This document shows positions 1 through 64,000 of a stretch of DNA of 64,000 nt, piece after piece. The position numbers were made by a program, and so were the translations under genes. The stretch comes from Halothiobacillus sp. Its GTDB lineage: Bacteria > Pseudomonadota > Gammaproteobacteria > Halothiobacillales > Halothiobacillaceae. The stretch spans positions 1-64,000 of the forward strand of contig JAGUXT010000059.1 in assembly GCA_020061705.1 (NCBI GenBank). Reading direction: 5' to 3'. The notes beneath the pieces are model-generated. The model saw only the letters and a program-made list of their open reading frames with translations. It made no database searches and was not told where the DNA came from. Each line of letters begins with the position of its first letter. Positions within the stretch are counted from its first letter, which is position 1.

Positions 1-32
1 ATAATCTGTTCTTCGCTGAATCGCTTCTTCAT
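1..32 (-). CDS. IS3-family transposase OrfA, N-terminal fragment
   Basis: The visible codons read MKKRFSEEQII, the characteristic N-terminus of IS3-family OrfA proteins (a helix-turn-helix DNA-binding subunit made before the frameshifted OrfAB transposase). A GGAG ribosome-binding site lies a few bases before the ATG. The gene runs off the window edge, so nothing can be said about whether the element is intact. Confidence 0.7.
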   Translation of the reverse strand, partial: MKKRFSEEQI

Positions 33-92
33 GTCCAATCTCCTTCATGGGTGGGATTGGACTCTAAGTTCAGGTGCTACTCAAATTGGGGG
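1..92 (-). mobile_element. End of an IS3-family insertion sequence (truncated by window edge)
   Basis: The first bases, read on the minus strand, encode the start of an OrfA typical of IS3-family transposases. About 60 bp of untranslated end sequence follows, running to a C-rich tip. The inner boundary near 92 is inferred: just beyond it lies GCCTAAC (102-108, minus strand), the R'' box of an integron attC-like site, so the element appears to have landed inside that site. The terminal repeat cannot be confirmed because the other end is outside the window. Confidence 0.55.
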
Positions 93-102
93 GACGTCGG
101 GG

Positions 103-900
103 TTAGGCTTGTCTTAAGGCTGGTTCTATTACCCCTTTGTAAAGCTCAGAAGGTGAAAGCCCGTTAAAGTCAATATTGCCAAAACCTTCTAGCTTTTCAA
201 CTGAAGCATGTGTTCCGGTGGGGACATATTTTATTTTAGCCCCATTTATTCCTTCAACGATTTGAGCGGGAAAGTGACGCTGCACTTGATGCATTGAAGG
301 GCATATGTAATCGAGATGCTTTCTCTTTGGGATATTATAAATATGTATTAAATCATGGGCTACATCAGGGCTAATAATGTCTTCGGGTTCCGTTGTTGAA
401 ATTTGCGTATCTTCCGTCATAACGAACTCTGGAATATAGCTTCTTTTGTTTCCATCATATGCTTGTTCTTTTATGGATAGATCAATTATTTTAAACGGTG
501 GCGCATAAACCCAAAAATGACCAGGAGTGCTGAGTTGCTTCTTGGTAACAGAGTAAAAGTGGGTATCGCCTTCTTTGCTAGAGTCTGGGAATGTTATAGC
601 GCAGCCTCCCTTTAAGCATGCACACCAAATTCCTTGCAGTTCAAGAACTCTAACCAAAATTGAAGATATGTCTAAGCAAGCTCCTTGTCGTTTGCATAGC
701 AATAAATGACTGTGCAATAAATTTACAATTCTTGTTATTTTGCCTCTTGCGTTTCTCAAATACTCATTTGAATAAGGTTTCAACGCAATAAAGGCAGAGT
801 ATTTGTTTAGATATTCATTATCTTTCTGCTCTTCTGCTAGGAAATTCGCATGATCATAGAATGAGGGTGTATCTAATGGGATTTTTTTTTTCAAATTCAT
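103..900 (-). CDS. Hypothetical protein with transglutaminase-like catalytic triad
   Basis: This is a 265-residue soluble protein with no signal peptide or membrane segment. Cys75 (in GACLDIS, start of a helix), His128 (in GHFWVY) and Asp140 (in KIIDLS) have the order and spacing of the transglutaminase-like/papain-fold triad (Cys-His-Asp), so a cysteine protease or acyltransferase activity is plausible. No named family is recognised. Its stop codon TAA lies inside GCCTAAC, the R'' box of an attC-like site, and another attC-like site lies upstream, so it looks like an integron gene cassette. Base composition is AT-richer than the core genes. The catalytic assignment is inference from motif spacing only. 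Confidence 0.6.
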   Translation of the reverse strand: MNLKKKIPLDTPSFYDHANFLAEEQKDNEYLNKYSAFIALKPYSNEYLRNARGKITRIVNLLHSHLLLCKRQGACLDISSILVRVLELQGIWCACLKGGCAITFPDSSKEGDTHFYSVTKKQLSTPGHFWVYAPPFKIIDLSIKEQAYDGNKRSYIPEFVMTEDTQISTTEPEDIISPDVAHDLIHIYNIPKRKHLDYICPSMHQVQRHFPAQIVEGINGAKIKYVPTGTHASVEKLEGFGNIDFNGLSPSELYKGVIEPALRQA

Positions 901-989
901 GTATCAACTCTAAGTACGACATTTTCACTCCCATAATTGCCTTCGGTAAATGAACTTTTTTCTACTAAAATGCTGAATTATTATATGAA

Positions 990-1059
990 GCCTAACGTAG
1001 AAGACACCGGCACTGCGCAGCTTTATCGCGCAGCGTCCGTGTGGACTGAAATGTTAGAG
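990..1059 (-). repeat. attC-like integron recombination site
   Basis: On the minus strand the element runs from CTCTAAC (R'', one mismatch to RYYYAAC) to GTTAGGC (R', perfect GTTRRRY), 70 bp apart, within the usual attC size range. Between them lies an imperfect palindrome with a CTGCGC/GCGCAG inner stem. It separates the tautomerase remnant from the transglutaminase-like gene, as expected for a cassette boundary. No integron integrase is visible. Confidence 0.6.
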
Positions 1060-1064
1060 CGCAA

Positions 1065-1178
1065 TTAAACCTCCACCTTGAAGCCCAATTCAACTTCACA
1101 GCCAGCCTGACCACCCCGAATGCCCCAATTTTCTTTTGGGATTTCCCTGAGTAGAATTTTTACGTGATCTTTGGGCAT
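1065..1178 (-). pseudogene. Remnant of a 4-oxalocrotonate-tautomerase-family gene
   Basis: A 37-codon reading frame resembles only the C-terminal half of a tautomerase-family protein: DHVKILLREIPKENWGI matches the family's 'V.I.EVP.ENWG' segment. An in-frame TGA lies upstream, and the N-terminal half with the catalytic Pro1 is absent. It is wedged between the collagen-like gene and an attC-like site, so it is best read as a decayed cassette gene. Confidence 0.6.
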
Positions 1179-1204
1179 TTTGGCCGTCCCGGTTCAAGCG
1201 AAAG

Positions 1205-3976
1205 TTAGCGCTCGGGTAGAAACTCACCTTCAAACTCAATAATTATGTCGTCAATGCCAGATAAATTTACACGTTCTTTGTCCTGCTTTTGAATTTCAAG
1301 ACACCAAGGTCCCTCAGGAGTAAGTTTTACATACGTCTCAGAACCCCCGAGGCTAAACCCACGCGTGACGCTATCTTCAATCTGATAAAAAATATGAGTA
1401 ATTCGTGGTTCATGACTGAATTCAATAACTTCACCCTCCACCGTCCGCAACAGGGCAGTTCCGAGATGGGTGAGGCGCAATCCAAATGGGCTGGTTGCAA
1501 GTCCTCTATCAGCTATAGCAATCCCGGGTAAAGAGATGCGTACAGTCGTAACCCTTACCATTGACATTTGAGTGAACGGTAAATAGGGAATGCTGAATAC
1601 AGCCTGCCCATTATTCTTAAAATCATTAAGGCATATCAATCCGATTTCATTCTTGAAAGAGAAATGGGCAAGCCTGTCTGAAAACTTGAATGTTTGTACT
1701 TCACGCCCTCTATTCTCGATAGAGTCGACTAGCTTTAAGTACGTTTGTGCATGGATTGTTGCCAAATGGTCGATGCTGTCCCTTGATATTGTTAATGGGT
1801 AGCGCTTGCCCGCCCAGTATTCTAGTGCGCGATGTTCTTGATATAGTAGCTGCATAAGAACGCGCTTATTGAGCATATTTGCACGTGACATAAAGCTCAC
1901 AAACTCTGGAAGATGCTGAACATTTGGTCTGTTAACCTGCTGTCGAAGCCTTCCAATTTCACTTGATGATTTTGATATATCGCTAAGCAACTCCGTTCTA
2001 CTGTTGCTAAGTATATTATATTCGATGAGTTTGCTGTTGCGTGTGGTTACTAATTCTATAAAATTATCAATCTCTGCTAGATAAGCCTTTGCCTCAGGCA
2101 AGTGTCGGAACGGTTCAACCGTTGCCTGAATATCTTTGCGTTGCATTAGCAGTTTCCCTGCGTCATTAGGTAATTCAGGTGGTAATATTCCTTTAGGATT
2201 AAGCATATCCCGTATTTCGGACAAACCTTTCGAAACGCCTTGAATACCATTCCCAATTTCTATGATTTTCTCTATCTTGTATTTTGGCTCCGCAAGGTCA
2301 CCAAAAAAGTCATTAGGGTCATGATTTTTCTTATCAAAATCATTATAAGCTTGCCAAGCTGCCATAGCTGTTGCGGCACCTGTCCCGGCAGTGCCGATGG
2401 CGACAGCAATCGTACCCACTGCAAATGCAACATCATTAAATGCACAACTGCTCTGACGGCTGACGGCGTTCTTGAAATCTTCGGCCGTAGACTTTACGCG
2501 AAGCCAAGATGCTTCATATGCACATGTTAGGAGCTCAATCTCGCGAACAAGGGCATTTTCTAGTGTCCCGATGTTTCGGAGACTATCTTCAAGATATGCT
2601 ATTAATCCCTCTTGCTTGGCAATACCTAATTCAAAATGTACTTTTGCTTCTTTCCAGTCATTTAGGGAGTCGCGGTATTTAATATAGTTTGTTTCTATTA
2701 TTCTTGCATGATCCAATAAATAGGCCAATGCCTGTGAGTAGAACTCATAGCTGACAAGTGGAACAAAATTTCGTTGATTACCCCAATAGTCCAATCCGAG
2801 TGAAAGTCGTCTTATCAGCAGAAATGTTTTAGTTCGTAATGCTTCGAATTCATCAGAATTTACTGATATTTCGTTGGGCAATCCAGCGTCATAAACCATT
2901 TCACGTAGTGAGCGACGAACTGTACGTTTGACGAGTAGCCGACCCAGCCAAATGAGTTGATCTAACGCGTTGCTCTCATCTGAATTGGCATAGAGTGTTT
3001 CAGCTTCCCTTAATGCAAGCTCAAGGTACAAAAGACTAGCAGCGCAGGCTAATTTAGCTTCTATATCCTCACGTATATCATCGCCTTGCCCATTAACAAT
3101 TGTTAAGTGTCCTATGTTTCCAGCTTCGCTTATACTAGGACGGTTAGAAAAACTTGCACCGGGCGGTCCTTCAGAAGCGTTACCCAATTCGCAAAGTTTT
3201 CTGGGGGGGCGTGGGGGGCAAATTAGCATAGGCTTACGATTAAAAAGATTGGGTACGCACGGTTCACGCTCTGAATAGACTATACCCCCTTTGCCACCAT
3301 CTCCCCCTTCACCAGCATTACCATGTTGACCTGGATTGCCAGGTGTACCTGGGTCAACATGTGCGTGAATGAGCTCGGACTTTAATGGAGATAAAACCAC
3401 GAGAGAGATATCGCCACCATCGCCACCTTTGCCTGGGATACCTGCTGAACCAGCTGAACCACCCGGGCCACCGCGGGTGGGTGGGGTGCATCTATCATGG
3501 TCATTACCTTTTGTGCCCTTTATTCCGTTACCACCGCTCTGGGCAGCTCCACCGTTGCCACCTTTAGCGAGAAGTTGAATTGAACCTTCTATAGTCTCAG
3601 CGAATATAGAAATTTTGCCACCATTACTGCCATTGCCCCCATTATCACCTGGTTTACCTGGTTCACCTGGTCCAGAGCCTGAAAGTGCAGGCGCACGATC
3701 GCTGTAATCTGGTGAACCAACTTCACCGCTTACATCCAATACGGCATCTGAATGAGCAATTACTCGCCGAGCAAATATTTCTAATAGTCCACTTGGAAGT
3801 CTTAAGTGTCCATCAACTTCCACGACAGTAGCACGAACGATCAAAGCTTTAGTTTTACCTTTATCTTGTATGACCTGATTCTGTGATATTCGAACATTAA
3901 TACCTGTAATGACCACTCTGTCATCCATTGAGGTGTCAATATGATAACGCTCATCGTCGGGGACTTGAAAGTACAT
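1205..3976 (-). CDS. Large collagen-like (Gly-rich) protein, function unknown
   Basis: This is a 923-residue protein. Residues about 20-95 look like beta-strands. Residues about 95-235 hold Gly-Xaa-Yaa and GGNGG-type repeats broken by short beta segments. A long helical, probably coiled-coil part follows, with one hydrophobic Ala/Gly-rich stretch near 515-545. The C-terminal 150 residues look beta-rich again. No signal peptide is seen, and no enzyme motif. AAGGTGA precedes the ATG at a good distance, and an in-frame stop immediately upstream fixes the start. It follows a lipoprotein gene in the same direction, so the two may work together at the cell surface or in a toxin/adhesin-like assembly, but this is inference. 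The stop codon sits in CGCTAAC, a cassette-like R'' box. Confidence 0.65.
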   Translation of the reverse strand: MYFQVPDDERYHIDTSMDDRVVITGINVRISQNQVIQDKGKTKALIVRATVVEVDGHLRLPSGLLEIFARRVIAHSDAVLDVSGEVGSPDYSDRAPALSGSGPGEPGKPGDNGGNGSNGGKISIFAETIEGSIQLLAKGGNGGAAQSGGNGIKGTKGNDHDRCTPPTRGGPGGSAGSAGIPGKGGDGGDISLVVLSPLKSELIHAHVDPGTPGNPGQHGNAGEGGDGGKGGIVYSEREPCVPNLFNRKPMLICPPRPPRKLCELGNASEGPPGASFSNRPSISEAGNIGHLTIVNGQGDDIREDIEAKLACAASLLYLELALREAETLYANSDESNALDQLIWLGRLLVKRTVRRSLREMVYDAGLPNEISVNSDEFEALRTKTFLLIRRLSLGLDYWGNQRNFVPLVSYEFYSQALAYLLDHARIIETNYIKYRDSLNDWKEAKVHFELGIAKQEGLIAYLEDSLRNIGTLENALVREIELLTCAYEASWLRVKSTAEDFKNAVSRQSSCAFNDVAFAVGTIAVAIGTAGTGAATAMAAWQAYNDFDKKNHDPNDFFGDLAEPKYKIEKIIEIGNGIQGVSKGLSEIRDMLNPKGILPPELPNDAGKLLMQRKDIQATVEPFRHLPEAKAYLAEIDNFIELVTTRNSKLIEYNILSNSRTELLSDISKSSSEIGRLRQQVNRPNVQHLPEFVSFMSRANMLNKRVLMQLLYQEHRALEYWAGKRYPLTISRDSIDHLATIHAQTYLKLVDSIENRGREVQTFKFSDRLAHFSFKNEIGLICLNDFKNNGQAVFSIPYLPFTQMSMVRVTTVRISLPGIAIADRGLATSPFGLRLTHLGTALLRTVEGEVIEFSHEPRITHIFYQIEDSVTRGFSLGGSETYVKLTPEGPWCLEIQKQDKERVNLSGIDDIIIEFEGEFLPER

Positions 3977-4092
3977 GAATCACCTTGTTTTATTTCTAGA
4001 GAATTAATTAATGGAGTGACTATCAATGGTTGTGGCTTAACTTGATGTAATTGAGTATTGCCCTTATGATTCGTGACAAATACTATTTTCAT
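3841..4092 (-). CDS. Possible small ORF coupling lipoprotein and collagen-like gene
   Basis: An 83-codon frame starts with ATG overlapping the TGA of the lipoprotein gene (ATGA), an arrangement typical of translational coupling. Its last 45 codons overlap the start of the 923-residue gene in another frame. No family is recognised. It could be a real small protein, or a former N-terminal extension of the downstream gene separated by a frameshift, or chance. Confidence 0.25.
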   Translation of the reverse strand: MKIVFVTNHKGNTQLHQVKPQPLIVTPLINSLEIKQGDSCTFKSPTMSVIILTPQWMTEWSLQVLMFEYHRIRSYKIKVKLKL

Positions 4093-4583
4093 TGGCCTTG
4101 TTGATTTTGAATTTTTCCCATAGTTTCAAATTTGTTATCTTTCCATATATTTATTAGGCTATCGACATCCGCTGGGGACTTTACTTGAGCTAAGCTGTCT
4201 TTCGGAATCATAAGAATATTAATAAACTTAATGGTTATGGTATTGCTGCGCTGCCCCTCTGAGCTTTGCTCAATTGACCCACCAATATTTGTTTCTTTCT
4301 TGACTGGGTCAGGAACAGACTGAGACATATCAATTGTCAGTTTTCCGTTGTCTTTTGCTGATGCCGCAAGGTTGAATTTAACCTCAATCTCCGCGGGTAT
4401 TAAGCCAACCTTCAAACCTTGTTCAGCATCGTACATTTTCTTCAACCCGCTCCCTACCTCATATAAGGCATTTTCGAGAGTCACCTCACTAGGTATTACA
4501 ACATCGTTTGTTTTTAGTGCAGCACAGCCAGTTGCTGTTGATGCGGCCAATACAATAAAGGCGATATTCTTTAAATTATTCAT
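4089..4583 (-). CDS. Lipoprotein with possible trypco2-like domain
   Basis: The start at MNNLKN gives 164 residues with a lipoprotein signal ending in the lipobox STATGC, preceded by an AAAGGG ribosome-binding site. A longer in-frame start would destroy the signal peptide. Residues about 35-115 (a helix, then AEIEVKF..., then a strand ending TITIKF) resemble the layout of the small 'trypsin-co-occurring' trypco2 domain. That similarity is by eye and uncertain. The mature protein would be anchored in the outer or inner membrane. It is first in a likely operon with the collagen-like gene. Confidence 0.6.
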   Translation of the reverse strand: MNNLKNIAFIVLAASTATGCAALKTNDVVIPSEVTLENALYEVGSGLKKMYDAEQGLKVGLIPAEIEVKFNLAASAKDNGKLTIDMSQSVPDPVKKETNIGGSIEQSSEGQRSNTITIKFINILMIPKDSLAQVKSPADVDSLINIWKDNKFETMGKIQNQQGQ

Positions 4584-5324
4584 GGTTAGAGCCCTTTCTT
4601 TGGTGGTGTATGTATCTACATGATCGCAATCAATGGTGTCAGACTGGATTGTAAGGACTTTAAAAAAGCTCTTACATAAAACTGTTCCCACATGACAAAG
4701 CTACGAAGTCATTACAACGAATTCGTTGAAGTGCTTGAACACCGCTGGGCCGTCTTTGCGCAAGTCCTGATAAGTGGTCTTTAGTCACACTTATCAAACA
4801 ATACCAGGTGTTTTTAATGGTTTTCTTACAAAAAATTTGCCATGCTCACATCGCCTCAAGCAGACCTGCTTGACCTAGCTGGTTCAGGCCATGTGCTGGC
4901 CTTGGCGGGTCAACGGGTCTATGGATGCGGCAAGCTTGGTGCGTAAGTCTGTTCGCTTTTAGCCTGTCGAAGTGTTGTGCTTTTATGGGCTCAGCACGAA
5001 AGGTGCTCATGGCTCATTAACGGTGCTCAAGGCTTGTTTCCGTTTAACTCGTGCCGGATCACTATTGTCCCGGCACGATTAATCCATGACGTCGTAGGGG
5101 GCACCATGCGTACCCATGGACGCACACGAATGGGCGCAATGGTGCGCTTGACGCACTCTACGACTCGACGCGTCATCACGGATCAAGCTGGCCGGCACAC
5201 GCGGACATGCAAAATGTGTTGGTTCATGTGTTTACCCCGTCCTGTGGTGTTTCGTACCATAATATAAGCAAAAAAATAGCAAGCTGGATGTGTGATGCCA
5301 CACGCCAGCCTGCCATCAATTCAA
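4584..5324. other. Intergenic stretch with an inverted repeat, no gene seen
   Basis: About 740 bp without a convincing coding region. It contains a hairpin with 8-bp arms (CGTGCCGG/CCGGCACG) at 5050-5077, and further short GC-rich palindromes (GTGCG/CGCAC) up to about 5160. These could be remnants of a replication or transfer origin of the adjacent element, but nothing beyond the repeats supports this. Confidence 0.4.
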
Positions 5325-6167
5325 TCAAGCTGCATGAGGGCGTTGTTCCGCTGCCTGAGCCTGCTCAGGTACTGGAAAAAACTCCTCCACAATCCCGCCG
5401 CCTTCTTCCTCGTTGTCTTCAAACGCACCGTTGCTCAAGCCTAAGCGTGCCGAAGCATCCAGGGCGTCCTGATTGAAGCCTGCATTCAAGCGTTGCTCAT
5501 CCAGAGCCTTGGCCTGTTGCAGGGATTCTTCCATGCTGATGCCTTCACGGATGGCAATATCCACATAGAAGATCGGCGTGCCCATGCTTTGCCGGGTGGA
5601 TTTGCCACGAATCCGCAGTTCCAGTGGCAAACAGGCCAGACGGTTGCCGGAAATGGCTTGCAGATAGTGCATCCGTGCCGCCAGGGTTCGGATACTGTTG
5701 TAGCCGGTGGTGCGGAAGATAAAGGTGCCGAGCGGGTCGTCATCCCCAATCGCCACGTTCAGCCGTCCATAGGGCTTACAGGCCATGCCGCGTGCCAGCG
5801 GACAGGCCTCCGGCGAGGGGCAAGGCAGGGTTTGAATACCGCTCTCGGTGTAACGCTTGCAGCTCTCGCCATTGCCGACGCACATAGGTCGTCCGGTATC
5901 GCGGTCAAACAGGCTGTACTCCGCCCGAAAGTTCAGATCAGGATCGTTGAACAGCAAACGAATCGGAATGCTGCGTATCTTGCCGCCCTGAGCCTTGCGC
6001 AGCCCCTCATCAAACGGATGCACCAGCCAACCCTCACGGGTTTGCACCTGCGAGGTGATGGTGAACTGGTCATCCTTTTCCGGGAGACGCTTGCCATTGC
6101 GTTCCACGACTTTACCAATCGAAATCCGCCCCAGCACGGGCGGTGTAATGGCTAGACCTTTTATCAT
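5325..6167 (-). CDS. Element-borne putative metal-binding protein ('hydrolase or metal-binding' family)
   Basis: This 280-residue protein is of the type found beside YqaJ and DUF932 genes on proteobacterial integrative elements. Cysteines are clustered in the middle (CVGNGESCKRY, LPCPSPEACPLARGMACK), suggesting a structural zinc site, followed by the segment YGRLNVAIGDDDPLGTFIFR. The C-terminus is acidic. Some related phage proteins act as recombination directionality factors, but no activity can be read here. It is the last gene of a minus-strand series (DUF932, yqaJ, this gene), separated from yqaJ by a hairpin terminator. Confidence 0.65.
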   Translation of the reverse strand: MIKGLAITPPVLGRISIGKVVERNGKRLPEKDDQFTITSQVQTREGWLVHPFDEGLRKAQGGKIRSIPIRLLFNDPDLNFRAEYSLFDRDTGRPMCVGNGESCKRYTESGIQTLPCPSPEACPLARGMACKPYGRLNVAIGDDDPLGTFIFRTTGYNSIRTLAARMHYLQAISGNRLACLPLELRIRGKSTRQSMGTPIFYVDIAIREGISMEESLQQAKALDEQRLNAGFNQDALDASARLGLSNGAFEDNEEEGGGIVEEFFPVPEQAQAAEQRPHAA

Positions 6168-6196
6168 GATGCTTCTCCAATGTTTGAAATGAAAAA

Positions 6197-6218
6197 AGCC
6201 ACCGTCGAAACGGTGGCT
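6197..6218 (-). terminator. Rho-independent terminator downstream of the yqaJ-like gene
   Basis: A perfect 9-bp stem (AGCCACCGT/ACGGTGGCT) with a 4-nt loop is followed on the minus strand by six T residues. It lies directly after the yqaJ-like gene. Confidence 0.8.
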
Positions 6219-6248
6219 GGTTAGATGGGTTTATGAATTTGGCTTGCT

Positions 6249-7316
6249 TCACTCAATCAGAAAGCGACGTGAACCGGGCTTGACCATGGCATAGAGCTGT
6301 TCAAGCTTGGGCATGTCCTTGAGCAAAGCCTTGATGTCCAAACCCAGGCTGTCCTTGCTCTTCTTCCAACTGACCGAACCCAGCTCAAACATGGCGAAAC
6401 TGGCATCGCCCATGGCCTGTTGCAGGGTTTGCTTCAGCGTGGACTCACGCTTTTCCTGTGCGGCAATCACCTCACGCACTTCAAGTAACTGCTGAAAGGT
6501 GGCCGAGAGCTGTGCATCGTGACGAAAATCCAGACGCTGACCGTCATCCTCGGGATGCAGGGTACGCAGGGCACGATCGGATGATGGCGAACCATCGGCA
6601 GGTGGCGGGGTATCCATGACCACGTGTTGCCAGAACTGACGTTCCTTTTCGATCAAGTCTTGAATTTCAGCCTCATCACGTTCAATGCGATGAATCTCAA
6701 GATTCTGTCCGCCAAGCAAGACCGCCACATCGGCGGCCTGCTTGCCTGTGACCGCCAACTGGTGCATCACCTGAATGCGTACATATTCCGGCACGCCACC
6801 CTTCCAAAGGCGCACCCCGTTAATGCCCGCCGTCTTGCACTCAAGAATCTGCACCTCATTGGAGCCGATCACTTCACGGTCGATATTGGCCAGCATCCAG
6901 TCAAGCTTGGGATCAGGATGTTGCAGCACCGCATTGATGCGACGCACACGATGGCCGCTGCGACGGGCGTAATGCAGCGCCACAATCGGTTCAAGGATGT
7001 TGCCCCAATAGGCCGGTGTGGATTCGTCATCCACATCGTCACGGGCAAGCGCCACGTCACGCCCGGTTTTCTCCATCCATAGCTCCAGTGCCGACTTGTA
7101 AGGATTCAGTCCCACCGCAGCGGCGGCATCCGAACTGCCAATGCCCTTACGCCGGATAGTGAGCCATTCCTCACGCGGCATGTCCTTGGTCTTGACCAGG
7201 CGCAGGGCAGGGCGTGTCCTGGTGTGTTGTGGGTGTTGAGAAGGTGACAAAGGTGCAGGCAGCACCGGCAAAGATTGAACATGAGATTGAGCTTGTACAT
7301 GAGCTTGAGATTGCAT
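6249..7316 (-). CDS. YqaJ-type viral recombinase (exonuclease)
   Basis: This 355-residue protein has a YqaJ/lambda-exonuclease fold core. The segment RKGIGSSDAAAAVG opens the domain at about residue 52. An acidic/ECK motif follows (EPIVALHYARRSGHRV, then EVQILECKTAG), matching the PD-(D/E)XK catalytic E...ECK. The first 45 residues are rich in Gln and His and look like an unstructured tail. Such nucleases resect double-strand ends for single-strand annealing recombination, usually with a partner annealase. No annealase is obvious here, so the flanking 280-residue protein might serve in that role (inference). Confidence 0.85.
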   Translation of the reverse strand: MQSQAHVQAQSHVQSLPVLPAPLSPSQHPQHTRTRPALRLVKTKDMPREEWLTIRRKGIGSSDAAAAVGLNPYKSALELWMEKTGRDVALARDDVDDESTPAYWGNILEPIVALHYARRSGHRVRRINAVLQHPDPKLDWMLANIDREVIGSNEVQILECKTAGINGVRLWKGGVPEYVRIQVMHQLAVTGKQAADVAVLLGGQNLEIHRIERDEAEIQDLIEKERQFWQHVVMDTPPPADGSPSSDRALRTLHPEDDGQRLDFRHDAQLSATFQQLLEVREVIAAQEKRESTLKQTLQQAMGDASFAMFELGSVSWKKSKDSLGLDIKALLKDMPKLEQLYAMVKPGSRRFLIE

Positions 7317-7341
7317 TTTAGGCTTCCTCCAAAAATGAGAA

Positions 7342-7370
7342 CGCCCGGTCTGCCAATAGCAGACCGGGCG
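7342..7370 (-). terminator. Hairpin terminator between the DUF932 and yqaJ-like genes
   Basis: A perfect 12-bp GC-rich stem (CGCCCGGTCTGC and its complement) with a 5-nt loop. On the minus strand it follows the DUF932 gene and is trailed by a short T-containing stretch. Confidence 0.7.
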
Positions 7371-7483
7371 TTTGTAGGTGGGTTTGAATCAAAACATCGA
7401 CAGGGCAAACGCCTTGAAGATCGACAGGGCATAAGCCCCACAGTCAGAACAGTTAAAACACGAAGAACAATCGCGTGGGCACT

Positions 7484-8452
7484 TCAGGCCGCAAGTTTGA
7501 GCGCTGTATCCAGCGCACGCTGTTTAATCAGCGCACCCTGGCCGAACCATGCTGAATCCATGCGGTATTCAACATTTCTGGCACGCCGTTCATGATCGAC
7601 ATATTCCGTGACGGAATTCAGCAAGCCCCAGGCCGTCCCTTTGGCAGCATCCAATTCCGCACCGCGACCCTTGCCCTCATACAGGCTTTGCACACGTAGC
7701 AAGGCACGCTCATTGGGCAGGTTGTCAGGTAAAGCTGCATTGGGCTGCACATCGCAGAGCACATGCAGGAAAAAGTTGGTTGCTTCATGTGGCTGGATTT
7801 TACGATCCGCCATTTTGCGCAAACGCGCCATAAAGGCATCCCACTCCGATACCGCAATGCCCAGTTGACGCTTGACCGTCACGGCATCAAAGCGTGTGCT
7901 ATGCGGAACCTTGATCGCCTGCGGCGCACCGTTGAGGGCTATGCTCAGGGTGTTGTTACACACCACGCGCACCAAGGTTGGCGTGGCCGTTGTCGCCAAG
8001 GTGCCATCACACGACGTTGCCAGCAAAAGATAGCCATTCACCTGATCGTTGCCCTTCAGATTGGCGCTTTGATTGGTACGTGCCAAAGCCCAGAACTTGC
8101 GTCCACCCTTGAGCACACCGGCAGTTTCCAGCTCATAACCAGAAACCTCGGTCAGATCACGGTAAAACTCCAGCACATCACGCGGTTGCACCACCTGATA
8201 GCGCTGCGACACCACGGACAAGGCATCCTTGGTATCAGAACGAAACAACACCTTGTGCTCGGAAAACTCACGCAAGCGTGAGAGTTGCTGGTTAGCAGCA
8301 TCCAGATACTGCACAGGCGAGGATTCAATCGTCCAATCCATCCCCGCCGCAGCTTGCCAGCGTTCAATGGATTGACCTTGTGGAAGGCGCTGCCCCAAGC
8401 CATGCCAGGGTGCAGCGCCGGTATAAGCCATATTTTCAATAAGATGAGCCAT
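7484..8452 (-). CDS. DUF932 (phage/plasmid-related, LGT_TIGR03299-like) protein
   Basis: The start at MAHLIENMAYTGAAPWHGLG has a good AGGAG ribosome-binding site, giving 322 residues. The N-terminal 'PWHGLG' and the central ALARTNQSANLKG...NGYLLLATSCDG segments are typical of DUF932 proteins carried by phages, plasmids and integrative elements. The biochemical role of the family is unknown. It is transcribed with yqaJ and the metal-binding-like gene, which points to a role in element replication or recombination. Confidence 0.85.
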   Translation of the reverse strand: MAHLIENMAYTGAAPWHGLGQRLPQGQSIERWQAAAGMDWTIESSPVQYLDAANQQLSRLREFSEHKVLFRSDTKDALSVVSQRYQVVQPRDVLEFYRDLTEVSGYELETAGVLKGGRKFWALARTNQSANLKGNDQVNGYLLLATSCDGTLATTATPTLVRVVCNNTLSIALNGAPQAIKVPHSTRFDAVTVKRQLGIAVSEWDAFMARLRKMADRKIQPHEATNFFLHVLCDVQPNAALPDNLPNERALLRVQSLYEGKGRGAELDAAKGTAWGLLNSVTEYVDHERRARNVEYRMDSAWFGQGALIKQRALDTALKLAA

Positions 8453-8564
8453 AGTTGGTCTCCTGGAAAAGATGAAATCTGTATCGTTATTCAAGTAAAC
8501 GATGTGATTCACCAAGAAAAAGGGATAGAAATCCAGAATGTGAATAGCTGTTATGAGCGGAAAG

Positions 8565-8593
8565 AGGGGATGGCCAATCGATGACCATCCCCT
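8565..8593 (-). terminator. Hairpin terminator after the zinc-ribbon/glycine-zipper gene
   Basis: AGGGGATGG and CCATCCCCT form a 9-bp stem around an 11-nt loop, immediately downstream on the minus strand of the 113-residue gene. The T-tract is weak. Confidence 0.6.
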
Positions 8594-8603
8594 TATTTGC
8601 CGA

Positions 8604-8942
8604 CTAGCTATCCTCTTTCCGATGTCTGAAGGTCAGTCCGCATTCCAAGCACTGGACGTTATCAAGCACATTACGGTCTAGGGTCTCGCCCGCATGGGCA
8701 CCGGCCATGCCACCGACGGCACTGCCGAACAATCCACCCAACAGTGCACCGGCAAGGCCACCGACAGCACTACCCGCAGGGCCAGCGATAAGTCCAAGAC
8801 CTGCACCAATCTTGGCTCCATCCATGGCACTACGCGCACCATGCGCAGCCCCGCCAACGGCACCAATCAAAGAACCGGCCTTGCGACCACGCTCCAGCGA
8901 GGTGAGGGCGCTTGAATTACAACGAGGGCAACGAATCATCAT
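8604..8942 (-). CDS. Split zinc-ribbon protein with glycine-zipper core
   Basis: About 112 residues. It begins with CPRC and ends with CLECG, the two knuckles of a zinc ribbon. The intervening 75 residues are almost wholly Gly/Ala with GxxxG-type repeats (GLGLIAGPAGSAVGG, GALLGGLFGSAVGG), i.e. a glycine-zipper membrane-inserting hairpin. A plausible fold is a zinc-clamped transmembrane hairpin with both ends in the cytoplasm. The ATG next to a GGAG site was chosen over an adjacent GTG. It is carried on the integrated element between DUF932 and the HUH protein. No specific function is known. Confidence 0.7.
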   Translation of the reverse strand: MMIRCPRCNSSALTSLERGRKAGSLIGAVGGAAHGARSAMDGAKIGAGLGLIAGPAGSAVGGLAGALLGGLFGSAVGGMAGAHAGETLDRNVLDNVQCLECGLTFRHRKEDS

Positions 8943-8945
8943 CAC

Positions 8946-9215
8946 AAAATCTCCACTGAATGAGTTGAATAATGGCCAACGGCCATGACCTTCGATGAAG
9001 GGCTTAGGGGGGAGCCGACAACGAAGGTCACATCAGTGATATGTGATCGAAACATTCTGGAATGGATGTCGAGCAAGACTGTTCGGAAATCAGTTCAGCT
9101 ACGCACAGTGGCTTGCCCCAAACGCTTTAACCAAAAGCTTGTATTGGAGCTGAAAAAATCAGTTCGTTGCCTAGCGTTCTATCCCTGCATCATTCATAAA
9201 AACTGGCAATTCCTT
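8946..9215. other. Intergenic, no gene seen
   Basis: About 270 bp between two minus-strand genes. No conserved frame or structured element was recognised. It presumably holds the promoter of the zinc-ribbon gene. Confidence 0.4.
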
Positions 9216-10229
9216 TTAAGGACATGCCTTATTTTCATGAATGGATGCACGTGGCATTGCTGATCGCATCCTGGGCCTTCCGGGGCGCACACCTTGAATA
9301 CGCTTGACTCGGCTCATGAACAGGGTTCGATCTTTTTCCTTGCTCTTCACCAGAACTTGTTGGTCATTTTTGAAGAAATACCTTAAAGCAGTCAGTAAAT
9401 GACCGCGCTTGGTGGTATCCCAATGATCGACCATGTTGATTCCAGACTCACTGTAGCTGTCAGCCTTGGCATTGCAGTTGTATCCATGTGCGCCATCGCC
9501 AATGACCTCCATCCAGAGGTTGATCAATTGCTGCGCCAGATGACCGCCCTTGCGGGATTTTGAACCATCCAGAAAGACCATGAGATGGGCGTGCAATCCC
9601 CTTGTTTCGCCAAACTCCAGCTTCGCAATGTAGCCCAGTAGGCTATGAAAGCGTGGATCATCATCGACACGACGTAGAAAACGCTTTAGGTCTGAACTGA
9701 CAGACCTTTCAGCGGTGAACCCTCGGTAGAACAAATCGACCCGTAGCACCAACAGACGGCTATGCGTCTCAAAGAGCGAATCAACCAACAGGAATGCACT
9801 TTGACGTTGACGCTCCAGGTTCAAAAGCATCTTTCGCATCTTTTCTTTGTATTGGGTGGTTGATGTTATTTCTCTGATTTTCACAACAAGCGCATTGAAG
9901 TGTTCACCGAGTAGGTCGCCCTCAGAGAGGATGACGTTTGGGTCAGGGAATATCGGATATGGCCATGCCATATCTATACAGGCTTCAAAGAACACAGCGA
10001 CTTGAGGGGCATAAAACTCACGGGGTGAATAAAGACCTCTCATGTAATTCATGACCTGAAGGTATGACGAGATGGGTTCATTTCCTTTGTTCGCGACCAA
10101 GATTCCTTTGGAACTGTTGAATACGAAGACAGGTTTGTCATAACACTGACAAACCTCGACGAAGTGCTTGATGAATATATGCGTGACGGTAGGTATGACA
10201 GAAGTATCGGTGTTCATTGTGGTGTTCAT
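9216..10229 (-). CDS. Inovirus Gp2-family / YagK-YfjJ domain protein (HUH-type)
   Basis: This 337-residue protein has a C-terminal half matching the YagK/YfjJ (inovirus Gp2) pattern. The core HUH-like motif is GLHAHLMVF near residue 212. It follows LEFGETR and precedes LINLWMEVIGDG, the acidic residues and histidines expected of a rolling-circle-type endonuclease fold. In phage satellites and prophages such proteins are thought to be replication initiators. Here it is the gene most likely to act in replication of the excised element. A long AT-rich region lies upstream. Confidence 0.75.
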   Translation of the reverse strand: MNTTMNTDTSVIPTVTHIFIKHFVEVCQCYDKPVFVFNSSKGILVANKGNEPISSYLQVMNYMRGLYSPREFYAPQVAVFFEACIDMAWPYPIFPDPNVILSEGDLLGEHFNALVVKIREITSTTQYKEKMRKMLLNLERQRQSAFLLVDSLFETHSRLLVLRVDLFYRGFTAERSVSSDLKRFLRRVDDDPRFHSLLGYIAKLEFGETRGLHAHLMVFLDGSKSRKGGHLAQQLINLWMEVIGDGAHGYNCNAKADSYSESGINMVDHWDTTKRGHLLTALRYFFKNDQQVLVKSKEKDRTLFMSRVKRIQGVRPGRPRMRSAMPRASIHENKACP

Positions 10230-10753
10230 TTAAAGGTGAATGCTTTAAAAATTAATTTGGGTGGTTGTGTTATGGGTGAATAATTGGATTATCAATATAA
10301 AGTCATGTCTACTCAATGATTTTGTTTATTGTACTTAATGTTTATTAATATGAATTATAAATAATATAAATAACCAAAATTCACGTTTCGATATTTTTTA
10401 ATTATTTGTATTGCTTTGTTTATGATTTGGTGTTTTTTGCTTTTAAAGTTTTGTTTTTATCGCTATTAAGTGTTGGTTTAATTATGCGCGATAATTCATA
10501 TCATTAAACATTGTGTAGGGTATTGCCTTGTCGTTCACTTGAATAAAGCTGGTGTAATTCAATTCATTCATCGTCTATCAAATTTATATGTAAGCTTGAT
10601 TCGCTAAGGAACTACTAATGCTCAACCTTCCGTGACGAAGTAAGTTCATATGTGGCCAACACAGATTTCAAAAAAGAAATTGAAAGGAAAAATGAGGGGG
10701 GTGTCGTGTGTCGGTCACGTAGTGTAGAAAAACAGCAAGTCATGGCCGCAAAA
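10230..10753. other. AT-rich regulatory region between HUH gene and integrase
   Basis: More than 500 bp, conspicuously AT-rich between about 10230 and 10500, with no supported gene. It is a plausible promoter and/or replication-origin region for the HUH-family protein. A 58-codon open stretch on the plus strand ending near 10790 lacks a start codon and may be a remnant. Confidence 0.4.
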
Positions 10754-10787
10754 ATGCTAATCCCGCGAAGATTCGCGGGATTAGCAT
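10754..10787 (-). terminator. Terminator of the integrase gene
   Basis: A perfect inverted repeat with 16-bp arms and a 2-nt centre is followed on the minus strand by TTTTT. It lies just beyond the integrase stop codon, a textbook intrinsic terminator. Confidence 0.9.
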
Positions 10788-10819
10788 GAATAGCGGGGCT
10801 TATGCCTGAAATTTGATGA

Positions 10820-12100
10820 TTAATTAGGTTGTTCATTAAGGCTATTGATGTACAGAATCCTATCAAGATGCTCACCCAATCGCCCCCATGCGTCCATGCG
10901 CTCGGCCTTTAGGTCATAGCGCTGATAAATGCGTTTAATCCTGTTGGCTTCGTCGTGGTTCATGCAACGCTCGATGACCTCAGACAATATGCCGAGCTCT
11001 CCCATAAGAGTTGCGCCAGTCCTGCGCAGGTCATGCGGAGTCCATTTACCGCCGGGTAGGGTCAGGCTGCCTGTAGATTTGCTGCGCCCCTGCATGGCTG
11101 TTTCACGCTGCCTGTCATCCACTTGGCGCGTAATGGTTTTGAGGCAAACGTGCTTGTCCGTGGTGCGCGTTGTCGGATAACACCACGCGCTCCAGCCTGT
11201 CAGTGTGCGCAGTTCTTTAAAATGTCGATGCGCAAACGCACTCATATAGACGGTATGCGTCTTGCCGTTCTTGGTGTCGGGAATCGTCCATGTCCCGGCA
11301 TTGAAGTCGATATGTTCCCAGCGGGCTTGCAAGAGTTCACCAATGCGGACGATGGTTGAAAGTTGAATCCACAAAGCAAGTTCGTTTTGCCGTTCCATCT
11401 TTGCAGCGGGCAGTTGGTCGCGTAAAAGCTTGAGTTCCTCATTACTCAGTACGCGCTCGCGCTCTGTCACTTTGCCGCCTGCATCCTTTTCTTTGGAGAG
11501 TCCAGTCATGGGTGACTTGTCGATCAACTCACGGCGCAAACACCAATTAAAGAATTGGCGCATATCAGCAAAGACGTGGTTGGCCTGAATGCGTGAACCG
11601 CGCATCTTTACACGGTCGAGAATATCTAATACATTAGCCTTGGTAACGTTTCCCAGTTCCTTGTGGCCGACAAAGGGAAGCACATCCTTGGCCAACATTC
11701 TGCGCACTTCAACACCACCATCCTTGCGGCATGTGTCAATTTCTAGCCTTAGCCAGTCTTGGATGACTTGGTGAACGGTTCGAATGCTTTCACGGGCAAG
11801 GCGTTCGGCTTCGGCCTGGCGTTGCAGCTTCTCCTCTTCTTCCTTCGCATGGTCGATTGGACATGTCCCCTCATTAATCAACTTGCGGGCTTCGGCTGCT
11901 TTGGCTCGCGCTTCCTTTAGGCTGACGTGTTCATATTTACCCAGCGCCATGACTTTGCGCTTACCCTTTAACTGGTAACGGAGCACCCATGACCGCACAC
12001 CTGAAGGAAAGATGCGCAGTCGCAATCCTTCACCTATATCCAACAAAATTTCTTTGTCACCTGGTTTGATTGATTCAATTTGTTTGGCTGTAACCGCCAT
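10820..12100 (-). CDS. int: Tyrosine recombinase (phage P4-type integrase)
   Basis: A site-specific recombinase of 426 residues from the start MAVTAKQIESIKPG. It has an N-terminal arm-binding domain (DUF4102-like), a coiled SAM-like core-binding region and a C-terminal catalytic domain with Arg in STIVRIGELLQARW, HDLRRTGATL (His-x-x-Arg), His in MNHDEANRIKR and the nucleophile Tyr in IYQRYD. All catalytic residues are present, so it is probably active. It lies beside a tRNA 3' fragment, the expected attachment target for this family. An upstream in-frame ATG would add seven residues. Confidence 0.92.
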   Translation of the reverse strand: MAVTAKQIESIKPGDKEILLDIGEGLRLRIFPSGVRSWVLRYQLKGKRKVMALGKYEHVSLKEARAKAAEARKLINEGTCPIDHAKEEEEKLQRQAEAERLARESIRTVHQVIQDWLRLEIDTCRKDGGVEVRRMLAKDVLPFVGHKELGNVTKANVLDILDRVKMRGSRIQANHVFADMRQFFNWCLRRELIDKSPMTGLSKEKDAGGKVTERERVLSNEELKLLRDQLPAAKMERQNELALWIQLSTIVRIGELLQARWEHIDFNAGTWTIPDTKNGKTHTVYMSAFAHRHFKELRTLTGWSAWCYPTTRTTDKHVCLKTITRQVDDRQRETAMQGRSKSTGSLTLPGGKWTPHDLRRTGATLMGELGILSEVIERCMNHDEANRIKRIYQRYDLKAERMDAWGRLGEHLDRILYINSLNEQPN

Positions 12101-12269
12101 GCCTCGTCTCCACGTACCCACTCACGTACCCACTTGTACTTGGTTCTTATGATACAGTGCTGGACGATAAAAAACCTAATTTACATAAATATCAATTAGT
12201 TGAGATGTTGCTCTGGACGTATTAAAGCCTTGTTGGAGGATGTAAAACTTAACTGGGGGACTAGTGGTA

Positions 12270-12297
12270 GCAGGTTCAAATCCTGTCGTCCCGACCA
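12270..12297 (+). tRNA. 3' fragment of a tRNA (probably tRNA-Pro), att site of the element
   Basis: A T-arm (GCAGG, loop TTCAAAT, CCTGT), an acceptor 3' strand CGTCCCG, discriminator A and encoded CCA are present, but no D-arm or anticodon arm precedes them. An acceptor beginning CGGGACG is typical of gammaproteobacterial tRNA-Pro, so the fragment is likely the displaced 3' end made by integration. The matching intact tRNA was not found in the window and may lie left of it. Confidence 0.75.
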
Positions 12298-12305
12298 TAT
12301 AAATC

Positions 12306-12339
12306 AAGGGGTTAGCTAGGAATGGCTAAGCCCCTTTTT
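12306..12339 (+). terminator. Terminator downstream of the tRNA fragment
   Basis: AAGGGG-TTAGC pairs with GCTAA-G-CCCCTT around a 7-nt loop and is followed by a run of T residues. It is probably the original terminator of the tRNA gene, which marks where chromosomal sequence resumes. Confidence 0.7.
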
Positions 12340-12790
12340 CTTTGGGCGAAGGTTTTATGGCTGTATGGGTTGCATCCTGAGTTACACGACCAGTGCAGTT
12401 TTGCTTGGGGTAACCGGGGACTTGGCTGGTTGCGGCTGTAACGGTTGGACAAGCCTTGAAAAATTTCCTTTCTGAACGTGAAACAATTTTGCAAAAAATG
12501 GAAGATACTCTATCTTCAGTTTTGGAAGACAACAGCTATTGGCAGGTAAATTTCAATAATAATCGGTGTCTCGAAAGAGAGGAGCGGTTTTATTGGATAT
12601 AACGGCCATGAAAAGGTAATGTGTTAGCATATTTACGCTTCTTATCCAGCATGTCCGATAATACTTATGCGCCGACATTTGTCCCATAGTTAACGCTAGG
12701 TATCGCAGCACAGTTCTCTTAGATGAGACAATCGAATACTGAATGTAATTAACTGGTTTTTATCACCTATCCAACTTATGGAGAAATCAT
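12340..12790. other. Intergenic with a possible decayed ORF
   Basis: A plus-strand frame ending at 12602 (ATG at 12498, 34 codons; MEDTLSSVLEDNS...) has protein-like composition but no recognisable family, and looks like the tail of a decayed gene. The rest, up to the GGAG ribosome-binding site of the next gene, is low-GC and probably carries the promoter of the peptide/radical-SAM unit. Confidence 0.3.
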
Positions 12791-13066
12791 ATGACAAGCA
12801 AAATTACACAACTAGGGGTTGTGCTCGAAGACAAAGAGTCTGGTCTGCGGTTAATGATTGTTCGCCCAGCGAACGACGTGCTTAAGGCAGAGGATCTCAA
12901 ATACAATAACCGTTCCTTGACAGTTTGCAGCATCCAACCGTCAGGTCAGCCTGAAGATGGAATACGTGTCGGAATGGATCCTGGCTCACGCAGCAGATCC
13001 GCACCTTACCCTTTTTCGGCAGGACAATCTGAAGATGGAATTCGTGCTGAAATGGATGCTGACTGA
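12791..13066 (+). CDS. Putative RiPP precursor peptide with duplicated core
   Basis: A 91-residue peptide with a GGAG site 7 nt before ATG. Residues 1-50 look like a folded leader (MTSKITQLGVVLEDKESG...). The C-terminal part carries two copies of a 26-residue unit, GQPEDGIRVGMD and GQSEDGIRAEMD, the first followed by PGSRSRSAPYPFSA. The DNA repeats in frame with a 78-nt period, and the second copy ends where TGA replaces a TCA serine codon of the first. A radical SAM gene follows 38 bp downstream. Together this fits a ribosomally made, enzymatically modified peptide. No known precursor family was recognised, and the modified residues cannot be predicted. Confidence 0.6.
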   Translation: MTSKITQLGVVLEDKESGLRLMIVRPANDVLKAEDLKYNNRSLTVCSIQPSGQPEDGIRVGMDPGSRSRSAPYPFSAGQSEDGIRAEMDAD

Positions 13067-13104
13067 CGTAGTAGGTCAAGCCACGATTAGTAAGGAGTAA
13101 CAGT

Positions 13105-14085
13105 ATGAATTCCATTTCACTGGTTTCAGGCGCATTATCTCTAACCGGAAAATGTACCATTGCCTGCAAGCATTGTTACTCTAACTCAGGGCCGAAGCTT
13201 GAAGCATATCTGAGCACTGTTCGTCTTATTGAGATTGTGAGTACACTTCGGCAACATGGGGTCAAACAAATTTTCCTTGGGGGTGGAGAGCCATTCCTAC
13301 ACGCAGGCCTTGAAGAATTGGTAGGCCACATGTTCAAGATAGGGGTCTTGCCAAGCATTTCCACAAACGGTCACGTATTATCAAACGAACGGCTTGAATC
13401 GTTATACAACGCCGGTCTAAGGTACAACCTATCAGTAAGCTTGGACGGCCCTTCGGAAGAGGTAAATACCCCCATAAGAGGGGCTCACAGTTTCACAAAA
13501 ACATTATTTGGAATGTACCAGCTTTCGGATTTTGGGAAAATACTATGGGGCGTAAACTATGTGAGCTGCAAAGACAATCTCGGGTATGCTCTTGATACAG
13601 CGAAGCTAGCTGCTCGTCTTGGCGCCAGTTACTTCAATTGCATAAAATTCACACCAAGCGGCAGGGGTGAGCGCTATGCTAATGAAATGTCATTAACCGA
13701 TTTGGAATTTAGTAGCGAAGTTACAAATCTCAGCTCGCAATTCACCCCTTTCGGTGAATATTACCAAGACATATACATCTTTGACATTCGATCTGACGTA
13801 GAATCTTGCGATGGTAAAACAATGGCAAATTGTGCGAGATCATACTTTTCTGATTTTTCCATGGAAAATCCACTTGGGGTTAGCATAAACCATTTCGGAG
13901 ATGTATCTCTGGCACCGCCAAATATACCTCTCGGAAACATTAATACCACAAGTCTTGAAGACATTATTTTACGATTGTCAAGTGACGATGTTCTGTCGAA
14001 TTATGAAAGCTGGGTTACAGGCAAAAGCCTTGGAATTCACCCACCTCGAAATCTCTCAAGAAATATGCCAGAGGTTTTAATTTAA
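13105..14085 (+). CDS. Radical SAM peptide-modifying enzyme (putative)
   Basis: A 326-residue protein with an AGGAG site upstream. The [4Fe-4S]/SAM motif is CTIACKHCYS (CxxxCxxC, near residue 17), followed by GGGEPFL (SAM-binding) and the TNGHVLS and LSVSLDGP strands of the radical SAM barrel. The C-terminal part (about 235-326) has the layout of a SPASM/twitch domain (GVSINHFGDVSLAP..IPLGNI), but the cysteine expected after 'GDV' is missing and only a few isolated cysteines remain. It is therefore a degenerate auxiliary domain. It lies directly after the repeat peptide, its likely substrate. Low GC and an attC-like element over its stop codon suggest acquisition as a unit. Confidence 0.85.
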   Translation: MNSISLVSGALSLTGKCTIACKHCYSNSGPKLEAYLSTVRLIEIVSTLRQHGVKQIFLGGGEPFLHAGLEELVGHMFKIGVLPSISTNGHVLSNERLESLYNAGLRYNLSVSLDGPSEEVNTPIRGAHSFTKTLFGMYQLSDFGKILWGVNYVSCKDNLGYALDTAKLAARLGASYFNCIKFTPSGRGERYANEMSLTDLEFSSEVTNLSSQFTPFGEYYQDIYIFDIRSDVESCDGKTMANCARSYFSDFSMENPLGVSINHFGDVSLAPPNIPLGNINTTSLEDIILRLSSDDVLSNYESWVTGKSLGIHPPRNLSRNMPEVLI

Positions 14086-14145
14086 CCGGTGATTAACGAG
14101 GACGCCCATGCTTCTTATGGTCGCCGTTTAACTCGGGTGTTAGCC
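14080..14145 (+). repeat. attC-like palindromic site at the end of the radical SAM gene
   Basis: ATTTAAC (fits RYYYAAC and contains the TAA stop codon) begins a 66-bp imperfect palindrome ending in GTTAGCC (one mismatch to GTTRRRY). The inner arms around CCAT/ATGG pair partly. Its placement at a gene end with an embedded stop codon is typical of cassettes, but the match is weaker than at 990-1059 and 42474-42545. Confidence 0.4.
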
Positions 14146-14448
14146 CACGTAGTCCGCGTAGCCCACAATCGCTACTCTAGGGCGTGTTGCAACCCGCCGA
14201 ATGGATGCTGCCTAACGGTTATCGGAGGCAGTAGTTAAGGTTATGACGCTCTTTTGCCCTAAACGCACCCAATAAGCGCATGACCCGACGCATGGCGGGT
14301 TTCAAAAGCCGCGTATTGCCATTCTCCGGCGCTTCCTTGCAAAGCCTTCGCCTTCCGGCATGGCGCGGCGCGCAATACATCGCTTGAAATCAAGTCCACA
14401 GCGCCCTAAAGTTGTGCTGTAAACAGTACAAATCGGGTGGGGCTCGAC
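14146..14448. other. Intergenic, no gene seen
   Basis: About 300 bp. One small hairpin (CTGCC/GGCAG with GCCTAAC inside) near 14208-14233 may be a degenerate attC remnant. The last part presumably carries the YefM-YoeB promoter. Confidence 0.35.
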
Positions 14449-14706
14449 ATGCGTGTGGTGAATTTCTCCGAGGCGCGCAATAGCCTCAAAAAAGTGATCG
14501 ATCAGGTCATCGACGATGCCGATTTTACGGTGATTGCGCGCCGTGATGCGCCGGATGCCGTGGTGATGTCGCTGGAAACCTTTAATGGCTTGATGGAAAC
14601 CGTTCATCTTTTGCGTTCGCCTGCGAATGCCGCGCATTTGGCGCGCTCGATGGAGCAGTTTCATCAAGGGCAGCTTGCGCATCGGGACTTGGTTGATGCC
14701 GAGTGA
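14449..14706 (+). CDS. yefM: YefM/Phd-family antitoxin
   Basis: 85 residues from MRVVNFSEARN, the typical start of YefM (an ATG four codons earlier is also possible). The N-terminal half is the Phd/YefM DNA-binding fold (VNFSEARNSLKKVIDQV...VIARRDAPDAVVMS). The acidic/hydrophobic tail would wrap the toxin. It binds and neutralises YoeB and represses the operon. Its end overlaps the toxin start by 11 nt, so the two are translationally coupled. Confidence 0.92.
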   Translation: MRVVNFSEARNSLKKVIDQVIDDADFTVIARRDAPDAVVMSLETFNGLMETVHLLRSPANAAHLARSMEQFHQGQLAHRDLVDAE

Positions 14707-14977
14707 GCCGAAGCTTCTCACCTTGACTTGGACGCTGGCCGCTTGGGCTGATTATGAGTATTGGCAAGGCCAGGACAGGAAAACCCTCAAGCGTATCAAC
14801 ACCCTGATTAAAGATTGCCTGCGTGAGCCCTTTGGTGGCCTGGGCAAGCCTGAGTCGCTCAGGGAAAACCTTTCGGGTTTGTGGTCGCGGCGCATTGATG
14901 ACACGCATCGTCTGGTTTACTGCGTCGAAGGTCGCTCGCTGGTCATCATCGCCTGTCGTTACCATTACCAGCCCTAG
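14696..14977 (+). CDS. yoeB: YoeB-family mRNA interferase toxin
   Basis: 93 residues from MPSEPKLLTLTW. RelE/YoeB fold features are present: the WADYEYWQGQDRKTLKRIN helix, KPESLRENLSGLWSRRI, the HRLVY strand and the C-terminal CRYHY, which carries the catalytic His-Tyr. All expected catalytic residues appear present, so it is probably functional. It cleaves mRNA on the ribosome when the antitoxin is degraded. Confidence 0.93.
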   Translation: MPSEPKLLTLTWTLAAWADYEYWQGQDRKTLKRINTLIKDCLREPFGGLGKPESLRENLSGLWSRRIDDTHRLVYCVEGRSLVIIACRYHYQP

Positions 14978-15026
14978 CTTGATGACGGTTGATGGATGGT
15001 GCAGGGCAGGCTTAGTTGAATATCGC

Positions 15027-16694
15027 TCAGCGAGTGCTGTATACCCGCGCCATGCCCTCCACCCGAGGGTCACTCGCCGCTTCAACACGATCCGTTGCCT
15101 TGTCCCATACCACGGCTTGCATATTGCCCCAAGGCTGCTGTTCGTTCAGGGTGTGGCCGCGTGCCTGTAGCGCTTGGCGCGTGGTGGTGTCCAGTGCATT
15201 GGGTTCGTGCTGGATGACATCCGGCAGGTATTGGTGGTGGATGCGCGGGCGGCTGACCCAGGCCAGCGGCGGTTTGCCATCGACGGCTGCGAGGGTGCCG
15301 AGCAAGACCATGGTGATGATGCGGCTGCCGCCGGGAGAGCCGAGGATGGCCAGGCGTTGCTCGTTGCGCACGAAGGTGGGGGTCATGCTGGAGAGCATGC
15401 GCTTGCCGGGGGCGATGGCATTCGCTTCTGCGCCGACCAGTCCGTAGGCATTGGGTACGCCGGGTTTGAGCGAGAAGTCGTCCATTTCGTCGTTGAGCAA
15501 CACGCCGGTGCCGGGTGGCACGAAGGCGGCGCCGAAGGGGTAGTTGATGCTCAGGGTGGCGGAGACAGCGTTGCCGTCCTGGTCGAGGATGGAAAAATGG
15601 GTGGTGTCGTTGCCGCCATCCGTGCGGACTGCGCCGGGCAGGTTGGCGCTGGGCGTGGCCTTGTCCTTGCGCATGGAGGCGCGCAGGCCGTCGGCGTAGT
15701 AGGGATGCAGCAGGCGCTCGCTGGGTATGGCGACGCTATCCGGGTCGCCCAGAAACTCCGCCCGGTCGCGGTAGGCGCGGCGCATGGCTTCGACGATCAG
15801 GTGCAGCCGCGTGCTTTCGTCCAGCGCCTTGAGGTCAAAGCCGGAGAGGATGTTGAGCATGGTGACCAAGGCAATACCGCCGGAGGATGGCGGCGCGGCG
15901 GAGATGATTTCGAAGCTGCGATAGCGCCCGCGTATCGGCTCGCGTTCTACGACGCGATAGTCGGCCAGATCTTTTGCCGTCCAGATGCCGCCCGCCTTGC
16001 GCACGCCGTCTACCAGCCTTGCGGCCACTTCGCCATGATAGAAGCCATCCGCACCGTCGTTGGCCATGCGCTCCAGCACGTCTGCCAGCTCGGGCTGGCG
16101 GATCATCTCACCCAAGGCTGGAGCCTGACCCTGACGCAGGAATAGCCGGGCGGCGTCCTTGTCCTGGTTCAGTGCCGCCAGTCGGAAGCTGGCCATGCGG
16201 CGATAGTGCTCGGTGACTGGAAAGCCGTCGCGCGCCAGGCGGATGGCCGGGGCGAGCGCTACGGACAGTGGCACGCGCCCATAATGCTGCGTCAGATGAT
16301 CCAGCGCGGCAGGCACGCCGGGAATCGCGGCAGCAAGTGCGCCGTCCATGGAGGCCTTGGGGATGACTTCGCCTTGCGCGTCCAGATACATGTCACGCTG
16401 CGCCGCCAGCGGTGCGCGTTCACGCCCGTCGATCATCACTTGCCGATCCTGTTCGGCGATGTGCAGCAACCAGAAGCCACCGCCGCCAATGCCGGAGCTG
16501 TAGGGTTCGACCACCGCCAGCGCAGCGCTGACCGCCACGGCGGCATCAAAGGCATTGCCACCTGCATGGAGTACCTCAAAACCCGCTTCGGTGGCGAGCG
16601 GATGGGCGGAAGCAATGGCGGCAGCGGGCGGGTGGTCTGCGGCATGCAGCGGTGACAGGAGCAGGGCGAGCAGGAATAGGGCGGTGTGTTTCAT
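15027..16694 (-). CDS. ggt: Gamma-glutamyltransferase
   Basis: A 555-residue periplasmic enzyme that transfers or hydrolyses the gamma-glutamyl group of glutathione. It starts with a cleavable Sec signal (MKHTALFLLALLLSPLHA). The large-subunit motifs GGNAFDAAVA and SSGIGGGGF follow. The autocatalytic processing site and nucleophile are the first Thr of TTHFSILD after DGGND (near residue 367). Small-subunit signatures such as LLNDEMDDFS and the PGGSRI oxyanion segment are intact. It stands alone between a TA module and a duplicated lpxB tail. Confidence 0.95.
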   Translation of the reverse strand: MKHTALFLLALLLSPLHAADHPPAAAIASAHPLATEAGFEVLHAGGNAFDAAVAVSAALAVVEPYSSGIGGGGFWLLHIAEQDRQVMIDGRERAPLAAQRDMYLDAQGEVIPKASMDGALAAAIPGVPAALDHLTQHYGRVPLSVALAPAIRLARDGFPVTEHYRRMASFRLAALNQDKDAARLFLRQGQAPALGEMIRQPELADVLERMANDGADGFYHGEVAARLVDGVRKAGGIWTAKDLADYRVVEREPIRGRYRSFEIISAAPPSSGGIALVTMLNILSGFDLKALDESTRLHLIVEAMRRAYRDRAEFLGDPDSVAIPSERLLHPYYADGLRASMRKDKATPSANLPGAVRTDGGNDTTHFSILDQDGNAVSATLSINYPFGAAFVPPGTGVLLNDEMDDFSLKPGVPNAYGLVGAEANAIAPGKRMLSSMTPTFVRNEQRLAILGSPGGSRIITMVLLGTLAAVDGKPPLAWVSRPRIHHQYLPDVIQHEPNALDTTTRQALQARGHTLNEQQPWGNMQAVVWDKATDRVEAASDPRVEGMARVYSTR

Positions 16695-16727
16695 GCGGCT
16701 TTTCCGTAACGAAGCGAGAGCAGGCTC

Positions 16728-16911
16728 TCAGACAGGACTCAGCATCTCACAGGCAAGTTGAGCCATGGTATTGACGCCGTCTGCCGTGCCCAGTCGAGTT
16801 TGAACTTCAGCCAAGTCGTTCTTGATCTTTTGAGCATAGTCAGCATCACGCAGAATGCGCTGCATTTCATGGGCAATCGCCTGCGGTTCGGCGGCGTTTT
16901 GCACGAACTCC
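16728..16911 (-). pseudogene. Duplicated 3' end of lpxB
   Basis: About 57 codons in the lpxB frame (EFVQNAAEPQAIAHEMQRIL ... CEMLSPV stop) are a diverged copy of the end of lpxB. The differences are mostly synonymous or conservative. There is no start codon, and the fragment directly follows the HigA-like gene. It forms a direct repeat with the end of the intact lpxB gene and brackets the HigBA-like module. Confidence 0.9.
16740..16911. repeat. Direct repeat copy 1 (lpxB tail)
   Basis: 172 bp with strong identity to 17631-17802, same orientation, 891 bp apart. Divergence between the copies is concentrated in one 40-bp stretch. Confidence 0.9.
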
Positions 16912-16925
16912 CGTGGCTTCGGGTT

Positions 16926-17222
16926 TCAGGCGTGCAGCACTCGTAGCGCCACATCGGGCTCGGTCAAAACAATCTTGAGCAATGCGGCAGCCGGACCGGT
17001 CGGGTTGCGGCGGTGTTGCTCCCAATTTTGCAGAGTCTTGGTGCTGACTCGCATTAACTGCGCAAACTCACTTTGGGACAAGCCAAGTTGCTCACGTAAG
17101 ACTTTGACGTCTGGCGTGTTCACCGTAAATCTGCGAGAAGCAGGCATTTCACAGTGGGCAATCGCTTTGGCTTCTTTCAAGCTTTGCAGAAGGTCATCGA
17201 ACAGGGGTTGTTCCATTGTCAT
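16926..17222 (-). CDS. HigA/NadS-type helix-turn-helix antitoxin
   Basis: 98 residues. An N-terminal toxin-contacting segment precedes an XRE-family HTH (VKVLREQLGLSQSEFAQLM, then VSTKTLQNWEQHRRNPTGPA). It would bind the adjacent RelE-type toxin and the operon promoter. The order is toxin first, antitoxin second, with an ATGA overlap, as in higBA-type modules. It is immediately followed by the duplicated lpxB tail. Confidence 0.88.
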   Translation of the reverse strand: MTMEQPLFDDLLQSLKEAKAIAHCEMPASRRFTVNTPDVKVLREQLGLSQSEFAQLMRVSTKTLQNWEQHRRNPTGPAAALLKIVLTEPDVALRVLHA

Positions 17223-17530
17223 AGCTCCTTTACAAGTTCGCGCAATAAGGCGGTTTCCCGGTCTGTTAACGTATCTTTCTTTGACTTCGGGTAGATGAGC
17301 AGCATGTAAACTTGGTCATCATGACGCAGCCAGTAATAGATCACGCGTACGCCACCACTCTTGCCACGTCCGGGCAGTGCGTGGCGCAATTTTCGGATTC
17401 CTCCGCCCCCTTGGATGATTTCGCCCCGTTCGGGGTTCTCGACCAAGGCATGCTGAAGCACTGTGTACTCGTCATCCGTCATTAGATCGACCAGTAAGCG
17501 GGTGAAGGTTGGGGTCTCAATGAATTCCAT
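17219..17530 (-). CDS. RelE/HigB-type toxin
   Basis: 103 residues with the RelE-superfamily core: HALVENPERGEIIQGGGGIRK, then RHALPGRGKSGGVRVIYYW and MLLIYPKSKKDTLTDRE. Basic residues in the GRGKSGG/RVIYYW strands are those expected for ribosome-dependent mRNA cleavage. It is probably intact. It is the first gene of the module and is translated into the antitoxin by a 4-nt overlap. Confidence 0.88.
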   Translation of the reverse strand: MEFIETPTFTRLLVDLMTDDEYTVLQHALVENPERGEIIQGGGGIRKLRHALPGRGKSGGVRVIYYWLRHDDQVYMLLIYPKSKKDTLTDRETALLRELVKEL

Positions 17531-17612
17531 ACGTCAAATCTTATCCGCCATTGGCGGATAAGGCTAGAGTAGGTTCAGTTAATAGGAAGCCTTGTTCAAT
17601 AATGGAGTGACG

Positions 17613-18773
17613 CTATAAGTCTTGACCCGTCAGCATCTCACAGGCAAGTTGGGCCATGGTATTGACGCCATCTGCCGTGCCCAGTCGAGTTTGAACTTCA
17701 GTAAGGTCGTGCCGAATCTGCGTGCGGTAATCGGCATCACGCAGAATGCGCTGCATTTCAAGTGCAATCGCCTGCGGCTCGGCGGCGTTTTGCACGAACT
17801 CCTGCACGATGCGGCGCTCGGCGACGATATTGACCAGGGCAATGTCGGGGATGCGGATCAGTGGTTTGAGCAGGGTGTAGGTGAGCGGGGAGACCTTGTA
17901 AACCACGGCCATGGGCACGCCCATCAGCGCGGTTTCCAGCGTGGCGGTGCCGGAGGCGACCAGGGCGGCATCGCAGCAGGCCAGTACGTCGTAGCTGCGT
18001 TCATGCACGCGCCGCACGGGCACGTTTGAAGCGGCAAGCAGGGGGTCGAGCAAATCATCCGGAATGGTGGCAGCCTGTGGCAGGATGAATTGCAGATCGG
18101 GCTGGGTTTGCCGCAACAGCGCGGCGCTGTGCAGCATGACGGGCAGCAGGCGTTGCACTTCGGCCTTGCGGCTGCCGGGCAGCAGGCCGATGACCGGGTG
18201 TGTGGCGCTCAGGCCGAATTCCTGCATCAACACTTCACGCGATCTGCTTGCCTGCACGCGCCCGACGAGCGGGCGGCCGACATAGCGCACGGGGATGTTG
18301 TGTGCTTCGTAAAAGCGGGTTTCAAACGGGAAGATGACGGCCATCATGTCGATGGCGGCACCGTATTTTTTCACCCGTCCTGGTCGCCAGGCCCAGACTT
18401 GCGGACTGACGTAAAACAGCACCTTGATGCCGCAGGCTTTGGCGTGGCGGGCGAGTTTGAGGTTGAATTCCTTGTAATCGACGCAGATCAAAAGGTCGGG
18501 GCGCTGGGTGCAGACGGCATCCTGCATGGTGGTGAGCGCCCGGCGAATCGCGCCGTAATGGCGCAGAACCTCACCCAGACCGACTACACCAATGCCGCTT
18601 GAATCCACGTTCAATTCGATGCCCGCCTCCGCCATGGCCCGGCTTCCCATGCCTGTGCCGCAAAGGTTTGGAAGGCGCTCGCGCATGGCGCGGAACACGG
18701 CTGCCGCATGTTTGTCGCCGGAGGCTTCGCCGGCTGAGAACATGACGGTGGGAGCAGAATTAGCCGATGGCAC
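17613..18773 (-). CDS. lpxB: Lipid-A-disaccharide synthase
   Basis: A 386-residue GT19 glycosyltransferase that joins UDP-2,3-diacyl-glucosamine and lipid X to make the lipid A disaccharide at the inner membrane. Family signatures include FSAGEASGDKHAA near the N-terminus, YVSPQVWAWRPGRV, LLPGSRKAEVQRL and ASGTATLETALMGVPM. It overlaps the start side of the aminotransferase gene by 14 bp, so it is part of the gnnA-gnnB-lpxB series. Its 3' end has a duplicate about 0.9 kb downstream. Confidence 0.97.
   Translation of the reverse strand: MPSANSAPTVMFSAGEASGDKHAAAVFRAMRERLPNLCGTGMGSRAMAEAGIELNVDSSGIGVVGLGEVLRHYGAIRRALTTMQDAVCTQRPDLLICVDYKEFNLKLARHAKACGIKVLFYVSPQVWAWRPGRVKKYGAAIDMMAVIFPFETRFYEAHNIPVRYVGRPLVGRVQASRSREVLMQEFGLSATHPVIGLLPGSRKAEVQRLLPVMLHSAALLRQTQPDLQFILPQAATIPDDLLDPLLAASNVPVRRVHERSYDVLACCDAALVASGTATLETALMGVPMAVVYKVSPLTYTLLKPLIRIPDIALVNIVAERRIVQEFVQNAAEPQAIALEMQRILRDADYRTQIRHDLTEVQTRLGTADGVNTMAQLACEMLTGQDL
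17631..17802. repeat. Direct repeat copy 2 (within lpxB)
   Basis: The 3' part of the intact lpxB gene that is duplicated at 16740-16911. The two copies flank the HigBA-like module. Confidence 0.9.
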
Positions 18774-19857
18774 GACGGATAACAGCGCAGATCTGGTCGA
18801 TGGACACGTCGCTTAGCTCAGGATAGATCGGCAGGCTGAGGCAGCGTTGCGCCACGTTTTCCGCATTGGGCAGGCTCAGGCCAGGGTAGTCGGGCTTGAG
18901 CACGTTTTGCTGGTGCAGCGGGATGGGGTAGTAGATCGCCGAGGCGATTTTTTCGGCCTGCAATGCCTGCTGGATGCTTTCGCGGTGGTCAGTCAGGAGT
19001 GTGTATTGGTGGAATACATGCGTGCCGATGCCGTCCTCATGCGGTGTAGTGACGGGCAGGCCGGCAAGACCAGCATTGTAGCGGTGCGCCACGCGGCGGC
19101 GTTCGCTGTTATAGCTGGCAATGTGCTTGAGTTTGGCGCGCAGGATGACAGCCTGCATTTCATCCAGGCGGCTGTTGTAGCCGATGATGTCGTGGTAGTA
19201 GCGCACTTTGCTGCCGTGGTTGCGCAACTGGCGCAGGGTTTCGGCCAGCCCATCATCGTTTGTGCTGACCATGCCGCCGTCGCCGAAGCAGCCGAGGTTC
19301 TTGCTGGGAAAGAAGCTGAAGGCGCCCACATCGCCCATGCCGCCGGTCATGTGGCCTTCGATATCCGCGCCGAATGATTGCGCGCAATCTTCGATGATTT
19401 TGAGCTGGTGCCTGATGGCAAGGGCGCGAATTGCGGCCATGTCGGCGGGCTGGCCGAACAGATGCACCGGCATGATGGCGCGGGTTTTGGGCGTGATGGC
19501 CGCTTCGATCTGATTCACGTCGATATTGAAGCTTTGCGGGTCGATATCGATAAACACCGGGCGGGCGCCGACGTAGCAAATGGCTTCGGCGGTGGCGATA
19601 AAGGTGAAGGGGGTGGTGATGACTTCATCGCCTGCACCAATGCCCGCTGCCAGCAGGGCGAGATGTAGTGCATCGGTGCCGTTGGCGCAGGTTACGGCAT
19701 GTTTAACGCCAAGGTGGGCTGCGGCTTCCTCTTCAAAGGCGCGCACATTCGGGCCGAGAATGAATTGCGCGGTTTCCAGCGTGTGCAGCAAGCCTGCGTC
19801 GATTTCACTTTTCAGAGCCTGGTATTGGGCGGTCAGGTCAACCATTGGAATGGACAT
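18760..19857 (-). CDS. gnnB: DegT/DnrJ/EryC1 sugar aminotransferase, probable GnnB
   Basis: 365 residues from MSIPMVDLTAQYQALK. An upstream in-frame ATG would use codons from a dispersed repeat and was rejected. It is a PLP-dependent aminotransferase with the family's CANGTDALHLALLAAG, ITTPFTFIATAEAI and FSFFPSKNLGCFGDGG (Schiff-base Lys in 'SKN'). In Acidithiobacillus ferrooxidans, GnnA and GnnB make UDP-GlcNAc3N for lipid A and are encoded beside lpx genes. The neighbours here (a Gfo/Idh/MocA dehydrogenase and lpxB) match that. Related WbpE-type enzymes make O-antigen sugars and are the main alternative. Confidence 0.8.
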   Translation of the reverse strand: MSIPMVDLTAQYQALKSEIDAGLLHTLETAQFILGPNVRAFEEEAAAHLGVKHAVTCANGTDALHLALLAAGIGAGDEVITTPFTFIATAEAICYVGARPVFIDIDPQSFNIDVNQIEAAITPKTRAIMPVHLFGQPADMAAIRALAIRHQLKIIEDCAQSFGADIEGHMTGGMGDVGAFSFFPSKNLGCFGDGGMVSTNDDGLAETLRQLRNHGSKVRYYHDIIGYNSRLDEMQAVILRAKLKHIASYNSERRRVAHRYNAGLAGLPVTTPHEDGIGTHVFHQYTLLTDHRESIQQALQAEKIASAIYYPIPLHQQNVLKPDYPGLSLPNAENVAQRCLSLPIYPELSDVSIDQICAVIRRAIG

Positions 19858-19888
19858 GGCGGGTCTCGGTAGATGAATGTGGAAAGAA

Positions 19889-19916
19889 ATTTTAGCCACA
19901 GAGGGCACAGAGTTCA
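19889..19916. repeat. Dispersed inverted repeat, left arm (TTTAGCCACAGAGG family)
   Basis: TTTAGCCACAGAGGGCACAG begins here. Its inverted counterpart lies at 20042-20069, and a related copy at 54332-54360. It looks like a short dispersed repeat of unknown function lying between gnnA and gnnB. Confidence 0.75.
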
Positions 19917-20041
19917 CTGAGATGAAATCCGGGGGTATGCTCAAATAAGTGTTAGATGTCGAATTGAGAGTCTTCGATGCAATAACCCCGATTTGATGTA
20001 AGCCTATTCGGCTGAAAGAGTTGTGAAAGCACTAATTCTCA

Positions 20042-20069
20042 GAGCCCTCTGTGACCTCTGTGGCTAAAA
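20042..20069. repeat. Dispersed inverted repeat, right arm
   Basis: Complement of the left arm (GACCTCTGTGGCTAAAA part), ending directly at the gnnA stop codon. Together the arms could form a long-range hairpin of about 20 bp enclosing 125 nt. Confidence 0.75.
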
Positions 20070-20070
20070 G

Positions 20071-21009
20071 TTAAACGGTTTTAAGTTTGGCGCTAATCGC
20101 TTCTGCGGCAGCAAGGGCGCGACGGCCAGCCTCGCCGGAAACACGCGGTGTTTTGCCGTGGATACAGCAATCAGCAAAGTGGCGAATTTCCTCCAGCAAG
20201 GCATCGCTGCTCTCAAAGCTTTGTTCATTGGGAATGAAGTTGGGTACGCCGGGGAACATTTCGCCTTCGCCGCGTTGGTAGCTTGACAGGATACGGTTCT
20301 GGAAATCCACCGAGAGGTAGGCATCTTTCTGGAACAGGCGCATCTTGCGCTCGCTTTTCAGGCTGATGCGGCTGGCCGTGACGTTGGCGACGCAGCCGTT
20401 GGCAAAAGTCAGGCGTGCATTGGCAATGTCGGTGTCGTTGGTCAGAACGGCGGCACCGGACGCTTCGATGCCGACAATCTCCGAGTCCACCATGTCGAGG
20501 ATGATGTCGATGTCGTGAATCATTAAGTCAAGCACCACGCTGACATCGGTGGCGCGTGGCTTGAACGGAGCCAGTCGGGTGGATTCAATGAACCGCGGCG
20601 CGTTGAGCACGCCTTCGAGCGCAAGGATGGCGGGATTGAAGCGCTCCAGATGACCGACCATGAGCACGCGCTGCTGTTCGTGGGCAAGTCGAATCAGTTC
20701 GTCGGCCTCTGCAACCGTGGTGGTAATGGGTTTTTCAACCAGAACATGTCTCCCGGCCTGAAGAAAATCGCGTGCAATGGCGAAATGCAGGCTGGTAGGT
20801 ACGGCAATGCTGACGGCATCAACCTTGCCGAGCAGGTCGCGGTAATCACTCAATGCCTGGCAACCGTGCTTGGCGGCAACAGCCTCGGCAGCTTTGGCAT
20901 GGGTATCAACAATGGCGATCAGTTCGCACTCGGGCAGGGCGGCATATTTATCCGCATGAAACTTGCCGAGGTAGCCTGTGCCGATGACGGCGCATTTGAG
21001 TTTAGACAT
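20071..21009 (-). CDS. gnnA: Gfo/Idh/MocA-family oxidoreductase, probable GnnA
   Basis: A 312-residue NAD-dependent dehydrogenase. The Rossmann motif is GTGYLGKFHADKY near the N-terminus, and EKPITT (catalytic Lys) and the H-D pair in LMIHDIDIILDM are typical of the family. In the GnnA/GnnB pathway it would oxidise the C3 hydroxyl of UDP-GlcNAc, supplying the ketone for transamination and so enabling an amide-linked 3-acyl chain on lipid A. Assignment rests on the neighbouring aminotransferase and lpxB. lpxA and lpxD are not in this window. Confidence 0.78.
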   Translation of the reverse strand: MSKLKCAVIGTGYLGKFHADKYAALPECELIAIVDTHAKAAEAVAAKHGCQALSDYRDLLGKVDAVSIAVPTSLHFAIARDFLQAGRHVLVEKPITTTVAEADELIRLAHEQQRVLMVGHLERFNPAILALEGVLNAPRFIESTRLAPFKPRATDVSVVLDLMIHDIDIILDMVDSEIVGIEASGAAVLTNDTDIANARLTFANGCVANVTASRISLKSERKMRLFQKDAYLSVDFQNRILSSYQRGEGEMFPGVPNFIPNEQSFESSDALLEEIRHFADCCIHGKTPRVSGEAGRRALAAAEAISAKLKTV

Positions 21010-21067
21010 GCCTTATCCTGTGCTGCATTTTTTTGAAATGTCTGAATTAAGGACGGGATTATAGGCT

Positions 21068-21679
21068 ATGCGTGCAGATTCTTATGACTTGTTTGCTGAG
21101 AGTGCGGCGACTGAGGTTTGGGTGGCCGGTGTGGACGAAGCCGGACGTGGCCCTTTGGCCGGAGCGGTGTTTGCGGCGGCGGTCATTCTTGATCCTGAGC
21201 GGCCGATTGCTGGACTGAATGACTCAAAGAAATTGAGCGAAAAGCGGCGTGAAGCCTTGTTTGTCGAGATTCAGGCCAAGGCGCGAGCCTGGAGTATTGC
21301 CGAGGCGAGCGCGGCAGAGATTGATGCCATCAATATCTTGCAGGCTAGCCTATTGGCCATGCAACGCGCAGTCGCGGGATTGTCCAGGGTGCCGACGGAG
21401 GTTTTAGTGGACGGGAATCGTGCGCCCGCGTTCGCATGTCCGGCACGGGCGATTATCGGCGGCGATGCACTGGAGCCATGTATCAGCGCGGCGTCGATTT
21501 TGGCCAAGGTGGCGCGGGATCGTACTTTGCTGGAGTTGCACGCACGCTATCCGCAGTATGGTTTTGATCGGCACAAGGGTTATCCGACGGCGGAGCACAT
21601 GGCGGCGCTGGTGGCGCATGGCGCATGTCCGGAGCATCGGCGGAGCTTTGCACCGGTCAAGCGGGTGCTGGGTGGTTGA
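21068..21679 (+). CDS. rnhB: Ribonuclease HII
   Basis: A 203-residue endonuclease that cuts RNA in RNA-DNA hybrids, including single misincorporated ribonucleotides. Signature [14 protein letters not shown] (DEAGRG metal-binding) is near the N-terminus, and the remaining acidic residues lie in DGNRAP and [12 protein letters not shown]. It is divergent from gnnA, and its last 23 bp overlap the convergent lpxH gene. In many relatives rnhB follows lpxB directly, so the locus has been rearranged. Confidence 0.97.
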
Positions 21680-22436
21680 TTTCCGAATAAGGCCAAGGCG
21701 CAGTGGCAAGCTGCTGGGTGCGTTCTGCATGAATGCGTTCCAGGCTTAACCCGGTGGGCTGGATGCTGAGTAGAACGGCGCCATCTTCCCAATCACCGAG
21801 CACCGCTCGCAGGCCATGAGTTTCCTGATGAATGGCAGGGCGATGCGTGTGACCGTGGATAAGGACGTTAACACCATGGCGCTGCATGGCGTCGCTCACG
21901 GCTTGCGTGTTGACATCCATGATGAGGTTGGATTTTTGCCCGGTGGCCTGCTTGCTGCGCTCGCGTAGCCTGGAGGCAAGTTTCATGCGTGTTTTCAAGG
22001 GCAGATGGCTCAGGACAAACTTTATGAATGGATGGCGCAGTTTGCGGCGCATGGCCTGGTAGGGTGCATCGTCGGTGCAAAGGGTATCGCCATGAAGCAG
22101 CGCGACAGGATGGCCGTACAGCTCGGTGACATAAACATCCGGCAGCAGGTTGAAGCCGAGGCGCTTGGCAAGCGCCTGTCCAATCATGAAATCGCGGTTG
22201 CCATGCTGAAAAAGCAGGGGGATGCCCGCGCTGGAAAGTCTTTTGAGCAGATCGAGCGCGGGCTGAATAGGGGGTGGGATGGGTGCGTCGTCACCCACCC
22301 AGACTTCGACAAAATCGCCCAAAATATAAAGCGCATCTGCTTTGAGCAGACGCGCTTCAAGGGCGAGTAGCTGTTGTGTGATGTGTGGCGCATCCTCGCG
22401 CAAATGCAGGTCGGCGAGGATGATGATTTCAGACAT
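21657..22436 (-). CDS. lpxH: UDP-2,3-diacylglucosamine diphosphatase
   Basis: A 259-residue metallophosphoesterase that hydrolyses UDP-2,3-diacyl-GlcN to lipid X for LpxB. Metal-ligand motifs are ADLHL (DxH), GDFVEVW (GD), HGNRDFMIG (GNRD), HGDTLCTDD and IHGHTHRP. It is peripheral to the inner membrane. It overlaps rnhB tail-to-tail and follows ppiB on the same strand with 18 bp between. Confidence 0.95.
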
Positions 22437-22454
22437 GCGAGGTGTCAGCCAGAC

Positions 22455-22967
22455 TCAGGCTTCGACGCGGGTCACGCTGTCAATCAGGATGTCTTCGCGC
22501 GGAACATCGCCATGCCCTGCGCGGTTGCCAGTGGGTTGCTTGGCAATGGTATCCACCACGTCCATACCTTCAACCACCTTGCCAAATACGCAATAACCGA
22601 AGCCTTGCGGGCTTGGGCTGCTGAAATTCAGAAAGTCGTTGTCCTTGAGGTTGATGAAAAACTGACTGGTGGCTGAATGTGGAATGGAGGTGCGCGCCAT
22701 GGCTAGGGTGCCACGATCATTTTTCAGACCATTGGCCGCCTCGTTTTCGATAGGGGCATGGTTGGGCTTGTTGGCCATGTCGGGGGTCAGTCCGCCGCCC
22801 TGGATCATGAACCCCGGAATGACGCGGTGGAACAGTGTTCCTGCGTAAAATCCTTCATCCACATAGCTCAGGATGTTGGCCACGGTTTTTGGGGCGGCAG
22901 CGGGATCAAGTTCAACGATGATGTTGCCAAGACGGGTGGAGATTTGGATACGTGGTTGGGAGGACAT
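22455..22967 (-). CDS. ppiB: Peptidyl-prolyl cis-trans isomerase (cyclophilin)
   Basis: About 170 residues. Cyclophilin core motifs are [33 protein letters not shown] and [12 protein letters not shown]. There is no signal peptide, so it is the cytoplasmic PpiB type assisting proline isomerisation during folding. The ATG at [10 protein letters not shown] was taken. A TTG five codons upstream is the alternative. Confidence 0.93.
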
Positions 22968-23202
22968 GGAGTTAAAGCTCAAGATAATTCACGGGCTGGC
23001 ATGATAACGTGTCCGTGATGGGTAAATAAATGAGTCCATGTGTAAAAAAGGCTTCGCTTCCCAAGAGTTCCGGCTTACGATAGGCACGCGTTTAGAATTA
23101 AACGCATGTATACAAGACCTTCGGGTCGCATCAGTAGCTACGTCGCGTCATGGTTAGTTATTGGTGCTGTTTTCCATGGCGCACGTTTTAGATTGAGTTT
23201 TT

Positions 23203-23508
23203 ATGATCAATATTTATGTAGGCAACCTGTCCTTCCGCACTGATGACGAAGAACTTCGTCAAACTTTTGAGAGCTTTGGCGAAATTGCTTCCGCTAAAGT
23301 TGTCATGGATCGTGACACCGGCCGTTCTAAGGGTTTTGGCTTTGTTGAAATGCCAAACAAGGAAGAAGGCATGGCAGCGATCAAGGCGCTGGATGGTCAG
23401 GACATGGGCGGACGCACACTGCGTGTGAACGAAGCTCAGCCGCGCGAAGCGCGTCCACCACGCCGTGATGGCGGTGGTTTCGACTCTCGTCCGCCACGCC
23501 GTTTCTAA
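23203..23508 (+). CDS. RRM-domain RNA-binding protein
   Basis: 101 residues: one complete RNA recognition motif with RNP2 (IYVGNL, residues 3-8) and RNP1 (KGFGFVEM near 44), then an Arg/Pro/Gly-rich tail (REARPPRRDGGG...). Bacterial single-RRM proteins of this kind are often cold-induced and bind RNA non-specifically. A long leader with small hairpins precedes it (from about 23090), consistent with post-transcriptional control, and a terminator follows. Confidence 0.9.
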   Translation: MINIYVGNLSFRTDDEELRQTFESFGEIASAKVVMDRDTGRSKGFGFVEMPNKEEGMAAIKALDGQDMGGRTLRVNEAQPREARPPRRDGGGFDSRPPRRF

Positions 23509-23609
23509 TATCACTGCTTCTGCCGTTGCTCCGTTATGCGGGGTAACGTGTTTTAGTGATGAATTGGAAATAAGTTGTTAGTTAATCTAATGACTTGAAT
23601 ATTTTGTAT

Positions 23610-23638
23610 AAAGCCATGCCTTAACGTGTGGCTTTTTT
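23610..23638 (+). terminator. Terminator between the RRM gene and cysS
   Basis: AAAGCCA/TGGCTTT stem with a 12-nt loop followed by a T run. It lies just upstream of the cysS start codon at 23662. Confidence 0.65.
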
Positions 23639-23661
23639 ATTTCTATTGCTTCAAGGCCGCC

Positions 23662-25035
23662 ATGCTCCATATTTACTCCACTGAATCGCGTGAAAAACGA
23701 CTTTTTGTCCCCATCGAAGCCGGCAAGGTACGCATGTATGTATGCGGCATGACCGTGTACGACTATTGTCACTTGGGTCATGCGCGGGTCATGGTGGTGT
23801 TTGATATGGTGTACCGCTATTTGCGCCATCTTGGGTTTGATACGACATATGTGCGCAATATCACGGACATTGACGACAAAATCATCAAACGTGCCGCTGA
23901 AAACGGCGAATCTATTCAAACATTAACCCAGCGTTTTATTGATGCCATGCATGAGGATGCCGATGCGCTTGGGTGCTTACGTCCGGATCATGAACCGCGC
24001 GCAACTGAAGCTATTCCTGAAATGGTTGCGATGATTAACACCCTGATTGAAAAGGGTTTTGCCTATCGTGCAGATAATGGCGATGTGTATTACGACGTGA
24101 GTCAGTTTGAGGGCTACGGTCGCCTTTCAGGTAAAAACCTGGAAGATTTACGCTCCGGAGCCCGTGTCGAAATTGGTGAAGCCAAGCATGACCCTTTGGA
24201 TTTCGTGTTGTGGAAGGCCGCCAAACCGGGTGAACCCGCCTGGGATACGCAATGGGGTGCGGGTCGTCCTGGCTGGCATATCGAATGTTCGGCCATGTCC
24301 ACCACCTGTTTGGGGCATAGTTTTGATATTCATGGCGGCGGTATGGATTTGCAGTTTCCGCACCATGAAAATGAAATTGCGCAAAGTGAAGCAGCGACGG
24401 GTTGCCATTATGTGAATTACTGGATGCACAACGGATTTGTGCGTATCAATGAAGAAAAAATGTCGAAGTCATTGAATAACTTCTTCACTGTGCGCGAGGT
24501 TTTGAAGGATTTTCGAGCCGAAGAAATAAGATTTTTCATACTGAATAGCCACTACCGCAGCCCGCTTAATTATGCCGATGCGCAGTTGTTGGCAGCACGC
24601 CAGGGTTTAACGCGTTTATATACAGCCTTGCGTGATGCTGGGGATAATAACGCACCCCATTTGGCTGAGTTTGAGTCGCGTTTTTTCGCAGCAATGGATG
24701 ATGATTTCAATACTCCCATTGCCATAGCGGTGTTGTTTGATTTAGTGAGTGAGATTCATCGTCATACTGGTGACGCACGAGACTCGGCAGCCTCAACCTT
24801 GAAATACCTTGCCGGGGTACTTGGATTGATGCAAATGTCACCTGAAGATTATTTGCGTGGCGAAGCTGGTCAAGGCGGTCTGGAGGATGCAGCGATTCAA
24901 GCGATGGTCGATGAGCGTTTGGCGGCGCGTGCCGCGAGGGACTTTGCCAAATCGGATGAGATTCGTGATGCCTTGTTGCAGCACGGTGTTGTATTGGAGG
25001 ATAGCGCACGGGTTACGCGCTGGCGGCGTGCTTAA
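23662..25035 (+). CDS. cysS: Cysteinyl-tRNA synthetase
   Basis: A 457-residue class I synthetase from [13 protein letters not shown]. An earlier in-frame ATG lies inside the preceding terminator and is unlikely. Zinc-binding Cys in [15 protein letters not shown] includes the HIGH motif (HLGH). Further zinc ligands lie in [16 protein letters not shown] and FPHHENE, and the KMSKS loop is [11 protein letters not shown]. The C-terminal DALR region is present. It charges tRNA-Cys. Confidence 0.98.
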
Positions 25036-25056
25036 TCCGCTCTATTAAACACACAC

Positions 25057-25087
25057 AAAAAAACGGCTCACAAGGGAGCCGTTTTTT
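25057..25087. terminator. Bidirectional terminator between cysS and soxZ
   Basis: AAAAACGGCTC and GAGCCGTTTTT form an 11-bp stem with a 6-nt loop, with A- and T-runs on both sides. It separates the convergent cysS and soxYZ transcripts. Confidence 0.92.
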
Positions 25088-25142
25088 ATTGTCTTTGAAG
25101 AAGATTGGCTGCGAACAACCAATCTGGCAACGTGCTTAAAAA

Positions 25143-25454
25143 TTAAGCAATCGCAACTTCTGCAGAGTCAGTTTCACCAGTGGTGTCTTTCCAGGTCACT
25201 TTAACCATGTCGCCTGCTTTGGCCGGAGCCTTGAAGGACAGGTATGGGTTCTTGGATACAGCGGCAGACATGTTGCCAGCGATAACAGTCTTACCAGCAA
25301 CATCAGCTGAAATTTCAGTGATGAACTTGGGAGTGATGTCAGCGCCGGTGGTCTTGTCCTTGCGGTTACCGGGTTCCATTGGGTGGGTAATCAGGCACTT
25401 GACTTCAGCCAGGTCGCCAGCGAGGGAGGCGCGAATTTTGATGCTACCAGCCAT
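25143..25454 (-). CDS. soxZ: Sulfur-oxidation carrier subunit SoxZ
   Basis: 103 residues from MAGSIKIRASLAGD, with a GGAGAT site upstream. SoxZ is an immunoglobulin-like beta protein that pairs with SoxY to carry sulfur intermediates of thiosulfate oxidation in the periplasm. Family segments include VKCLITHPMEPG, AGNMSAAVSKNPYLSF and MVKVTWKDTTGE. It has no export signal and would be co-exported with SoxY. It follows soxY by 53 bp. Confidence 0.96.
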   Translation of the reverse strand: MAGSIKIRASLAGDLAEVKCLITHPMEPGNRKDKTTGADITPKFITEISADVAGKTVIAGNMSAAVSKNPYLSFKAPAKAGDMVKVTWKDTTGETDSAEVAIA

Positions 25455-25507
25455 TGAAATATCTCCTATTGAGTTAGTCAGAATACAAAAGTCAAAGGGG
25501 TAGGCGA

Positions 25508-25972
25508 TTAACCGCCGCAACCACCGATGGTGACCTTAACTTCCTTCTTGGCTGACAACAGCTTGCCGCCAGTCTTGACAACGCCGATGACGTTAGAGGT
25601 CTTGCCCATTTTGATACGGGTTGCGACATACGCAGTTGCGCCGGTCATTACGAAGTTGCATACCAATGGCATGTCGTTGCCTTCTACCAGGATTGCAATC
25701 GCTTCAGCAGCGCCCTTGCCTTCAACGGTAACAGGTACAACAGCGCCGTTTTCAGCGATGTCAGGAGCCTTGACGGTAACGTCAGCGCTTTCAGTTGTTG
25801 CGCCTGAGCCCATGACCGCGGTCAAAGCGTCAGCAACGCTCTTGGCCTTGAACGCGGCTTCTGGCCACGCGGCGAAAACAGCACGTGGGGTCAGAAGACC
25901 CGCGCCTACAGCGATACCTACTGCGCTGGCAGCCAGGCTGCCTTTCAAAAATACACGACGATTGCTCTGCAT
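25508..25972 (-). CDS. soxY: Sulfur-oxidation carrier subunit SoxY
   Basis: 154 residues from MQSNRRVFLKG. The Tat signal (NRRVFLKG, then a hydrophobic stretch to VFAAWP) exports the folded SoxYZ dimer. The C-terminus ends in GGCGG, with the Cys on which thiosulfate-derived sulfur is covalently carried. Other sox genes (XA, B, CD) are not in the window. A sigma-54 promoter lies just upstream, next to an NtrC-type regulator. Confidence 0.97.
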   Translation of the reverse strand: MQSNRRVFLKGSLAASAVGIAVGAGLLTPRAVFAAWPEAAFKAKSVADALTAVMGSGATTESADVTVKAPDIAENGAVVPVTVEGKGAAEAIAILVEGNDMPLVCNFVMTGATAYVATRIKMGKTSNVIGVVKTGGKLLSAKKEVKVTIGGCGG

Positions 25973-26023
25973 GTTGATCTCCTCATGTTTCGAGTTGTGT
26001 GTGTTGAACACGCCTACAGAGAA

Positions 26024-26039
26024 TGCACGGCCTGTGCCA
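26024..26039 (-). promoter_or_regulatory. Sigma-54 promoter of soxYZ
   Basis: On the minus strand TGGCAC-AGGCC-GTGCA matches the -24/-12 consensus (TGGCAC-N5-TTGCA) with GG and GC exactly 10 bp apart. It would start transcription about 40 bp before soxY. The adjacent sigma-54-dependent regulator supports the assignment. Confidence 0.75.
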
Positions 26040-26115
26040 ATCTGGAACTACTTGGGTCATCCCTTGATTTGTATGGATTAAATGAGATTAAGCATCACGC
26101 TGACTTGGTGGTTGA

Positions 26116-26150
26116 TTGCAACTTGCATTTTCCTGACGTTGCATTTTGCA
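26116..26150. promoter_or_regulatory. Four TTGCA half-sites, candidate enhancer for the NtrC-type regulator
   Basis: TTGCA occurs at 26116, 26123, 26139 and 26146: two pairs of 7-bp-spaced repeats (TTGCAACTTGCA, TTGCATTTTGCA) whose starts are 23 bp apart, about two helical turns. They lie roughly 100-135 bp upstream of the predicted soxYZ start, the usual place for enhancer sites of sigma-54 activators. Confidence 0.55.
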
Positions 26151-27551
26151 CTATTCAATCTCAAAACCTTGCAATTTGCGCCATAAGGTTGATTTATTTA
26201 TGCCTAAAGTGCGGGCAGTTTGTTCACGATTGCCTTCAAAACGTTGCAGGGTTTTTAAAATGTAGCGGCGCTCAAGCTCTTCTAGCGTCGGCTCATCTGC
26301 GTCTATGCCTGGCTCAGAAAGGGGGTCGCTAGGGGTGGTTTGTTGCGTGCTTGGCTCAAACACTCCCGTCGTAGCGGGGGTGGATTGTGTGCTGCGCTGG
26401 ATGCCCGGATTGGCGATCGGGTCGATATGCAGCAGCGGTTGTTCAGCGAGTGCGACATGACGTTCAATCAGGTTTTTCAGCTCGCGTACATTGCCGGGCC
26501 ACGCTGCGTCGACGAGGCGCTGCATGCTTTCGTCATCAAAACCAACGACATCACGGTGGTAGCGTTCGGCAAATTCGTGCAAAAAATGCTGCACCAGGTC
26601 AGGTATGTCTTCGCGGCGTTCGCGCAGGGCAGGCATACGCAACTTGACGACGTTGAGGCGGTGGTAGAGGTCATGGCGGAATTGGCCTTGCTCCACCAAT
26701 GCACTCAGCTCGCGGTTACTGGCCACCACGAAGCGCACGTCTATGTTGATGGGCGTGATGCCGCCGACACGGGTCACTTGCTGTTCTTGTACTACCCGCA
26801 GCAATTTGGTTTGCATCGCATCGGAGATATTGCCGATTTCGTCCAGAAACAGGGTGCCGCCCGTGGCAACTTCAAGCAGGCCGCGTTTGGTTTGGTGTGC
26901 GCCGGTGAATGCGCCTTTTTCGTGGCCGAAAAGCTCGCTTTCGAGCAGTGAGCCGGTAATCGCACCGCAGTCGATGACGACAAAAGGTTTGTCGGAAAAG
27001 TCGGAAAGGTTGTGCACTGCACGGGCGGCGAGCTCTTTGCCGGTACCCGATTCGCCTTCAATCATCACATTGACGCGCACGTCGTGGATTTTTTCGATGA
27101 CTTTGTAGACCGCGCGAATGAGCGGCGAGTTGCCTAACATGCCACCGTAGCGTGGTGTGTGTTGGTTTAGCTTGGGTGAGCGGTCAAGGTGCTCGCGTAC
27201 CAAGGCCAGCAATTCATCCATGTCGAAGGGTTTTTTGATGAAGTCAGTTGCTCCAAGGCGTAGAGCCTCAATTGCATCGTCCATGGTGGAGTAGCCGGTA
27301 ATCAGGATAAACGGCAATTTGGGCTGAAGTGAGCGTACCGTTTGCAATAGTTCGATGCCACTCATGCCAGGCATTTTTAAGTCGGAGATTACCAGCGCCG
27401 GGGTAGGGGTTTGCTTGATGACGGCGAGCGCCGCTTGTGGTGAGCGAAACACGTCCACATCAAAGGCCTCGTCCCGTGAGAAACGGCTAAAGAGTTCACC
27501 TGCGCGGGGGTCGTCGTCGATAAAAATGATGCGTTGTCTTTGGGTGCTCAT
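26151..27551 (-). CDS. Sigma-54-dependent response regulator (NtrC family)
   Basis: 466 residues. The receiver domain (1-120) has the acidic pocket IDDDPR, the phospho-acceptor Asp in VISDLKMPG and the conserved Lys in FIKKPF. The AAA+ domain (about 140-365) has Walker A GESGTGKE, the sigma-54 contact loop GAFTGA and Walker B GTLFLDEIG. A Fis-type helix-turn-helix ends the protein (EQTARTLGINKSTLWRKLQG). It is paired with the histidine kinase immediately upstream (18-bp gap). The sigma-54 promoter of soxYZ next door makes it the probable sox activator here (inference). Confidence 0.95.
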   Translation of the reverse strand: MSTQRQRIIFIDDDPRAGELFSRFSRDEAFDVDVFRSPQAALAVIKQTPTPALVISDLKMPGMSGIELLQTVRSLQPKLPFILITGYSTMDDAIEALRLGATDFIKKPFDMDELLALVREHLDRSPKLNQHTPRYGGMLGNSPLIRAVYKVIEKIHDVRVNVMIEGESGTGKELAARAVHNLSDFSDKPFVVIDCGAITGSLLESELFGHEKGAFTGAHQTKRGLLEVATGGTLFLDEIGNISDAMQTKLLRVVQEQQVTRVGGITPINIDVRFVVASNRELSALVEQGQFRHDLYHRLNVVKLRMPALRERREDIPDLVQHFLHEFAERYHRDVVGFDDESMQRLVDAAWPGNVRELKNLIERHVALAEQPLLHIDPIANPGIQRSTQSTPATTGVFEPSTQQTTPSDPLSEPGIDADEPTLEELERRYILKTLQRFEGNREQTARTLGINKSTLWRKLQGFEIE

Positions 27552-27569
27552 ACATTTAGGCAGGTAAGG

Positions 27570-29507
27570 TTATAGCGGAATACGCGGCGCGGCTGGAGTG
27601 AGCGGGACTTCAAAACGCGCATCGACACCGCCTTCGGGGTGATTGCGGATGCTTAACTCGCCGCCATGATACTGGATGATGCCCAGACTGATGGAGAGTC
27701 CTAGCCCTGTGCCTTCGCCGACGGTTTTGGTGGTGAAGAATGGGTCAAACAGGTGTTCCAAAACGTCGTTGGAAAGTCCGTGCCCATGATCACGCACGCT
27801 CACACACAAACGCTGGTTTTCGCAGGCCGCATGAAGTTCGATTTGACCGTGTTCCGGCGTAGCGTGCAGGGCATTGCGCAAAAGATTGAGCAGCACTTGT
27901 TGCAGTTGGTCGGCATCTGCATCTGCCTGGCATTCAGGATCGCAGGATTGCACGGCAAACATCACGTCCCTTGCCATGGCTTCGGGTTCGATGAGTTCCA
28001 GCGTATGTTTGATCCAGGGGCAGACTTTGAACGGACGATGTTCTGGAGGCAGTTGACGAGCAAAATTCATCACGCCACGCACGATGCGCCCTGCGCGTTG
28101 GGTTTCTTCGCGTAGCTCTTGAATGTCGTCATGCAGGCGTGCGCTCGCCGCGGGCAAGCCTCGTTCGATCAGCTTGGCATACGAAAGTATATTGTTCAGG
28201 GGGTTATTGATTTCATGCCCGATGCCCGCCGCCATTTGGCCAATGCTGGCGAGTTTGGCCTGTTGCAGCATTTTGCGTTCACTACGCAGGCGCTCGGCTT
28301 CGGCAGCACGCAGGCGTTCGGCCATGTCGTTGAAGTCGTTTTCCAGTTCGCGTATTTCACGGGTATGGCTGCTCACCGCGACGCGACGGGTCGCATCACT
28401 GGCAAAATCATGCAGCGCTTCGCGCAGTTGCAGAATGGGACGGGCAATGTGGCGTGCACCGAGCACGGCGAGCAGAGCCGAGGCCGTAAACACCAGCAAG
28501 ACCAACAGCCATAGCGATTGGCGCAAGCCGGCGTAGGGCGCGTCGAGCGTGCTGTAGGGCACGGCAAAGGCCAAGATCCAGCTCGTAAGCTGGTTGGGGT
28601 AGGGGTGGAACTCCTGGTAATACACACGCCAGTTGCCGTCGGCGCTGCTGAATTGTCCGTAAGGACGTTGCTGAATGTTTTGCCAGAGTTCGCCTCCATC
28701 GAGACTTTGTAGTTTGACTTCGTGCGGTTTGGGTGCACTGAAGCGAGTGTCGAGGCGGTCGTGGTAAAGCAAGAGTCCGTTACGTTGCGGGTCGTCAAGG
28801 TTGCGCTCGGCGATCAATAACTCGGTACCGCTGGGGCGAGGTACGAGGCGCAAAATGCGATCCAGGTACTCTCCAAAGGTATTTACCGCCAATACCGCAT
28901 CAGGATGACCACTTTCACCCAGAGGCACGAGCGCCGTGAGCATGGTCAGTGTTTGCCCGGTGGGCAAATCCCAGCGGCTTTGTGGCAGAGGCATAAAGTT
29001 GATTTCGCCATTCGTCCAGTTACGCATGGCGCGGGCAAAGCCGGGGGAATGCAAGTCTTCTTCGGCGTATTCGACATTACCCAGGCTGGGGTATATGGCC
29101 GGACGGGCGCGTCCTTCGCTGACTTTAATGAGCGTATTTCCCGCGCCGTCGAGCACGCGCAGGCTGCCAAGACTGGGAATAGTTCGTTGCAGATTAAGCA
29201 GGAACTGGGTGAGCTGATTTTTCAGAGAGGCGTAATCCGGGTGGCGGCTCCCTTCGTTGGCCGCGCGTGCCACGGGCAGAAAATCCTGCATGGCGCTGGA
29301 TTGGGCAATACCGCGAATCATTTCGCGTTCGTAATTCAGGCGGTTGTCAATTTCGCTGGCCAACGCGTTCAGACGCCGCCCCATGTCGGTATCCATTTCA
29401 TGCAGGTGGCGCTGTTCGCCCCAATTCAACAGCACAAAAGTCAGCGCCAACAAGGGCAAACCGGTGGCGAGAAGCGTCCAGAAGAAAATCGTGCCGCGCA
29501 GTCGCAT
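27570..29507 (-). CDS. Membrane sensor histidine kinase
   Basis: 645 residues. TM1 (about 8-27) is followed by a large periplasmic sensor region of about 300 residues with Cache-like layout, TM2 (about 330-350), a HAMP linker, a HisKA domain with the phospho-acceptor His in GIGHEINNPLNN, and HATPase_c with N-, G1- and G2-box segments (LLNLLRNALHA, VRDHGHGLS, GTGLGLSISLGI). It should phosphorylate the neighbouring NtrC-type regulator. The ligand is unknown. Linkage to soxYZ and to a periplasmic-type thioredoxin suggests a sulfur or redox signal (inference). Confidence 0.94.
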   Translation of the reverse strand: MRLRGTIFFWTLLATGLPLLALTFVLLNWGEQRHLHEMDTDMGRRLNALASEIDNRLNYEREMIRGIAQSSAMQDFLPVARAANEGSRHPDYASLKNQLTQFLLNLQRTIPSLGSLRVLDGAGNTLIKVSEGRARPAIYPSLGNVEYAEEDLHSPGFARAMRNWTNGEINFMPLPQSRWDLPTGQTLTMLTALVPLGESGHPDAVLAVNTFGEYLDRILRLVPRPSGTELLIAERNLDDPQRNGLLLYHDRLDTRFSAPKPHEVKLQSLDGGELWQNIQQRPYGQFSSADGNWRVYYQEFHPYPNQLTSWILAFAVPYSTLDAPYAGLRQSLWLLVLLVFTASALLAVLGARHIARPILQLREALHDFASDATRRVAVSSHTREIRELENDFNDMAERLRAAEAERLRSERKMLQQAKLASIGQMAAGIGHEINNPLNNILSYAKLIERGLPAASARLHDDIQELREETQRAGRIVRGVMNFARQLPPEHRPFKVCPWIKHTLELIEPEAMARDVMFAVQSCDPECQADADADQLQQVLLNLLRNALHATPEHGQIELHAACENQRLCVSVRDHGHGLSNDVLEHLFDPFFTTKTVGEGTGLGLSISLGIIQYHGGELSIRNHPEGGVDARFEVPLTPAAPRIPL

Positions 29508-29510
29508 TAT

Positions 29511-30080
29511 TTAGTGTTCGCTCACGGTTTGCGCACCACCAAAATGCTCCACCCACCACACACGAGCGCGTAGCCCCCAAGGCGTGGTGTAGCCGGTTTC
29601 GACGAAGTGGATACGGCCAGCGGCATCGACAACCAGATGCAGCGGTACGGCCTTGATGCCGAGTGGAGCAAGGAGCTGTCCGCTCGGGGCGTTGATGACC
29701 GATAGGGCGATTTTTTCATTGGCTAAAAAACGGCGCATGGCGGCATCGTCACCCGATTTCCAGGCAATGCTCATCACGGGGGTGTCGCGTGCCAATTCGG
29801 CCATACCTGCAAGTTCAAGCCGGCAGACGGGGCACCATTCGGCCCAGATATGGACGATAAGAGGGCGGCCTTGGGTGTCGCGGCTGTCGATGATTATTCC
29901 GTCAAGCGTTTGGCCGACGATGGTTGGCAGGACTGTATCCGGGAGGCTGGGAGCATTCCATGCGCGAATAAGAAAAATCACGGCAAGCACCAGTGAAATT
30001 TCAAGGCTCCAGCGGATAAGGCGAGAGCGCCATGATTTTTTGTCTGGTGGCGGTGTTGCGGTGTGCTTGGGCAAGTTCAT
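29511..30080 (-). CDS. Membrane-anchored thioredoxin-like protein (ScsD/TlpA type)
   Basis: 189 residues. One N-terminal membrane anchor (about 23-43) precedes a periplasmic thioredoxin fold with active site WAEWCPVCRLE and the cis-Pro segment IKAVPLHLVVD. It is probably a disulfide reductase/oxidoreductase acting in the periplasm. It is the first gene of a minus-strand run with the histidine kinase (3-bp gap) and the response regulator, so redox state may feed into this two-component system. Confidence 0.85.
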   Translation of the reverse strand: MNLPKHTATPPPDKKSWRSRLIRWSLEISLVLAVIFLIRAWNAPSLPDTVLPTIVGQTLDGIIIDSRDTQGRPLIVHIWAEWCPVCRLELAGMAELARDTPVMSIAWKSGDDAAMRRFLANEKIALSVINAPSGQLLAPLGIKAVPLHLVVDAAGRIHFVETGYTTPWGLRARVWWVEHFGGAQTVSEH

Positions 30081-30129
30081 GAGCGAATGGTGTTGAGAAT
30101 GTTTTGAGGCAGTGATTTATCATGCGTGC

Positions 30130-30693
30130 ATGACACATAAAAAGCCAACCATCCTATCGAGCACCCTGATTGCACAAACACGTTTGTTTGCGGTGGAAGA
30201 GGTGCATTTACGTTTTAGCAATGGCGTAGAAATGCGTTATGAACGGTTGCTCGGCAATCCGCATGGTGCCGTGCTATTGGTGGCGCTGAATGACATGGAT
30301 GAGGTCTTGCTGGTGCGTGAATACGCCGTGGGGCTGCATCGCTATGAGCTGGGGCTGCCCAAGGGCGGCATGGAGGCGGGTGAAACGCCCGAGCAGGCGG
30401 GCTTGCGTGAGCTGCGTGAGGAAACGGGCTTTGCGGCACGGCGTTTGGATGTTTTGGGAGAGTTGACCCTGGCACCGGGTTACAGCAGCCAGCGCACGCA
30501 TGTCGTGTTGGCACGCGATTTGTACCCCGCGCCCTTGCCGGGCGACGAGCCGGAGCCATTGGAATTACAACCTTGGCCGCTGACGCGTTTGGCTGAGCTG
30601 ATTGTTATGCCTGAGTGCAGCGAGGCACGCACCTTGGCAGCCATGTTTATGGCGCGCGAATATATTATTGAAGAAGCGAATGCAACATTATGA
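30130..30693 (+). CDS. nudE: ADP compounds hydrolase NudE (Nudix)
   Basis: 187 residues from MTHKKPTILSSTL (a GTG six codons earlier is possible). The Nudix box is complete, with GMEAGETPEQAG and REETGF holding the metal-binding Glu residues. NudE hydrolyses ADP-ribose, Ap3A and NADH-type substrates. Its stop overlaps the cysQ start by 4 nt (ATGA), so the two genes are coupled, an arrangement common in gammaproteobacteria. Confidence 0.93.
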   Translation: MTHKKPTILSSTLIAQTRLFAVEEVHLRFSNGVEMRYERLLGNPHGAVLLVALNDMDEVLLVREYAVGLHRYELGLPKGGMEAGETPEQAGLRELREETGFAARRLDVLGELTLAPGYSSQRTHVVLARDLYPAPLPGDEPEPLELQPWPLTRLAELIVMPECSEARTLAAMFMAREYIIEEANATL

Positions 30694-31520
30694 TAATTAA
30701 CAATAAATTGTTTGATGCGGTGCGTGCATTAGCGCTGCAAGCCGGGGACGCGATCATGCGCGTGTATGCCGGTGAGTTTGCAGTCACGGCCAAGGATGAT
30801 TTAACCCCGCTGACCGAGGCAGATTTGGCGGCGCACCGGCTGATTGAGCAGGGTTTGCTTGCACTTTGCCCTGACTGGCCGGTACTGTCCGAAGAAGGCG
30901 CGGACGTGCCATTCGCCACGCGACAAGGGTGGTCGCGCTATTGGTTGGTCGACCCGCTGGATGGCACGCGCGAATTTGTGAAGCGCAATGGCGAGTTCAG
31001 CGTGAATATCGCCTTGGTGGATGGGCATGAGGTGGTGCTTGGAGTAGTGCATGCCCCCGCGCTGGGCGTGACCTATGCCGCATGGCGTGGCGCCGGAGCC
31101 TGGAAGTGGACAGGGGAGGATGATCGTCCTGTGCGTATTCAGGCTAAGGCCGTGGTTGGCTCACCGTTGCGTGTCGCTCTGAGTCGTTCGCATGGGAGTG
31201 CGCGAATGCAGGCTTATCTGGATGCGTTGGAAGCGGCACATGGCCGTGCAGACTGTGTGCGTATGGGCAGTGCGCTCAAGTCTTGCTTGGTGGCTGAGGG
31301 GACGGTGGATGTGTATCCGCGTCTGGGACTGACCTCCGAATGGGATACGGCAGCGGCGCAATGCGTGGTTGAAGAAGCAGGTGGGCGCTTCACTGATACT
31401 CAGGGTCAGCGATTGCGTTACAACACCAAGGATTCCCTGCTGAATCCTGAGTTTCTGGTATTTACTGATGAAGCGGTCGATTGGGCAGGGTATGTGCCAC
31501 ACTTGGAGTGCGCTAGCTAA
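30690..31520 (+). CDS. cysQ: 3'(2'),5'-bisphosphate nucleotidase
   Basis: A 276-residue member of the lithium-sensitive inositol-monophosphatase superfamily. It removes the 3'-phosphate from PAP/PAPS, recycling a by-product of sulfate assimilation. Metal-site motifs are TEAD (PLTEADLAA), SEEGAD, DPLDGTREF and SEWDTAAAQ. It is translationally coupled to nudE. Confidence 0.96.
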   Translation: MIINNKLFDAVRALALQAGDAIMRVYAGEFAVTAKDDLTPLTEADLAAHRLIEQGLLALCPDWPVLSEEGADVPFATRQGWSRYWLVDPLDGTREFVKRNGEFSVNIALVDGHEVVLGVVHAPALGVTYAAWRGAGAWKWTGEDDRPVRIQAKAVVGSPLRVALSRSHGSARMQAYLDALEAAHGRADCVRMGSALKSCLVAEGTVDVYPRLGLTSEWDTAAAQCVVEEAGGRFTDTQGQRLRYNTKDSLLNPEFLVFTDEAVDWAGYVPHLECAS

Positions 31521-31538
31521 ATTCGCCTGAACTTTCAG

Positions 31539-31575
31539 CAGCCTGCTGAAATACTTCTTTCAGCATCCTGTTAGA
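31539..31575 (+). repeat. REP-like palindromic repeat downstream of cysQ
   Basis: CAGCCTGCTGAAATACTT...TCAGCATCCTGTTA is an imperfect palindrome. Related copies lie at 31984-32010 and 55690-55728, the latter likewise just after a gene. It may act as a transcript-end hairpin. Confidence 0.55.
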
Positions 31576-31590
31576 TGTTTTGTTGAACGC

Positions 31591-31929
31591 CTAATACCGT
31601 CTGCGTTGCCACCATCTCGGAAGAATGTTCGTGCGCAAATGCCACCCAAAGATAGCTGGCCCTAAAAGAAGCATGAACACCCAGCCATATTGCATTCCGT
31701 AATTCACAAATGTCTCAATTTTTGGGGGGAATACGGAGGCCAGTACCCAGCCAATGGTAAATATTGCCAAAGGCAAGATGAGTACCAAAAAGACAAGCAT
31801 GACAAGCAGGCGATAAGAAATGGTTGCTGCCCTTTCAAAATCATTCCAAAAGCCTCTGGTTGGCCAAATAGCCATGGAAACAGGCGTTAACAAAAAAAGG
31901 AATAAATAAAGCAACCAATACATTTCCAT
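31591..31929 (-). CDS. Small membrane protein, paralogue 1
   Basis: 112 residues with three predicted membrane helices (about 3-21, 38-62, 75-95) and a basic C-terminus ILPRWWQRRRY. It shares its layout and the tail ILPxWWQRR with the next gene upstream, so the two are tandem paralogues. The family is not recognised. The lower GC than neighbouring core genes suggests an accessory role. Confidence 0.65.
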   Translation of the reverse strand: MEMYWLLYLFLFLLTPVSMAIWPTRGFWNDFERAATISYRLLVMLVFLVLILPLAIFTIGWVLASVFPPKIETFVNYGMQYGWVFMLLLGPAIFGWHLRTNILPRWWQRRRY

Positions 31930-31983
31930 TGATTTTCTTCAGGTGTTTTGCGGTATGTGGTTGGTGGTGTTTTATCTGGCGAA

Positions 31984-32010
31984 TGAAATACTTTTATCAG
32001 TATCCTGATA
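31984..32010 (+). repeat. Partial copy of the REP-like repeat
   Basis: GAAATACTTTTATCAGTATC resembles the middle of the repeat after cysQ. It lies between the two membrane-protein paralogues. Confidence 0.35.
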
Positions 32011-32091
32011 TTCAGGATGATGGGTCGTTATTCGGGCTTGACGTGAAACCGGCCATAGGCCGTGCATGACTTACCAGGTGTTTTTTGGATT

Positions 32092-32454
32092 CTAAATCAG
32101 TCGTCGCTGCCACCATTCAGGAAGTATCTTCGAGCGAATATACCGACCAGCCGCTGCAAGTATTAAAAGGGATAAGAGCAGCCAAGCGTGCTTCAGGCCA
32201 TAACTTATAAAGCCCTCAAAATCGAACGTGAGTATTAACATAACCACCCATCCAAAAACGAACAAAATTAATGGTATATTAAATGCGTAGAAGACAAACA
32301 AGACCTTCCAGCGATAAGAAAATCCTGAGCTTATTTCAAAGTCATTAAAAAAACTATTTTGTTCAAGCCATTCATGGTCTTCCGCATAAGTAAATGCGAA
32401 AAATAAACCGAAAAGCAGATATATTAAAATCAAAATTAATATTGAAAAAATCAT
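32092..32454 (-). CDS. Small membrane protein, paralogue 2
   Basis: 120 residues with three hydrophobic helices and the tail ILPEWWQRRLI, matching the downstream paralogue in length, helix spacing and the FNDFE segment after the first helix. Function unknown. AT-rich. Confidence 0.65.
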   Translation of the reverse strand: MIFSILILILIYLLFGLFFAFTYAEDHEWLEQNSFFNDFEISSGFSYRWKVLFVFYAFNIPLILFVFGWVVMLILTFDFEGFISYGLKHAWLLLSLLILAAAGRYIRSKILPEWWQRRLI

Positions 32455-32473
32455 TGATTATGCCCCCAATTTA

Positions 32474-32791
32474 TTATTGTGGCTCTGCTTTCTGTCCCCT
32501 GAACCCCAACTTATCGTTATCCCACGTCGCCAGATATTCCGCGCGCGGCGGCATTTGCAGGTGAAAGCCGCGTTCGCGCAGATTCTCCATGACCTGGGCA
32601 ATATCCACGCGGGCGAGTTTGCGTTCCGGTGTGAGCGTAAGGCGCATGGCTTCTTCGGGGTCGCGTCCCATGCCTTGTAGCACGTTTTCCGGCAGTTCGG
32701 CGTAGGGGTGGTTGGCGGCGAGGTAGAGATACATGCCGTCTTTGATGCGGCTGCGGTAAACAATGCAGTCGATGCTTGGGTTTTCATTCAT
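32474..32791 (-). CDS. YcgL domain-containing protein
   Basis: 105 residues. The segment CIVYRSRIKDGMYLYL...LPENVLQGMG and the VMENLRERGFHLQMPP part are typical of the small YcgL family found in gammaproteobacteria. The family's molecular function is not established. It follows the amidohydrolase gene on the same strand. Confidence 0.9.
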   Translation of the reverse strand: MNENPSIDCIVYRSRIKDGMYLYLAANHPYAELPENVLQGMGRDPEEAMRLTLTPERKLARVDIAQVMENLRERGFHLQMPPRAEYLATWDNDKLGFRGQKAEPQ

Positions 32792-32821
32792 GTTGGCTGT
32801 CCTGATGTGTCATGCGCGGGT

Positions 32822-34213
32822 TCAAAGCGAGCGGATTGTATCCTGCCAGTGTTGGGCTTTGGCGAGCAGGTCGTCTTCATTAAGGGTCATGAGGCGGCGC
32901 TCGTTCATCAACATGCGTCCGGCGACCCACAGGTGAGTGATTTGCGCGCGTCCGGCGGCGTAGATGATTTGTGCGATGGGGTCGAACAGTGGCTGGGTTT
33001 CGATCTGGCCGAGGTCGATGGCGATCAGGTCGGCGGCCTTGCCGGGTTCGAGTGAGCCGATACGTGCGTCCAGACCCAGTGCGCGTGCGCCGCCCAGGGT
33101 GGCCATGTAGAGCGCATCAAAGGCAGGCACGGCGGCAGCGTCTCCGGAAAAGCCTTTGGCGAGCAGGGCGGCGGTGCGGGTTTCGCCGAGCAGGTCAAGG
33201 TCGTTGTTGCTGGCTGCGCCGTCGGTGCCGATGCCGACATTGATGCCGTGGGCGCGTAGCCTGGCGAGCGGGGCAATGCCGGAGGCCAGTTTGAGGTTGG
33301 ATTCCGGGCAGTGGGCGATATGCACGCCGCGTGCAGCCAGCATGTCGATTTCGGCGTCGTTGAGCTGGGTCATGTGTACGGCGAGAAAGCGCTCATTCAA
33401 CAGGCCGAGGCGGTCGAGGCGCGCTAGCGGGCGCTCGCCGTATTGGCGTTCGGCATCGGCCACTTCCTGTGCGGTTTCATGCACGTGCATGTGAATGCCG
33501 AGATTCAGCGTGTCGGCCAGTTCGCGGATGCGCTCAAGCGGCGCGTCGCTGACAGTGTAGGGCGCGTGCGGGGCGAGCATGAATGACATGCGCGGGTTGC
33601 CATGCCATTCATCCAGCAGGTTGAGTTCGGCGCGCAGGCTACGCGCCAGGGCGCTGCGTTCGCTGTAGCGGATGTGCCATTCTTCATGCAGCGCTTGGCC
33701 TTTGCGCAGGTAGTCGTCGGCATCCTGTCCCCATGCGGTAGGGAAGTCGATCACGGTCAGGCCGATCGAGGCGCGCAAACCAGCTTCCTCGGCGGCGCGC
33801 AGGGTGGCGGCGGGGAAGAAGTACATGTCGTTGAAACTGGTCACACCGCTGCGGATCAGTTCGGCACAGGCCAGTTGGCTGCCATCAAATACAAATGCAT
33901 CGCTCAAAAGCTGGTTTTCCAGCGGCCAGATGTGTTCCTGTAACCAGGTCATCAAGGGCAGGTCGTCGGCCACGCCGCGCAGCAGGTTCATGGCAACGTG
34001 GGTGTGCACATTGACCAGGCCGGGCATGAGGGCGTGCTGCGGCAATTCGATTTCGCGCGCGTGACTTTGGTGGGCGCGCTGGCGAGCTTCAAGCGTGGGC
34101 AGGATGGCGCTGATAATGCCGTCGTTGATGACCAGGCTGTGCTGCTCCAGAACCTGGGCATGAGGGACGATGGGGATGATCCAGCGCGGGTGGAGGATGG
34201 TTTCGGTGGGCAT
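32822..34213 (-). CDS. mtaD: TRZ/ATZ-family amidohydrolase (MTA/SAH deaminase-like)
   Basis: 463 residues. Metal-dependent amidohydrolase motifs are VNVHTHVAMNLLRG (HxH), HMHVHETAQE, the catalytic HCPESNLKLASG and GTDGAASNNDLDL. Sequence layout matches enzymes that deaminate S-adenosylhomocysteine, 5'-methylthioadenosine or 5'-deoxyadenosine. Chlorohydrolase-type activity is the other possibility within the family. Cytoplasmic. Confidence 0.85.
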   Translation of the reverse strand: MPTETILHPRWIIPIVPHAQVLEQHSLVINDGIISAILPTLEARQRAHQSHAREIELPQHALMPGLVNVHTHVAMNLLRGVADDLPLMTWLQEHIWPLENQLLSDAFVFDGSQLACAELIRSGVTSFNDMYFFPAATLRAAEEAGLRASIGLTVIDFPTAWGQDADDYLRKGQALHEEWHIRYSERSALARSLRAELNLLDEWHGNPRMSFMLAPHAPYTVSDAPLERIRELADTLNLGIHMHVHETAQEVADAERQYGERPLARLDRLGLLNERFLAVHMTQLNDAEIDMLAARGVHIAHCPESNLKLASGIAPLARLRAHGINVGIGTDGAASNNDLDLLGETRTAALLAKGFSGDAAAVPAFDALYMATLGGARALGLDARIGSLEPGKAADLIAIDLGQIETQPLFDPIAQIIYAAGRAQITHLWVAGRMLMNERRLMTLNEDDLLAKAQHWQDTIRSL

Positions 34214-34324
34214 GGGTGTTTTTTCATGTCAGTGGATTGAGGCATAGGGTACTGCAAGGATTAGGTTCACGATATTTCCGAGAGTGTATATACTCAATGT
34301 AGATATTTTTTTGTGGGGGCGGTC

Positions 34325-34552
34325 ATGGATTACGCGCGTGTTTTTCAGTCGGGTAACAGCCAGGCGGTTCGTCTGCCGAAGGAGTTTCGCTTTAACGCGC
34401 AGCAAGTCGAAATTTTTCGGCGCGGGAACGAAGTTGTGTTGCGTGAGCGCCCAACGGATGCCTTGGCCATTTTTGATACGCTGAACCAATTGCCCGAGGA
34501 CATCGCGCAATGGCGGCACGATGATGTTCCGCAAGTGCGCGAGGATTTTTAA
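34325..34552 (+). CDS. vapB: VapB-type antitoxin
   Basis: 75 residues from MDYARVFQSGNSQAVRLPKE, a classic AbrB/MazE-fold DNA-binding start (VFQSGNSQAVRLP), with an acidic tail for toxin binding. It shares one base of the stop/start TAATG junction with vapC. Regulation is presumably autorepression through the AT-rich region upstream. Confidence 0.92.
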   Translation: MDYARVFQSGNSQAVRLPKEFRFNAQQVEIFRRGNEVVLRERPTDALAIFDTLNQLPEDIAQWRHDDVPQVREDF

Positions 34553-34959
34553 TGGCGACACGCTATTTGCTGGATACCAATATCTGCATCTACATTGCCA
34601 AGCACAATCCAGCTGCCGTGCGCGCGCGCTTTGCTCAACATACGGCGGATGAATTGGTGATGTCGGTGATTACGCTGGGGGAACTGCGATTTGGGGCTGA
34701 GAAAAGCCAATCTCAGGAACGCACTCTAGCCGTTATCAATCAACTTCAATCCTTGATCCAAGTTGCGCCATTAACCGAGGCAGTGGGTGAACATTACGGG
34801 CAGATACGCGCCAGTTTGCAGAAGACTGGCTTACCCATTGGTAACAACGATTTATGGATTGCCGCCCATGCGCGTGCGGAAGAGTGGGTTTTGGTGACCA
34901 ATAATGAGCGCGAATTCAGGCGCGTGGATGGTTTGCAGGTTGAAAACTGGTGTGAATAA
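34552..34959 (+). CDS. vapC: VapC-type PIN-domain ribonuclease toxin
   Basis: 135 residues. PIN-domain acidic residues are in LLDTNICIYI (first Asp), ITLGELRFGAE (Glu) and NNDLWIAAHA (Asp), and the C-terminal VTNNEREFRRVDGL is typical. The complete catalytic set suggests an active toxin, which would cleave specific RNAs when VapB is lost. Confidence 0.95.
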   Translation: MATRYLLDTNICIYIAKHNPAAVRARFAQHTADELVMSVITLGELRFGAEKSQSQERTLAVINQLQSLIQVAPLTEAVGEHYGQIRASLQKTGLPIGNNDLWIAAHARAEEWVLVTNNEREFRRVDGLQVENWCE

Positions 34960-34962
34960 GTC

Positions 34963-35562
34963 ATGAGCAATGAAGCATGGTGTCATCCATTGATCGCGGG
35001 TTTGGCCGAATCAGGCTACGCCGTGCTGGAGAATGCGTTTCCGCCCGCCTTGCTGGATGGGTTGCGTGCGGAGGCTTTGGCACAGCGCGAGCAATTTCGT
35101 CCTGCCGGTATTGGTAATCAGGCGGTGCGGGCGCAGGCGGTGCGTGGCGATAGCATCGACTGGCTGGAATGGGGCGAAGGCGGGGAGAGTTTGCAGGCAT
35201 TTTGGCAGGCAATGGACTCATTGCGTGATGTGCTGAATCGTGAGTTATATCTTGGCGCGCGTGAGCTGGAATGCCACTTCGCGCTTTATCCAGCGGGTGG
35301 AGGCTACCAGAAACATCACGACAATCCCCAGGGACGTTCGGCGCGTATGGTGACGATTCTGCTGTATTTGAACCCGGATTGGCGGCCTGAACATGGCGGG
35401 GTTTTGCAGATTTATGATCCCGAAGATGAGTCGCATGTGCTGGCTCGTGTCGAGCCGCGTGCCGGGACGTTCGTGGCATTTTTGGCCGAGCGCTTTCCGC
35501 ATGAAGTTTTGCTGGCGCAACATGAGCGTTTGAGTCTGACCGGCTGGTGGAGGCGCGGATGA
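34963..35562 (+). CDS. 2OG-Fe(II) oxygenase (prolyl-hydroxylase type)
   Basis: 199 residues. The iron triad is His and Asp in KHHDNP and His in RFPHEV, with the 2-oxoglutarate-binding Arg in the C-terminal RLSLTGWWRR. Cytoplasmic. The substrate is unknown; relatives hydroxylate prolines of translation factors or ribosomal proteins. It overlaps the following AddB-like gene by 4 nt (ATGA), so it heads or shares an operon with a repair gene. Confidence 0.88.
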   Translation: MSNEAWCHPLIAGLAESGYAVLENAFPPALLDGLRAEALAQREQFRPAGIGNQAVRAQAVRGDSIDWLEWGEGGESLQAFWQAMDSLRDVLNRELYLGARELECHFALYPAGGGYQKHHDNPQGRSARMVTILLYLNPDWRPEHGGVLQIYDPEDESHVLARVEPRAGTFVAFLAERFPHEVLLAQHERLSLTGWWRRG

Positions 35563-38276
35563 ATCTGAATACGCACGAGATATTTGCGGCTCTGCGCACA
35601 GGGGCGGTGTTGGTGACGGTGAATAACCGCCTTGCCCGGCATTGGCGTGCGGCCTTTGCCAATACGGCGGCGCAGGATGCGGCGCTGTGGCCGACCGCGC
35701 AGATCGTGCCTTGGGGGGCGTGGTTGCGGCAGATGTGGGCTGACGCGAGTTGGCTCGATCCGGCTGCACCCTTGTTGCTGGAGCCCGCGCAGTCGGCGTT
35801 GTTGTGGCAAAGCATCATTGAGCGCGAAGTTGACAAGGGGCATGGGTCGCCTTTGCTGCAAAGTCGAGCCAGTGCGCGTTTGGCGCAAGAAGCGTGGATT
35901 TTGCTGCATGATTGGAAATTATCTCTGCCGTTTGAATCCTTGGAATGCAGTGACGATGTGTTGCATTTCCAGCATTGGGCCGAGCAGTTTGCCGCGGAAT
36001 GCCGCAAGAAAAATTGGCTGGACGAGGCACGGTTGTCGTCAAATCTGTTGGCGGCCTGGCAACATGGCCTTGGCAGCTTGCCTACCCGAGTTATGTTTTT
36101 GGGCTTTGAGGATTGGACTCCGGCGCAGCGTGCGTTGCTGGATGGATTGCGCGCGCGCGGGGTGGATGTGGTGATTGCCGATGAGGGTGATCATGCCCGA
36201 ACAAGGGCTGAATCCGCACAGCCGGTGCGTGTTGCTCTGGCCGATGCCGCTCAGGAAGACGAGGCGGCGGTGCGTTGGGTTCGCGCAGTTTTGCAGCACA
36301 CCCCGACAGCACGATTGGCGATTATCGCGCCGGATTTGCGCGAGCGGCGGGCGCGTTTGGCACGCCTGCTGGATGCCCAGCTTGCACCGCAGCGTTTGCT
36401 GCCCGCCGCCTCGGCTATGGATGCGGATGCAGCCAGTCCGTGGAATATGTCGCTTGGTGCGGCGCTGAGTGAACACGGCATGGTGCAAGCGGCGTTATCG
36501 GTGTTTGCCATAGGTGATACGCGCCTGGATTTGGTGCTGCTGGGCCAGGCTTTGCGCAGTCCATTTTTGGGTGGGTATGCTCTCGAACGTGAGGCGCGCG
36601 CCATGCTGGATGTGCGCCTACGCCAGCAAGGTGAGTTGCAGCTCAGTGAAACCTATGTGCGCAAGCTGGCCGTTGAGCATGGCTGCCCGCTGTTTGCGCG
36701 CAGCGTGGCAGGCCTGGTCAAGGTAAGGAAGGCGCAGGCGGCACGTTTATCACCGGGTGAATGGGTGAATGTTTTGCGCGAGGAGTTGAAAATCGCTGGC
36801 TGGCCGGGTGATGCGACGCTGACAAGCAGTGATTTTCAGTTGCGCCAGACCTTTTTGGAGTCGCTGCAAGCGCTGGCTCGACTGGAGCTTGTTCAGGCCA
36901 AAATGCGCCGCTCCGAACTGCTTGCGCACCTGCGTTCGCTGGCGGCAGAAACCTTGTTTCAGCCCGAAGCGGTGGCCGATGCGCCGGTGCAGGTTCTGGG
37001 ACCACTGGAGGCCTTGGGGCTGGCTTTTGATGGCGTATGGCTGCTGGGTATGCAACATGAACAATGGCCCTCACAGGCCAGGCCGAATCCCTTTTTGCCG
37101 ATGCGCCTGCAAGCGCGTTTGGCCATGCCGCACGCATCTCCGGCGCGCGAGCTGGACTATGCACGTCGCATCAGCACCAAGCTTTTGGCCTTGGCGGGCG
37201 AGGGTGGTCAGGTCATCGTGAGTTATGCGTTGCAAGCCGATGGGCGCGAGCTGGAGCCGAGCCCACTGTTTGAGCATTTAGCGCTGATTGAATTGAGCGA
37301 GCTGGTGCAATCCAGCGTGCCGCTGCCTGCTTACTGGTGTGCGCCGCAAGCTATGGAGTGGGTAACTGACGCAGCTGTGCCGTCCTTGGCGTGGGGAACG
37401 CAGGTGCGCGGCGGTGCGCGGGTGCTGGAGTTGCAATCGGCCTGTGCCTTTCGGGCGTTTGCGGAATTGCGTTTGGCGGCAGAAGCCATGGAGGAGCCCG
37501 GCTTGGGACCGGATGCGCGTGAACGCGGAAACCTGTTGCACAAGGTGATGGAAGCCTTGTGGGGTGAGTTGGGCGATCAGGCCGCGTTGCTGGAGCTGGA
37601 TGAGGCGGCGTTACAGGCCTGCGTGCTGCGACATGTGCAAACGGCGGTTGATGAACTGGCACGCCGACATGCCTCGTTGTGGCCTGCGCGTTTACAGGCT
37701 TTGGAAGTGGCGCGCTTGAGCGAGCTGGTGCTGGCATGGCTGGTCATTGAGAGCGAGCGGCCGCCATTTACGGTCGAGGCGCGAGAGCTGAAGCAGTCAA
37801 TTGAGATTGGCGGCTTGCATCTCAATGTCAAAATTGACCGCATCGACCGCATTGCGGGTGAGGATGGCGGGCGGCCAGCCGAACGATTAGTCATGGATTA
37901 CAAAACCGGCACAGCCAAACCCGCACAATGGGCAGGCGAGCGCCCGGAAGCGCCGCAACTGCCTTTGTATGCGGTAAGCCTTGAAAACATCCACGCGCTG
38001 GCTTTTGCGCAAGTGCGCGCGGGTGATTTGGATTTTGTGGGCCTGGCCGATGCAAAGTCGGTGGACACCGATCTTGCAGTGGCGCAACAGGACTGGAGCG
38101 AGGTGTTGGCCGAATATCGGCGTGTGCTGGAGGGTTTGGCTGAAGGTTTCCGCACGGGTCGCGCCGAGGTTGATCCGCGCAAGCCAAGTGTCTGCGCGTA
38201 CTGCCCGCTCACCATGTTGTGCCGCATTCATGAGCAGGCGGGTGAGACGTTTGCTTTGGAGATGGCGTTGGATTAG
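35559..38276 (+). CDS. AddB-like DNA repair nuclease (PD-(D/E)XK, TIGR03623 type)
   Basis: 905 residues from MNLNTHEIFAALR. It has a degenerate helicase-like N-terminal part, and a C-terminal RecB-family nuclease with IDRID, VMDYKTG (D...xK) and QLPLYAVSL. One Cys in SACAFRAF and three in CAYCPLTMLC would hold a 4Fe-4S cluster, as in AddB. Its expected partner is the UvrD/AddA-like protein encoded convergently 3 bp away. Together they would process double-strand breaks. Confidence 0.88.
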   Translation: MNLNTHEIFAALRTGAVLVTVNNRLARHWRAAFANTAAQDAALWPTAQIVPWGAWLRQMWADASWLDPAAPLLLEPAQSALLWQSIIEREVDKGHGSPLLQSRASARLAQEAWILLHDWKLSLPFESLECSDDVLHFQHWAEQFAAECRKKNWLDEARLSSNLLAAWQHGLGSLPTRVMFLGFEDWTPAQRALLDGLRARGVDVVIADEGDHARTRAESAQPVRVALADAAQEDEAAVRWVRAVLQHTPTARLAIIAPDLRERRARLARLLDAQLAPQRLLPAASAMDADAASPWNMSLGAALSEHGMVQAALSVFAIGDTRLDLVLLGQALRSPFLGGYALEREARAMLDVRLRQQGELQLSETYVRKLAVEHGCPLFARSVAGLVKVRKAQAARLSPGEWVNVLREELKIAGWPGDATLTSSDFQLRQTFLESLQALARLELVQAKMRRSELLAHLRSLAAETLFQPEAVADAPVQVLGPLEALGLAFDGVWLLGMQHEQWPSQARPNPFLPMRLQARLAMPHASPARELDYARRISTKLLALAGEGGQVIVSYALQADGRELEPSPLFEHLALIELSELVQSSVPLPAYWCAPQAMEWVTDAAVPSLAWGTQVRGGARVLELQSACAFRAFAELRLAAEAMEEPGLGPDARERGNLLHKVMEALWGELGDQAALLELDEAALQACVLRHVQTAVDELARRHASLWPARLQALEVARLSELVLAWLVIESERPPFTVEARELKQSIEIGGLHLNVKIDRIDRIAGEDGGRPAERLVMDYKTGTAKPAQWAGERPEAPQLPLYAVSLENIHALAFAQVRAGDLDFVGLADAKSVDTDLAVAQQDWSEVLAEYRRVLEGLAEGFRTGRAEVDPRKPSVCAYCPLTMLCRIHEQAGETFALEMALD

Positions 38277-38279
38277 CTG

Positions 38280-41200
38280 TTAGGCCGGTACGTCCCACTC
38301 GCGCCACTCCGCAACCAGCGGGAAATACAAGCCAAGTCGAATATCCAGGCTGCAATCTTGAATGCGCAGCAAGGCAGCGTAGCTTTCAAGTTGGGCTCGG
38401 TATTGGTTTTGTTGGCGGTCGAGGAAATCATTCGCGCTTTCACCGTTGGCAGTATCGGGGGCAGCGGTTTTGTAGTCGATAATCCAGCGGATGCCGTGCT
38501 CGCTAAAGCTACGGTCGATGACAGCATTGACCGCTGTGCCATCCAGCACGCCGCTGAGTGCCCACTCGCATTGTGCGTCGTCGTGTTTGGCCAGTATCCA
38601 GCGCCCACGCGGGTCGTTGAGGGTGGTGTGCAGGGCGTGGGTCACTTGCGCGAGGGCTGCATCCAACCTGCTGGCGATCACGCCGAGGTGCTGGAGTTCG
38701 CGGCGCAAGGCGGGTTGTAGCGTCTGAATCCTGGCGGCATTCCACACCTCCGCTTCGTCATGCGCGTTGTCGAGGGCGATACGCTCGAACAGGCGGTGCA
38801 ACAGGGTGCCGACGAAGCGCGGGGTTTCGTCGCTGGTGCTCCATGGTGCTGTACTGGCTCCCGTGCTGACGTGGCTTGAGGGGAGCAGGGGCTTGGTACT
38901 GCGTGTGGCGAGAGGCAGCGCGTCTGGGGTTTGCGGGGGTGTGCCGACTTGGGTTAGGCGGCGCAAGCCTTTAAATCCCCCCTGCCCCCCTTTTTCAAAG
39001 GGGGGTAGATTGAGCGCTTTTTCAAAGGAGGGGAAATTGAGTGATTTTTCAATGGAAGCCGCTCTGGCGGTGGCCAAGAGCTCGTCGTTGCTGGCGCAAT
39101 GACTGGCATCGTCGAGCATAAATTCAACCCCAGCCCACAGCCGTTTGAGCAGCGAGCTGCTGGGCGGATTCCATGCGCCATCCTTGTCTTGCCCCACTTC
39201 GGCCAGCAGGTGCAAGCGCTGGATGGCGCGGGTGGTGGCGACATAGAGCAGGCGGCTGCTTTCGTGGCGTTCGCGGGTGGCTTCCATGCCTTGCAGCCAG
39301 GTGTAGAGCGTGGGCGCGATTTTCTTCCTGTTTTCGCCTGCGGCTTTGATCGGGGCGAGCAGTAAATCCGGCGCGCCGCGTGACATATCGCTGGTTTCGC
39401 GCTCGCGCCAAATGAGCATGGGGCTGTCGCTGTTGCGCGGAGTGCGTGCCAGTCCGGGCAGAATGACCGTGTGGAATTGCAGCCCCTTGGATTTATGGAT
39501 GGTCATGAGCTGCACGTGCGCGCAGCTATCCGGCGGGGCGTACAGGGTTTTGAGTTTGTTTTCCAAATCAAACGCTTCAATCACGCCGCCTTGTTCGCTG
39601 TGCAGGCTGTCGAGCAGGTCAAAAAAGATCTCGGCTTCATTCAGTTCTTGCGCATGACGGGCGCAGCTTGCGCCGCCCAAGGCCAGCCATACGCCTTCGA
39701 CCTGGCGGCGCAGGCTGATGCGTCCACTCTCGGCCAAACCGCTGGCAAGAATGGGGCGCAGGGCGAGCAGGCGGGTTTGCGCATCCGGCGAGAGTTTTTG
39801 TAGTCGCTGATCGTCTTGCATCAACTGCCACACGGTCGCCTGCGATTCCCCTTCGGCAAGCAGAAGCATATCGGCCAGCCCCAGACCGCACCACGGCGCG
39901 CGCAGTACGGCCAGCCAGGCAATGCGGTCGGCGGGGTGCAGCAGGGCGCGGGTGAGCGCCATCAGGTCATGCACCATCGGCTGGTCGGCCAGTTGCTCGA
40001 TTTCGACCGCCTGAAAAGGGATACTGGCCGCACGCAGCGCCGGGATAATCTGTACCAGATGGCTGCGCGAACGTACCAGAATGGCAATGCTGCGGTCGGC
40101 ATCCTTCAGATGCTCACCATCGCTTGCAAGGCTTGCGAGAGCGTTTTGCACCAGTCTGACCACATGCGCCGCCTCGGCCTTGCCGCGTTCCGGGCCGCTG
40201 TCGCCGTCTTCATCCGCGGGCTTGGCTTTTTCCAGTAAATGCAATTGCACGGCGCGCCCATCGGCCTCGGCATGAAAGGCTACGGCGGCGGGTTCGGCAT
40301 AGCGCACCGCGCCTTCGCTCAGGTTGTCTTGCGGCGCGAGCACGGCGGGGAAGACCCGGTTCACCCAATCCACAATGCCGGCCTGCGACCGGAAATTGGT
40401 CGAAAGCTCCAGCGATTGCAGTGCCAAACCGCCGACGCCCTCGTGTTGCGCCAGCAAGAAAAGCCCCACATCGGCTTCACGGAAACGGTAGATCGACTGC
40501 ATCGGGTCGCCGACCAAAAACAGGCTGCGCCCCTCGGCTTCGCTAAACGCCTGTTCACCCGGATACCAACCGCTAATCAGGCGCTTAAGCAATTCAAACT
40601 GGGTGGTGGAGGTGTCCTGAAATTCGTCGATCAGGATATGACGCAGGCGGTAATCCAGCGCGAGTTGGATGTCGCTGATGCCCTCGTCAGTGTCGCCCAG
40701 GGTGCGCAGGGCGGCGAGGGCGTTTTCGACATAATCCACCGCACCGCGTTGGGCAAAAATATAGTGCAGCTCCGCCACGGCGAGCTTCAACAGGCGCAAC
40801 AAGGCCGCCAATACATCCCAGTCGCGTGCGGAATACTGCGGCTGCGGAATGCTGCGGCAGGCATCAAGTGCCGCTTCAAGTTCGGGATGCTCGCCAAGCG
40901 CAGCCAGAAGTTCGCTCAGGCGGGTTTTGAGCGCGCTGCGTTCAGCCTTGGTGTCCTTGTCGATACCTTTTTCGCTGAGTGCAGGCACACCGTTTTTGGC
41001 GGTCACGCTCTTGCGCCACGTGCCGCCTTGGGTCAGCAACAGCTCGGCCAAACCCTGCCAACGCGAGAGCTCACCAATATCGCAGCTCGGCCAGCCGGGG
41101 ACTTGCCAAGTCATACGCGGGTCGCTGTCATCAACGTCCATCATTTCAAGATTCGCGCACAGCGTCGCCATCAAGCCTGCGGTTTCGCCGCGCAAAGCTG

Positions 41201-41906
41201 GCGGGAAAAGGTTTTGCAACGTGTGTAATTCGTCCTCAACCAGGCGGCGCAATGCGCTTTCCAGCACATCCTGATCGGCATGTTGAATATGCCGCAACCA
41301 TTGATCGCGCTTGGCCAACATGCCCGCGAACAAATCACGCACCCGCGCCAGATCGTTGCCAAGATGCGGCAGGAGTGTTTCCAGCGCCTGCACATCGGCA
41401 TCCTCGTCCACGCTTTGGATGCGCTCCAGCACCTGCGTCGCCGCTTCGAGATACAACACCTGCGGCGTGTTATGAATCGCACTCGGCGCGCCAAACCCCG
41501 CCGTCAGCGGCAAACGCGCCGCCAGCGAAGCGCATAGGCTGTCAATCGTCTGAATCCCCAGCCGCGCCGGTTGCTGCAACAGATTCCAGCCGCGCTCGCG
41601 GTCGCGCGCCAGTGCCGCGCGGGCGCGCTCACGCTGCAACACCAGATGCGCGCTGGCATCCTGCGCCAAAGGCTGTTCAGCGGCACGCAATGCATGCAAA
41701 ACCCGCGTGCGCATCTCGCCAGCGGCCTTTTTGGTGAAGGTAATGGCGAGGATTTCTTCCGGGCGCTCAACTTCGGCCAGCAGCACCAGAATGCGCTGAA
41801 TCAAAAGCTCGGTCTTGCCTGAACCTGCGGGTGCTTGCACCACGCAGCATAGGCGCGGGTCGAGGGCTTGTTCGCGGATGGTGCTGTCGCTTAGGGCGTT
41901 GTTCAT
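38280..41906 (-). CDS. UvrD/AddA-like helicase-nuclease
   Basis: 1208 residues. Superfamily 1 helicase motifs are APAGSGKTELL (Walker A), AITFTKKAAGEMR, HILIDEFQDTSTTQFEL (Walker B), FLVGDPMQSIYRFR, MTIHKSKGLQF and LLYVATTRAIQRLHLL. A RecB-like nuclease (AVIDRSF, WIIDYKTA) ends the protein. An in-frame dispersed repeat lies between the helicase and nuclease parts (about residues 950-980). The gene is convergent with its AddB-like partner, whereas such pairs are more often co-directional. Confidence 0.92.
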   Translation of the reverse strand: MNNALSDSTIREQALDPRLCCVVQAPAGSGKTELLIQRILVLLAEVERPEEILAITFTKKAAGEMRTRVLHALRAAEQPLAQDASAHLVLQRERARAALARDRERGWNLLQQPARLGIQTIDSLCASLAARLPLTAGFGAPSAIHNTPQVLYLEAATQVLERIQSVDEDADVQALETLLPHLGNDLARVRDLFAGMLAKRDQWLRHIQHADQDVLESALRRLVEDELHTLQNLFPPALRGETAGLMATLCANLEMMDVDDSDPRMTWQVPGWPSCDIGELSRWQGLAELLLTQGGTWRKSVTAKNGVPALSEKGIDKDTKAERSALKTRLSELLAALGEHPELEAALDACRSIPQPQYSARDWDVLAALLRLLKLAVAELHYIFAQRGAVDYVENALAALRTLGDTDEGISDIQLALDYRLRHILIDEFQDTSTTQFELLKRLISGWYPGEQAFSEAEGRSLFLVGDPMQSIYRFREADVGLFLLAQHEGVGGLALQSLELSTNFRSQAGIVDWVNRVFPAVLAPQDNLSEGAVRYAEPAAVAFHAEADGRAVQLHLLEKAKPADEDGDSGPERGKAEAAHVVRLVQNALASLASDGEHLKDADRSIAILVRSRSHLVQIIPALRAASIPFQAVEIEQLADQPMVHDLMALTRALLHPADRIAWLAVLRAPWCGLGLADMLLLAEGESQATVWQLMQDDQRLQKLSPDAQTRLLALRPILASGLAESGRISLRRQVEGVWLALGGASCARHAQELNEAEIFFDLLDSLHSEQGGVIEAFDLENKLKTLYAPPDSCAHVQLMTIHKSKGLQFHTVILPGLARTPRNSDSPMLIWRERETSDMSRGAPDLLLAPIKAAGENRKKIAPTLYTWLQGMEATRERHESSRLLYVATTRAIQRLHLLAEVGQDKDGAWNPPSSSLLKRLWAGVEFMLDDASHCASNDELLATARAASIEKSLNFPSFEKALNLPPFEKGGQGGFKGLRRLTQVGTPPQTPDALPLATRSTKPLLPSSHVSTGASTAPWSTSDETPRFVGTLLHRLFERIALDNAHDEAEVWNAARIQTLQPALRRELQHLGVIASRLDAALAQVTHALHTTLNDPRGRWILAKHDDAQCEWALSGVLDGTAVNAVIDRSFSEHGIRWIIDYKTAAPDTANGESANDFLDRQQNQYRAQLESYAALLRIQDCSLDIRLGLYFPLVAEWREWDVPA
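38973..39050. repeat. Dispersed C-rich repeat inserted in frame in the helicase gene
   Basis: AATCCCCCCTGCCCCCCTTT, a CAAAGGGGGG partner arm and two decayed copies (CTTTTTCAAAGGAGGGG) form a palindromic module. It encodes LPPFEKGGQGGFKGL in the helicase frame. The same kind of repeat is common between genes in diverse bacteria. Confidence 0.75.
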
Positions 41907-42000
41907 GCTGGGGGCGTCAAAAAATTGTGATTAGGCACGGCATATCTCATGCGCCTGGCGCAGGTTTACTTTTGAGCTCAGCGGGTCGATTGCGCACTGA

Positions 42001-42411
42001 TTACGAAAGGCCGACGACATCAAACCAAATGTGATGCGTGCCGTCAGGATCGACACGCATACCGCCGCTGCCGGAAATGTTGTGGAGATCGTCCGTGCCA
42101 CTGCCTTCCACAATGGAAAAGAATTCGTTGAGTCTGTCCATTCCGCTCGTTGCAGCGGAATGGATGAAATTGAACGTGCCATGCCTGCCTTTTAATGAGC
42201 CCTCGAAGGATTCCATCGCGCAGTAGGCGCCCTTTGCCGTCGCCGGGTTAAAGGCCGCGCTGAACAATGTTGCGGAACGACCTTCAATGTCTCCGGAATA
42301 CAGTTTCTCCATGGTGGCCACGCCTGTAGGCAATCCGGTCTGAATCTCCGGTGAAGGCGCAAGAATGCCTGGCTTGAAATCCTTGGTTTTGAATGTTCCG
42401 CTAATTTTCAT
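42001..42411 (-). CDS. DUF3224 domain-containing protein
   Basis: 136 residues from MKISGTFKTKDFKPG. The pattern MEKLYSGDIEGRSATLF, then ESFEGSLKGRHGTFNFIH and a SGTDDLHNISGSGGM finish, is that of the DUF3224 beta-barrel family. No biochemical role is established. It is the last member of a cassette-like series: an attC-like site lies between it and the HEPN-like gene. Confidence 0.9.
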   Translation of the reverse strand: MKISGTFKTKDFKPGILAPSPEIQTGLPTGVATMEKLYSGDIEGRSATLFSAAFNPATAKGAYCAMESFEGSLKGRHGTFNFIHSAATSGMDRLNEFFSIVEGSGTDDLHNISGSGGMRVDPDGTHHIWFDVVGLS

Positions 42412-42473
42412 TGATGTGTCCTTCGGGCTGAAAAGAGTAATTGCCGACATACCGAACTAGTGCGTTTTGCGTA

Positions 42474-42545
42474 GGCTAACGTTCGACATGGGCGGCATGA
42501 CCCGGCTTGCCGGGGCATGTCTGGTCGTCGATGGAGGGGTTAGAC
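42474..42545 (-). repeat. attC-like integron site between HEPN-like and DUF3224 genes
   Basis: On the minus strand GTCTAAC (perfect RYYYAAC, containing the TAA stop of the HEPN-like gene) is followed 65 bp later by GTTAGCC (one mismatch to GTTRRRY). The interior is an imperfect palindrome (TCGAC...GTCGA, GGCATG/CATG(T/C)C, CCGGC/GCCGG). Size, symmetry and position at the gene end fit an attC site. Confidence 0.65.
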
Positions 42546-43130
42546 ATTTGCTCGCCCCTTCGCGCGCTCCTTGCGCCACCGCTCTAGAAGTTCAGTGTTC
42601 CCTGATGCCACCTCAATGAGCATTTGCAGCGAGAGCAACGCACCGGGAACGATGCCCGCTTCATCTATCTCCTGCCCATCGAAGCCTGGATTGGTCTGGA
42701 TTTCTACGTTCACTACCCACCATACGCCAATCTTGCGCAACAGCGTCACTAGGTCAGTGAACTGAGATTCGTGAGCCGACTCGACTTGCCCAGTCACCAC
42801 GGCGAAGAGCTGGTGAGCCAGTTGATTACGGGTGTTCTTCAGCCTTTCAAAAGTGATCAAGTCTGCGTCGTCAATGGCATCGTTCTCGCGTAGCCATTGA
42901 AGAGACGCATAGAGCGGACTCTTGTTCTTGGATAAGACCTGGGATTGGTACTCAGCCCCGACAGTGAGCCCATGCTCATCAAACCCGTCCGTGTAAAAGC
43001 CGCGAACGTCGTCCATGATGGAGTCCTTGAGGATTTCGAACGTGGTGATAAACATCGTCGCCAGGAAAAGCGACGGCCTGACTACATCAGGATCAAGGAA
43101 TCGCTCCCACTGGTCAGTAGCGCTCGTCAT
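42540..43130 (-). CDS. HEPN-like hypothetical protein
   Basis: 196 residues from MTSATDQWERFLD. The start was chosen because it lies 5 bp after the attC-like R' box; a GTG inside the attC-like site is the alternative. It is helical throughout. The motif RNQLAH fits the HEPN RNase signature Rx4-6H, and the surrounding LQWLRENDAIDDADLITFERLKNTRNQLAH resembles small HEPN proteins found on plasmids. A toxin or RNA-cleaving role is possible but unproven. No antitoxin gene is adjacent. Confidence 0.55.
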   Translation of the reverse strand: MTSATDQWERFLDPDVVRPSLFLATMFITTFEILKDSIMDDVRGFYTDGFDEHGLTVGAEYQSQVLSKNKSPLYASLQWLRENDAIDDADLITFERLKNTRNQLAHQLFAVVTGQVESAHESQFTDLVTLLRKIGVWWVVNVEIQTNPGFDGQEIDEAGIVPGALLSLQMLIEVASGNTELLERWRKERAKGRANV

Positions 43131-43135
43131 CAGAT

Positions 43136-43202
43136 GCCTAGCGTTTGAATTCACTGGCCTGCGCGTCTTTTTGCGCAGGTCCGGTGGAATGATGGGTTGG
43201 GC
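43136..43202 (-). repeat. attC-like integron site between HNH-like and HEPN-like genes
   Basis: On the minus strand GCCCAAC (perfect RYYYAAC) to GCTAGGC (one mismatch to GTTRRRY), 67 bp, enclosing a strong hairpin with CCTGCGC/GCGCAGG inner arms and CACTGG/CCGGTG outer arms. The HEPN-like start codon follows at once, as in integron cassettes. Confidence 0.65.
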
Positions 43203-43211
43203 TGCGCGGAT

Positions 43212-44327
43212 TCAATCTCGCTGAACCCTGGATACGATGAACTTTGACATTCTCTCGACGAGTTCCTCAACTACTTCTTCCGACAATATCTTGCCCTCAT
43301 GCGGGATAAGTACGTCATCTACGATCGTCGATATCTCCCGTTTGCTTGCCATATCGTAATAGCTTTCCAAGAGTCGTGAAAATATGGCTCTATAGATTGG
43401 CCAAGCATCCGGTCCTGGCTTTTCATGCCCGCTCTCGAATCGCGGTAGTTGCTGAGAATCAAAGTGGGGTGTTCTCGTTTCCGCTGGATCGCTATCCCGC
43501 AGCGGATTTACTTGATAGCCAAATCGAAACTCTGGTCCAGAGTAGTTGTCTGTCAGGCGTATTAGATGGCTGATTCCGCCAAAGAATTGAACAATGCCGT
43601 CGACGGTATTACCTCGTGAATATATTCCGACAAAGTGGTCGAACGGACCGAGGTTTGGAATATTCAATCTATCGGCGGTTGCAAGCCATCGTATGTGGTT
43701 CCTGTCCTCCCCCGTTCCTTCCAAGACAAATGTACGCACGGCATCAAAACATGGTTGCAGTGCGATGCGTGCGTCATTCACCCCGAGTAAGTTGAATGCA
43801 GCTTTGAGAAGGCCGCGGAAATACTCCCGCCCTCCAATTCCGGCTCTCAGATGAATTTTTTCGTTGAGATATTGCTGCTCTGACGTGAGTTGGCCTTTCA
43901 ATTCCTCAATATTCCAGGACGCGTTCGGGAATTGCTCCCTTAGCTTCGCAATAGCCCAGCCTAGCTGTTTCATGTCCCCGAGCTTTGCGTGTACCACATG
44001 CGAACCATCTTCAAGTTGGTTCGTGCTGATTATCGGCTGGGCGAGATAGGGAACACCGCCAGGTTGTATGTGGTACTTGTTCCCTTGAGAGTCCTCTACG
44101 TTCTTTAAGTCAGGTCCGTCACCACCGCGCCCTCCCTTCGTTCCAAGAAGATTGCGGAATTGCCGTAGCCCCTGTTCAAGCGCCGAGTCAATCGTTTCAC
44201 CAAATAGAGCCTGAACCTCGTTGCAGGAGATGTCGTTCGATACCCACCTCGCGCCAAGAAAATTTTGCAGAACGTGCTCACCATCAGCCGTTGCATATTC
44301 ATTCTTTGTGTAAATGCAAGTCTTCAT
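43212..44327 (-). CDS. HNH-endonuclease-like hypothetical protein (degenerate zinc site)
   Basis: 371 residues from MKTCIYTKNEYATADGEHVL. The opening resembles HNH nucleases of the 'C-x-x-C ... EHV(I/L) ... CN' type: CIYTKN keeps only the first Cys, EHVLQNFLG keeps the His, and ISCNEVQALFG keeps the CN pair. The downstream 300 residues are unlike any family recognised here. Partial loss of zinc ligands means nuclease activity is doubtful. It is the first gene of the cassette-like series behind glnS. Confidence 0.5.
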   Translation of the reverse strand: MKTCIYTKNEYATADGEHVLQNFLGARWVSNDISCNEVQALFGETIDSALEQGLRQFRNLLGTKGGRGGDGPDLKNVEDSQGNKYHIQPGGVPYLAQPIISTNQLEDGSHVVHAKLGDMKQLGWAIAKLREQFPNASWNIEELKGQLTSEQQYLNEKIHLRAGIGGREYFRGLLKAAFNLLGVNDARIALQPCFDAVRTFVLEGTGEDRNHIRWLATADRLNIPNLGPFDHFVGIYSRGNTVDGIVQFFGGISHLIRLTDNYSGPEFRFGYQVNPLRDSDPAETRTPHFDSQQLPRFESGHEKPGPDAWPIYRAIFSRLLESYYDMASKREISTIVDDVLIPHEGKILSEEVVEELVERMSKFIVSRVQRD

Positions 44328-44362
44328 GGGTGTCACCGTGTAATGGGTAGTGCGCCCCAACG

Positions 44363-44394
44363 TGTTTTATATGTTGTTTTTGCCATATAAAACA
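44363..44394. promoter_or_regulatory. Perfect AT-rich inverted repeat upstream of the HNH-like gene
   Basis: TGTTTTATATG and CATATAAAACA, 11-bp perfect arms with a 10-nt centre, lie about 35 bp before the start codon. It could be an operator or an mRNA hairpin. No T-run follows, so a terminator is less likely. Confidence 0.45.
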
Positions 44395-44507
44395 ATAAGT
44401 AAACGCCGTGTAACAAGATTGACGACAAGCTACCACCTTGATTTAGCAAGGAGCTTTGGCTGTCATGGCACCAGTGCCGAGCAACAAGTGCGGCGTTCTG
44501 AATCACA

Positions 44508-46223
44508 CTACTTACTCCAAGCATCCCTCAACGTCACCGTGCGGTTATACACCGGATTTTCCGCGCTGTGGTCTTTAATATCGGCGACGAAATACCCATG
44601 CCGTTCAAATTGATAGCTGGATTCCGGCGCGGCTTCGGCCAGGCTGGATTCCAGCATGACGCGGGTGGAGGCTTTGGAGTTCGGGTTGATGTCGTCGAGA
44701 AAGTTGCGTTCAAGTTCGGCGGGGTCGCCTTCGTGACGAGAACCAGGGGCGGCTACGGCGAACAGGCGGTCGTACAAACGCACTTCGGCTGCGACGGCGT
44801 GGGCGGCGGACAGCCAATGAATATTGCCCTTGACCTTGCGTGATTCCGAGCCGGGGGTGCCGGATTTGGTGTCGAAATCGACTTCGGCGTACACGCAAGT
44901 CACCTTGCCTTCTGCATCTTTGTCGAAGCCGGTGCATTTGATGATAAAGCCGTAGCGCAGGCGCACTTCGCCGTCCGGGCGCAGGCGGAAATAGCCCTTG
45001 GGCGGGGTTTCCATAAAGTCTTCGCGCTCGATCCACAGCTCGCGGGTGAGCGGCACCATGCGCTTGCCCAGCTCGGGTTTTTGCGGGTGGTTGGGGGCGT
45101 AGCATTCTTCGATATGCTCGGCGGCGACGTTGGTGAGCACCAGTTTGAGCGGGTCGAGCACGGCGATGCGGCGTTCGGCGCGTTCGTTGAGGTCGTCGCG
45201 CATACAGTCTTCCAGCACGCTCATGTCGATCAGGCTGTCTGATTTGGAGATGCCGATGCGGTCGGTGAACAGTTTGAAGCCTTGCGGGGTGAAGCCGCGA
45301 CGGCGTGCGCCCTTGAGGGTGGGCATACGCGGGTCGTCCCAGCCATCAACATGATTTTCCTGCACCAATTGGATGAGTTTGCGCTTGGAAAGCACGGTGT
45401 AGGTCAGGTTGAGGCGCGAGAATTCGATTTGCTGCGGCAGCGGGCGGGTGAAATGTCCGGCATCGGCCAGGCGTTCGAGGAACCAGTCGTACAGCGGGCG
45501 GTGCGATTCAAATTCAAGCGTACACAGCGAATGGGTGATGTTTTCCAGCGCATCGGACACGCAATGCGCGTAGTCGTACATCGGGTAGATGCACCAGGCA
45601 TCGCCGCTGCGGTGGTGGTGCGCGTGGCGGATGCGGTAAATAGCCGGGTCGCGCAGGTTGATATTGGGCGAGGTCATGTCGATTTTGGCGCGCAGGATGT
45701 GCGCGCCGTCGGCGAATTCGCCCGCTTTCATGCGGCGGAACAGGTCGAGGTTTTCTTCGATGCTGCGCGTGCGGTAGGGGCTGTCCGTGCCGACCTGGGT
45801 CAGTGTGCCGCGCGTGGCGCGCATCTCTTCGGCGTTTTGTGAATCGACAAAGGCGTGACCGCCCTGGATCAGGCTTTCGGCGAAGGTGTAGAGCTGTTCG
45901 AAATAATCCGAGGTGAAGTAGAGGTGCGCGGAGGTGTCAAAGCCGAGCCAATGCACGTCTTCAAGGATGGCATCGACGTATTCCTGCTCTTCCTTGGTGG
46001 GGTTGGTGTCGTCGAAACGCATGTGGCACACGCCACCAAATTCGGCGGCAAGGCCGAAGTTGAGGAAGATGCTTTTGGCGTGGCCGAAGTGCAGATAGCC
46101 ATTGGGTTCGGGCGGGAAGCGGGTTTCGACACGACCATTCCATTTGGCAGCGGCGTTGTCGGCTTCGACGAGGGTACGAATGAAGTGGACGGCAGGGGCG
46201 GGGGCGTTGTGGGAGTGACTCAT
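44508..46223 (-). CDS. glnS: Glutaminyl-tRNA synthetase
   Basis: A 571-residue class I synthetase that charges tRNA-Gln directly. The HIGH motif is in GYLHFGHAKSI, the KMSKS equivalent in VLSKRKLIQL, and FPPEPNG at the ATP site is intact. The anticodon-binding beta-barrels occupy the C-terminal 200 residues. A core gene, it serves as an anchor for the accessory cluster inserted downstream. Confidence 0.98.
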   Translation of the reverse strand: MSHSHNAPAPAVHFIRTLVEADNAAAKWNGRVETRFPPEPNGYLHFGHAKSIFLNFGLAAEFGGVCHMRFDDTNPTKEEQEYVDAILEDVHWLGFDTSAHLYFTSDYFEQLYTFAESLIQGGHAFVDSQNAEEMRATRGTLTQVGTDSPYRTRSIEENLDLFRRMKAGEFADGAHILRAKIDMTSPNINLRDPAIYRIRHAHHHRSGDAWCIYPMYDYAHCVSDALENITHSLCTLEFESHRPLYDWFLERLADAGHFTRPLPQQIEFSRLNLTYTVLSKRKLIQLVQENHVDGWDDPRMPTLKGARRRGFTPQGFKLFTDRIGISKSDSLIDMSVLEDCMRDDLNERAERRIAVLDPLKLVLTNVAAEHIEECYAPNHPQKPELGKRMVPLTRELWIEREDFMETPPKGYFRLRPDGEVRLRYGFIIKCTGFDKDAEGKVTCVYAEVDFDTKSGTPGSESRKVKGNIHWLSAAHAVAAEVRLYDRLFAVAAPGSRHEGDPAELERNFLDDINPNSKASTRVMLESSLAEAAPESSYQFERHGYFVADIKDHSAENPVYNRTVTLRDAWSK

Positions 46224-46274
46224 GCGATAGCGATAATTTAGATTAAAAAGTACCGCGCATTATGCCACGCCGAG

Positions 46275-46598
46275 TTAACGCTTGAGGTGTGGCAGTTTAT
46301 TCGGCTTGCCATCCCATTCGGCGGCATCGGGCAGGGCATCTTTTTTGTGCGTGATGACAGGCCATTTTTGTGCCAGATCGCTATTGAGCTGGATGAACTT
46401 AAGTTCGCTGGCGGGAAGGTCATCTTCGGCGAAAATTGCTTGCGCCGGACATTCGGGTACGCAAAGTGCGCAGTCGATGCACTCGTCGGGGTCGATCACC
46501 AGGAAGTTCGGCCCCTCATGGAAGCAATCGACCGGGCAGACTTCCACGCAGTCGGTGTATTTGCATTGAATGCAGTTGTCGGTAACGACGAAGGCCAT
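46275..46598 (-). CDS. fdxA: 7Fe ferredoxin (FdxA type)
   Basis: 107 residues. Cluster-binding cysteines are arranged as C-x7-C-x3-CP in [17 protein letters not shown] and as [12 protein letters not shown], the pattern of 3Fe-4S/4Fe-4S ferredoxins. The C-terminal extension ([20 protein letters not shown]) is typical of this class. It is a small cytoplasmic electron carrier. Confidence 0.95.
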
Positions 46599-46712
46599 GC
46601 GTGTTTCCTGTTCGCTTGAAATTTGTGCGCATCATAACCTGAGGATGGTCGAGCGCATTGTCTAAACTGGAGCGATAATCTAGCCATTAGTTCTGGAACA
46701 AAGAGATATCCC

Positions 46713-47306
46713 ATGAGTCCGTTAAAAGTTGCTTGTACCCTTGTTCTCGTGCTGCTTCTCGCGCTGCTGGCATTCGCCTGCACCAGTCTGTTGCCTAGAG
46801 GCACATCCGTAACAGCCTCGCCGTGGGCAGAGTATGCCGATGCACGAGCGGCGTTTGACAAGATTGAACCGATGAAGACCACGACAGACGAGCTGAAAGT
46901 GCTCGGTTTTGATGCGACGAGTGGCATCAACGTGACCCTGTTGAACTATACCGATGTCATTACGCGCTTTATTCCCAGCCCGGTCATTGCGCGCGAAGAT
47001 CTTGAGGATGGCATTCTGCAATGTATTGAGGCTCAACAGGCTTGCCAAGTAATCCAGTACGACCTGAAAAAGATGGAAAGGCAGCGTTATGGCAACTTCT
47101 TCCTTGATTTTTTCAATTTTTCACGCAAGCAGGAAAGCAAGGGCTGGAGCCTGAGCGTGCTGATTCTGCTTTTGGATAACCGGGTGATTTACAAGCTGTG
47201 GAGCGGCCAACCCAATATTCTTGAATACAGCCATGACAAATACCCGCTAGGCCCCTTCCAGAATGTCGGGCCAAGCGTAATACAGCAGGGGGTAACGGGT
47301 AATTGA
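46713..47306 (+). CDS. Putative lipoprotein
   Basis: 197 residues. The N-terminal hydrophobic segment ends at LLAFACTS, a plausible lipobox, so the product is probably a membrane-anchored periplasmic lipoprotein. Residues about 50-75 (KTTTDELKVLGFD) recall the SmpA/OmlA-type 'T.DEL..LG' motif seen in outer-membrane small lipoproteins, but the rest is not recognised. It is monocistronic, with a small hairpin (ATGACG/CGTCAT) after the stop. Confidence 0.6.
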   Translation: MSPLKVACTLVLVLLLALLAFACTSLLPRGTSVTASPWAEYADARAAFDKIEPMKTTTDELKVLGFDATSGINVTLLNYTDVITRFIPSPVIAREDLEDGILQCIEAQQACQVIQYDLKKMERQRYGNFFLDFFNFSRKQESKGWSLSVLILLLDNRVIYKLWSGQPNILEYSHDKYPLGPFQNVGPSVIQQGVTGN

Positions 47307-47453
47307 GATGACGGGAGGTCGTCATGATTAGTGCCAAGGACTGAGCGGCTTATCCACACTTTCAGTGGATGGCGCTGTGGAAAAGGGCTGGATGAGGCTG
47401 CTTCTGTTTTGTTGGGTACTCCAACTCCCCCTATCCAGGTTCTGAATCTGATG

Positions 47454-47469
47454 AAGCATGTTCATGCTT
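47454..47469. promoter_or_regulatory. Palindrome overlapping the first Y-RNA promoter
   Basis: AAGCATG-TT-CATGCTT is a perfect 7-bp-arm palindrome whose right arm overlaps the -35 box of the first small-RNA promoter. It is a candidate operator. The second promoter lacks it. Confidence 0.35.
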
Positions 47470-47496
47470 GACTTGAACATGAATAATTAATATTAT
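47468..47496 (+). promoter_or_regulatory. Sigma-70 promoter of Y-like RNA 1
   Basis: TTGACT, a 17-bp spacer and TATTAT, a near-consensus promoter placing the start at about 47501-47503, exactly where the RNA's terminal stem begins. Confidence 0.8.
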
Positions 47497-47500
47497 TTCA

Positions 47501-47614
47501 AACATGCGTAGTGAAGCACACCGTTACTTCGGTTGTCATGGGTTCGAGCCCCATCGCGGCTTCTTTGTGAAGTTGTGTAGCTCAGTTGGTAGAGCCCCGC
47601 GGTGTGCGTATGTT
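47501..47614 (+). ncRNA. Y RNA-like RNA 1 with permuted tRNA-like domain (YrlA type)
   Basis: The ends pair: AACAT with ATGTT, and GCACACCG region with CGGTGTGC, with an asymmetric internal loop containing GCGTAGTG. Inside, tRNA parts occur in permuted order: T-arm ATGGG-TTCGAGC-CCCAT (47538-47554), acceptor 3' strand CGCGGCT and 5' strand AGTTGTG (all 7 pairs form, plus two more, closed by TTTGT), U8-A9, then a D-arm GCTC-AGTTGGTA-GAGC (47580-47595). The anticodon arm is missing. Position beside a Ro60 gene matches bacterial Y RNAs, which tether Ro60 to other proteins such as PNPase. Confidence 0.8.
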
Positions 47615-47667
47615 CTCGCATGAGTGTTTCTGCGTTGCTCAATGAAGGCGACTCAGAATAAACAGGC

Positions 47668-47696
47668 TTGACTTGTTGTTGAATAATTAATAATGT
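47668..47696 (+). promoter_or_regulatory. Sigma-70 promoter of Y-like RNA 2
   Basis: TTGACT, 17-bp spacer, TAATGT. Exactly 200 bp downstream of the first promoter, with a shared spacer end GAATAATTAA, so the promoter-RNA unit was duplicated in tandem. Confidence 0.8.
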
Positions 47697-47700
47697 ATCA

Positions 47701-47831
47701 AACATGCGTAGTGTAGCGCACCGTTACTTCGACTGCTAATCGAGAGGTCATGGGTTCGAGTCCCGTTGCGAGCGCCATGTGCGGTCGTATAGCTCAGTGG
47801 TAGAGCGCTTAACGTTCGGTGTGCGTTTGTT
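47701..47831 (+). ncRNA. Y RNA-like RNA 2: permuted tRNA with complete anticodon arm
   Basis: The ends pair through GCGCACCG/CGGTGTGC (8 bp) and AACA/TGTT. The interior has full class I tRNA geometry in permuted order: anticodon arm TTCGA-CTGCTAA-TCGAG (47728-47744, anticodon GCU), 5-nt variable loop AGGTC, T-arm ATGGG-TTCGAGT-CCCGT, acceptor 3' strand TGCGAGC, discriminator G and CCA (47774-47777). After a 5-nt linker comes the acceptor 5' strand GGTCGTA (six of seven pairs, one G-G mismatch), U8-A9 and the D-arm GCTC-AGTGGTA-GAGC. Whether it is cleaved at the acceptor ends is unknown. Confidence 0.8.
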
Positions 47832-48054
47832 CTCGCATGAATGATTTTGAGTGGTGTTGAATGCGGTTACTTCTTGCCAAGAAACTCCCCGCATTCGCTT
47901 TGTTCCCTCATGATTTTGCGTGCCGCAGGTTTCAGCTGCATCGCCTGTGATCAGGCGTTTGTCATCTGCTGAGTGGCGGTTGTCGCAGGCATCAGGGGCT
48001 TCTTTTGAGCCAGAGAGCTTTGAGCCTAGAGAGCTTTGAGCAAGAGACCTTGAT
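47832..48054. other. Leader region of rsr with hairpin and short direct repeats
   Basis: A small stem CGCCTG-TGAT-CAGGCG (47942-47957) followed by TTTG may end the Y-like RNA transcript. AGAGAGCTTTGAGC occurs twice (about 48011-48045) just before the rsr start. No coding region is seen. Confidence 0.45.
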
Positions 48055-49467
48055 ATGAAACTGAATACTCGTGCTATTGGCCCGCGCACCCATGAAGGTG
48101 CCGTGGCATCCCCCATCTCCCCCGCAGAAGAATTGCGCCGCTCCGTGCTGTCCTGCCTGCTGTGGGAGAACCAGTTCTATGAAAGCGGCGAGGACATTGC
48201 GGCTCGTATTGCGCGTCTGGTGCCGAAAGTGGGCTTTGATGTTCTGGCTGAGCTGGTCATCGAAGCCCGTGAGAGCATGAAGTTGCGTCATGTGCCGCTG
48301 TTGCTGGTGCGCGAAGGGCTGCGTCATTACGGCGGCCGCAAGATGGGCGACCTTATTGAGCGTGTCATCCAGCGCCCGGATGAAATGGGCGAGCTGATGG
48401 CGTTGTATTGGCAGGAGAAGCCAGACGCGCCGCTGGCCAAGCAACTTAAAGTTGGCCTGGCGCGCGCCTTCCGCAAATTCGATGCCTACCAACTGGCGAA
48501 ATACGATCGCAACGCGAGCGTGCGCCTGCGTGACGTGGTGTTTCTGACCCACGTGCGTGCTGGCGATAACCGCGTACTGGCTGAAAACATCGCCAAGCTG
48601 GTGAACAAGGAAACCATTCCCGCACAGGTTGTAGAGCGTTACGGCTTCGAAAACATGGCGCCGGGTTTGTCCGTACCGGATACCTGGGAGGTGGCTCTGT
48701 CATCCGGCAAGGATAAGCGTGAAACCTTCGAACGCATGATTCAGGAGCGCAAGCTCGGTGCGTTGGCGATGCTGCGTAACCTGCGCGGCATGATTGCGGC
48801 GGAGGTGCCTGAAGAGATCATCCGTCAGGGGCTGGTCAGCATGAAGACCGAGCGGGTGCTGCCGTTCCGTTTTCTTGCCGCCGCACGCTATGCACCGCAA
48901 TTTGAGCCTGAACTGGAAGCTGGAATGTTTACGTCCCTCAATGGCGTGGCAAAGTTGCCGGGCATGACGGTCATTCTGGTCGATATTTCCAGTTCGATGG
49001 GTTCGACTCTCTCAGTTCGAAGTGACATGAAGCGAGTGGATGCAGCCTATGGACTCGCCATCATGGCGCGCGAGGTTTGCGAACAGGTTCGCGTGATGAC
49101 CTTCAGCGATAACATTGTCGAGGTGCCGCCGCGACGTGGGTTTGCATTGCGTGATGCCATGCACAATTCTCAAGCGCATAACGCGACCTATCTTGGCAAG
49201 GCAGTGAAAGAAATCAATCGCAAGGGCAAGGTGTCCGACCGATTGATTGTTATCACCGATGAGCAATCGCAAGATCAGGTGGGGGCGCCGAAGGCAGCCA
49301 ATGCCTACATGATTAACGTCGCCTCTTTTCAGAACGGCGTCGGTTATGAGCAAGGCTGGACGCATATCAATGGCTGGTCCGAGCATGTTGTGCGTTATAT
49401 CGCAGCGCTTGAGGGTGTCGCCGACCCAGTGGGAGGAGGGGATGTGCTTGACGAGAGCACAGAGTGA
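48055..49467 (+). CDS. rsr: Ro60/TROVE-domain RNA-binding protein (Rsr)
   Basis: 470 residues. A HEAT-repeat TROVE ring domain (about 20-330: SVLSCLLWENQFYE near the start, HVPLLLVREGL, LRDVVFLTHVRA, TWEVALSSGKDKRE) is followed by a von Willebrand A domain whose MIDAS motif is VDISSSMGS (DxSxS). Ro60 binds Y RNAs on the outside of its ring and the ends of misfolded RNAs in its cavity, and cooperates with exoribonucleases. The two upstream tRNA-like RNAs are its likely partners. It overlaps the next gene by 4 nt. Confidence 0.95.
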   Translation: MKLNTRAIGPRTHEGAVASPISPAEELRRSVLSCLLWENQFYESGEDIAARIARLVPKVGFDVLAELVIEARESMKLRHVPLLLVREGLRHYGGRKMGDLIERVIQRPDEMGELMALYWQEKPDAPLAKQLKVGLARAFRKFDAYQLAKYDRNASVRLRDVVFLTHVRAGDNRVLAENIAKLVNKETIPAQVVERYGFENMAPGLSVPDTWEVALSSGKDKRETFERMIQERKLGALAMLRNLRGMIAAEVPEEIIRQGLVSMKTERVLPFRFLAAARYAPQFEPELEAGMFTSLNGVAKLPGMTVILVDISSSMGSTLSVRSDMKRVDAAYGLAIMAREVCEQVRVMTFSDNIVEVPPRRGFALRDAMHNSQAHNATYLGKAVKEINRKGKVSDRLIVITDEQSQDQVGAPKAANAYMINVASFQNGVGYEQGWTHINGWSEHVVRYIAALEGVADPVGGGDVLDESTE

Positions 49468-49820
49468 AGTCCAACACACCGACCAAACGCGGTGGGCGGC
49501 GTGAAAACGCCGGTCGCCCCCGCATGTCGAATGAGCTCAAGCAACCGGTCTCTGTTTCACTTACTCGATCCGAGGTTGAGCAGCTGGATGGCATGAACGA
49601 AGGCGGTCGATCTCAGGCGGTTTCATCCCTCCTGAGAATGCATAGCAAAAGCGTGCGGATCTGGCCGCGGGATGATGTTCCGGCAGCACTCGGCGACCCA
49701 GGCGAGGCATCGTTCATGGCGGAGTGTCCCAACACGCTCCTTGATCTTTTCAATGAAGTCCCACACCACAAACAGCCCCATCCCACACTTAGCGGATGGG
49801 CTGTTCTTTGGCTTGAGTGA
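49464..49820 (+). CDS. Small basic protein, possible ribbon-helix-helix regulator
   Basis: 118 residues from a GTG overlapping the rsr stop. The N-terminus KRGGRRENAGRPRM is a basic arm of a kind often preceding phage-type DNA-binding proteins, and VSVSLTRSEVEQLDGMNEGG could form a ribbon-helix-helix. The C-terminal 50 residues are unremarkable. Coupling to rsr suggests a regulator or partner of the Ro/Y-RNA locus (inference). Confidence 0.55.
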   Translation: MKSNTPTKRGGRRENAGRPRMSNELKQPVSVSLTRSEVEQLDGMNEGGRSQAVSSLLRMHSKSVRIWPRDDVPAALGDPGEASFMAECPNTLLDLFNEVPHHKQPHPTLSGWAVLWLE

Positions 49821-49849
49821 CTGTATTTTAGGACTTACGCAAATCTTTA

Positions 49850-49990
49850 ATTTAACCCCCTCGCCCCTCCGGGGAGAGGGCTGGGGTGAGGGGCGACGAC
49901 CACGGCTAAAACATGGGCTGACGCTAAGGCCATCCCCTCACCCCGACGGCTGCGCCCCCCTCGCTACGCTCTCCCCGCTTGCGGGAGAGG
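49850..49990. repeat. Dispersed palindromic C/G-rich repeat pair
   Basis: CCCTCGCCCCTCCGGGGAGA and its GAGGGCTGGGGTGAGGGG partner form one palindrome. A second, related unit (CCCCTCACCCC...CTCTCCCGC) follows in the reverse sense. This type of intergenic repeat is widespread in proteobacteria. It ends at the mutS 3' end and may serve as a terminator. Confidence 0.7.
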
Positions 49991-50029
49991 GAGAAAATCC
50001 GGCCTCTGCCAATCTATCCAAAACCTGAA

Positions 50030-52588
50030 TTACATCATCGCTTTGAGTCGATACAGCACATCCAAAGCCTCGCGCGGGCTGAGTTCGTCCGGCTTGATCT
50101 CGCGCAGGGCTTCCAGCGCAGGCTCGGGTTCTGCGATTTCCACATGCGGGGCGTAAAACAGGTCGAGTTGCGGTACGGGCGCGGCGGCGGATTCGTTTTC
50201 CAGTTGGCGCAGATGCTTGCGCGCGTTCTGGATCACTTTTTTCGGCACACCGGCCAGTTGGGCGACTTGCAGGCCGTAGCTCTGGCTGGCTGGGCCGTCT
50301 TGCACCGCGTGCAAAAACACGATGCGCTCGCCATGTTCCACGGCGGCCAGGTGGGCGTTGCGTGCGTTGGCAAGGGTTTCGGGCAGGCGGGTCAACTCAA
50401 AGTAATGGGTTGCAAACAACGTGTAAGAATTTATTTCTGCGAGCTTTTCAGCTACAGACCATGCGAGTGCAAGACCGTCGAAGGTGCTGGTGCCGCGTCC
50501 GATTTCGTCCATCAGGATCAGGCTCTGCGCCGTGGCGTGATGCAGGATATTGGCGGTTTCAGTCATCTCGACCATGAAGGTGGAGCGCCCGGTGGCCAGA
50601 TCATCCGAGGCTCCGATGCGGGTAAAGATGCGGTCGATCGGGCCGATACGCGCCGCGCTTGCCGGAACATGGCTGCCGATATGTGCCAGCAGCACGATCA
50701 ATGCCGTTTGGCGCATGTAGGTCGATTTACCGCCCATGTTCGGCCCGGTAATCAACAACAGGCTTTGTTCGGGCGAGAGCTGGGCGTCATTGGCGATAAA
50801 AGGGCTGTCCAGCATGGCTTCGACCACGGGGTGCCGTCCGCCCTGGATGTCAATGCCGGGTTCATCGCCAAGCACGGGACGGCACCAGTCCAGTGTCAGG
50901 GCGCGTTCGGCCAGGGTGCAGAGTACATCCAGCGAGGCGAGACCTTGCGCGATACGGGCGAGTGCACCGTGATGTTCGATCAGCGTATCGAGCAGGTTTT
51001 CAAACAGCCATTTCTCACGCGCCAGGGAGCGTTCGCGCGCGGAAAGCACTTTGTCTTCGTAGCTTTTCAGCTCCGGGGTGATGTAACGCTCTGCGCCCTT
51101 GAGCGTCTGGCGGCGGATATAGTCGGCAGGGGCTTTTTCGGCCTGCGTGCGCGTGAGTTCGATAAAAAAACCATGCACGCGGTTGTAGGCGACTTTGAGC
51201 GTGGCAATGCCGGTGCGCTCGCGTTCGCGCTGCTCCAAAGCCAGCAGAAAACCATCGGCATTGGCCGAAAGGCTGCGCAATTCATCCAGTTCGGCATCAA
51301 AACCGGCGGCAATCACGCCCCCCTCGCGCAACAGGGCGGCGGGCGGTTCAGCAATCGCGCTGACCAACAGATGGTGCAGCTCAGGTTGCGCTTCAAGCTG
51401 GCTTTGCAGGTCGAGCAGGGCATCACGTTGCAGCGCGGCAAGACTGGCGTGCAAGCCGGGGAGTTGCCCCAGCGTTTGACGCAAGGCGGAGAGGTCACGC
51501 GGGCGCGCGCTGCGCAGGGCAATGCGCGCGAGGATGCGTTCGACATCGGCGGTTTCGCGCAAAAGATCGTGCAGCGGCTGCATGGCGCGGGTGTCGATCA
51601 GCGCGTTGATGGCCTCCTGGCGGGCGAATAACACGCTGCGATCACGCAACGGGCGATGCAGCCAGCGGCGCAGTTCACGTGCCCCCAGGGCAGTCACCGT
51701 GCGGTCAAGCACTCCGAGCAGGCTATGACGACGCTCGCCGGAGGTGGAACTGTCCAGTTCCAGATTGCGCCGCGCCACGGCATCCAACAGCAGGCCGTCT
51801 TCGCGCCGCTCCAGCCCGATACCGCTCAGATGCGGCAGGGCGGCGCGCTGGGTGTCGTTCAGATAGGCCAGCAAGGCGCCCGCTGCGCCAGTGGCTCGCG
51901 TATGCCCGACCAGGCCAAAGCCGCTCAGGTCGTGTACACCGAATTGGGCGCACAGGGCGCGCTCGCCGCTATCGACGCCAAAATGCCAGACAGGACGCGG
52001 GCGGCTACCACTGATTTCGCCCATCCCCGCAGGCAGGGCGGCATTCTCGGGATAGAGCAGTTCGGCGGGCGCAAGCCGCGCCAGTTCGGCGCTCAGGCTT
52101 TCGTCATCGTCCAGCTCCATGGCGCGAAAGCGTCCGCTGGCCAGCTCGACCCAAGCCAAACCCCAACCTTGTTTGGTGGTTAGCACAGCTGCCAGCAGGT
52201 TATCGCGCTTGTCTTCCAACAGAGCTTCGTCGGTCAGCGTGCCGGGCGTGATAATGCGCAACACCTGCCGCTCGACCGGCCCCTTGCTGGTGGCTGGGTC
52301 GCCGATCTGTTCGCAAATCGCCACTGACTCGCCCATTTTCACCAGCCGCGCCAGATAGCCCTCGGCGGCATGGTAGGGCACGCCCGCCATTGGAATCGGC
52401 TCGCCCGCCGACTGACCACGATGGGTCAGGGTCAGATCCAGCATGGTGGCCACGCGCCGCGCATCCTCGAAAAACATCTCGTAAAAATCGCCCATGCGAT
52501 AGAACAGCACGCTGCCGGGAAACTCGGACTTGATGCGAAGAAATTGTTGCATCATGGGGGTGTGGTGGCTTAGGTCGGGTAGATTCAT
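50030..52588 (-). CDS. mutS: DNA mismatch repair protein MutS
   Basis: 852 residues. The N-terminal mismatch-binding domain has [15 protein letters not shown] (Phe-x-Glu motif). The connector, lever and clamp domains follow, and then the ABC-type ATPase with [14 protein letters not shown] (Walker A), [12 protein letters not shown] and [12 protein letters not shown] (signature/Walker B), and a C-terminal tetramerisation tail. Full length and intact. Confidence 0.98.
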
Positions 52589-52596
52589 GTGAGTGC

Positions 52597-52896
52597 TTAG
52601 TGGTAATCGTCTTCGCGTTGATGGCGTACGGCCAGAATGGTTACGATTTTATCCGCTTCGATTTCGTAGAGCGCAACATAACCCGCGTGACCAAACTCGA
52701 TCAGCATTTCGCGCAGAAAAACGTGCTCGGATGATGCCTTCCGACAGGCAAAGGGAAAGCTATGCAAAAATTCAAACGCTTTGGCAATGGCATCACGTGC
52801 CTGCTCGGCGCTTGGCAATTCGCGCTCGGCCAAATAAGTAAACAGGCGCTCCAAATCTTCGGCAGCATCGGGGGCGAGACGAACGGTGTAGCTCAC
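52597..52896 (-). CDS. RelE/ParE-family toxin
   Basis: 99 residues starting [19 protein letters not shown], the typical ParE opening, with a basic central part and a C-terminal strand [15 protein letters not shown]. ParE members poison DNA gyrase while RelE members cut mRNA; the sequence does not settle which. The ATG overlaps the upstream antitoxin stop by 4 nt. Confidence 0.88.
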
Positions 52897-53174
52897 TTCG
52901 CCGCGCTTTTTGAGTCATGACGAGCATGAGCCAGGACATTATCCAAGCGCTCTAACATCACGTTTGCAGAGACGAACTCGCCGCAAGTATGCGCAGATTC
53001 ACGCGCACGCAACCCCTTGGCGATAAAAGCATGTTGTGCTTCGCGGCGCTCAATGTGCAACTTGACGGCCTCAAGCATGAAGCCCGAAAGCGTTTCGCCG
53101 TCGCGCAACAGTGATTGGGCAGCGGCACGAAGATCATCATTAACGCGCAGCGAGGGCAGGGTAGCCGTTTTCAT
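52893..53174 (-). CDS. Ribbon-helix-helix antitoxin
   Basis: 93 residues from MKTATLPSLRVNDDLR. The start LPSLRVNDDLRAAAQSLLRD forms a ribbon-helix-helix DNA-binding unit (RVNDDL strand, then helices to GFMLEAVKLHIERRE). It is the first gene of a two-gene toxin-antitoxin operon downstream of mutS's divergent-facing region. Confidence 0.82.
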   Translation of the reverse strand: MKTATLPSLRVNDDLRAAAQSLLRDGETLSGFMLEAVKLHIERREAQHAFIAKGLRARESAHTCGEFVSANVMLERLDNVLAHARHDSKSAAK

Positions 53175-53253
53175 GGTTGATTCCTTGCAATGCAATTGCA
53201 ATGCAGTCTAGTTCGGCTAGCAAAGTACAACAAGTGTAAAAAATTTTTCAAAC

Positions 53254-53571
53254 CTAACCTTGCGCAAGGGCATCACGCATCTGGAAATAGGCAAGCATAA
53301 ACTCGAACATCATGCGCCAGCCGATTTCCATGCAGATAAACATGCCAATGAACATGACTAACACGATGAGTTGGTTTCGGTGCGTGGCCCAGCGTTGCCA
53401 CAGGCTGTAATTTTCGCGCGCGTAGCCCAGTTTTCCCGCTTCGCGCCGCGCCCAGATGAACATGCCGATCATGAATAGCGGTACGCCGAGCGCGCCGAGG
53501 TAATAGCACACGATCAGGATGCTGGGGGTGATAAAGGTTTTAAAGCTGAGGACGTCGAGCAGGGTTTGCAT
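53254..53571 (-). CDS. Small membrane protein
   Basis: 105 residues with two long hydrophobic helices (about 14-44 and 67-94) separated by a basic loop (RREAGKLGYARENYSLWQRW), placing both ends probably on the periplasmic side. The layout recalls DUF4282-like proteins, but this is not certain. It follows moeB by 3 bp on the same strand. Confidence 0.7.
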   Translation of the reverse strand: MQTLLDVLSFKTFITPSILIVCYYLGALGVPLFMIGMFIWARREAGKLGYARENYSLWQRWATHRNQLIVLVMFIGMFICMEIGWRMMFEFMLAYFQMRDALAQG

Positions 53572-53574
53572 GGG

Positions 53575-54327
53575 TTAGTGGCGCGCTCCACACACGGCGC
53601 AATGCGGGTCACGTTTGAGCTTGAGAATACGGATATCGAAGCTCAAGGCATCGAAAAGCATGAGACGCCCGCGTAAAGGTTCGCCCAGATTTAGCAGTAC
53701 CTTGATGGCTTCAAGCGCTTGCAATGTACCCATGCTGCCGACTACGGGAGATAGGATGCCGTTTTGGGTGCAGGTCTCCTGCTCGGTTTCTGCTGTTTCG
53801 GGGTAGAGGCAGTGGTAGCAAGGGCTGCTTGCGTCACGCGGGTCGAATACAGCGAGCTGGCCTTCAAAGCGGATGGCGGCGGCGGAGACGAGCGGTTTGA
53901 GGGCGGCGATGCAGGCGCGGTTGATGGCGTGGCGGGCAGCGAAGTTGTCGGTGCAGTCGAGAATGATGTCGGCGCGCTGTACGGCGGCAAGCAAAGTGTC
54001 ATCCTCAAGCGGGCCGGGCAGGGTGTCGATGCGAGTGTCCGGATTGATGGCGTGCAGATTGTCGCGGGCGGACTCAATCTTGGGGCGGCCAAGATCTGCT
54101 GTGCGGTGGATAATTTGGCGTTGGAGATTGGAGAGCTCAACCGTGTCGAAGTCCACGAGAGTCAGATGCCCTACGCCGGCAGAGGCAAGGTAGAGGCTCG
54201 CGGGTGAGCCAAGGCCGCCAAGGCCAATAATGAGGGCGTGGCTTTGCAGCAGTTTTTGTTGGCCGTCAAAGTCGATTTGCGGCATGAGGATTTGACGGCT
54301 GTAGCGCTGGAGTTGTTGGTCGTTCAT
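53575..54327 (-). CDS. moeB: MoeB/ThiF-family adenylyltransferase
   Basis: 250 residues from MNDQQLQRYSRQILMPQ. It adenylates the C-terminal Gly-Gly of MoaD (molybdopterin synthesis) or ThiS-type sulfur carriers. The nucleotide-binding loop is GLGGLGSPASLYLASAG, CTDNFAARHAIN is the catalytic Asp region, and zinc cysteines lie in CYHCLYP and CAVCGARH. A molybdenum-cofactor role fits the YedY-like enzyme encoded nearby. Confidence 0.93.
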   Translation of the reverse strand: MNDQQLQRYSRQILMPQIDFDGQQKLLQSHALIIGLGGLGSPASLYLASAGVGHLTLVDFDTVELSNLQRQIIHRTADLGRPKIESARDNLHAINPDTRIDTLPGPLEDDTLLAAVQRADIILDCTDNFAARHAINRACIAALKPLVSAAAIRFEGQLAVFDPRDASSPCYHCLYPETAETEQETCTQNGILSPVVGSMGTLQALEAIKVLLNLGEPLRGRLMLFDALSFDIRILKLKRDPHCAVCGARH

Positions 54328-54331
54328 GTTG

Positions 54332-54360
54332 TTTGCCACAGAGGACACCGAGCTTACGGA
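54332..54360. repeat. Third copy of the GCCACAGAGG dispersed repeat
   Basis: TTGCCACAGAGGACACCGAG resembles the arms flanking the gnnA-gnnB intergenic region. It lies immediately upstream of the moeB start. Confidence 0.6.
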
Positions 54361-54479
54361 GTAGGTCGCCAGGTTTGGATGCTGGCAGCCTGTCGGATTT
54401 TAGGGGAATCGGCTGCAAATCCGTCTGGATGAGTGCAGATTTTCGCTTCGATTCCTAAAGTCCAACAGACTGCTGGGTT

Positions 54480-54896
54480 TCAAAGATAACGATTCCACGC
54501 ATTATTGGGGGTGGTGTGCTTGGGATCGTCCGGGAGGGTGGTGCTGTGCTTGGATTGATCGCGCAGATTGGCGAGTGTGCGTAGCGCTTCGTGGGTACCG
54601 ATGGGGATGTGCAAGTCTTCACGCTGCGCATTTTCGCTATATTCGATCAGGGCGTAGCTGAGTTTGCTCCATAAACTGGCATCGAGATGCAGTCCGCGCC
54701 AAGCCAGGAGTTGCAAAATGCCGCGCAGGCAGATGCGCTGTAGGTCGTAGCTGATCGTTATGCGCGTGGGGCTTGGTGTTTGTATATCGAGGACTCCTGA
54801 CAAACTTGCTAGCCAGGCACGATCATCTTCGCCCAAGCCAGGGTGTGGCCCGCGCAAGCGAATGTCATGGGTTTTGATCGTGCTGTGGCTGTCCAT
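54480..54896 (-). CDS. Hypothetical protein
   Basis: 138 residues, soluble, no recognised family. The middle (RITISYDLQRICLRGILQLLAWRGLHLD) has a beta-alpha layout reminiscent of ferredoxin-like folds. The C-terminus is polar and probably disordered. It is divergent from the arsenate reductase gene. No metal-binding CxxC motif is present. Confidence 0.6.
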   Translation of the reverse strand: MDSHSTIKTHDIRLRGPHPGLGEDDRAWLASLSGVLDIQTPSPTRITISYDLQRICLRGILQLLAWRGLHLDASLWSKLSYALIEYSENAQREDLHIPIGTHEALRTLANLRDQSKHSTTLPDDPKHTTPNNAWNRYL

Positions 54897-55169
54897 GTGT
54901 CTAGGTTAGCCTTGCTTGGGGGTTGTGCAAACTAGGAATCATGCAAAACCGCCCCAGCGACGTTCAAGCGCCTCGCAGCACTGAGTGGTACTGGCATCAA
55001 AGCTTTGCCTGACTGGAGTACTTTTGCGTAATTCCCTTCTTCTTTGAATCATCACAAAAAATTCATCAAACCGTTCATTTAATTATTAAATAGATTCCTA
55101 TCATTCATGAATGATCCAGAGCAGTGCTCGGATTATTTTCTGCGTTTTTTCAAACAATCAGGCAGGTGG

Positions 55170-55691
55170 ATGATGAGCGAAGTTTATAACGTATTGTTTT
55201 CATGTACCGGGAATTCGGCGCGCAGCATTATGGCTGAAGCATTGATGAACCACTGGAGCAAGGGACGTTTCAAGGCCTACAGCGCCGGATTCAATCCGCG
55301 TGGCGAGATTCATCCCATGACGTTGGAGCAGTTGCGTCGTGCCAGTCTTTCAACTGAAGGTTTGCGCAGCAAGTCATGGGAAGAGTTTCAAACCCCGGAT
55401 GCACCGCGTATGGATTTTGTAATTACGGTATGTGACGACGCGCGCGATCAGGGGTGCCCCTTGTGGCCGGGCCAACCGATGACTGCGCATTGGGGCATGA
55501 CCGACCCAGCCAAGGTAGAAGGCGATGAAACCAAGCAAATGGCAGCTTTCCGTGAAGCGTTTCGCGTGCTGGATACACGTATCAAGTTGTTCCTGAGCTT
55601 GCCGATTGCCACGCTAGACCATATGCGCTTGCAGCATGATGTGGATGAAATTGCGGAGAAGGTGCCGGAGCAGATTTCAGCGCAGGTATAA
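55170..55691 (+). CDS. arsC: Arsenate reductase (low-MW phosphatase type)
   Basis: About 173 residues from MMSEVYNVLFSCTGN; AGGTGG upstream favours this start over one 21 codons earlier. The P-loop CTGNSARS (Cx5R) holds the catalytic Cys, and the downstream Cys pair in TVCDDARDQGCPLW is placed for the disulfide relay to thioredoxin. The segment GMTDPAKVEGD carries the general acid Asp. It reduces arsenate to arsenite. No arsenite pump or ArsR is adjacent. Confidence 0.9.
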   Translation: MMSEVYNVLFSCTGNSARSIMAEALMNHWSKGRFKAYSAGFNPRGEIHPMTLEQLRRASLSTEGLRSKSWEEFQTPDAPRMDFVITVCDDARDQGCPLWPGQPMTAHWGMTDPAKVEGDETKQMAAFREAFRVLDTRIKLFLSLPIATLDHMRLQHDVDEIAEKVPEQISAQV

Positions 55692-55728
55692 CAGCCTGCT
55701 GAAATGCTGTGTCAGCAGCTTGTTACAG
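55690..55728 (+). repeat. REP-like palindrome after arsC
   Basis: AACAGCCTGCTGAAAT and TCAGCAGCTTGTTA form an extended imperfect palindrome overlapping the arsC stop. It is related to the repeat after cysQ. It could terminate or stabilise the transcript. Confidence 0.6.
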
Positions 55729-55814
55729 CGGGACTTGCATGTCCCGCACGCAAATCGATCACATAAGTGATTGAATTATCGCTATCGAGTCTTGGGATGT
55801 ATCGGACCCGATAG

Positions 55815-55846
55815 GGCTTAAAAACCCATTCATGAGTTTTTAAGCC
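55815..55846. terminator. Hairpin GGCTTAAAAAC/GTTTTTAAGCC
   Basis: Perfect 11-bp arms with a 10-nt loop in the gap between arsC and nrsF. A second, larger hairpin (AAAAGCCACC...GGTGGTTTTTTT, about 55904-55958) follows and looks like the main intrinsic terminator. Confidence 0.55.
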
Positions 55847-55995
55847 ACCAAGTAAGCGATTGCTCCGAAACTCACTGGAAGTCGCATTTCGGCATTAAAA
55901 GCCACCTCACAGGTCACTCATGGCTCGACCATGACGTACCTTTGCGGTGGTTTTTTTATGCGGAATGAAATTTCAAACCGGCTTGAAGCAGCGCT

Positions 55996-56637
55996 TTACC
56001 AGCGCAACAGGGTTCGGCCAAGCGCGGCGCCGATCAGGGTCGGAATCAACATGCCGAGCAGATACCAGGTGCCGATAAATGGCGCACCCATTTCCGGGCA
56101 GTGCAGGCTGTATACCACGGCACCCAACGCCCCGGATAATAGGCCGACTGCCGCGCCCGCCTGCGTTAAATGGGTGGGCGCCAAACCACGCACGGCCCAC
56201 AGTGTGGCAAGAAAGATCGGGGCGGACAGCATCGTGATGAGCAGAGGGCAATTACCCCAGGTTGCGCCGAACAAAAGCTCCTGGCGTTGTGCTGAGTCAG
56301 CATCGACAAGTGTGTACAAGGCGAGAAGCCACATCAGCAGAATAGGCAAAGCCATACCCAAGGGTGCATTTTTCAGGCGTGAACCGGGGTGAGAAAGGCG
56401 TACAAGGGCAAGCAATGCGGCGGCAGCAAGGCTGGCGGCATAGCCCAGTTTGACCCAGAACATGGGAAATTTGATGGCTTCAGGGAAATCGGGGCGCAGA
56501 CCGAGCAAGCCGAGCATCATCAAAAAGGCCACGCCCACACCAAGACCAAGTGCAAGCGAAAAGCGCTTTGCGGTGGTGTGCGCTTGGATGGCAATGTCGC
56601 CAGTGGCCAGCAGGGTTACGAGATCATCGGTCTTCAT
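55996..56637 (-). CDS. nrsF: NrsF (DUF1109) anti-sigma factor
   Basis: 213 residues with six predicted membrane helices and a short cytoplasmic N-terminus, as in the DUF1109/NrsF family of membrane anti-sigma factors that hold SigF-type ECF sigma factors. CPE in SLHCPEMGAPF is one of the cysteines thought to matter for redox or metal sensing in the family. It overlaps sigF by 4 nt. Confidence 0.9.
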   Translation of the reverse strand: MKTDDLVTLLATGDIAIQAHTTAKRFSLALGLGVGVAFLMMLGLLGLRPDFPEAIKFPMFWVKLGYAASLAAAALLALVRLSHPGSRLKNAPLGMALPILLMWLLALYTLVDADSAQRQELLFGATWGNCPLLITMLSAPIFLATLWAVRGLAPTHLTQAGAAVGLLSGALGAVVYSLHCPEMGAPFIGTWYLLGMLIPTLIGAALGRTLLRW

Positions 56638-57197
56638 TTTTTTCCTCCAATCAATGCCGCCAATGCCTTGAGGCCACGATGCACACCGACCTTGACGGCT
56701 GACTCCGACATACCGGTTAGTTTGGCCGTTTCCGCAACCGACAAACCCTCCAGCTTGGTATGCACAATCGGCAGTCGCTGGCGCTCGGGCAGTTGGCCGA
56801 GTAATTCGGCAACATCCCTGCGTGCATCGCTGGCCTCGTCGTCCGACGGGACGGCAAATTCCATCTCGTCATCCAGGGGTTCGTGCAGTAGATCGTGCCG
56901 AGCGCGCCTGCGCATCAAATCGACCAGTTTGTACTTGGCAATGGCATGAATCCATGCCGTCAACGGCTGCTTGGCATCGTAGGTATGACGCTGGTTGTGC
57001 ATGGCAATCAAGGATTCCTGCACCAAGTCCTCGACTTCATCCGGCAGGCTGGCAAGGCGTTTGCGGAAGTAACTACGCAAGTGGGTGCTTAGTTCCTTGA
57101 GAAACGCACGATACGCCACGCTATCGCCAGCCAGTCCGCGTAGCAGTCCGGCGCGCAGTCTGTTTTCAATTTCATCTAACCGGCTGGTATTTGTCAT
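56634..57197 (-). CDS. sigF: ECF sigma factor, SigF type
   Basis: 187 residues. Region 2 (YFRKRLASLPDEVEDLVQE ... AWIHAIAKYKLVDLMRR) and region 4 (LPERQRLPIVHTKLEGLSVAETAKLTGMSESAVKV) are intact. It should direct the divergent YedZ1-YedY1-MrpX operon and itself. The predicted ECF -10 element overlaps the annotated ATG, so either another promoter is used or translation starts further in. Confidence 0.92.
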   Translation of the reverse strand: MTNTSRLDEIENRLRAGLLRGLAGDSVAYRAFLKELSTHLRSYFRKRLASLPDEVEDLVQESLIAMHNQRHTYDAKQPLTAWIHAIAKYKLVDLMRRRARHDLLHEPLDDEMEFAVPSDDEASDARRDVAELLGQLPERQRLPIVHTKLEGLSVAETAKLTGMSESAVKVGVHRGLKALAALIGGKK

Positions 57198-57223
57198 TCG
57201 TTGAGATGGCGACTTTGGTTACA
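57196..57223 (-). promoter_or_regulatory. Candidate SigF promoter for sigF
   Basis: On the minus strand TGTAACC, 16-bp spacer, CGAAT, the same pattern as at 57302-57330. The -10 box overlaps the sigF ATG (CGAATG), which is unusual. Confidence 0.55.
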
Positions 57224-57301
57224 GAGAGCCGGACGAAATCTCGTCCAGGCTGATAAAAAAACAAACACCAAAAATTTTTCTGAAAAATATTTAACCCGAG
57301 T

Positions 57302-57330
57302 TGTAACCAATTACCAACTCGATGCGAATT
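57302..57330 (+). promoter_or_regulatory. Candidate SigF promoter for yedZ1-yedY1-mrpX
   Basis: TGTAACC, 16-bp spacer, CGAATT, about 50 bp upstream of the first gene. The match in box sequence and spacer length to the divergent element supports a shared ECF sigma factor. Confidence 0.65.
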
Positions 57331-57380
57331 AGTCGTTACAAGCAGCACATTGCTTTGAGCGTCGGATCGAACATCAGGGG

Positions 57381-58010
57381 GTGTATGTGGAACAACTTAT
57401 TTCCAGTGGACAAGAAGCCAAGCATGGTGGAGTGATTCATCCCGCTTGGCTGCGCATTATGCACTGGGTGAATGCGTTGGCGGTGCTCATTTTAGTGGGC
57501 AGTGGCTGGACGATCTATAACGCCTCGCCCTTGTTCGGCTTTGAGTTCCCGCGTGAGATCACCCTGGGCGGCTGGCTTGCGGGTGGCATTCAGTGGCATT
57601 TCGCTGCCATGTGGCTGCTTGGAATCAATGGCGTGCTCTATCTGCTGATCAATGTGTTCAGCGGGCGGCTTGCCAGGCGCTTCTTCCCGCTTTCGGCGGG
57701 GGCTCTGTTTGCCGACATAGGTTCGGCACTGCGTGGACATCTCTCACATGCTGATCTGCGCCGTTACAACATGGTGCAGAAAGCGTCCTATTTGTTTGTG
57801 ATGCTCGTCAGTGTGTTGCTGGTGTTGTCGGGCTTGGTGTTGATGCAATCAGTGCAATTTCCGTTGCTGCGCGAGTTTTTGGGTGGATATGAAACAGCGC
57901 GCTACATCCATTTCTTTGCCATGGCGGCCTTGGTTGGATTTGTGATTGTGCATGTGGCGATGGCGCTGCTGGTGCCGCGCAGCCTGCTTGCCATGGTTCG
58001 CGGGCGTTGA
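57381..58010 (+). CDS. Cytochrome b561-type membrane subunit (YedZ1-like)
   Basis: 209 residues from a GTG after AGGGG. Four or five helices carry haem-ligand histidines (LRIMHWVNALAVL, IQWHFAAMWLLG, YIHFFAMAALVGFVIVHV), as in bacterial cytochrome b561/Ni-Fe hydrogenase b-type proteins. It would pass quinol electrons to the following periplasmic molybdoenzyme, as YedZ1 does for YedY1 in reactive-chlorine defence. Confidence 0.88.
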   Translation: MYVEQLISSGQEAKHGGVIHPAWLRIMHWVNALAVLILVGSGWTIYNASPLFGFEFPREITLGGWLAGGIQWHFAAMWLLGINGVLYLLINVFSGRLARRFFPLSAGALFADIGSALRGHLSHADLRRYNMVQKASYLFVMLVSVLLVLSGLVLMQSVQFPLLREFLGGYETARYIHFFAMAALVGFVIVHVAMALLVPRSLLAMVRGR

Positions 58011-58035
58011 TGGAACAGGAAATCAGGAGCACTCA

Positions 58036-58806
58036 ATGAAAACCCAACGTATAGACCCACAAACAGCCGATTTAATCGTTAGAGACGCGCTGGGTGAATT
58101 GCATATTCCTGCACGCCGAGCTTTTCTGCGTGGCGCGGTGACTCTGGGCGGGCTATCCATGCTGACGGGCTGTTCGATCAGCGATGAACCGAGCATCGAG
58201 TCCATGTTGATGAAGGTGTCGCGCTTCAATGACAAGGTGCAAGCCTGGATGTTCGACCCCAAACGGCTGGCACCGACTTATTCCGCGTCGATGATTACCC
58301 GGCCTTTTCCTTTCAATGCCTTTTACGGTGAAAACAAAGCGCCGAGGGTGGACGCGGAAAGTTTCCGTTTGGACGTGTCCGGCAAGGTGGCCGACAAGCA
58401 CGCCTGGTCACTTGCTGAGTTACAGGCCTTGCCGCAAACCGAGCAGATTACAAGGCATATCTGCATCGAGGGCTGGAGCGCCATCGGGCGGTGGGGCGGG
58501 GTTCCCTTTGCAGATTTTCTGCGCTTGGTCGGTGCTGACCTATCAGCCAAATACGTCGGCTTCAAGTGTGCCGATGACTATTACACCAGCATCGACATGC
58601 CGACGGCGCTGCATCCGCAAACATTGATGGCCTTGAGTTTTGACGGCAAAACACTGCCGGTACGCCACGGCTTTCCGCTGAAGCTGCGTATGCCGACCAA
58701 GCTGGCCTACAAAAACCCCAAGCATGTTCAGGCGATTTTCGTCACTAATTCGTACCCCGGCGGTTACTGGGAAGACCAGGGGTACAACTGGTTCGGCGGC
58801 AGTTGA
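58036..58806 (+). CDS. Molybdopterin-dependent oxidoreductase (YedY1/MsrP-like)
   Basis: 256 residues from MKTQRIDPQTADL. A Tat-type signal (ARRAFLRG, hydrophobic stretch, lipobox-like MLTGCS) exports it. The sulfite-oxidase fold has the Mo-ligand Cys in ICIEGWSAIGRWGG, and the substrate-pocket segment YYTSIDMPTALHP. YedY-type enzymes reduce methionine sulfoxide on periplasmic proteins. The following Met-rich protein is its probable substrate. Confidence 0.9.
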   Translation: MKTQRIDPQTADLIVRDALGELHIPARRAFLRGAVTLGGLSMLTGCSISDEPSIESMLMKVSRFNDKVQAWMFDPKRLAPTYSASMITRPFPFNAFYGENKAPRVDAESFRLDVSGKVADKHAWSLAELQALPQTEQITRHICIEGWSAIGRWGGVPFADFLRLVGADLSAKYVGFKCADDYYTSIDMPTALHPQTLMALSFDGKTLPVRHGFPLKLRMPTKLAYKNPKHVQAIFVTNSYPGGYWEDQGYNWFGGS

Positions 58807-58881
58807 GCATGTGCTCATCTGTCCTGAAATACGGCAATTCCGCCGTGATCGTTCGTTTATTCAACCTGTGAGGATTTCATC

Positions 58882-59148
58882 ATGAAACTGAAAGCTGCTG
58901 CTGTGATCTGTTCTGCTGTTTTGATGTTTGGCGCCAATGCCATGGCCGACGGACATATGGACAAGCCTGGTATGGCCAAGGACGGCATGAGTCATGACTC
59001 CATGTCCAAGGATTCGATGGGCAAGGACTCCATGAAAAAGGATGCCATGGGCAAGGACGAAATGCACAAAGATGGCATGAGCAAGGACTCCATGGGCAAA
59101 GACTCCATGGGTAAGGACCACATGAGCAAGGATTCGATGGGTAAGTAA
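58882..59148 (+). CDS. mrpX: Periplasmic methionine-rich MXKDX-repeat peptide (MrpX-like)
   Basis: 88 residues. A cleavable signal (MKLKAAAVICSAVLMFGANAM) precedes about 13 tandem pentads of the type M-(S/G)-K-D-S, giving 15-20 methionines in the mature part. In the SigF-NrsF-MrpX-YedY1-YedZ1 system such a peptide is a sacrificial scavenger of hypochlorous acid, its Met sulfoxides being re-reduced by YedY1. It lies 75 bp after yedY1 with its own GAGG site. Confidence 0.92.
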   Translation: MKLKAAAVICSAVLMFGANAMADGHMDKPGMAKDGMSHDSMSKDSMGKDSMKKDAMGKDEMHKDGMSKDSMGKDSMGKDHMSKDSMGK

Positions 59149-59166
59149 GCCAACAAGCTGCGAGAC

Positions 59167-60729
59167 TCAGGCGGGGGCGAGCAGCCCCATCAACGCCGCA
59201 ATCTGCCCTTCCACAGCGGTATCGCAACGCAGTGGGAGGGCTTTTGGCTTTTCTGCATCGCTCAATGGCTCGGCACTGCTTTGTTGGGCATTGAGAACTT
59301 CAAGTGTCGCTTCTGACGGATCGCCGCCAGCCTTGGCACGCATTAGCAAGCGCTGGCGCAGCAGTTCATCGGGGCAGTGCATGTCGATAATGTGATAGGG
59401 AACACCAAGCCTGTTTGCCATCTCAAGCACCGGTGTACGTGTCGCAATCTTAAGATAGGTCGCATCCAGAATCACGCCCCAGCCGGATTTCAGCACACCC
59501 TGCGCCAGTTCGAGCAGGCGTTGGTAGGTTTGTGCCGTGGCCTCCGGGCTGTAACGTCCGCTGTTCACGCCCGCTTCGCCGCGTTCTGGATAGAGACGCT
59601 GGCGTTCGATGTCGGCACGGATGCGAATCAGGCCAAGGCTTTCGGCCAGTATCTGCGCGGCTAGGCTTTTGCCACTGGCAGAAAATCCGTGGGTGATGAT
59701 GAGTTGGGTGGGCGCAGCTTGGCTGTAGCTTTCGGCAAGATTGGCATAGCGGGCGTATTGGGCGCGTGCGGCGGCAATTTGTTCGTCGCTGCCGCCAAAC
59801 GCCACGCCAAGCAAGGCGACTTTGGCGCGCACCATGGCGCGGTAGGTTTGGTAAAAGCGCAGCAACTCCAAACCGGGATAATCCCCGCTGATCTCAAGAT
59901 AGTGGTTGAGCAGGCGGTTGGCATGGGCGGGAAGCCCTCGATCCTGCAAATCCATCAGCAGGAAGGCCAGCTCGCTCATGACATCAATCCAGCGGAAGCT
60001 GTCGTTGAATTCAATTGCATCGAAAATGATGATCTTGCCATCGACCCGCGCCATGTTGCCAAGGTGCATGTCACCGTGCAGTTCGCGCACAAAGCCCTCA
60101 TGTTTGCGCGCAGCCAGCAGAGCTTGCAGTTGAGCATAGCGGGCTTCAGTCCATAGTCGCAGGCGTTCGAGTTGGGCGTGGCTGACGACATCTTCGCTAG
60201 CCAGAAGTGGGCGGATCTGTTCGAAGTTTTGCGCCATCGGAAAGTACAGAGTAGCGGGCTCACCCAATGTACTGTTTGCTTCGACTCGGGGCGCGTGGGC
60301 ATGAAAATCGGCCAGGCGGATGGCGAGTTCGTCCATCTGCTCCAAAGCTAGGCCTTCGTGTGCCAAAACTTCATCCAGGCGCGCGCCGTCGGCAAAGCGG
60401 TGCATGACGATGGCGCTTTCAATGACATCGCCCTCGGCACCAAAGCTGGGGGCGTCGACAGAGCCTGAAATATCGGCGACATGCAGATAAAGGCCATCGC
60501 TCAAGGCTTGATTCAGGCGGATTTCTTCGTGGCAAAAATGTCGACGTTGGGCGCGGTCGGTGAAATTGAGAAAGCCAAAGTCCACAGGTTTTTTGAGTTT
60601 ATAAGCCTTGTCGCCAGCCAGGATGACCGAGGAAATATGCGTTTGAATCAGACGCGCGCTGGGATCCTGAATCAGAAACTGGGCGAGTAGGGCGCGCACA
60701 AGGCGTTGGTGTTGATCGAGAGCGGACAT
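59167..60729 (-). CDS. Fused phosphotransferase-like / P-loop ATPase protein
   Basis: 520 residues from MSALDQHQRLVRALL; longer in-frame extensions run into the divergent mrcB promoter and lack protein-like sequence. The N-terminal half is an aminoglycoside-phosphotransferase-like kinase fold (HGDMHLGNM catalytic loop, IIIFDAIEF metal Asp). The C-terminal half is an AAA_33/adenylate-kinase-like domain with Walker A HGFSASGKS. Members of this fused family are widespread in proteobacteria; the substrate is unknown. Confidence 0.85.
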   Translation of the reverse strand: MSALDQHQRLVRALLAQFLIQDPSARLIQTHISSVILAGDKAYKLKKPVDFGFLNFTDRAQRRHFCHEEIRLNQALSDGLYLHVADISGSVDAPSFGAEGDVIESAIVMHRFADGARLDEVLAHEGLALEQMDELAIRLADFHAHAPRVEANSTLGEPATLYFPMAQNFEQIRPLLASEDVVSHAQLERLRLWTEARYAQLQALLAARKHEGFVRELHGDMHLGNMARVDGKIIIFDAIEFNDSFRWIDVMSELAFLLMDLQDRGLPAHANRLLNHYLEISGDYPGLELLRFYQTYRAMVRAKVALLGVAFGGSDEQIAAARAQYARYANLAESYSQAAPTQLIITHGFSASGKSLAAQILAESLGLIRIRADIERQRLYPERGEAGVNSGRYSPEATAQTYQRLLELAQGVLKSGWGVILDATYLKIATRTPVLEMANRLGVPYHIIDMHCPDELLRQRLLMRAKAGGDPSEATLEVLNAQQSSAEPLSDAEKPKALPLRCDTAVEGQIAALMGLLAPA

Positions 60730-60750
60730 GGCTGGCTTGCATAAGTTAAG

Positions 60751-63168
60751 ATGCGACAGCATAAAGCAGTCATCACCTTGTATCCACGTCCCCCATACAC
60801 TCTTGCTCTGAGCCATCCTTACACCGTGCGTCATTTTTTTTTCACCGTACTTAAACTCGGTCTGGCACTTTTTGTTGTCGGCGCGCTTGCCATAAGTTTG
60901 TATGCCACCCACCTGGATCGCATTGTGCAGGAGCGTTTTTCCGGCAGTTTGTGGGCTCTGCCCGCCAAGGTGTACGCGCGGGCCATGGAGTTGTACGCAG
61001 GCTTGCCGCTGTCCCCGGCGCAACTGGAACGCGAGTTGCGCCGTCTTGGTTATCGTAGTGTCGAGGGTGAGCCGCGTGCCGGTGAATACCGCAAGGCTGG
61101 CACGGAGTGGGAGGTGTTCGCACGTCATGCCGAACATTTCGATGGCGAGGAGCCGGAGCGTTTGTTGCGCCTGCGTTTTGAGGGCGAGCGTTTGGTGGGA
61201 TTATGGGATGCCGCGCGCACTCCGGTCGCCATTGCGCGGCTTGATCCGCTGGTGATTGGCAGCTTTTATCCTGACAAGCAGGAAGACCGGGTCATGCTGC
61301 GTTTGCAGGACACGCCACCCGTGTTGGTACACGCGCTTCTGGCTGTTGAGGACCAATCCTTCTTTGAGCATCACGGCGTGAACCCGTGGGCGATTATGCG
61401 CGCCATGTTGGTGAATATCGGCAGCGGCGAGCTGACCCAGGGCGGCAGTACGATTACCCAGCAGCTCGCCAAGAACTTCTTTTTGAGCCATGAACGCACC
61501 TATGTGCGCAAGCTGAATGAGCTGATTATGGCGATTGAGCTGGAACTGCATTACAGCAAGGAACAGATTCTTGAGGCATACCTGAATGAGGTCTGGCTGG
61601 GGCAGGAGGGGAGCCGTGCCATTCATGGCTTTGGTTTGGCGAGTGAGTTTTATTTTGGCCGACCCATTGCCGAACTTAGCCCTGACCAAGTGGCCACGCT
61701 GGTGGCCATGGTCAAAGGAGCAAGTTATTACAACCCACGGCGTAACCCGGAGCGCACCCTGGAACGGCGCAACGTCGTGCTGGGCGTGATGGCGCAACAA
61801 GGCTTGCTCAAGCCGGAGCAGCTTGATCTTTGGCGGGCACGCCCCTTGGGGGTGACGGAGAACGCCAATGCTGGTCAGGGGGTCTATCCGTCCTTTTTAC
61901 AGCTTGTAGGTCAACAGCTTAGAAAGGAATACAATGAAAAGGCCTTAAGTACTTTGGGGCTGAAAATCTACACTACGCTGGATCCTGAGGCGCAAATGCA
62001 GGTGGAGAAAGCCGTGGCGGAACAGCTGCCTGTGCTGGAGAAGTCGCGCAAATTGCCGGTGGATAGTTTGCAGGCTGCGGTGGTGATTACCGAGCCCGTG
62101 TCGGGCGAGATTTTGGCCATGTTGGGTGATCGCAATGCGCGCTTTGCCGGCTTTAACCGTGCACTGGATGCGCGACGTCCAATTGGCTCGCTAGTCAAAC
62201 CGGCGATTTATCTCACCGCACTGGAAAGGCCAGCGCAATTTACCTTGAGCAGCCTGATTGCGGATGAGCCGATGACCATCAATCAGGCGGGCAGTGTACC
62301 GTGGTCGCCGCAAAATTATGATCATCGTTTTAGGGGTGATGTACCTCTGTACAGGGCGTTGGCGAACTCGCTCAACCTGCCCGCCGTGCGCGTGGGGCTG
62401 GATGTAGGCGTGCAGGAGGTTGCGGCAACGGTGGAGCGTTTGGGCGGGCGGGCACCGGACAAACCCACCCCCTCCATGCTTTTGGGGGCGCTGGATATGG
62501 CGCCGCTTGAAGTGACGCAGATGATGCAAACCCTGGCGGCAGGTGGTTTCCGCACGCCAATGCGGGCGATTCGTGCCGTATTGGATGCCGATGGCAAGCC
62601 TTTGGCGCGTTATGTTTTAACCGTACGTCAGGATGCGCAGCCGCAGCCGGTGTTTTTGGTCACCTACGCCATGCAGGCCACAGTACGGGAGGGCACGGCA
62701 GCGGCGCTTGGGCGGGCCTTGCCTGCGCTGCGACTGGCGGGCAAAACGGGGACAACCAATGATATGCGTGATAGCTGGTTCGCTGGTTTTTCTGCCGATC
62801 GTTTGATGGTGGTTTGGGTTGGGCGTGATGATAATCAGCCGACCAAGCTGACCGGTGGCAGCGGCGCCTTGCCGATTTTTGCGCAAGTTATGCGTGCGCT
62901 GCCGCAGCAGCCGCGTCCGGCAGAGGCTCCACCGGGCGTGGAGTGGGTGACTACGGACTTGAGCACTGGACGACGCGCCACAGCGGCCTGTCCCGGTGCG
63001 GTGGAATTACCGTATATTGAGGGCAGTGCGCCAGTGGAATGGAGTGGCTGTGGCGAGAGTGCGCCGAATGGCTTTCTTGATCCAGCAGGCCATTCCGGGG
63101 CGCGGGGAGCCGACAGCAGTAGCAATGAAGAGTCGCTGGTGGATTGGCTGAATAAAATCCTTCCTTAA
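60751..63168 (+). CDS. mrcB: Penicillin-binding protein 1B (bifunctional)
   Basis: 805 residues (a GTG 25 codons in is an alternative start). One N-terminal membrane anchor (about 32-52), a UB2H-like segment, a GT51 transglycosylase (EDQSFFEHHGVNPWAIMRA, GGSTITQQLAKN) and a transpeptidase with SLVK (active Ser in RPIGSLVKP) and KTGTTND. It polymerises and cross-links peptidoglycan in the periplasm. The lipoprotein gene that follows may belong to the same function. Confidence 0.96.
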   Translation: MRQHKAVITLYPRPPYTLALSHPYTVRHFFFTVLKLGLALFVVGALAISLYATHLDRIVQERFSGSLWALPAKVYARAMELYAGLPLSPAQLERELRRLGYRSVEGEPRAGEYRKAGTEWEVFARHAEHFDGEEPERLLRLRFEGERLVGLWDAARTPVAIARLDPLVIGSFYPDKQEDRVMLRLQDTPPVLVHALLAVEDQSFFEHHGVNPWAIMRAMLVNIGSGELTQGGSTITQQLAKNFFLSHERTYVRKLNELIMAIELELHYSKEQILEAYLNEVWLGQEGSRAIHGFGLASEFYFGRPIAELSPDQVATLVAMVKGASYYNPRRNPERTLERRNVVLGVMAQQGLLKPEQLDLWRARPLGVTENANAGQGVYPSFLQLVGQQLRKEYNEKALSTLGLKIYTTLDPEAQMQVEKAVAEQLPVLEKSRKLPVDSLQAAVVITEPVSGEILAMLGDRNARFAGFNRALDARRPIGSLVKPAIYLTALERPAQFTLSSLIADEPMTINQAGSVPWSPQNYDHRFRGDVPLYRALANSLNLPAVRVGLDVGVQEVAATVERLGGRAPDKPTPSMLLGALDMAPLEVTQMMQTLAAGGFRTPMRAIRAVLDADGKPLARYVLTVRQDAQPQPVFLVTYAMQATVREGTAAALGRALPALRLAGKTGTTNDMRDSWFAGFSADRLMVVWVGRDDNQPTKLTGGSGALPIFAQVMRALPQQPRPAEAPPGVEWVTTDLSTGRRATAACPGAVELPYIEGSAPVEWSGCGESAPNGFLDPAGHSGARGADSSSNEESLVDWLNKILP

Positions 63169-63197
63169 ATTTTGTGTGACTTATGACGTACAACAGC

Positions 63198-63938
63198 ATG
63201 AAAAATAATCGTTTTTTAATCATTTTAATTGCGGGCGGCCTGCTTTCGGCCTGCTCCACACCACAAGCGCCGTCAATATACAAAGGTGAACCAACGGTCA
63301 AACCCGCACCCAAGGTCGATCCCAATGCTCCGGTCGTGCGTGCCTTGTCTGCCCCCGGATTCAAGGAGACTCCGCTGGAGGCCAAGCCTTTGCCTGCCAA
63401 GCCATTGAATAGTTACGCGCCAAGTGCAGTCGCGCCGAGTGTGCCCATGGCTCCGGGGGTGGATTATGCACAGTCTGCAAATACACAAGTCGCTGCGGCG
63501 AGTTCCCAAGCAAGTATGGGAGTGACTTTGGCTTCGAAGCAGGCGAGTGCTACCAGTGCCACGACCACCGCCAAAATCAATGACGGAGTGGGGCAGGTTA
63601 ATCAAGCCGCTGTGGCGACGAGCAGCAAGGCGGCAGGTGCAGTGGCATTGCCCGCAGCCAGTTTGAGCGGCAGCCCGGCAGCGCGTGAATTGGCGAGCAG
63701 CGCCGATGCGTCGATGGCGCGGGGCGATTTGACTGCTTCGGCAGCCAGTTTGGAGCGGGCATTGCGTATTGAGCCGAACAATGCAGGATTGTGGTCACGC
63801 CTTGCAGAGGTGCGTTTGCGTCAGGGTGATACAGCACAAGCCGAACAGCTGGCGCTCAAGGCCAATGGACTTGCGGGCGCAGATGCCGCCTTGCGCGCGC
63901 GCAATGACAAGATCGTCGCACAGGCGCGTGGACGTTAA
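63198..63938 (+). CDS. Lipoprotein with TPR-like C-terminus
   Basis: 246 residues from MKNNRFLIILIAGG. The lipobox is LLSACS. Residues about 25-165 are low-complexity, Ala/Pro/Ser-rich and probably a flexible linker. The last 80 residues form about two TPR repeats (MARGDLTASAASLERALRIE, LWSRLAEVRLRQGDTAQAEQ). It lies 29 bp after mrcB and may be an outer-membrane partner that activates it, by analogy with LpoB (analogy only, not homology). Confidence 0.75.
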   Translation: MKNNRFLIILIAGGLLSACSTPQAPSIYKGEPTVKPAPKVDPNAPVVRALSAPGFKETPLEAKPLPAKPLNSYAPSAVAPSVPMAPGVDYAQSANTQVAAASSQASMGVTLASKQASATSATTTAKINDGVGQVNQAAVATSSKAAGAVALPAASLSGSPAARELASSADASMARGDLTASAASLERALRIEPNNAGLWSRLAEVRLRQGDTAQAEQLALKANGLAGADAALRARNDKIVAQARGR

Positions 63939-64000
63939 TTGAGCCCGAAGCAAAGTCCATCAGCGCTGCTGGGAGCTTGCGGCCCGTTTGCTGAGAACAA
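63939..64000 (+). CDS. Start of a DinG/YoaA-like helicase gene (truncated by window edge)
   Basis: From a TTG directly after the preceding stop the frame reads SPKQSPSALLGACGPFAEN, resembling the 'LLG..GPFA' start of DinG/YoaA-type superfamily 2 helicases. Only 20 codons are visible and the start codon is unusual. Confidence 0.4.
   Translation, partial: MSPKQSPSALLGACGPFAEN

Follow-up and report, generated by a model that had tools for sequence, protein, structure and literature searches.

Background

Among the described systems closest to the locus analysed here, TvgA/TvgB of Halomonas anticariensis, which yields a poly-cyclopropylglycine RiPP, combines a repeat precursor with one radical SAM enzyme (PMC9062424). 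SkfB possesses an N-terminal RRE and an auxiliary cluster, Aux I, ligated by Cys351, Cys385 and Cys387, with one ligand cysteine placed after a hairpin and two after the next helix; SuiB has a complete, two-cluster SPASM domain, and SuiA binds to it without using the RRE (PMC6231123). In this study we examined a peptide gene with an internal repeat and the radical SAM gene that follows it in a window of Halothiobacillus sp. DNA, i.e. the whole 64,000-nucleotide stretch that was analysed. A minimal radical SAM-RiPP pair, acquired horizontally, is in our opinion the best explanation for this unit and a probable one. From the arrangement of the two genes, the repeat structure and the predicted fold we infer that the peptide may be the substrate of the enzyme.

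The features on which the analysis is based are the following (window coordinates):

12253-12297, plus strand: right-hand att copy of the adjoining integrase island, the 3' end of tRNA-Pro(ggg), matching the intact tRNA-Pro(ggg) of the same genome (contig C8) and of three same-genus genomes
about 12355-14234, plus strand: foreign unit with the peptide and radical SAM genes, in a slot with the tRNA-Pro flank on one side and yefM-yoeB on the other
12776-12790, plus strand: Shine-Dalgarno region of the peptide gene, TATGGAGAAATCAT ahead of the ATG, read directly from the DNA
12791-13066, plus strand: ORF of 91 aa for a putative precursor peptide with a putative leader (residues about 1-51) and a repeat region (residues 52-91)
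12939-12999, plus strand: repeat copy 1, SGQPEDGIRVGMDPGSRSR
13017-13077, plus strand: repeat copy 2, AGQSEDGIRAEMDAD followed by the stop; the likeness goes on beyond the TGA as RSR
13105-14085, plus strand: radical SAM protein, 326 aa (PF04055), with CxxxCxxC at residues 17-24, a Twitch-like C-terminus and no RRE
14126-14145, plus strand: attC-like right half, GTTTAACTCGGGTGTTAGCC, a motif match, with TTAACTCGGGTGTTAGCC at 14128-14145

Results

Location and boundaries of the unit

A tyrosine integrase (10823-12121, minus strand) adjoins the tRNA-Pro(ggg) 3' copy, which, at 12253-12297, marks the left limit of the possible ancestral flank. Since this genome carries the complete tRNA-Pro(ggg) on a different contig (C8, 187292-187368), the integrase island, with its end at 12297, fills the left-hand side of the window. 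The peptide-radical SAM unit is located just beyond this end, with the integrase on its left and yefM-yoeB and a gamma-glutamyltranspeptidase (GGT) gene on its right. In the same-genus genome G023, homology to the window extends up to 12354, covering the tRNA and its flank, and resumes from 14235; the intervening DNA of G023 is 853 bp long, is unrelated and harbours on the opposite strand an ORF of 187 aa, likewise unrelated. The GGT of G023 is 95% identical to that of the window. The slot beside tRNA-Pro is variable, holding another gene in the closest relative. The GC3 values of the peptide and radical SAM genes (0.41 and 0.40, compared with 0.78 for the nearby host GGT gene) show that the unit is foreign by composition, and horizontal acquisition is the best explanation of its presence.

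The first-pass annotation had delimited the unit at 12791-14145 and had reported the lack of an adjoining transporter, protease or immunity gene. Inspection of the flanking genes bears out the latter statement; both genes are present in the interval, but coding ends at 14085 and the last 60 bp are non-coding.

Several other features of these regions were recorded. Two toxin-antitoxin pairs, YefM-YoeB and a RelE-like one with an HTH antitoxin, lie on either side of the GGT gene (14437-14977 and 16926-17530). The 187-aa protein in the equivalent slot of G023 (L144, 6480-7043, minus strand) matched nothing in Pfam, NCBIfam or PADLOC, and its candidate assignment as a SLATT-like protein was consequently unsupported. 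The start region of yoeB in the same genome (L144, about 7690-7740) shows an in-frame short-repeat expansion (LTLTLTLT) relative to the window. An identical 96-bp sequence is found in opposite orientation at window positions 4-99, the contig start, and at L145 8098-8193, the end of contig C8, and is probably a repeated mobile element at a contig break. Nothing relevant was obtained from an Rfam search.

The peptide gene and its repeat

The 91-residue ORF previously described was confirmed at 12791-13066, and the radical SAM gene does start 38 bp after it on the same strand (13066 to 13105). Good Shine-Dalgarno regions precede both genes (TATGGAGAAATCAT for the peptide, TAAGGAGTAACAGT for the enzyme). 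A short precursor-like ORF is therefore adjacent to, and co-directional with, a radical SAM gene, as in RiPP pathways. In an AlphaFold model built from one sequence (pLDDT 62), residues about 1-51 are predicted to be beta-rich, with pLDDT of 76-82 by blocks of ten over residues 11-50, and residues 52-91, comprising the repeat region, are predicted as mostly disordered and are mostly of low confidence. Comparison of this model with PDB folds gave no convincing match (best Z 5.8). No match was found in NCBIfam, Pfam, PHROGs or PADLOC, and the best hit to a PDB sequence (E 0.07) was not convincing, in agreement with the earlier view that the peptide belongs to no recognised precursor family. The peptide has no Trp and its putative core has no cysteine; to our knowledge, an acidic-Gly-Ile-Arg core of this kind falls outside the familiar sactionine, ranthipeptide or cyclophane core motifs.

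Self-comparison of the DNA identified two copies of 61 nt, 77% identical and spaced by 78 nt, which at the protein level form two 26-aa units with the core GQxEDGIRxxMD. The best off-diagonal score was 33, the highest score among 30 dinucleotide-shuffled versions of the unit was 16, and the DNA repeat is far above chance. The 78-nt in-frame repeat encoding two 26-residue copies had been claimed before, as had the shortening of the second by a TCA-to-TGA change, and both claims hold: copy 1 reads TCA where copy 2 reads TGA. The copies differ at 14 sites across 19 codons. In the coding frame, seven of these differences are silent (pS 0.54) and seven replacing (pN 0.16), and the other two frames show no silent excess (pS about 0.19, pN 0.24); third-position enrichment alone gives P 0.12 in this small sample of 14 differences. 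Both copies have the same EDGIR, MD and Q residues. This pattern supports the existence of peptide-level constraint on the repeat. Because the likeness persists past the TGA of copy 2, where three codons differ from copy 1 by silent changes only (CGC/CGT, AGC/AGT and AGA/AGG), translation of copy 2 probably once extended beyond this point, the TCA-to-TGA change being recent.

The radical SAM enzyme

Membership of the enzyme in the radical SAM superfamily is given by the Pfam domain PF04055 (67 bits against a gathering score of 29.5, E 2.9e-18) together with C17, C21 and C24, the intact CxxxCxxC noticed in the first-pass annotation; the only other cysteines are at residues 155, 179, 235 and 243. 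Alignment with 20 relatives shows that the radical SAM core is kept and that the near-invariant C-terminal cysteines are absent. The structural model (pLDDT 74, pTM 0.77) consists of a barrel followed by a beta-hairpin and helix at residues 256-292, equivalent, in the prediction, to the Twitch half of SPASM; the SPASM/Twitch auxiliary-cluster cysteines that would be placed after the hairpin and helix are absent, no Cys occurring past residue 243. The earlier description as a decayed SPASM domain can be made more precise: the predicted region is Twitch-like, a beta-hairpin and helix in which all of the expected auxiliary-cluster cysteines are lacking. Neither sequence nor model contains an N-terminal winged-helix RRE, as the first radical SAM cysteine is already at residue 17 and leaves no space for a domain ahead of it.

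Many RiPP maturase models of NCBIfam matched the protein, every one far below its cut-off. The best score was obtained with MftC (TIGR03962, 84.9 against a 265-bit cut-off), followed by NirJ2 and AhbD, and scores for viperin (NF038283, 47 against 180 bits) and MoaA (62 against 284) likewise fell below their cut-offs. The closest PDB sequence was SkfB. The top fold matches of the model were SkfB (Z 23.8 over 275 residues, rmsd 3.4) and SuiB (Z 23.1 over 284 residues, rmsd 3.5), treated as tied because their Z scores lie within 1 of each other, and the next were viperin (Z 22.0 over 244 residues, rmsd 3.0), MoaA (21.5), PqqE (21.0) and BlsE (20.6). This ranking of matches to the predicted fold favours, without proving, a peptide substrate.

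Distribution of the two genes

No homologues of the peptide were found in 27 genomes of the order or 369 of the class, nor any match in plasmids or phages. Orthologues of the radical SAM gene were absent from the genomes sampled for the order (27), the class (369), the phylum (398) and another class (48), where generic radical SAM matches reached at most 67 bits, compared with 738 for the protein against itself, at about 23-34% identity. The plasmids, phages, IMG/VR and the GTDB-derived contigs, the latter scanned with a single-sequence query that reaches close relatives only, contained at most generic radical SAM relatives. Since the genome samples are partial and overlapping (order, class, phylum and another class), these results indicate rarity of the genes rather than absence. 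Two weak peptide hits (L003 and L004) and the IMG/VR hits to the pattern EDGIRxxMD were discarded as chance or unrelated proteins.

Integron attC sites in the window and in relatives

A covariance model trained on 17 attC sites from relatives detected three likely attC sites in the window, at 43136-43202, 990-1059 and 42474-42545 (45.1, 29.5 and 24.2 bits). Those of 45.1 and 24.2 bits lie on the minus strand on either side of an ORF of unknown function (42540-43154), and the region 42474-43202 looks like an integron cassette without a nearby integrase. The 990-1059 site, also on the minus strand, is situated between unknown genes at 1205-3976 and 103-900, in a low-GC part of the integrase island. 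Integron integrases scored over the cut-off in 9 of the 27 order genomes; none did so over the family cut-off in this genome. Relatives in the same family (L102, L103 and L105) possess large chromosomal integrons that contain dozens of attC sites, and in L102 many sites lie about 270 bp apart with nearly identical sequences, a pattern resembling duplication of a small cassette.

Discussion

A probable minimal radical SAM-RiPP pair

If the two genes form a RiPP pair, the precursor encoded by the first would begin with a leader (about 1-51) that is folded and rich in beta structure, and would have two GQxEDGIRxxMD core copies at its C-terminus. The enzyme would dock the leader directly, without an RRE, and its single 4Fe-4S cluster would cleave SAM reductively to generate the 5'-deoxyadenosyl radical, which may then act on the conserved EDGIR/MD motif of each copy, modifying residues within it or close by. 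As the expected auxiliary-cluster cysteines are missing, a redox-neutral reaction, e.g. epimerisation, seems somewhat more likely than an oxidative crosslink. For export or processing the unit would rely on genes located elsewhere; otherwise the product would be kept inside the cell.

Several lines of evidence favour such a pair: the shared strand and 38-bp spacing, with a Shine-Dalgarno site for each gene; a repeat far above chance with a silent excess in the coding frame alone; the radical SAM domain and its likeness, below cut-offs, to MftC and many RiPP maturases; the rank of SkfB by PDB sequence and of SkfB and SuiB by fold; the putative leader predicted as folded and the putative core as mostly disordered; the low GC3 and the variable slot beside a tRNA gene; and the precedents of the TvgA/TvgB repeat precursor (PMC9062424) and the RRE-bypassing SuiA/SuiB (PMC6231123). 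Against it, no homologous pair appeared in any search, so that the pairing is without observed conservation; RRE, transporter, protease and second tailoring enzyme are all lacking; non-RiPP folds (viperin, MoaA, BlsE) match nearly as well; and the third-position bias is weak and the peptide model comes from one sequence. The proposal of a new RiPP made in the first-pass annotation is thus upheld in part, through the repeat constraint, a fold nearest to RiPP maturases and the tandem genes. That the pair also represents a new minimal class, in which a radical SAM enzyme without auxiliary clusters or RRE modifies a cysteine-free, repeated EDGIR/MD core behind a folded beta-rich leader, is possible but on balance doubtful.

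Alternative explanations

The truncated second repeat indicates that the unit may be decaying, and a RiPP-type unit gained horizontally whose product is now lost or of little import would also account for the absence of maturation and export partners beside it and for its isolation, without relatives in the genome samples. The truncation is probably recent, given the silent-only differences beyond the stop, yet both genes keep uninterrupted frames of 91 and 326 codons, the Shine-Dalgarno sites and the CxxxCxxC are intact, and one full repeat is still present; we consider decay unlikely. A role of the enzyme on a small molecule or nucleotide, as in viperin, MoaA or BlsE, with the small protein as an accessory or unrelated neighbour, is consistent with the Z scores of those folds (20.6-22.0), near that of SkfB, with a PADLOC match to pVip (E 1.7e-15) and with the absence of auxiliary-cluster cysteines, shared with viperin and unlike most RiPP maturases. 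This role is nevertheless distinctly unlikely: the viperin and MoaA family scores are far too low, SkfB comes top by both sequence and fold, and the adjacent repeat peptide is left unexplained.

The peptide and radical SAM genes might constitute an integron gene cassette, recombined at an attC site just past the radical SAM stop codon, a scenario compatible with a RiPP function. The attC-like right half downstream of that stop, the likely attC sites elsewhere in the window and the relatives with integron integrases and long attC arrays speak in its favour. However, the covariance model scores 6.4 bits at 14126-14145, compared with 24-45 bits at the other window sites, and does not support a complete attC at the 3' end of the unit; the single strand folds no better than shuffles, and the boundary with G023 is at 14235, about 90 bp further on. 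A cassette origin is accordingly largely refuted and highly improbable.

Comparison with known systems

If the peptide is modified, the radical SAM-RiPP pair would be a two-gene system whose enzyme has a single iron-sulfur cluster and lacks an RRE, and would provide a simple test case for the need of auxiliary clusters and recognition domains. Mycofactocin MftC is the best NCBIfam hit of the enzyme, yet at a score well under its cut-off, and the adjacent peptide fits no NCBIfam family. Viperin and prokaryotic viperins resemble the enzyme in having a radical SAM barrel without auxiliary cluster, but differ in family score (47 against 180 bits), and no nucleotide-related context is found at the locus. 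SuiB is tied with SkfB as fold match, but its full SPASM domain has no counterpart here. The chemistry of SuiB in streptide is a Lys-Trp crosslink, likewise without counterpart in a peptide that has no Trp. With SkfB, the sporulation killing factor maturase and a Twitch-type sactisynthase, the enzyme has in common the radical SAM barrel and the Twitch-like C-terminus, whereas the RRE and Aux I cysteines are missing and the putative core offers no cysteine for sactionine formation. The TvgA/TvgB system differs in its TVGG repeats, its SPASM-type enzyme and the oxidase and transporter genes of its cluster; its likeness to the pair described here, with no relation shown between the sequences, is one of arrangement, a repeat-containing precursor beside a radical SAM maturase.

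Follow-up and report, generated by a model that had tools for sequence, protein, structure and literature searches.

Three candidate Y RNA genes preceding a Ro60 gene in Halothiobacillus sp., one of them a probable Rsr-tethered tRNA mimic

The window analysed here is a 64,000-nucleotide stretch of DNA from Halothiobacillus sp., in which the region 47454-48054 of the + strand holds an array of three putative Y RNA genes, in the order B-A-C, followed by a Ro60/Rsr gene (rsr; 48055..49467, +). The Y RNA units lie ahead of rsr at distances of 145 to about 550 nt, beside the Ro60/Rsr gene as bacterial Y RNAs do. The encoded protein combines a TROVE domain (PF05731, 45.3 bits against a cut-off of 23) with a vWA domain whose MIDAS residues (D310-x-S-x-S, T378, D402) are invariant, which is the combination that identifies Ro60/Rsr proteins. 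Sequence comparison and fold comparison (Foldseek) both rank Ro60 structures first, the structural model being of moderate quality (pLDDT 74, pTM 0.59). A sister species has a homologue with 93% identity (locus L009, which is identical to L030), and the homologues in Bradyrhizobium and Acidobacteria are about 55% identical. Among 40 related genomes, the window's own included, rsr occurs in two; its distribution is therefore patchy, and the gene is probably mobile. Immediately downstream, a 118-aa ORF (49464..49820, +) overlaps the rsr stop by 4 bp and is kept in L009 (5410-5766); a Pfam search with it gave no match, and with its basic N-terminus it resembles a DNA-binding protein. On the other side, the Y RNAs of the window are preceded by a lipoprotein-like ORF (46713-47306), which replaces two small minus-strand ORFs, a HEPN/MNT-like pair as judged by eye, that adjoin the Y RNAs on their upstream side in L009 (2659-3299).

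In a preliminary description of this locus, two Y RNA-like genes exactly 200 bp apart, each with its own promoter, were reported. Two sigma-70-like TTGACT-N17 elements 200 bp apart can indeed be read directly from the sequence: TTGACT-N17-TATTAT ahead of unit B (47468..47496, +) and TTGACT-N17-TAATGT ahead of unit A (47668..47696, +). A consensus promoter scan returned two sites against 0.6 expected, and of the two TTGACT elements only the first, that of unit B, passed. An element of the form TTGACTTG...AATTAATA stands upstream of all four tRNA-like units in two genomes, that of the window and that of the L009 relative. The 200-bp repeat holds for the 69-nt 5' parts of units B and A, which are 86% identical, but not for their later parts, which are shifted by 212 and 217 bp because the second unit, A, holds 12 extra nucleotides. 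Both of the units first described are confirmed in the sequence, but a third, minimal unit (47848-47910) had been overlooked. The proposal that a duplication gives two effector modules was oversimple: there are three units of three architectures (B, tRNA-like with no closed anticodon arm; A, a complete tRNA; C, with no tRNA domain), and in the nearest relative, L009, their order is A-B-C. Units A and B have thus exchanged places, which is not the outcome of a plain duplication.

Unit B (47503..47622, +), recognized by an Rfam match, a permuted-core parser and a hairpin register scan, is a YrlA-like Y RNA gene composed of a two-part basal stem, a T-arm (47538-47554), a 9-bp acceptor hairpin (47555-47577) and a D-arm starting at 47578. 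In the tRNA register it forms no closed hairpin for an anticodon, UUCG (47528-47531) standing there instead. The permuted series of T-arm, acceptor 3' strand, acceptor 5' strand, U8-A9 and D-arm listed in the preliminary description was recovered in both tRNA-like units, with a short loop between the acceptor strands and a 5-bp T-arm carrying TTCGAGC or TTCGAGT. That list was incomplete for unit A (47703..47839, +), whose anticodon arm and CCA had escaped notice. The 12 extra nucleotides of unit A sit just 5' of the T-arm, and, as far as its sequence can tell, this unit holds every segment of a tRNA, circularly permuted and opened between residues 26 and 27. From 5' to 3' on the + strand it comprises the anticodon arm UUCGA-CUGCUAA-UCGAG (47728..47744, with the triplet GCU at 47735-47737), the variable loop AGGUC with the T-arm (47745..47766), the acceptor hairpin (47767..47789; 3' strand 47767-47773, G73-CCA 47774-47777, 5' strand to 47789), and U8-A9 with the D-arm (47790..47807). 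The anticodon arm (5 bp, 7-nt loop) and the standard AGGUC variable loop are in exact tRNA register. Unit A is 95% conserved in L009 and conserved also in Bradyrhizobium. It differs from a functional tRNA, which runs contiguously from 5' to 3' with free ends and a consistent identity, in being permuted and in joining a GCU anticodon to a 5-nt variable loop. In the minimum-energy fold of unit A as a single sequence, the anticodon segment is paired differently, with an advantage of 1.7 kcal/mol.

Unit C (47848..47910, +; 63 nt) is a candidate for a minimal Y RNA with no tRNA domain, conserved in L009 with 93% of columns identical and folding with z = -3.3, and a reading of this segment as a terminator hairpin was dropped in its favour. 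It is built as stem, GGUG box, stem, GGUUACUUC, stem, CUUUGUUCCC, stem, with the stems UGAG / GAAUGCGG, and this short architecture also occurs upstream of rsr in about 30 phage or viral loci, always on the sense strand. Units A, B and C have in common a two-part basal helix with a conserved internal loop of UAGUGWAG / GGUG on one side and UUUGUUC on the other, together with a UUACUUC segment. In each the 5' and 3' ends are paired by such a long-range basal stem, as in Y RNAs, and by likeness to known Y RNAs this helix is predicted to be the part that clamps onto the Rsr ring.

The covariance-model search proposed in the preliminary description was run, and the Rfam YrlA model (RF02553) matches both tRNA-like units with 38.3 and 38.0 bits (E about 1e-6), short of the gathering score of 69. 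The copies in relatives and phages also score below 69. A third YrlA-like match elsewhere in the genome (L008), without tRNA, was judged to be chance. Tandem tRNA genes are natural decoys for this model, and the best of them in the window's genome reaches 27.6 bits, below the 38 bits of the units. A parser requiring just a T-arm, an acceptor and a D-arm in permuted order was applied to 110 rsr loci. It identified 90 permuted cores on the sense (+) strand at 68 loci, 87 of the 90 within 1.5 kb upstream of rsr, while the minus strand, the reversed sequence and five shuffles (783 kb) yielded no core at all. Cores restricted in strand and position, with zero in every control, exclude chance, and their confinement to the regions upstream of rsr marks the units as a conserved companion of this rsr subfamily. 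The paired segments are kept beside rsr in relatives with compensatory changes, which rules out a lack of conservation. Together with the Rfam match, the TROVE and vWA domains and the Ro60 structures, these changes bear out the original assignment of Y RNA-like genes with a permuted tRNA upstream of Ro60. We classify the tRNA-like units of the window, on sequence grounds, as Y RNAs of a YrlA-like variant and not as Rfam-grade YrlA.

It is hardly credible that degenerate tandem tRNA genes, that is, pseudogenes, have been misread as Y RNAs. Tandem tRNAs do match the YrlA model weakly (the 27.6 bits above), and ARAGORN labels unit A as tRNA-Ser in a call spanning 47702-47777 of the window and overlapping the permuted unit. 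However, the units' own acceptor strands fit each other (52 of 52 called, against 26.6 of 52 when the 5' halves were dealt), the association of the units with rsr is strict, the basal helix is conserved, and the genome elsewhere has no close match among its tRNAs. Calls of the same kind are present in GenBank over permuted units of phages, namely at L052 2793-2867 (Gurke, 'tRNA-Ser'), L053 2792-2859 (10KY502B, 'tRNA-Thr') and L056 2131-2198 (CcrColossus, 'tRNA-Gln'). tRNA calls that overlap permuted units beside Ro60 genes are probably misannotations, so that for some phage and bacterial 'tRNA genes' adjoining Ro60 genes the annotation is probably wrong.

Bradyrhizobium and many phages likewise carry the anticodon arm upstream of rsr. 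Among 94 units, a count that includes related sequences, as do all the unit counts for hairpin and loop, a fully paired (5/5) hairpin with a 7-nt loop exactly 5 nt before the T-stem is found in 30, whereas every other pairing of a gap (0-13) with a loop length (4-11) yields at most 8. When the 3' strands were redistributed among the units, 5/5 hairpins arose in 6.1 on average and in 14 at most. The anticodon stem has a covariation score of 0.496, compared with 0.188 for shuffled and at most 0.095 for slid segments. In the underlying set of 47 rows, which were selected for bearing the hairpin and whose percentage of pairing is thereby inflated, pair 31-39 is AU in 22, CG in 22 and UA in 3, with none broken, and pair 30-40 alternates between GC and CG. 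RNAalifold, given the units of the window, L009 and Bradyrhizobium, recovers the arm unprompted, with the closing pair AU in 7, UA in 6 and CG in 4. U33 is present in 49 of 52 armed units and a purine at position 37 in all 52, and G37 occurs only where G36 precedes it (8/8); U33, a purine at 37 and G37 after G36 form the pattern of real tRNAs. ARAGORN was also tried on the un-permuted units, where it called all 52 armed ones, and was rejected as support for the arm when its control failed: with the anticodon segment shuffled or slid it called 75 and 82 of the 94 units, as against 81 with the true segment. A call rate that is alike with a scrambled arm means that the program gives the arm no support.

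CCA at exactly positions 74-76, after a 7-nt acceptor strand and one further base, is carried by 21 of the 94 units, including unit A of the window, and at other offsets (5 to 13) by 0 to 5 units. A G73-CCA in register, an acceptor pairing of 6 to 7 bp and the existence of permuted tRNA genes elsewhere (PMC3978253) would fit a precursor that is cleaved at CCA/G1 and re-joined at 26/27 into a true tRNA. The permuted tRNA genes of algae and archaea likewise have the tRNA 3' half ahead of the 5' half. They yield real tRNAs, whereas the ends of the window units run into a conserved helix of the Rsr or Y RNA type. We regard maturation of this kind as very unlikely: an RNA that joins GCU to a short variable loop is no serine tRNA, the triplets of sister species are unrelated, many units have no CCA, and the RtcB ligase is absent from the window's genome.

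In 17 copies of unit A from Bradyrhizobium the core is nearly fixed, and positions 34, 35 and 36 are among the most variable columns, variation elsewhere being found at pair 31-39, which covaries, in the acceptor loop and in part of the D-loop. The triplets read in Bradyrhizobium and in L019 (CCA in the latter) are GUG, GCA, CCC, CAU, GAU, GUU, UCC, GCU, AUC and CCA. Between the window and L009, unit A differs at 3 of 7 anticodon-loop sites as against 4 of the remaining 131 (Fisher 0.003). This shows that the triplet is free to change and does not demonstrate positive selection, the acceptor loop and other unconstrained loop sites being equally variable. Nor was it upheld that entire tRNA loops of the same genome had been copied into the Y RNAs: among 50 tRNA matches in a single Bradyrhizobium genome (G040), the closest arm is that of tRNA-Asn (UUCGA-CUGUUAA-UCGAA, sharing the stem UUCGA/UCGAR), and just 4 of 11 Bradyrhizobium unit loops are identical to real tRNA loops of that genome, which argues for drift in place and not for repeated copying. 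No close tRNA match to unit A was found elsewhere in the window's genome, and recent copying of the unit from a genomic tRNA was rejected.

Several parts of this picture are already known. The tRNA-like domain of YrlA has already been recognized as a circularly permuted tRNA (PMC11472068; reviewed in PMC8394870), and Y RNAs near rsr as well as Y RNAs in phages, YrlA among them, have been reported. What the present sequences appear to add is the third, minimal unit, the closed anticodon arm, AGGUC and G73-CCA of unit A, and the recurrence and covariation of the arm. Canonical YrlA (RF02553; Salmonella YrlA, PDB 6CU1) resembles the window units in lying near rsr, in its basal stem and in its permuted T-, acceptor- and D-arms; the review likens it to these three arms only (PMC8394870). 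In gathering-level YrlA, a short stem after the D-arm runs straight into the basal helix with no closed anticodon hairpin, whereas unit A has the arm and CCA. In other Gammaproteobacteria, the strand 3' of the YrlA D-arm has as its partner the strand that precedes the variable region, and continues into the basal helix. This contrast is drawn from the Rfam consensus, from matches above or near the gathering score in other Gammaproteobacteria and from the same review. The basal box also differs, being GGUGGUGAAG-like in the window units and unlike the GCGAAUGC of YrlA.

It is conceivable, at rather less than even chances, that unit A performs ordinary YrlA function only. PNPase or general tRNA enzymes would then be recruited through the elbow of the tRNA-like domain, and the anticodon arm, devoid of any separate function, would cap the structure. 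Canonical YrlA works with no such arm, unit B and about 40 of the 94 units have no hairpin in the tRNA register, and the triplet is variable, all of which would suit a cap. Yet a passive cap would not require as much as is maintained in Bradyrhizobium, Gammaproteobacteria and phages alike: U33, R37, covariation in the stem, and AGGUC as the variable loop.

Rsr-related proteins were found in 82 phage records and on at least 240 viral contigs. The Rsr proteins of Caulobacter, Brevundimonas and Xanthomonas phages belong to the same subfamily as that of the window, with 46-51% identity. The phage Ro60 genes (CcrColossus, Brevundimonas jumbo phages, and the Thermus phage phiLo Ro60 of structure 9L5Y) have Y RNA arrays upstream, several of them with a complete tRNA mimic. 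The phage arrays differ from the window's in being larger, in including units with Leu-like D-arms and long variable arms, and in that several are annotated in GenBank as tRNA genes. In the Caulobacter jumbo phages L055 and L056 (about 2000-3000), about five or more Y RNA units lie in a row, and some of them, with these D-arms and variable arms, are class II tRNA mimics. A permuted tmRNA (RF04321, 57 bits, above gathering) lies a few kb from rsr in Brevundimonas jumbo phages (L052 6369-6714; L054 6752-7007), and a BrnT/CopG-type toxin-antitoxin pair is located just downstream of rsr on Deinococcus gobiensis plasmid P2 (L051 3865-4445).

A closed arm in which U33 and R37 are kept while 34-36 vary, the concentration of window/L009 differences in the loop (the 3/7 against 4/131 given above), and phage arrays that mix units with different triplets, such as UGU and UGG in L092 and L112, could together mean that unit A and its relatives sponge up enzymes that attack or modify anticodon loops, such as anticodon nucleases and VapC-like toxins, with the triplet tracking the attacked tRNA and the phage arrays serving as counter-defence. 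A study that found YrlA itself uncleaved proposed that it competitively inhibits an anticodon nuclease (PMC7790460). We consider this specific role possible but doubtful. The triplet is no more variable than the acceptor loop of the same RNAs, so that relaxed constraint explains it. The neighbours of phage rsr are mostly ordinary phage genes, RtcB adjoining one of the loci (1 in 90). Searches of the window's genome for RtcB and for an AAA_13 (PrrC/RloC-type) protein found none, which rules out both as local partners; nor is the locus an Rsr-RtcB RNA repair operon, in which rtcB/rtcA accompany rsr.

The reading that we favour, and hold to be probable, is that of a three-Y-RNA array in which unit A is an Rsr-tethered tRNA mimic recruiting or decoying tRNA-binding enzymes. 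Both tRNA-like units would be transcribed and bound by Rsr. In known systems, a Y RNA tethers Rsr to PNPase, and tRNA enzymes bind and modify YrlA (PMC8394870). The Y RNA/Rsr/PNPase machine of Deinococcus radiodurans (RYPER) shares with the window locus the adjacency of Rsr and Y RNA; PNPase is the partner in RYPER; in the window's genome, where it is also present, it would be a candidate for that role. We infer as the most economical model that the basal helix of unit A is gripped by Rsr, and that unit A then displays its whole tRNA surface, U-turn anticodon loop included, to tRNA-binding enzymes. The outcome could be either tethering, in which an enzyme (PNPase, or a tRNA-modifying or tRNA-processing enzyme) is joined to Rsr, or occupation, in which unit A engages an enzyme that would otherwise attack tRNAs. 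The anticodon triplet would be free to vary, either because any anticodon serves or because different lineages answer different partners.

A broader proposal, which we offer as speculative, is that bacteria and phages possess a distinct class of Ro60-bound Y RNAs that present complete tRNAs, closed anticodon arm and CCA included, with interchangeable anticodons, acting as decoys or baits for tRNA-attacking enzymes, and that the phage arrays of isoacceptor mimics serve counter-defence. The role of the tRNA-like part in bacterial Y RNAs may be addressed through a natural variant of this kind, in which an anticodon arm and CCA would extend a Y RNA that otherwise stays constant, and a triplet that shifts between sister species may give a direct handle on which tRNA enzyme is engaged.
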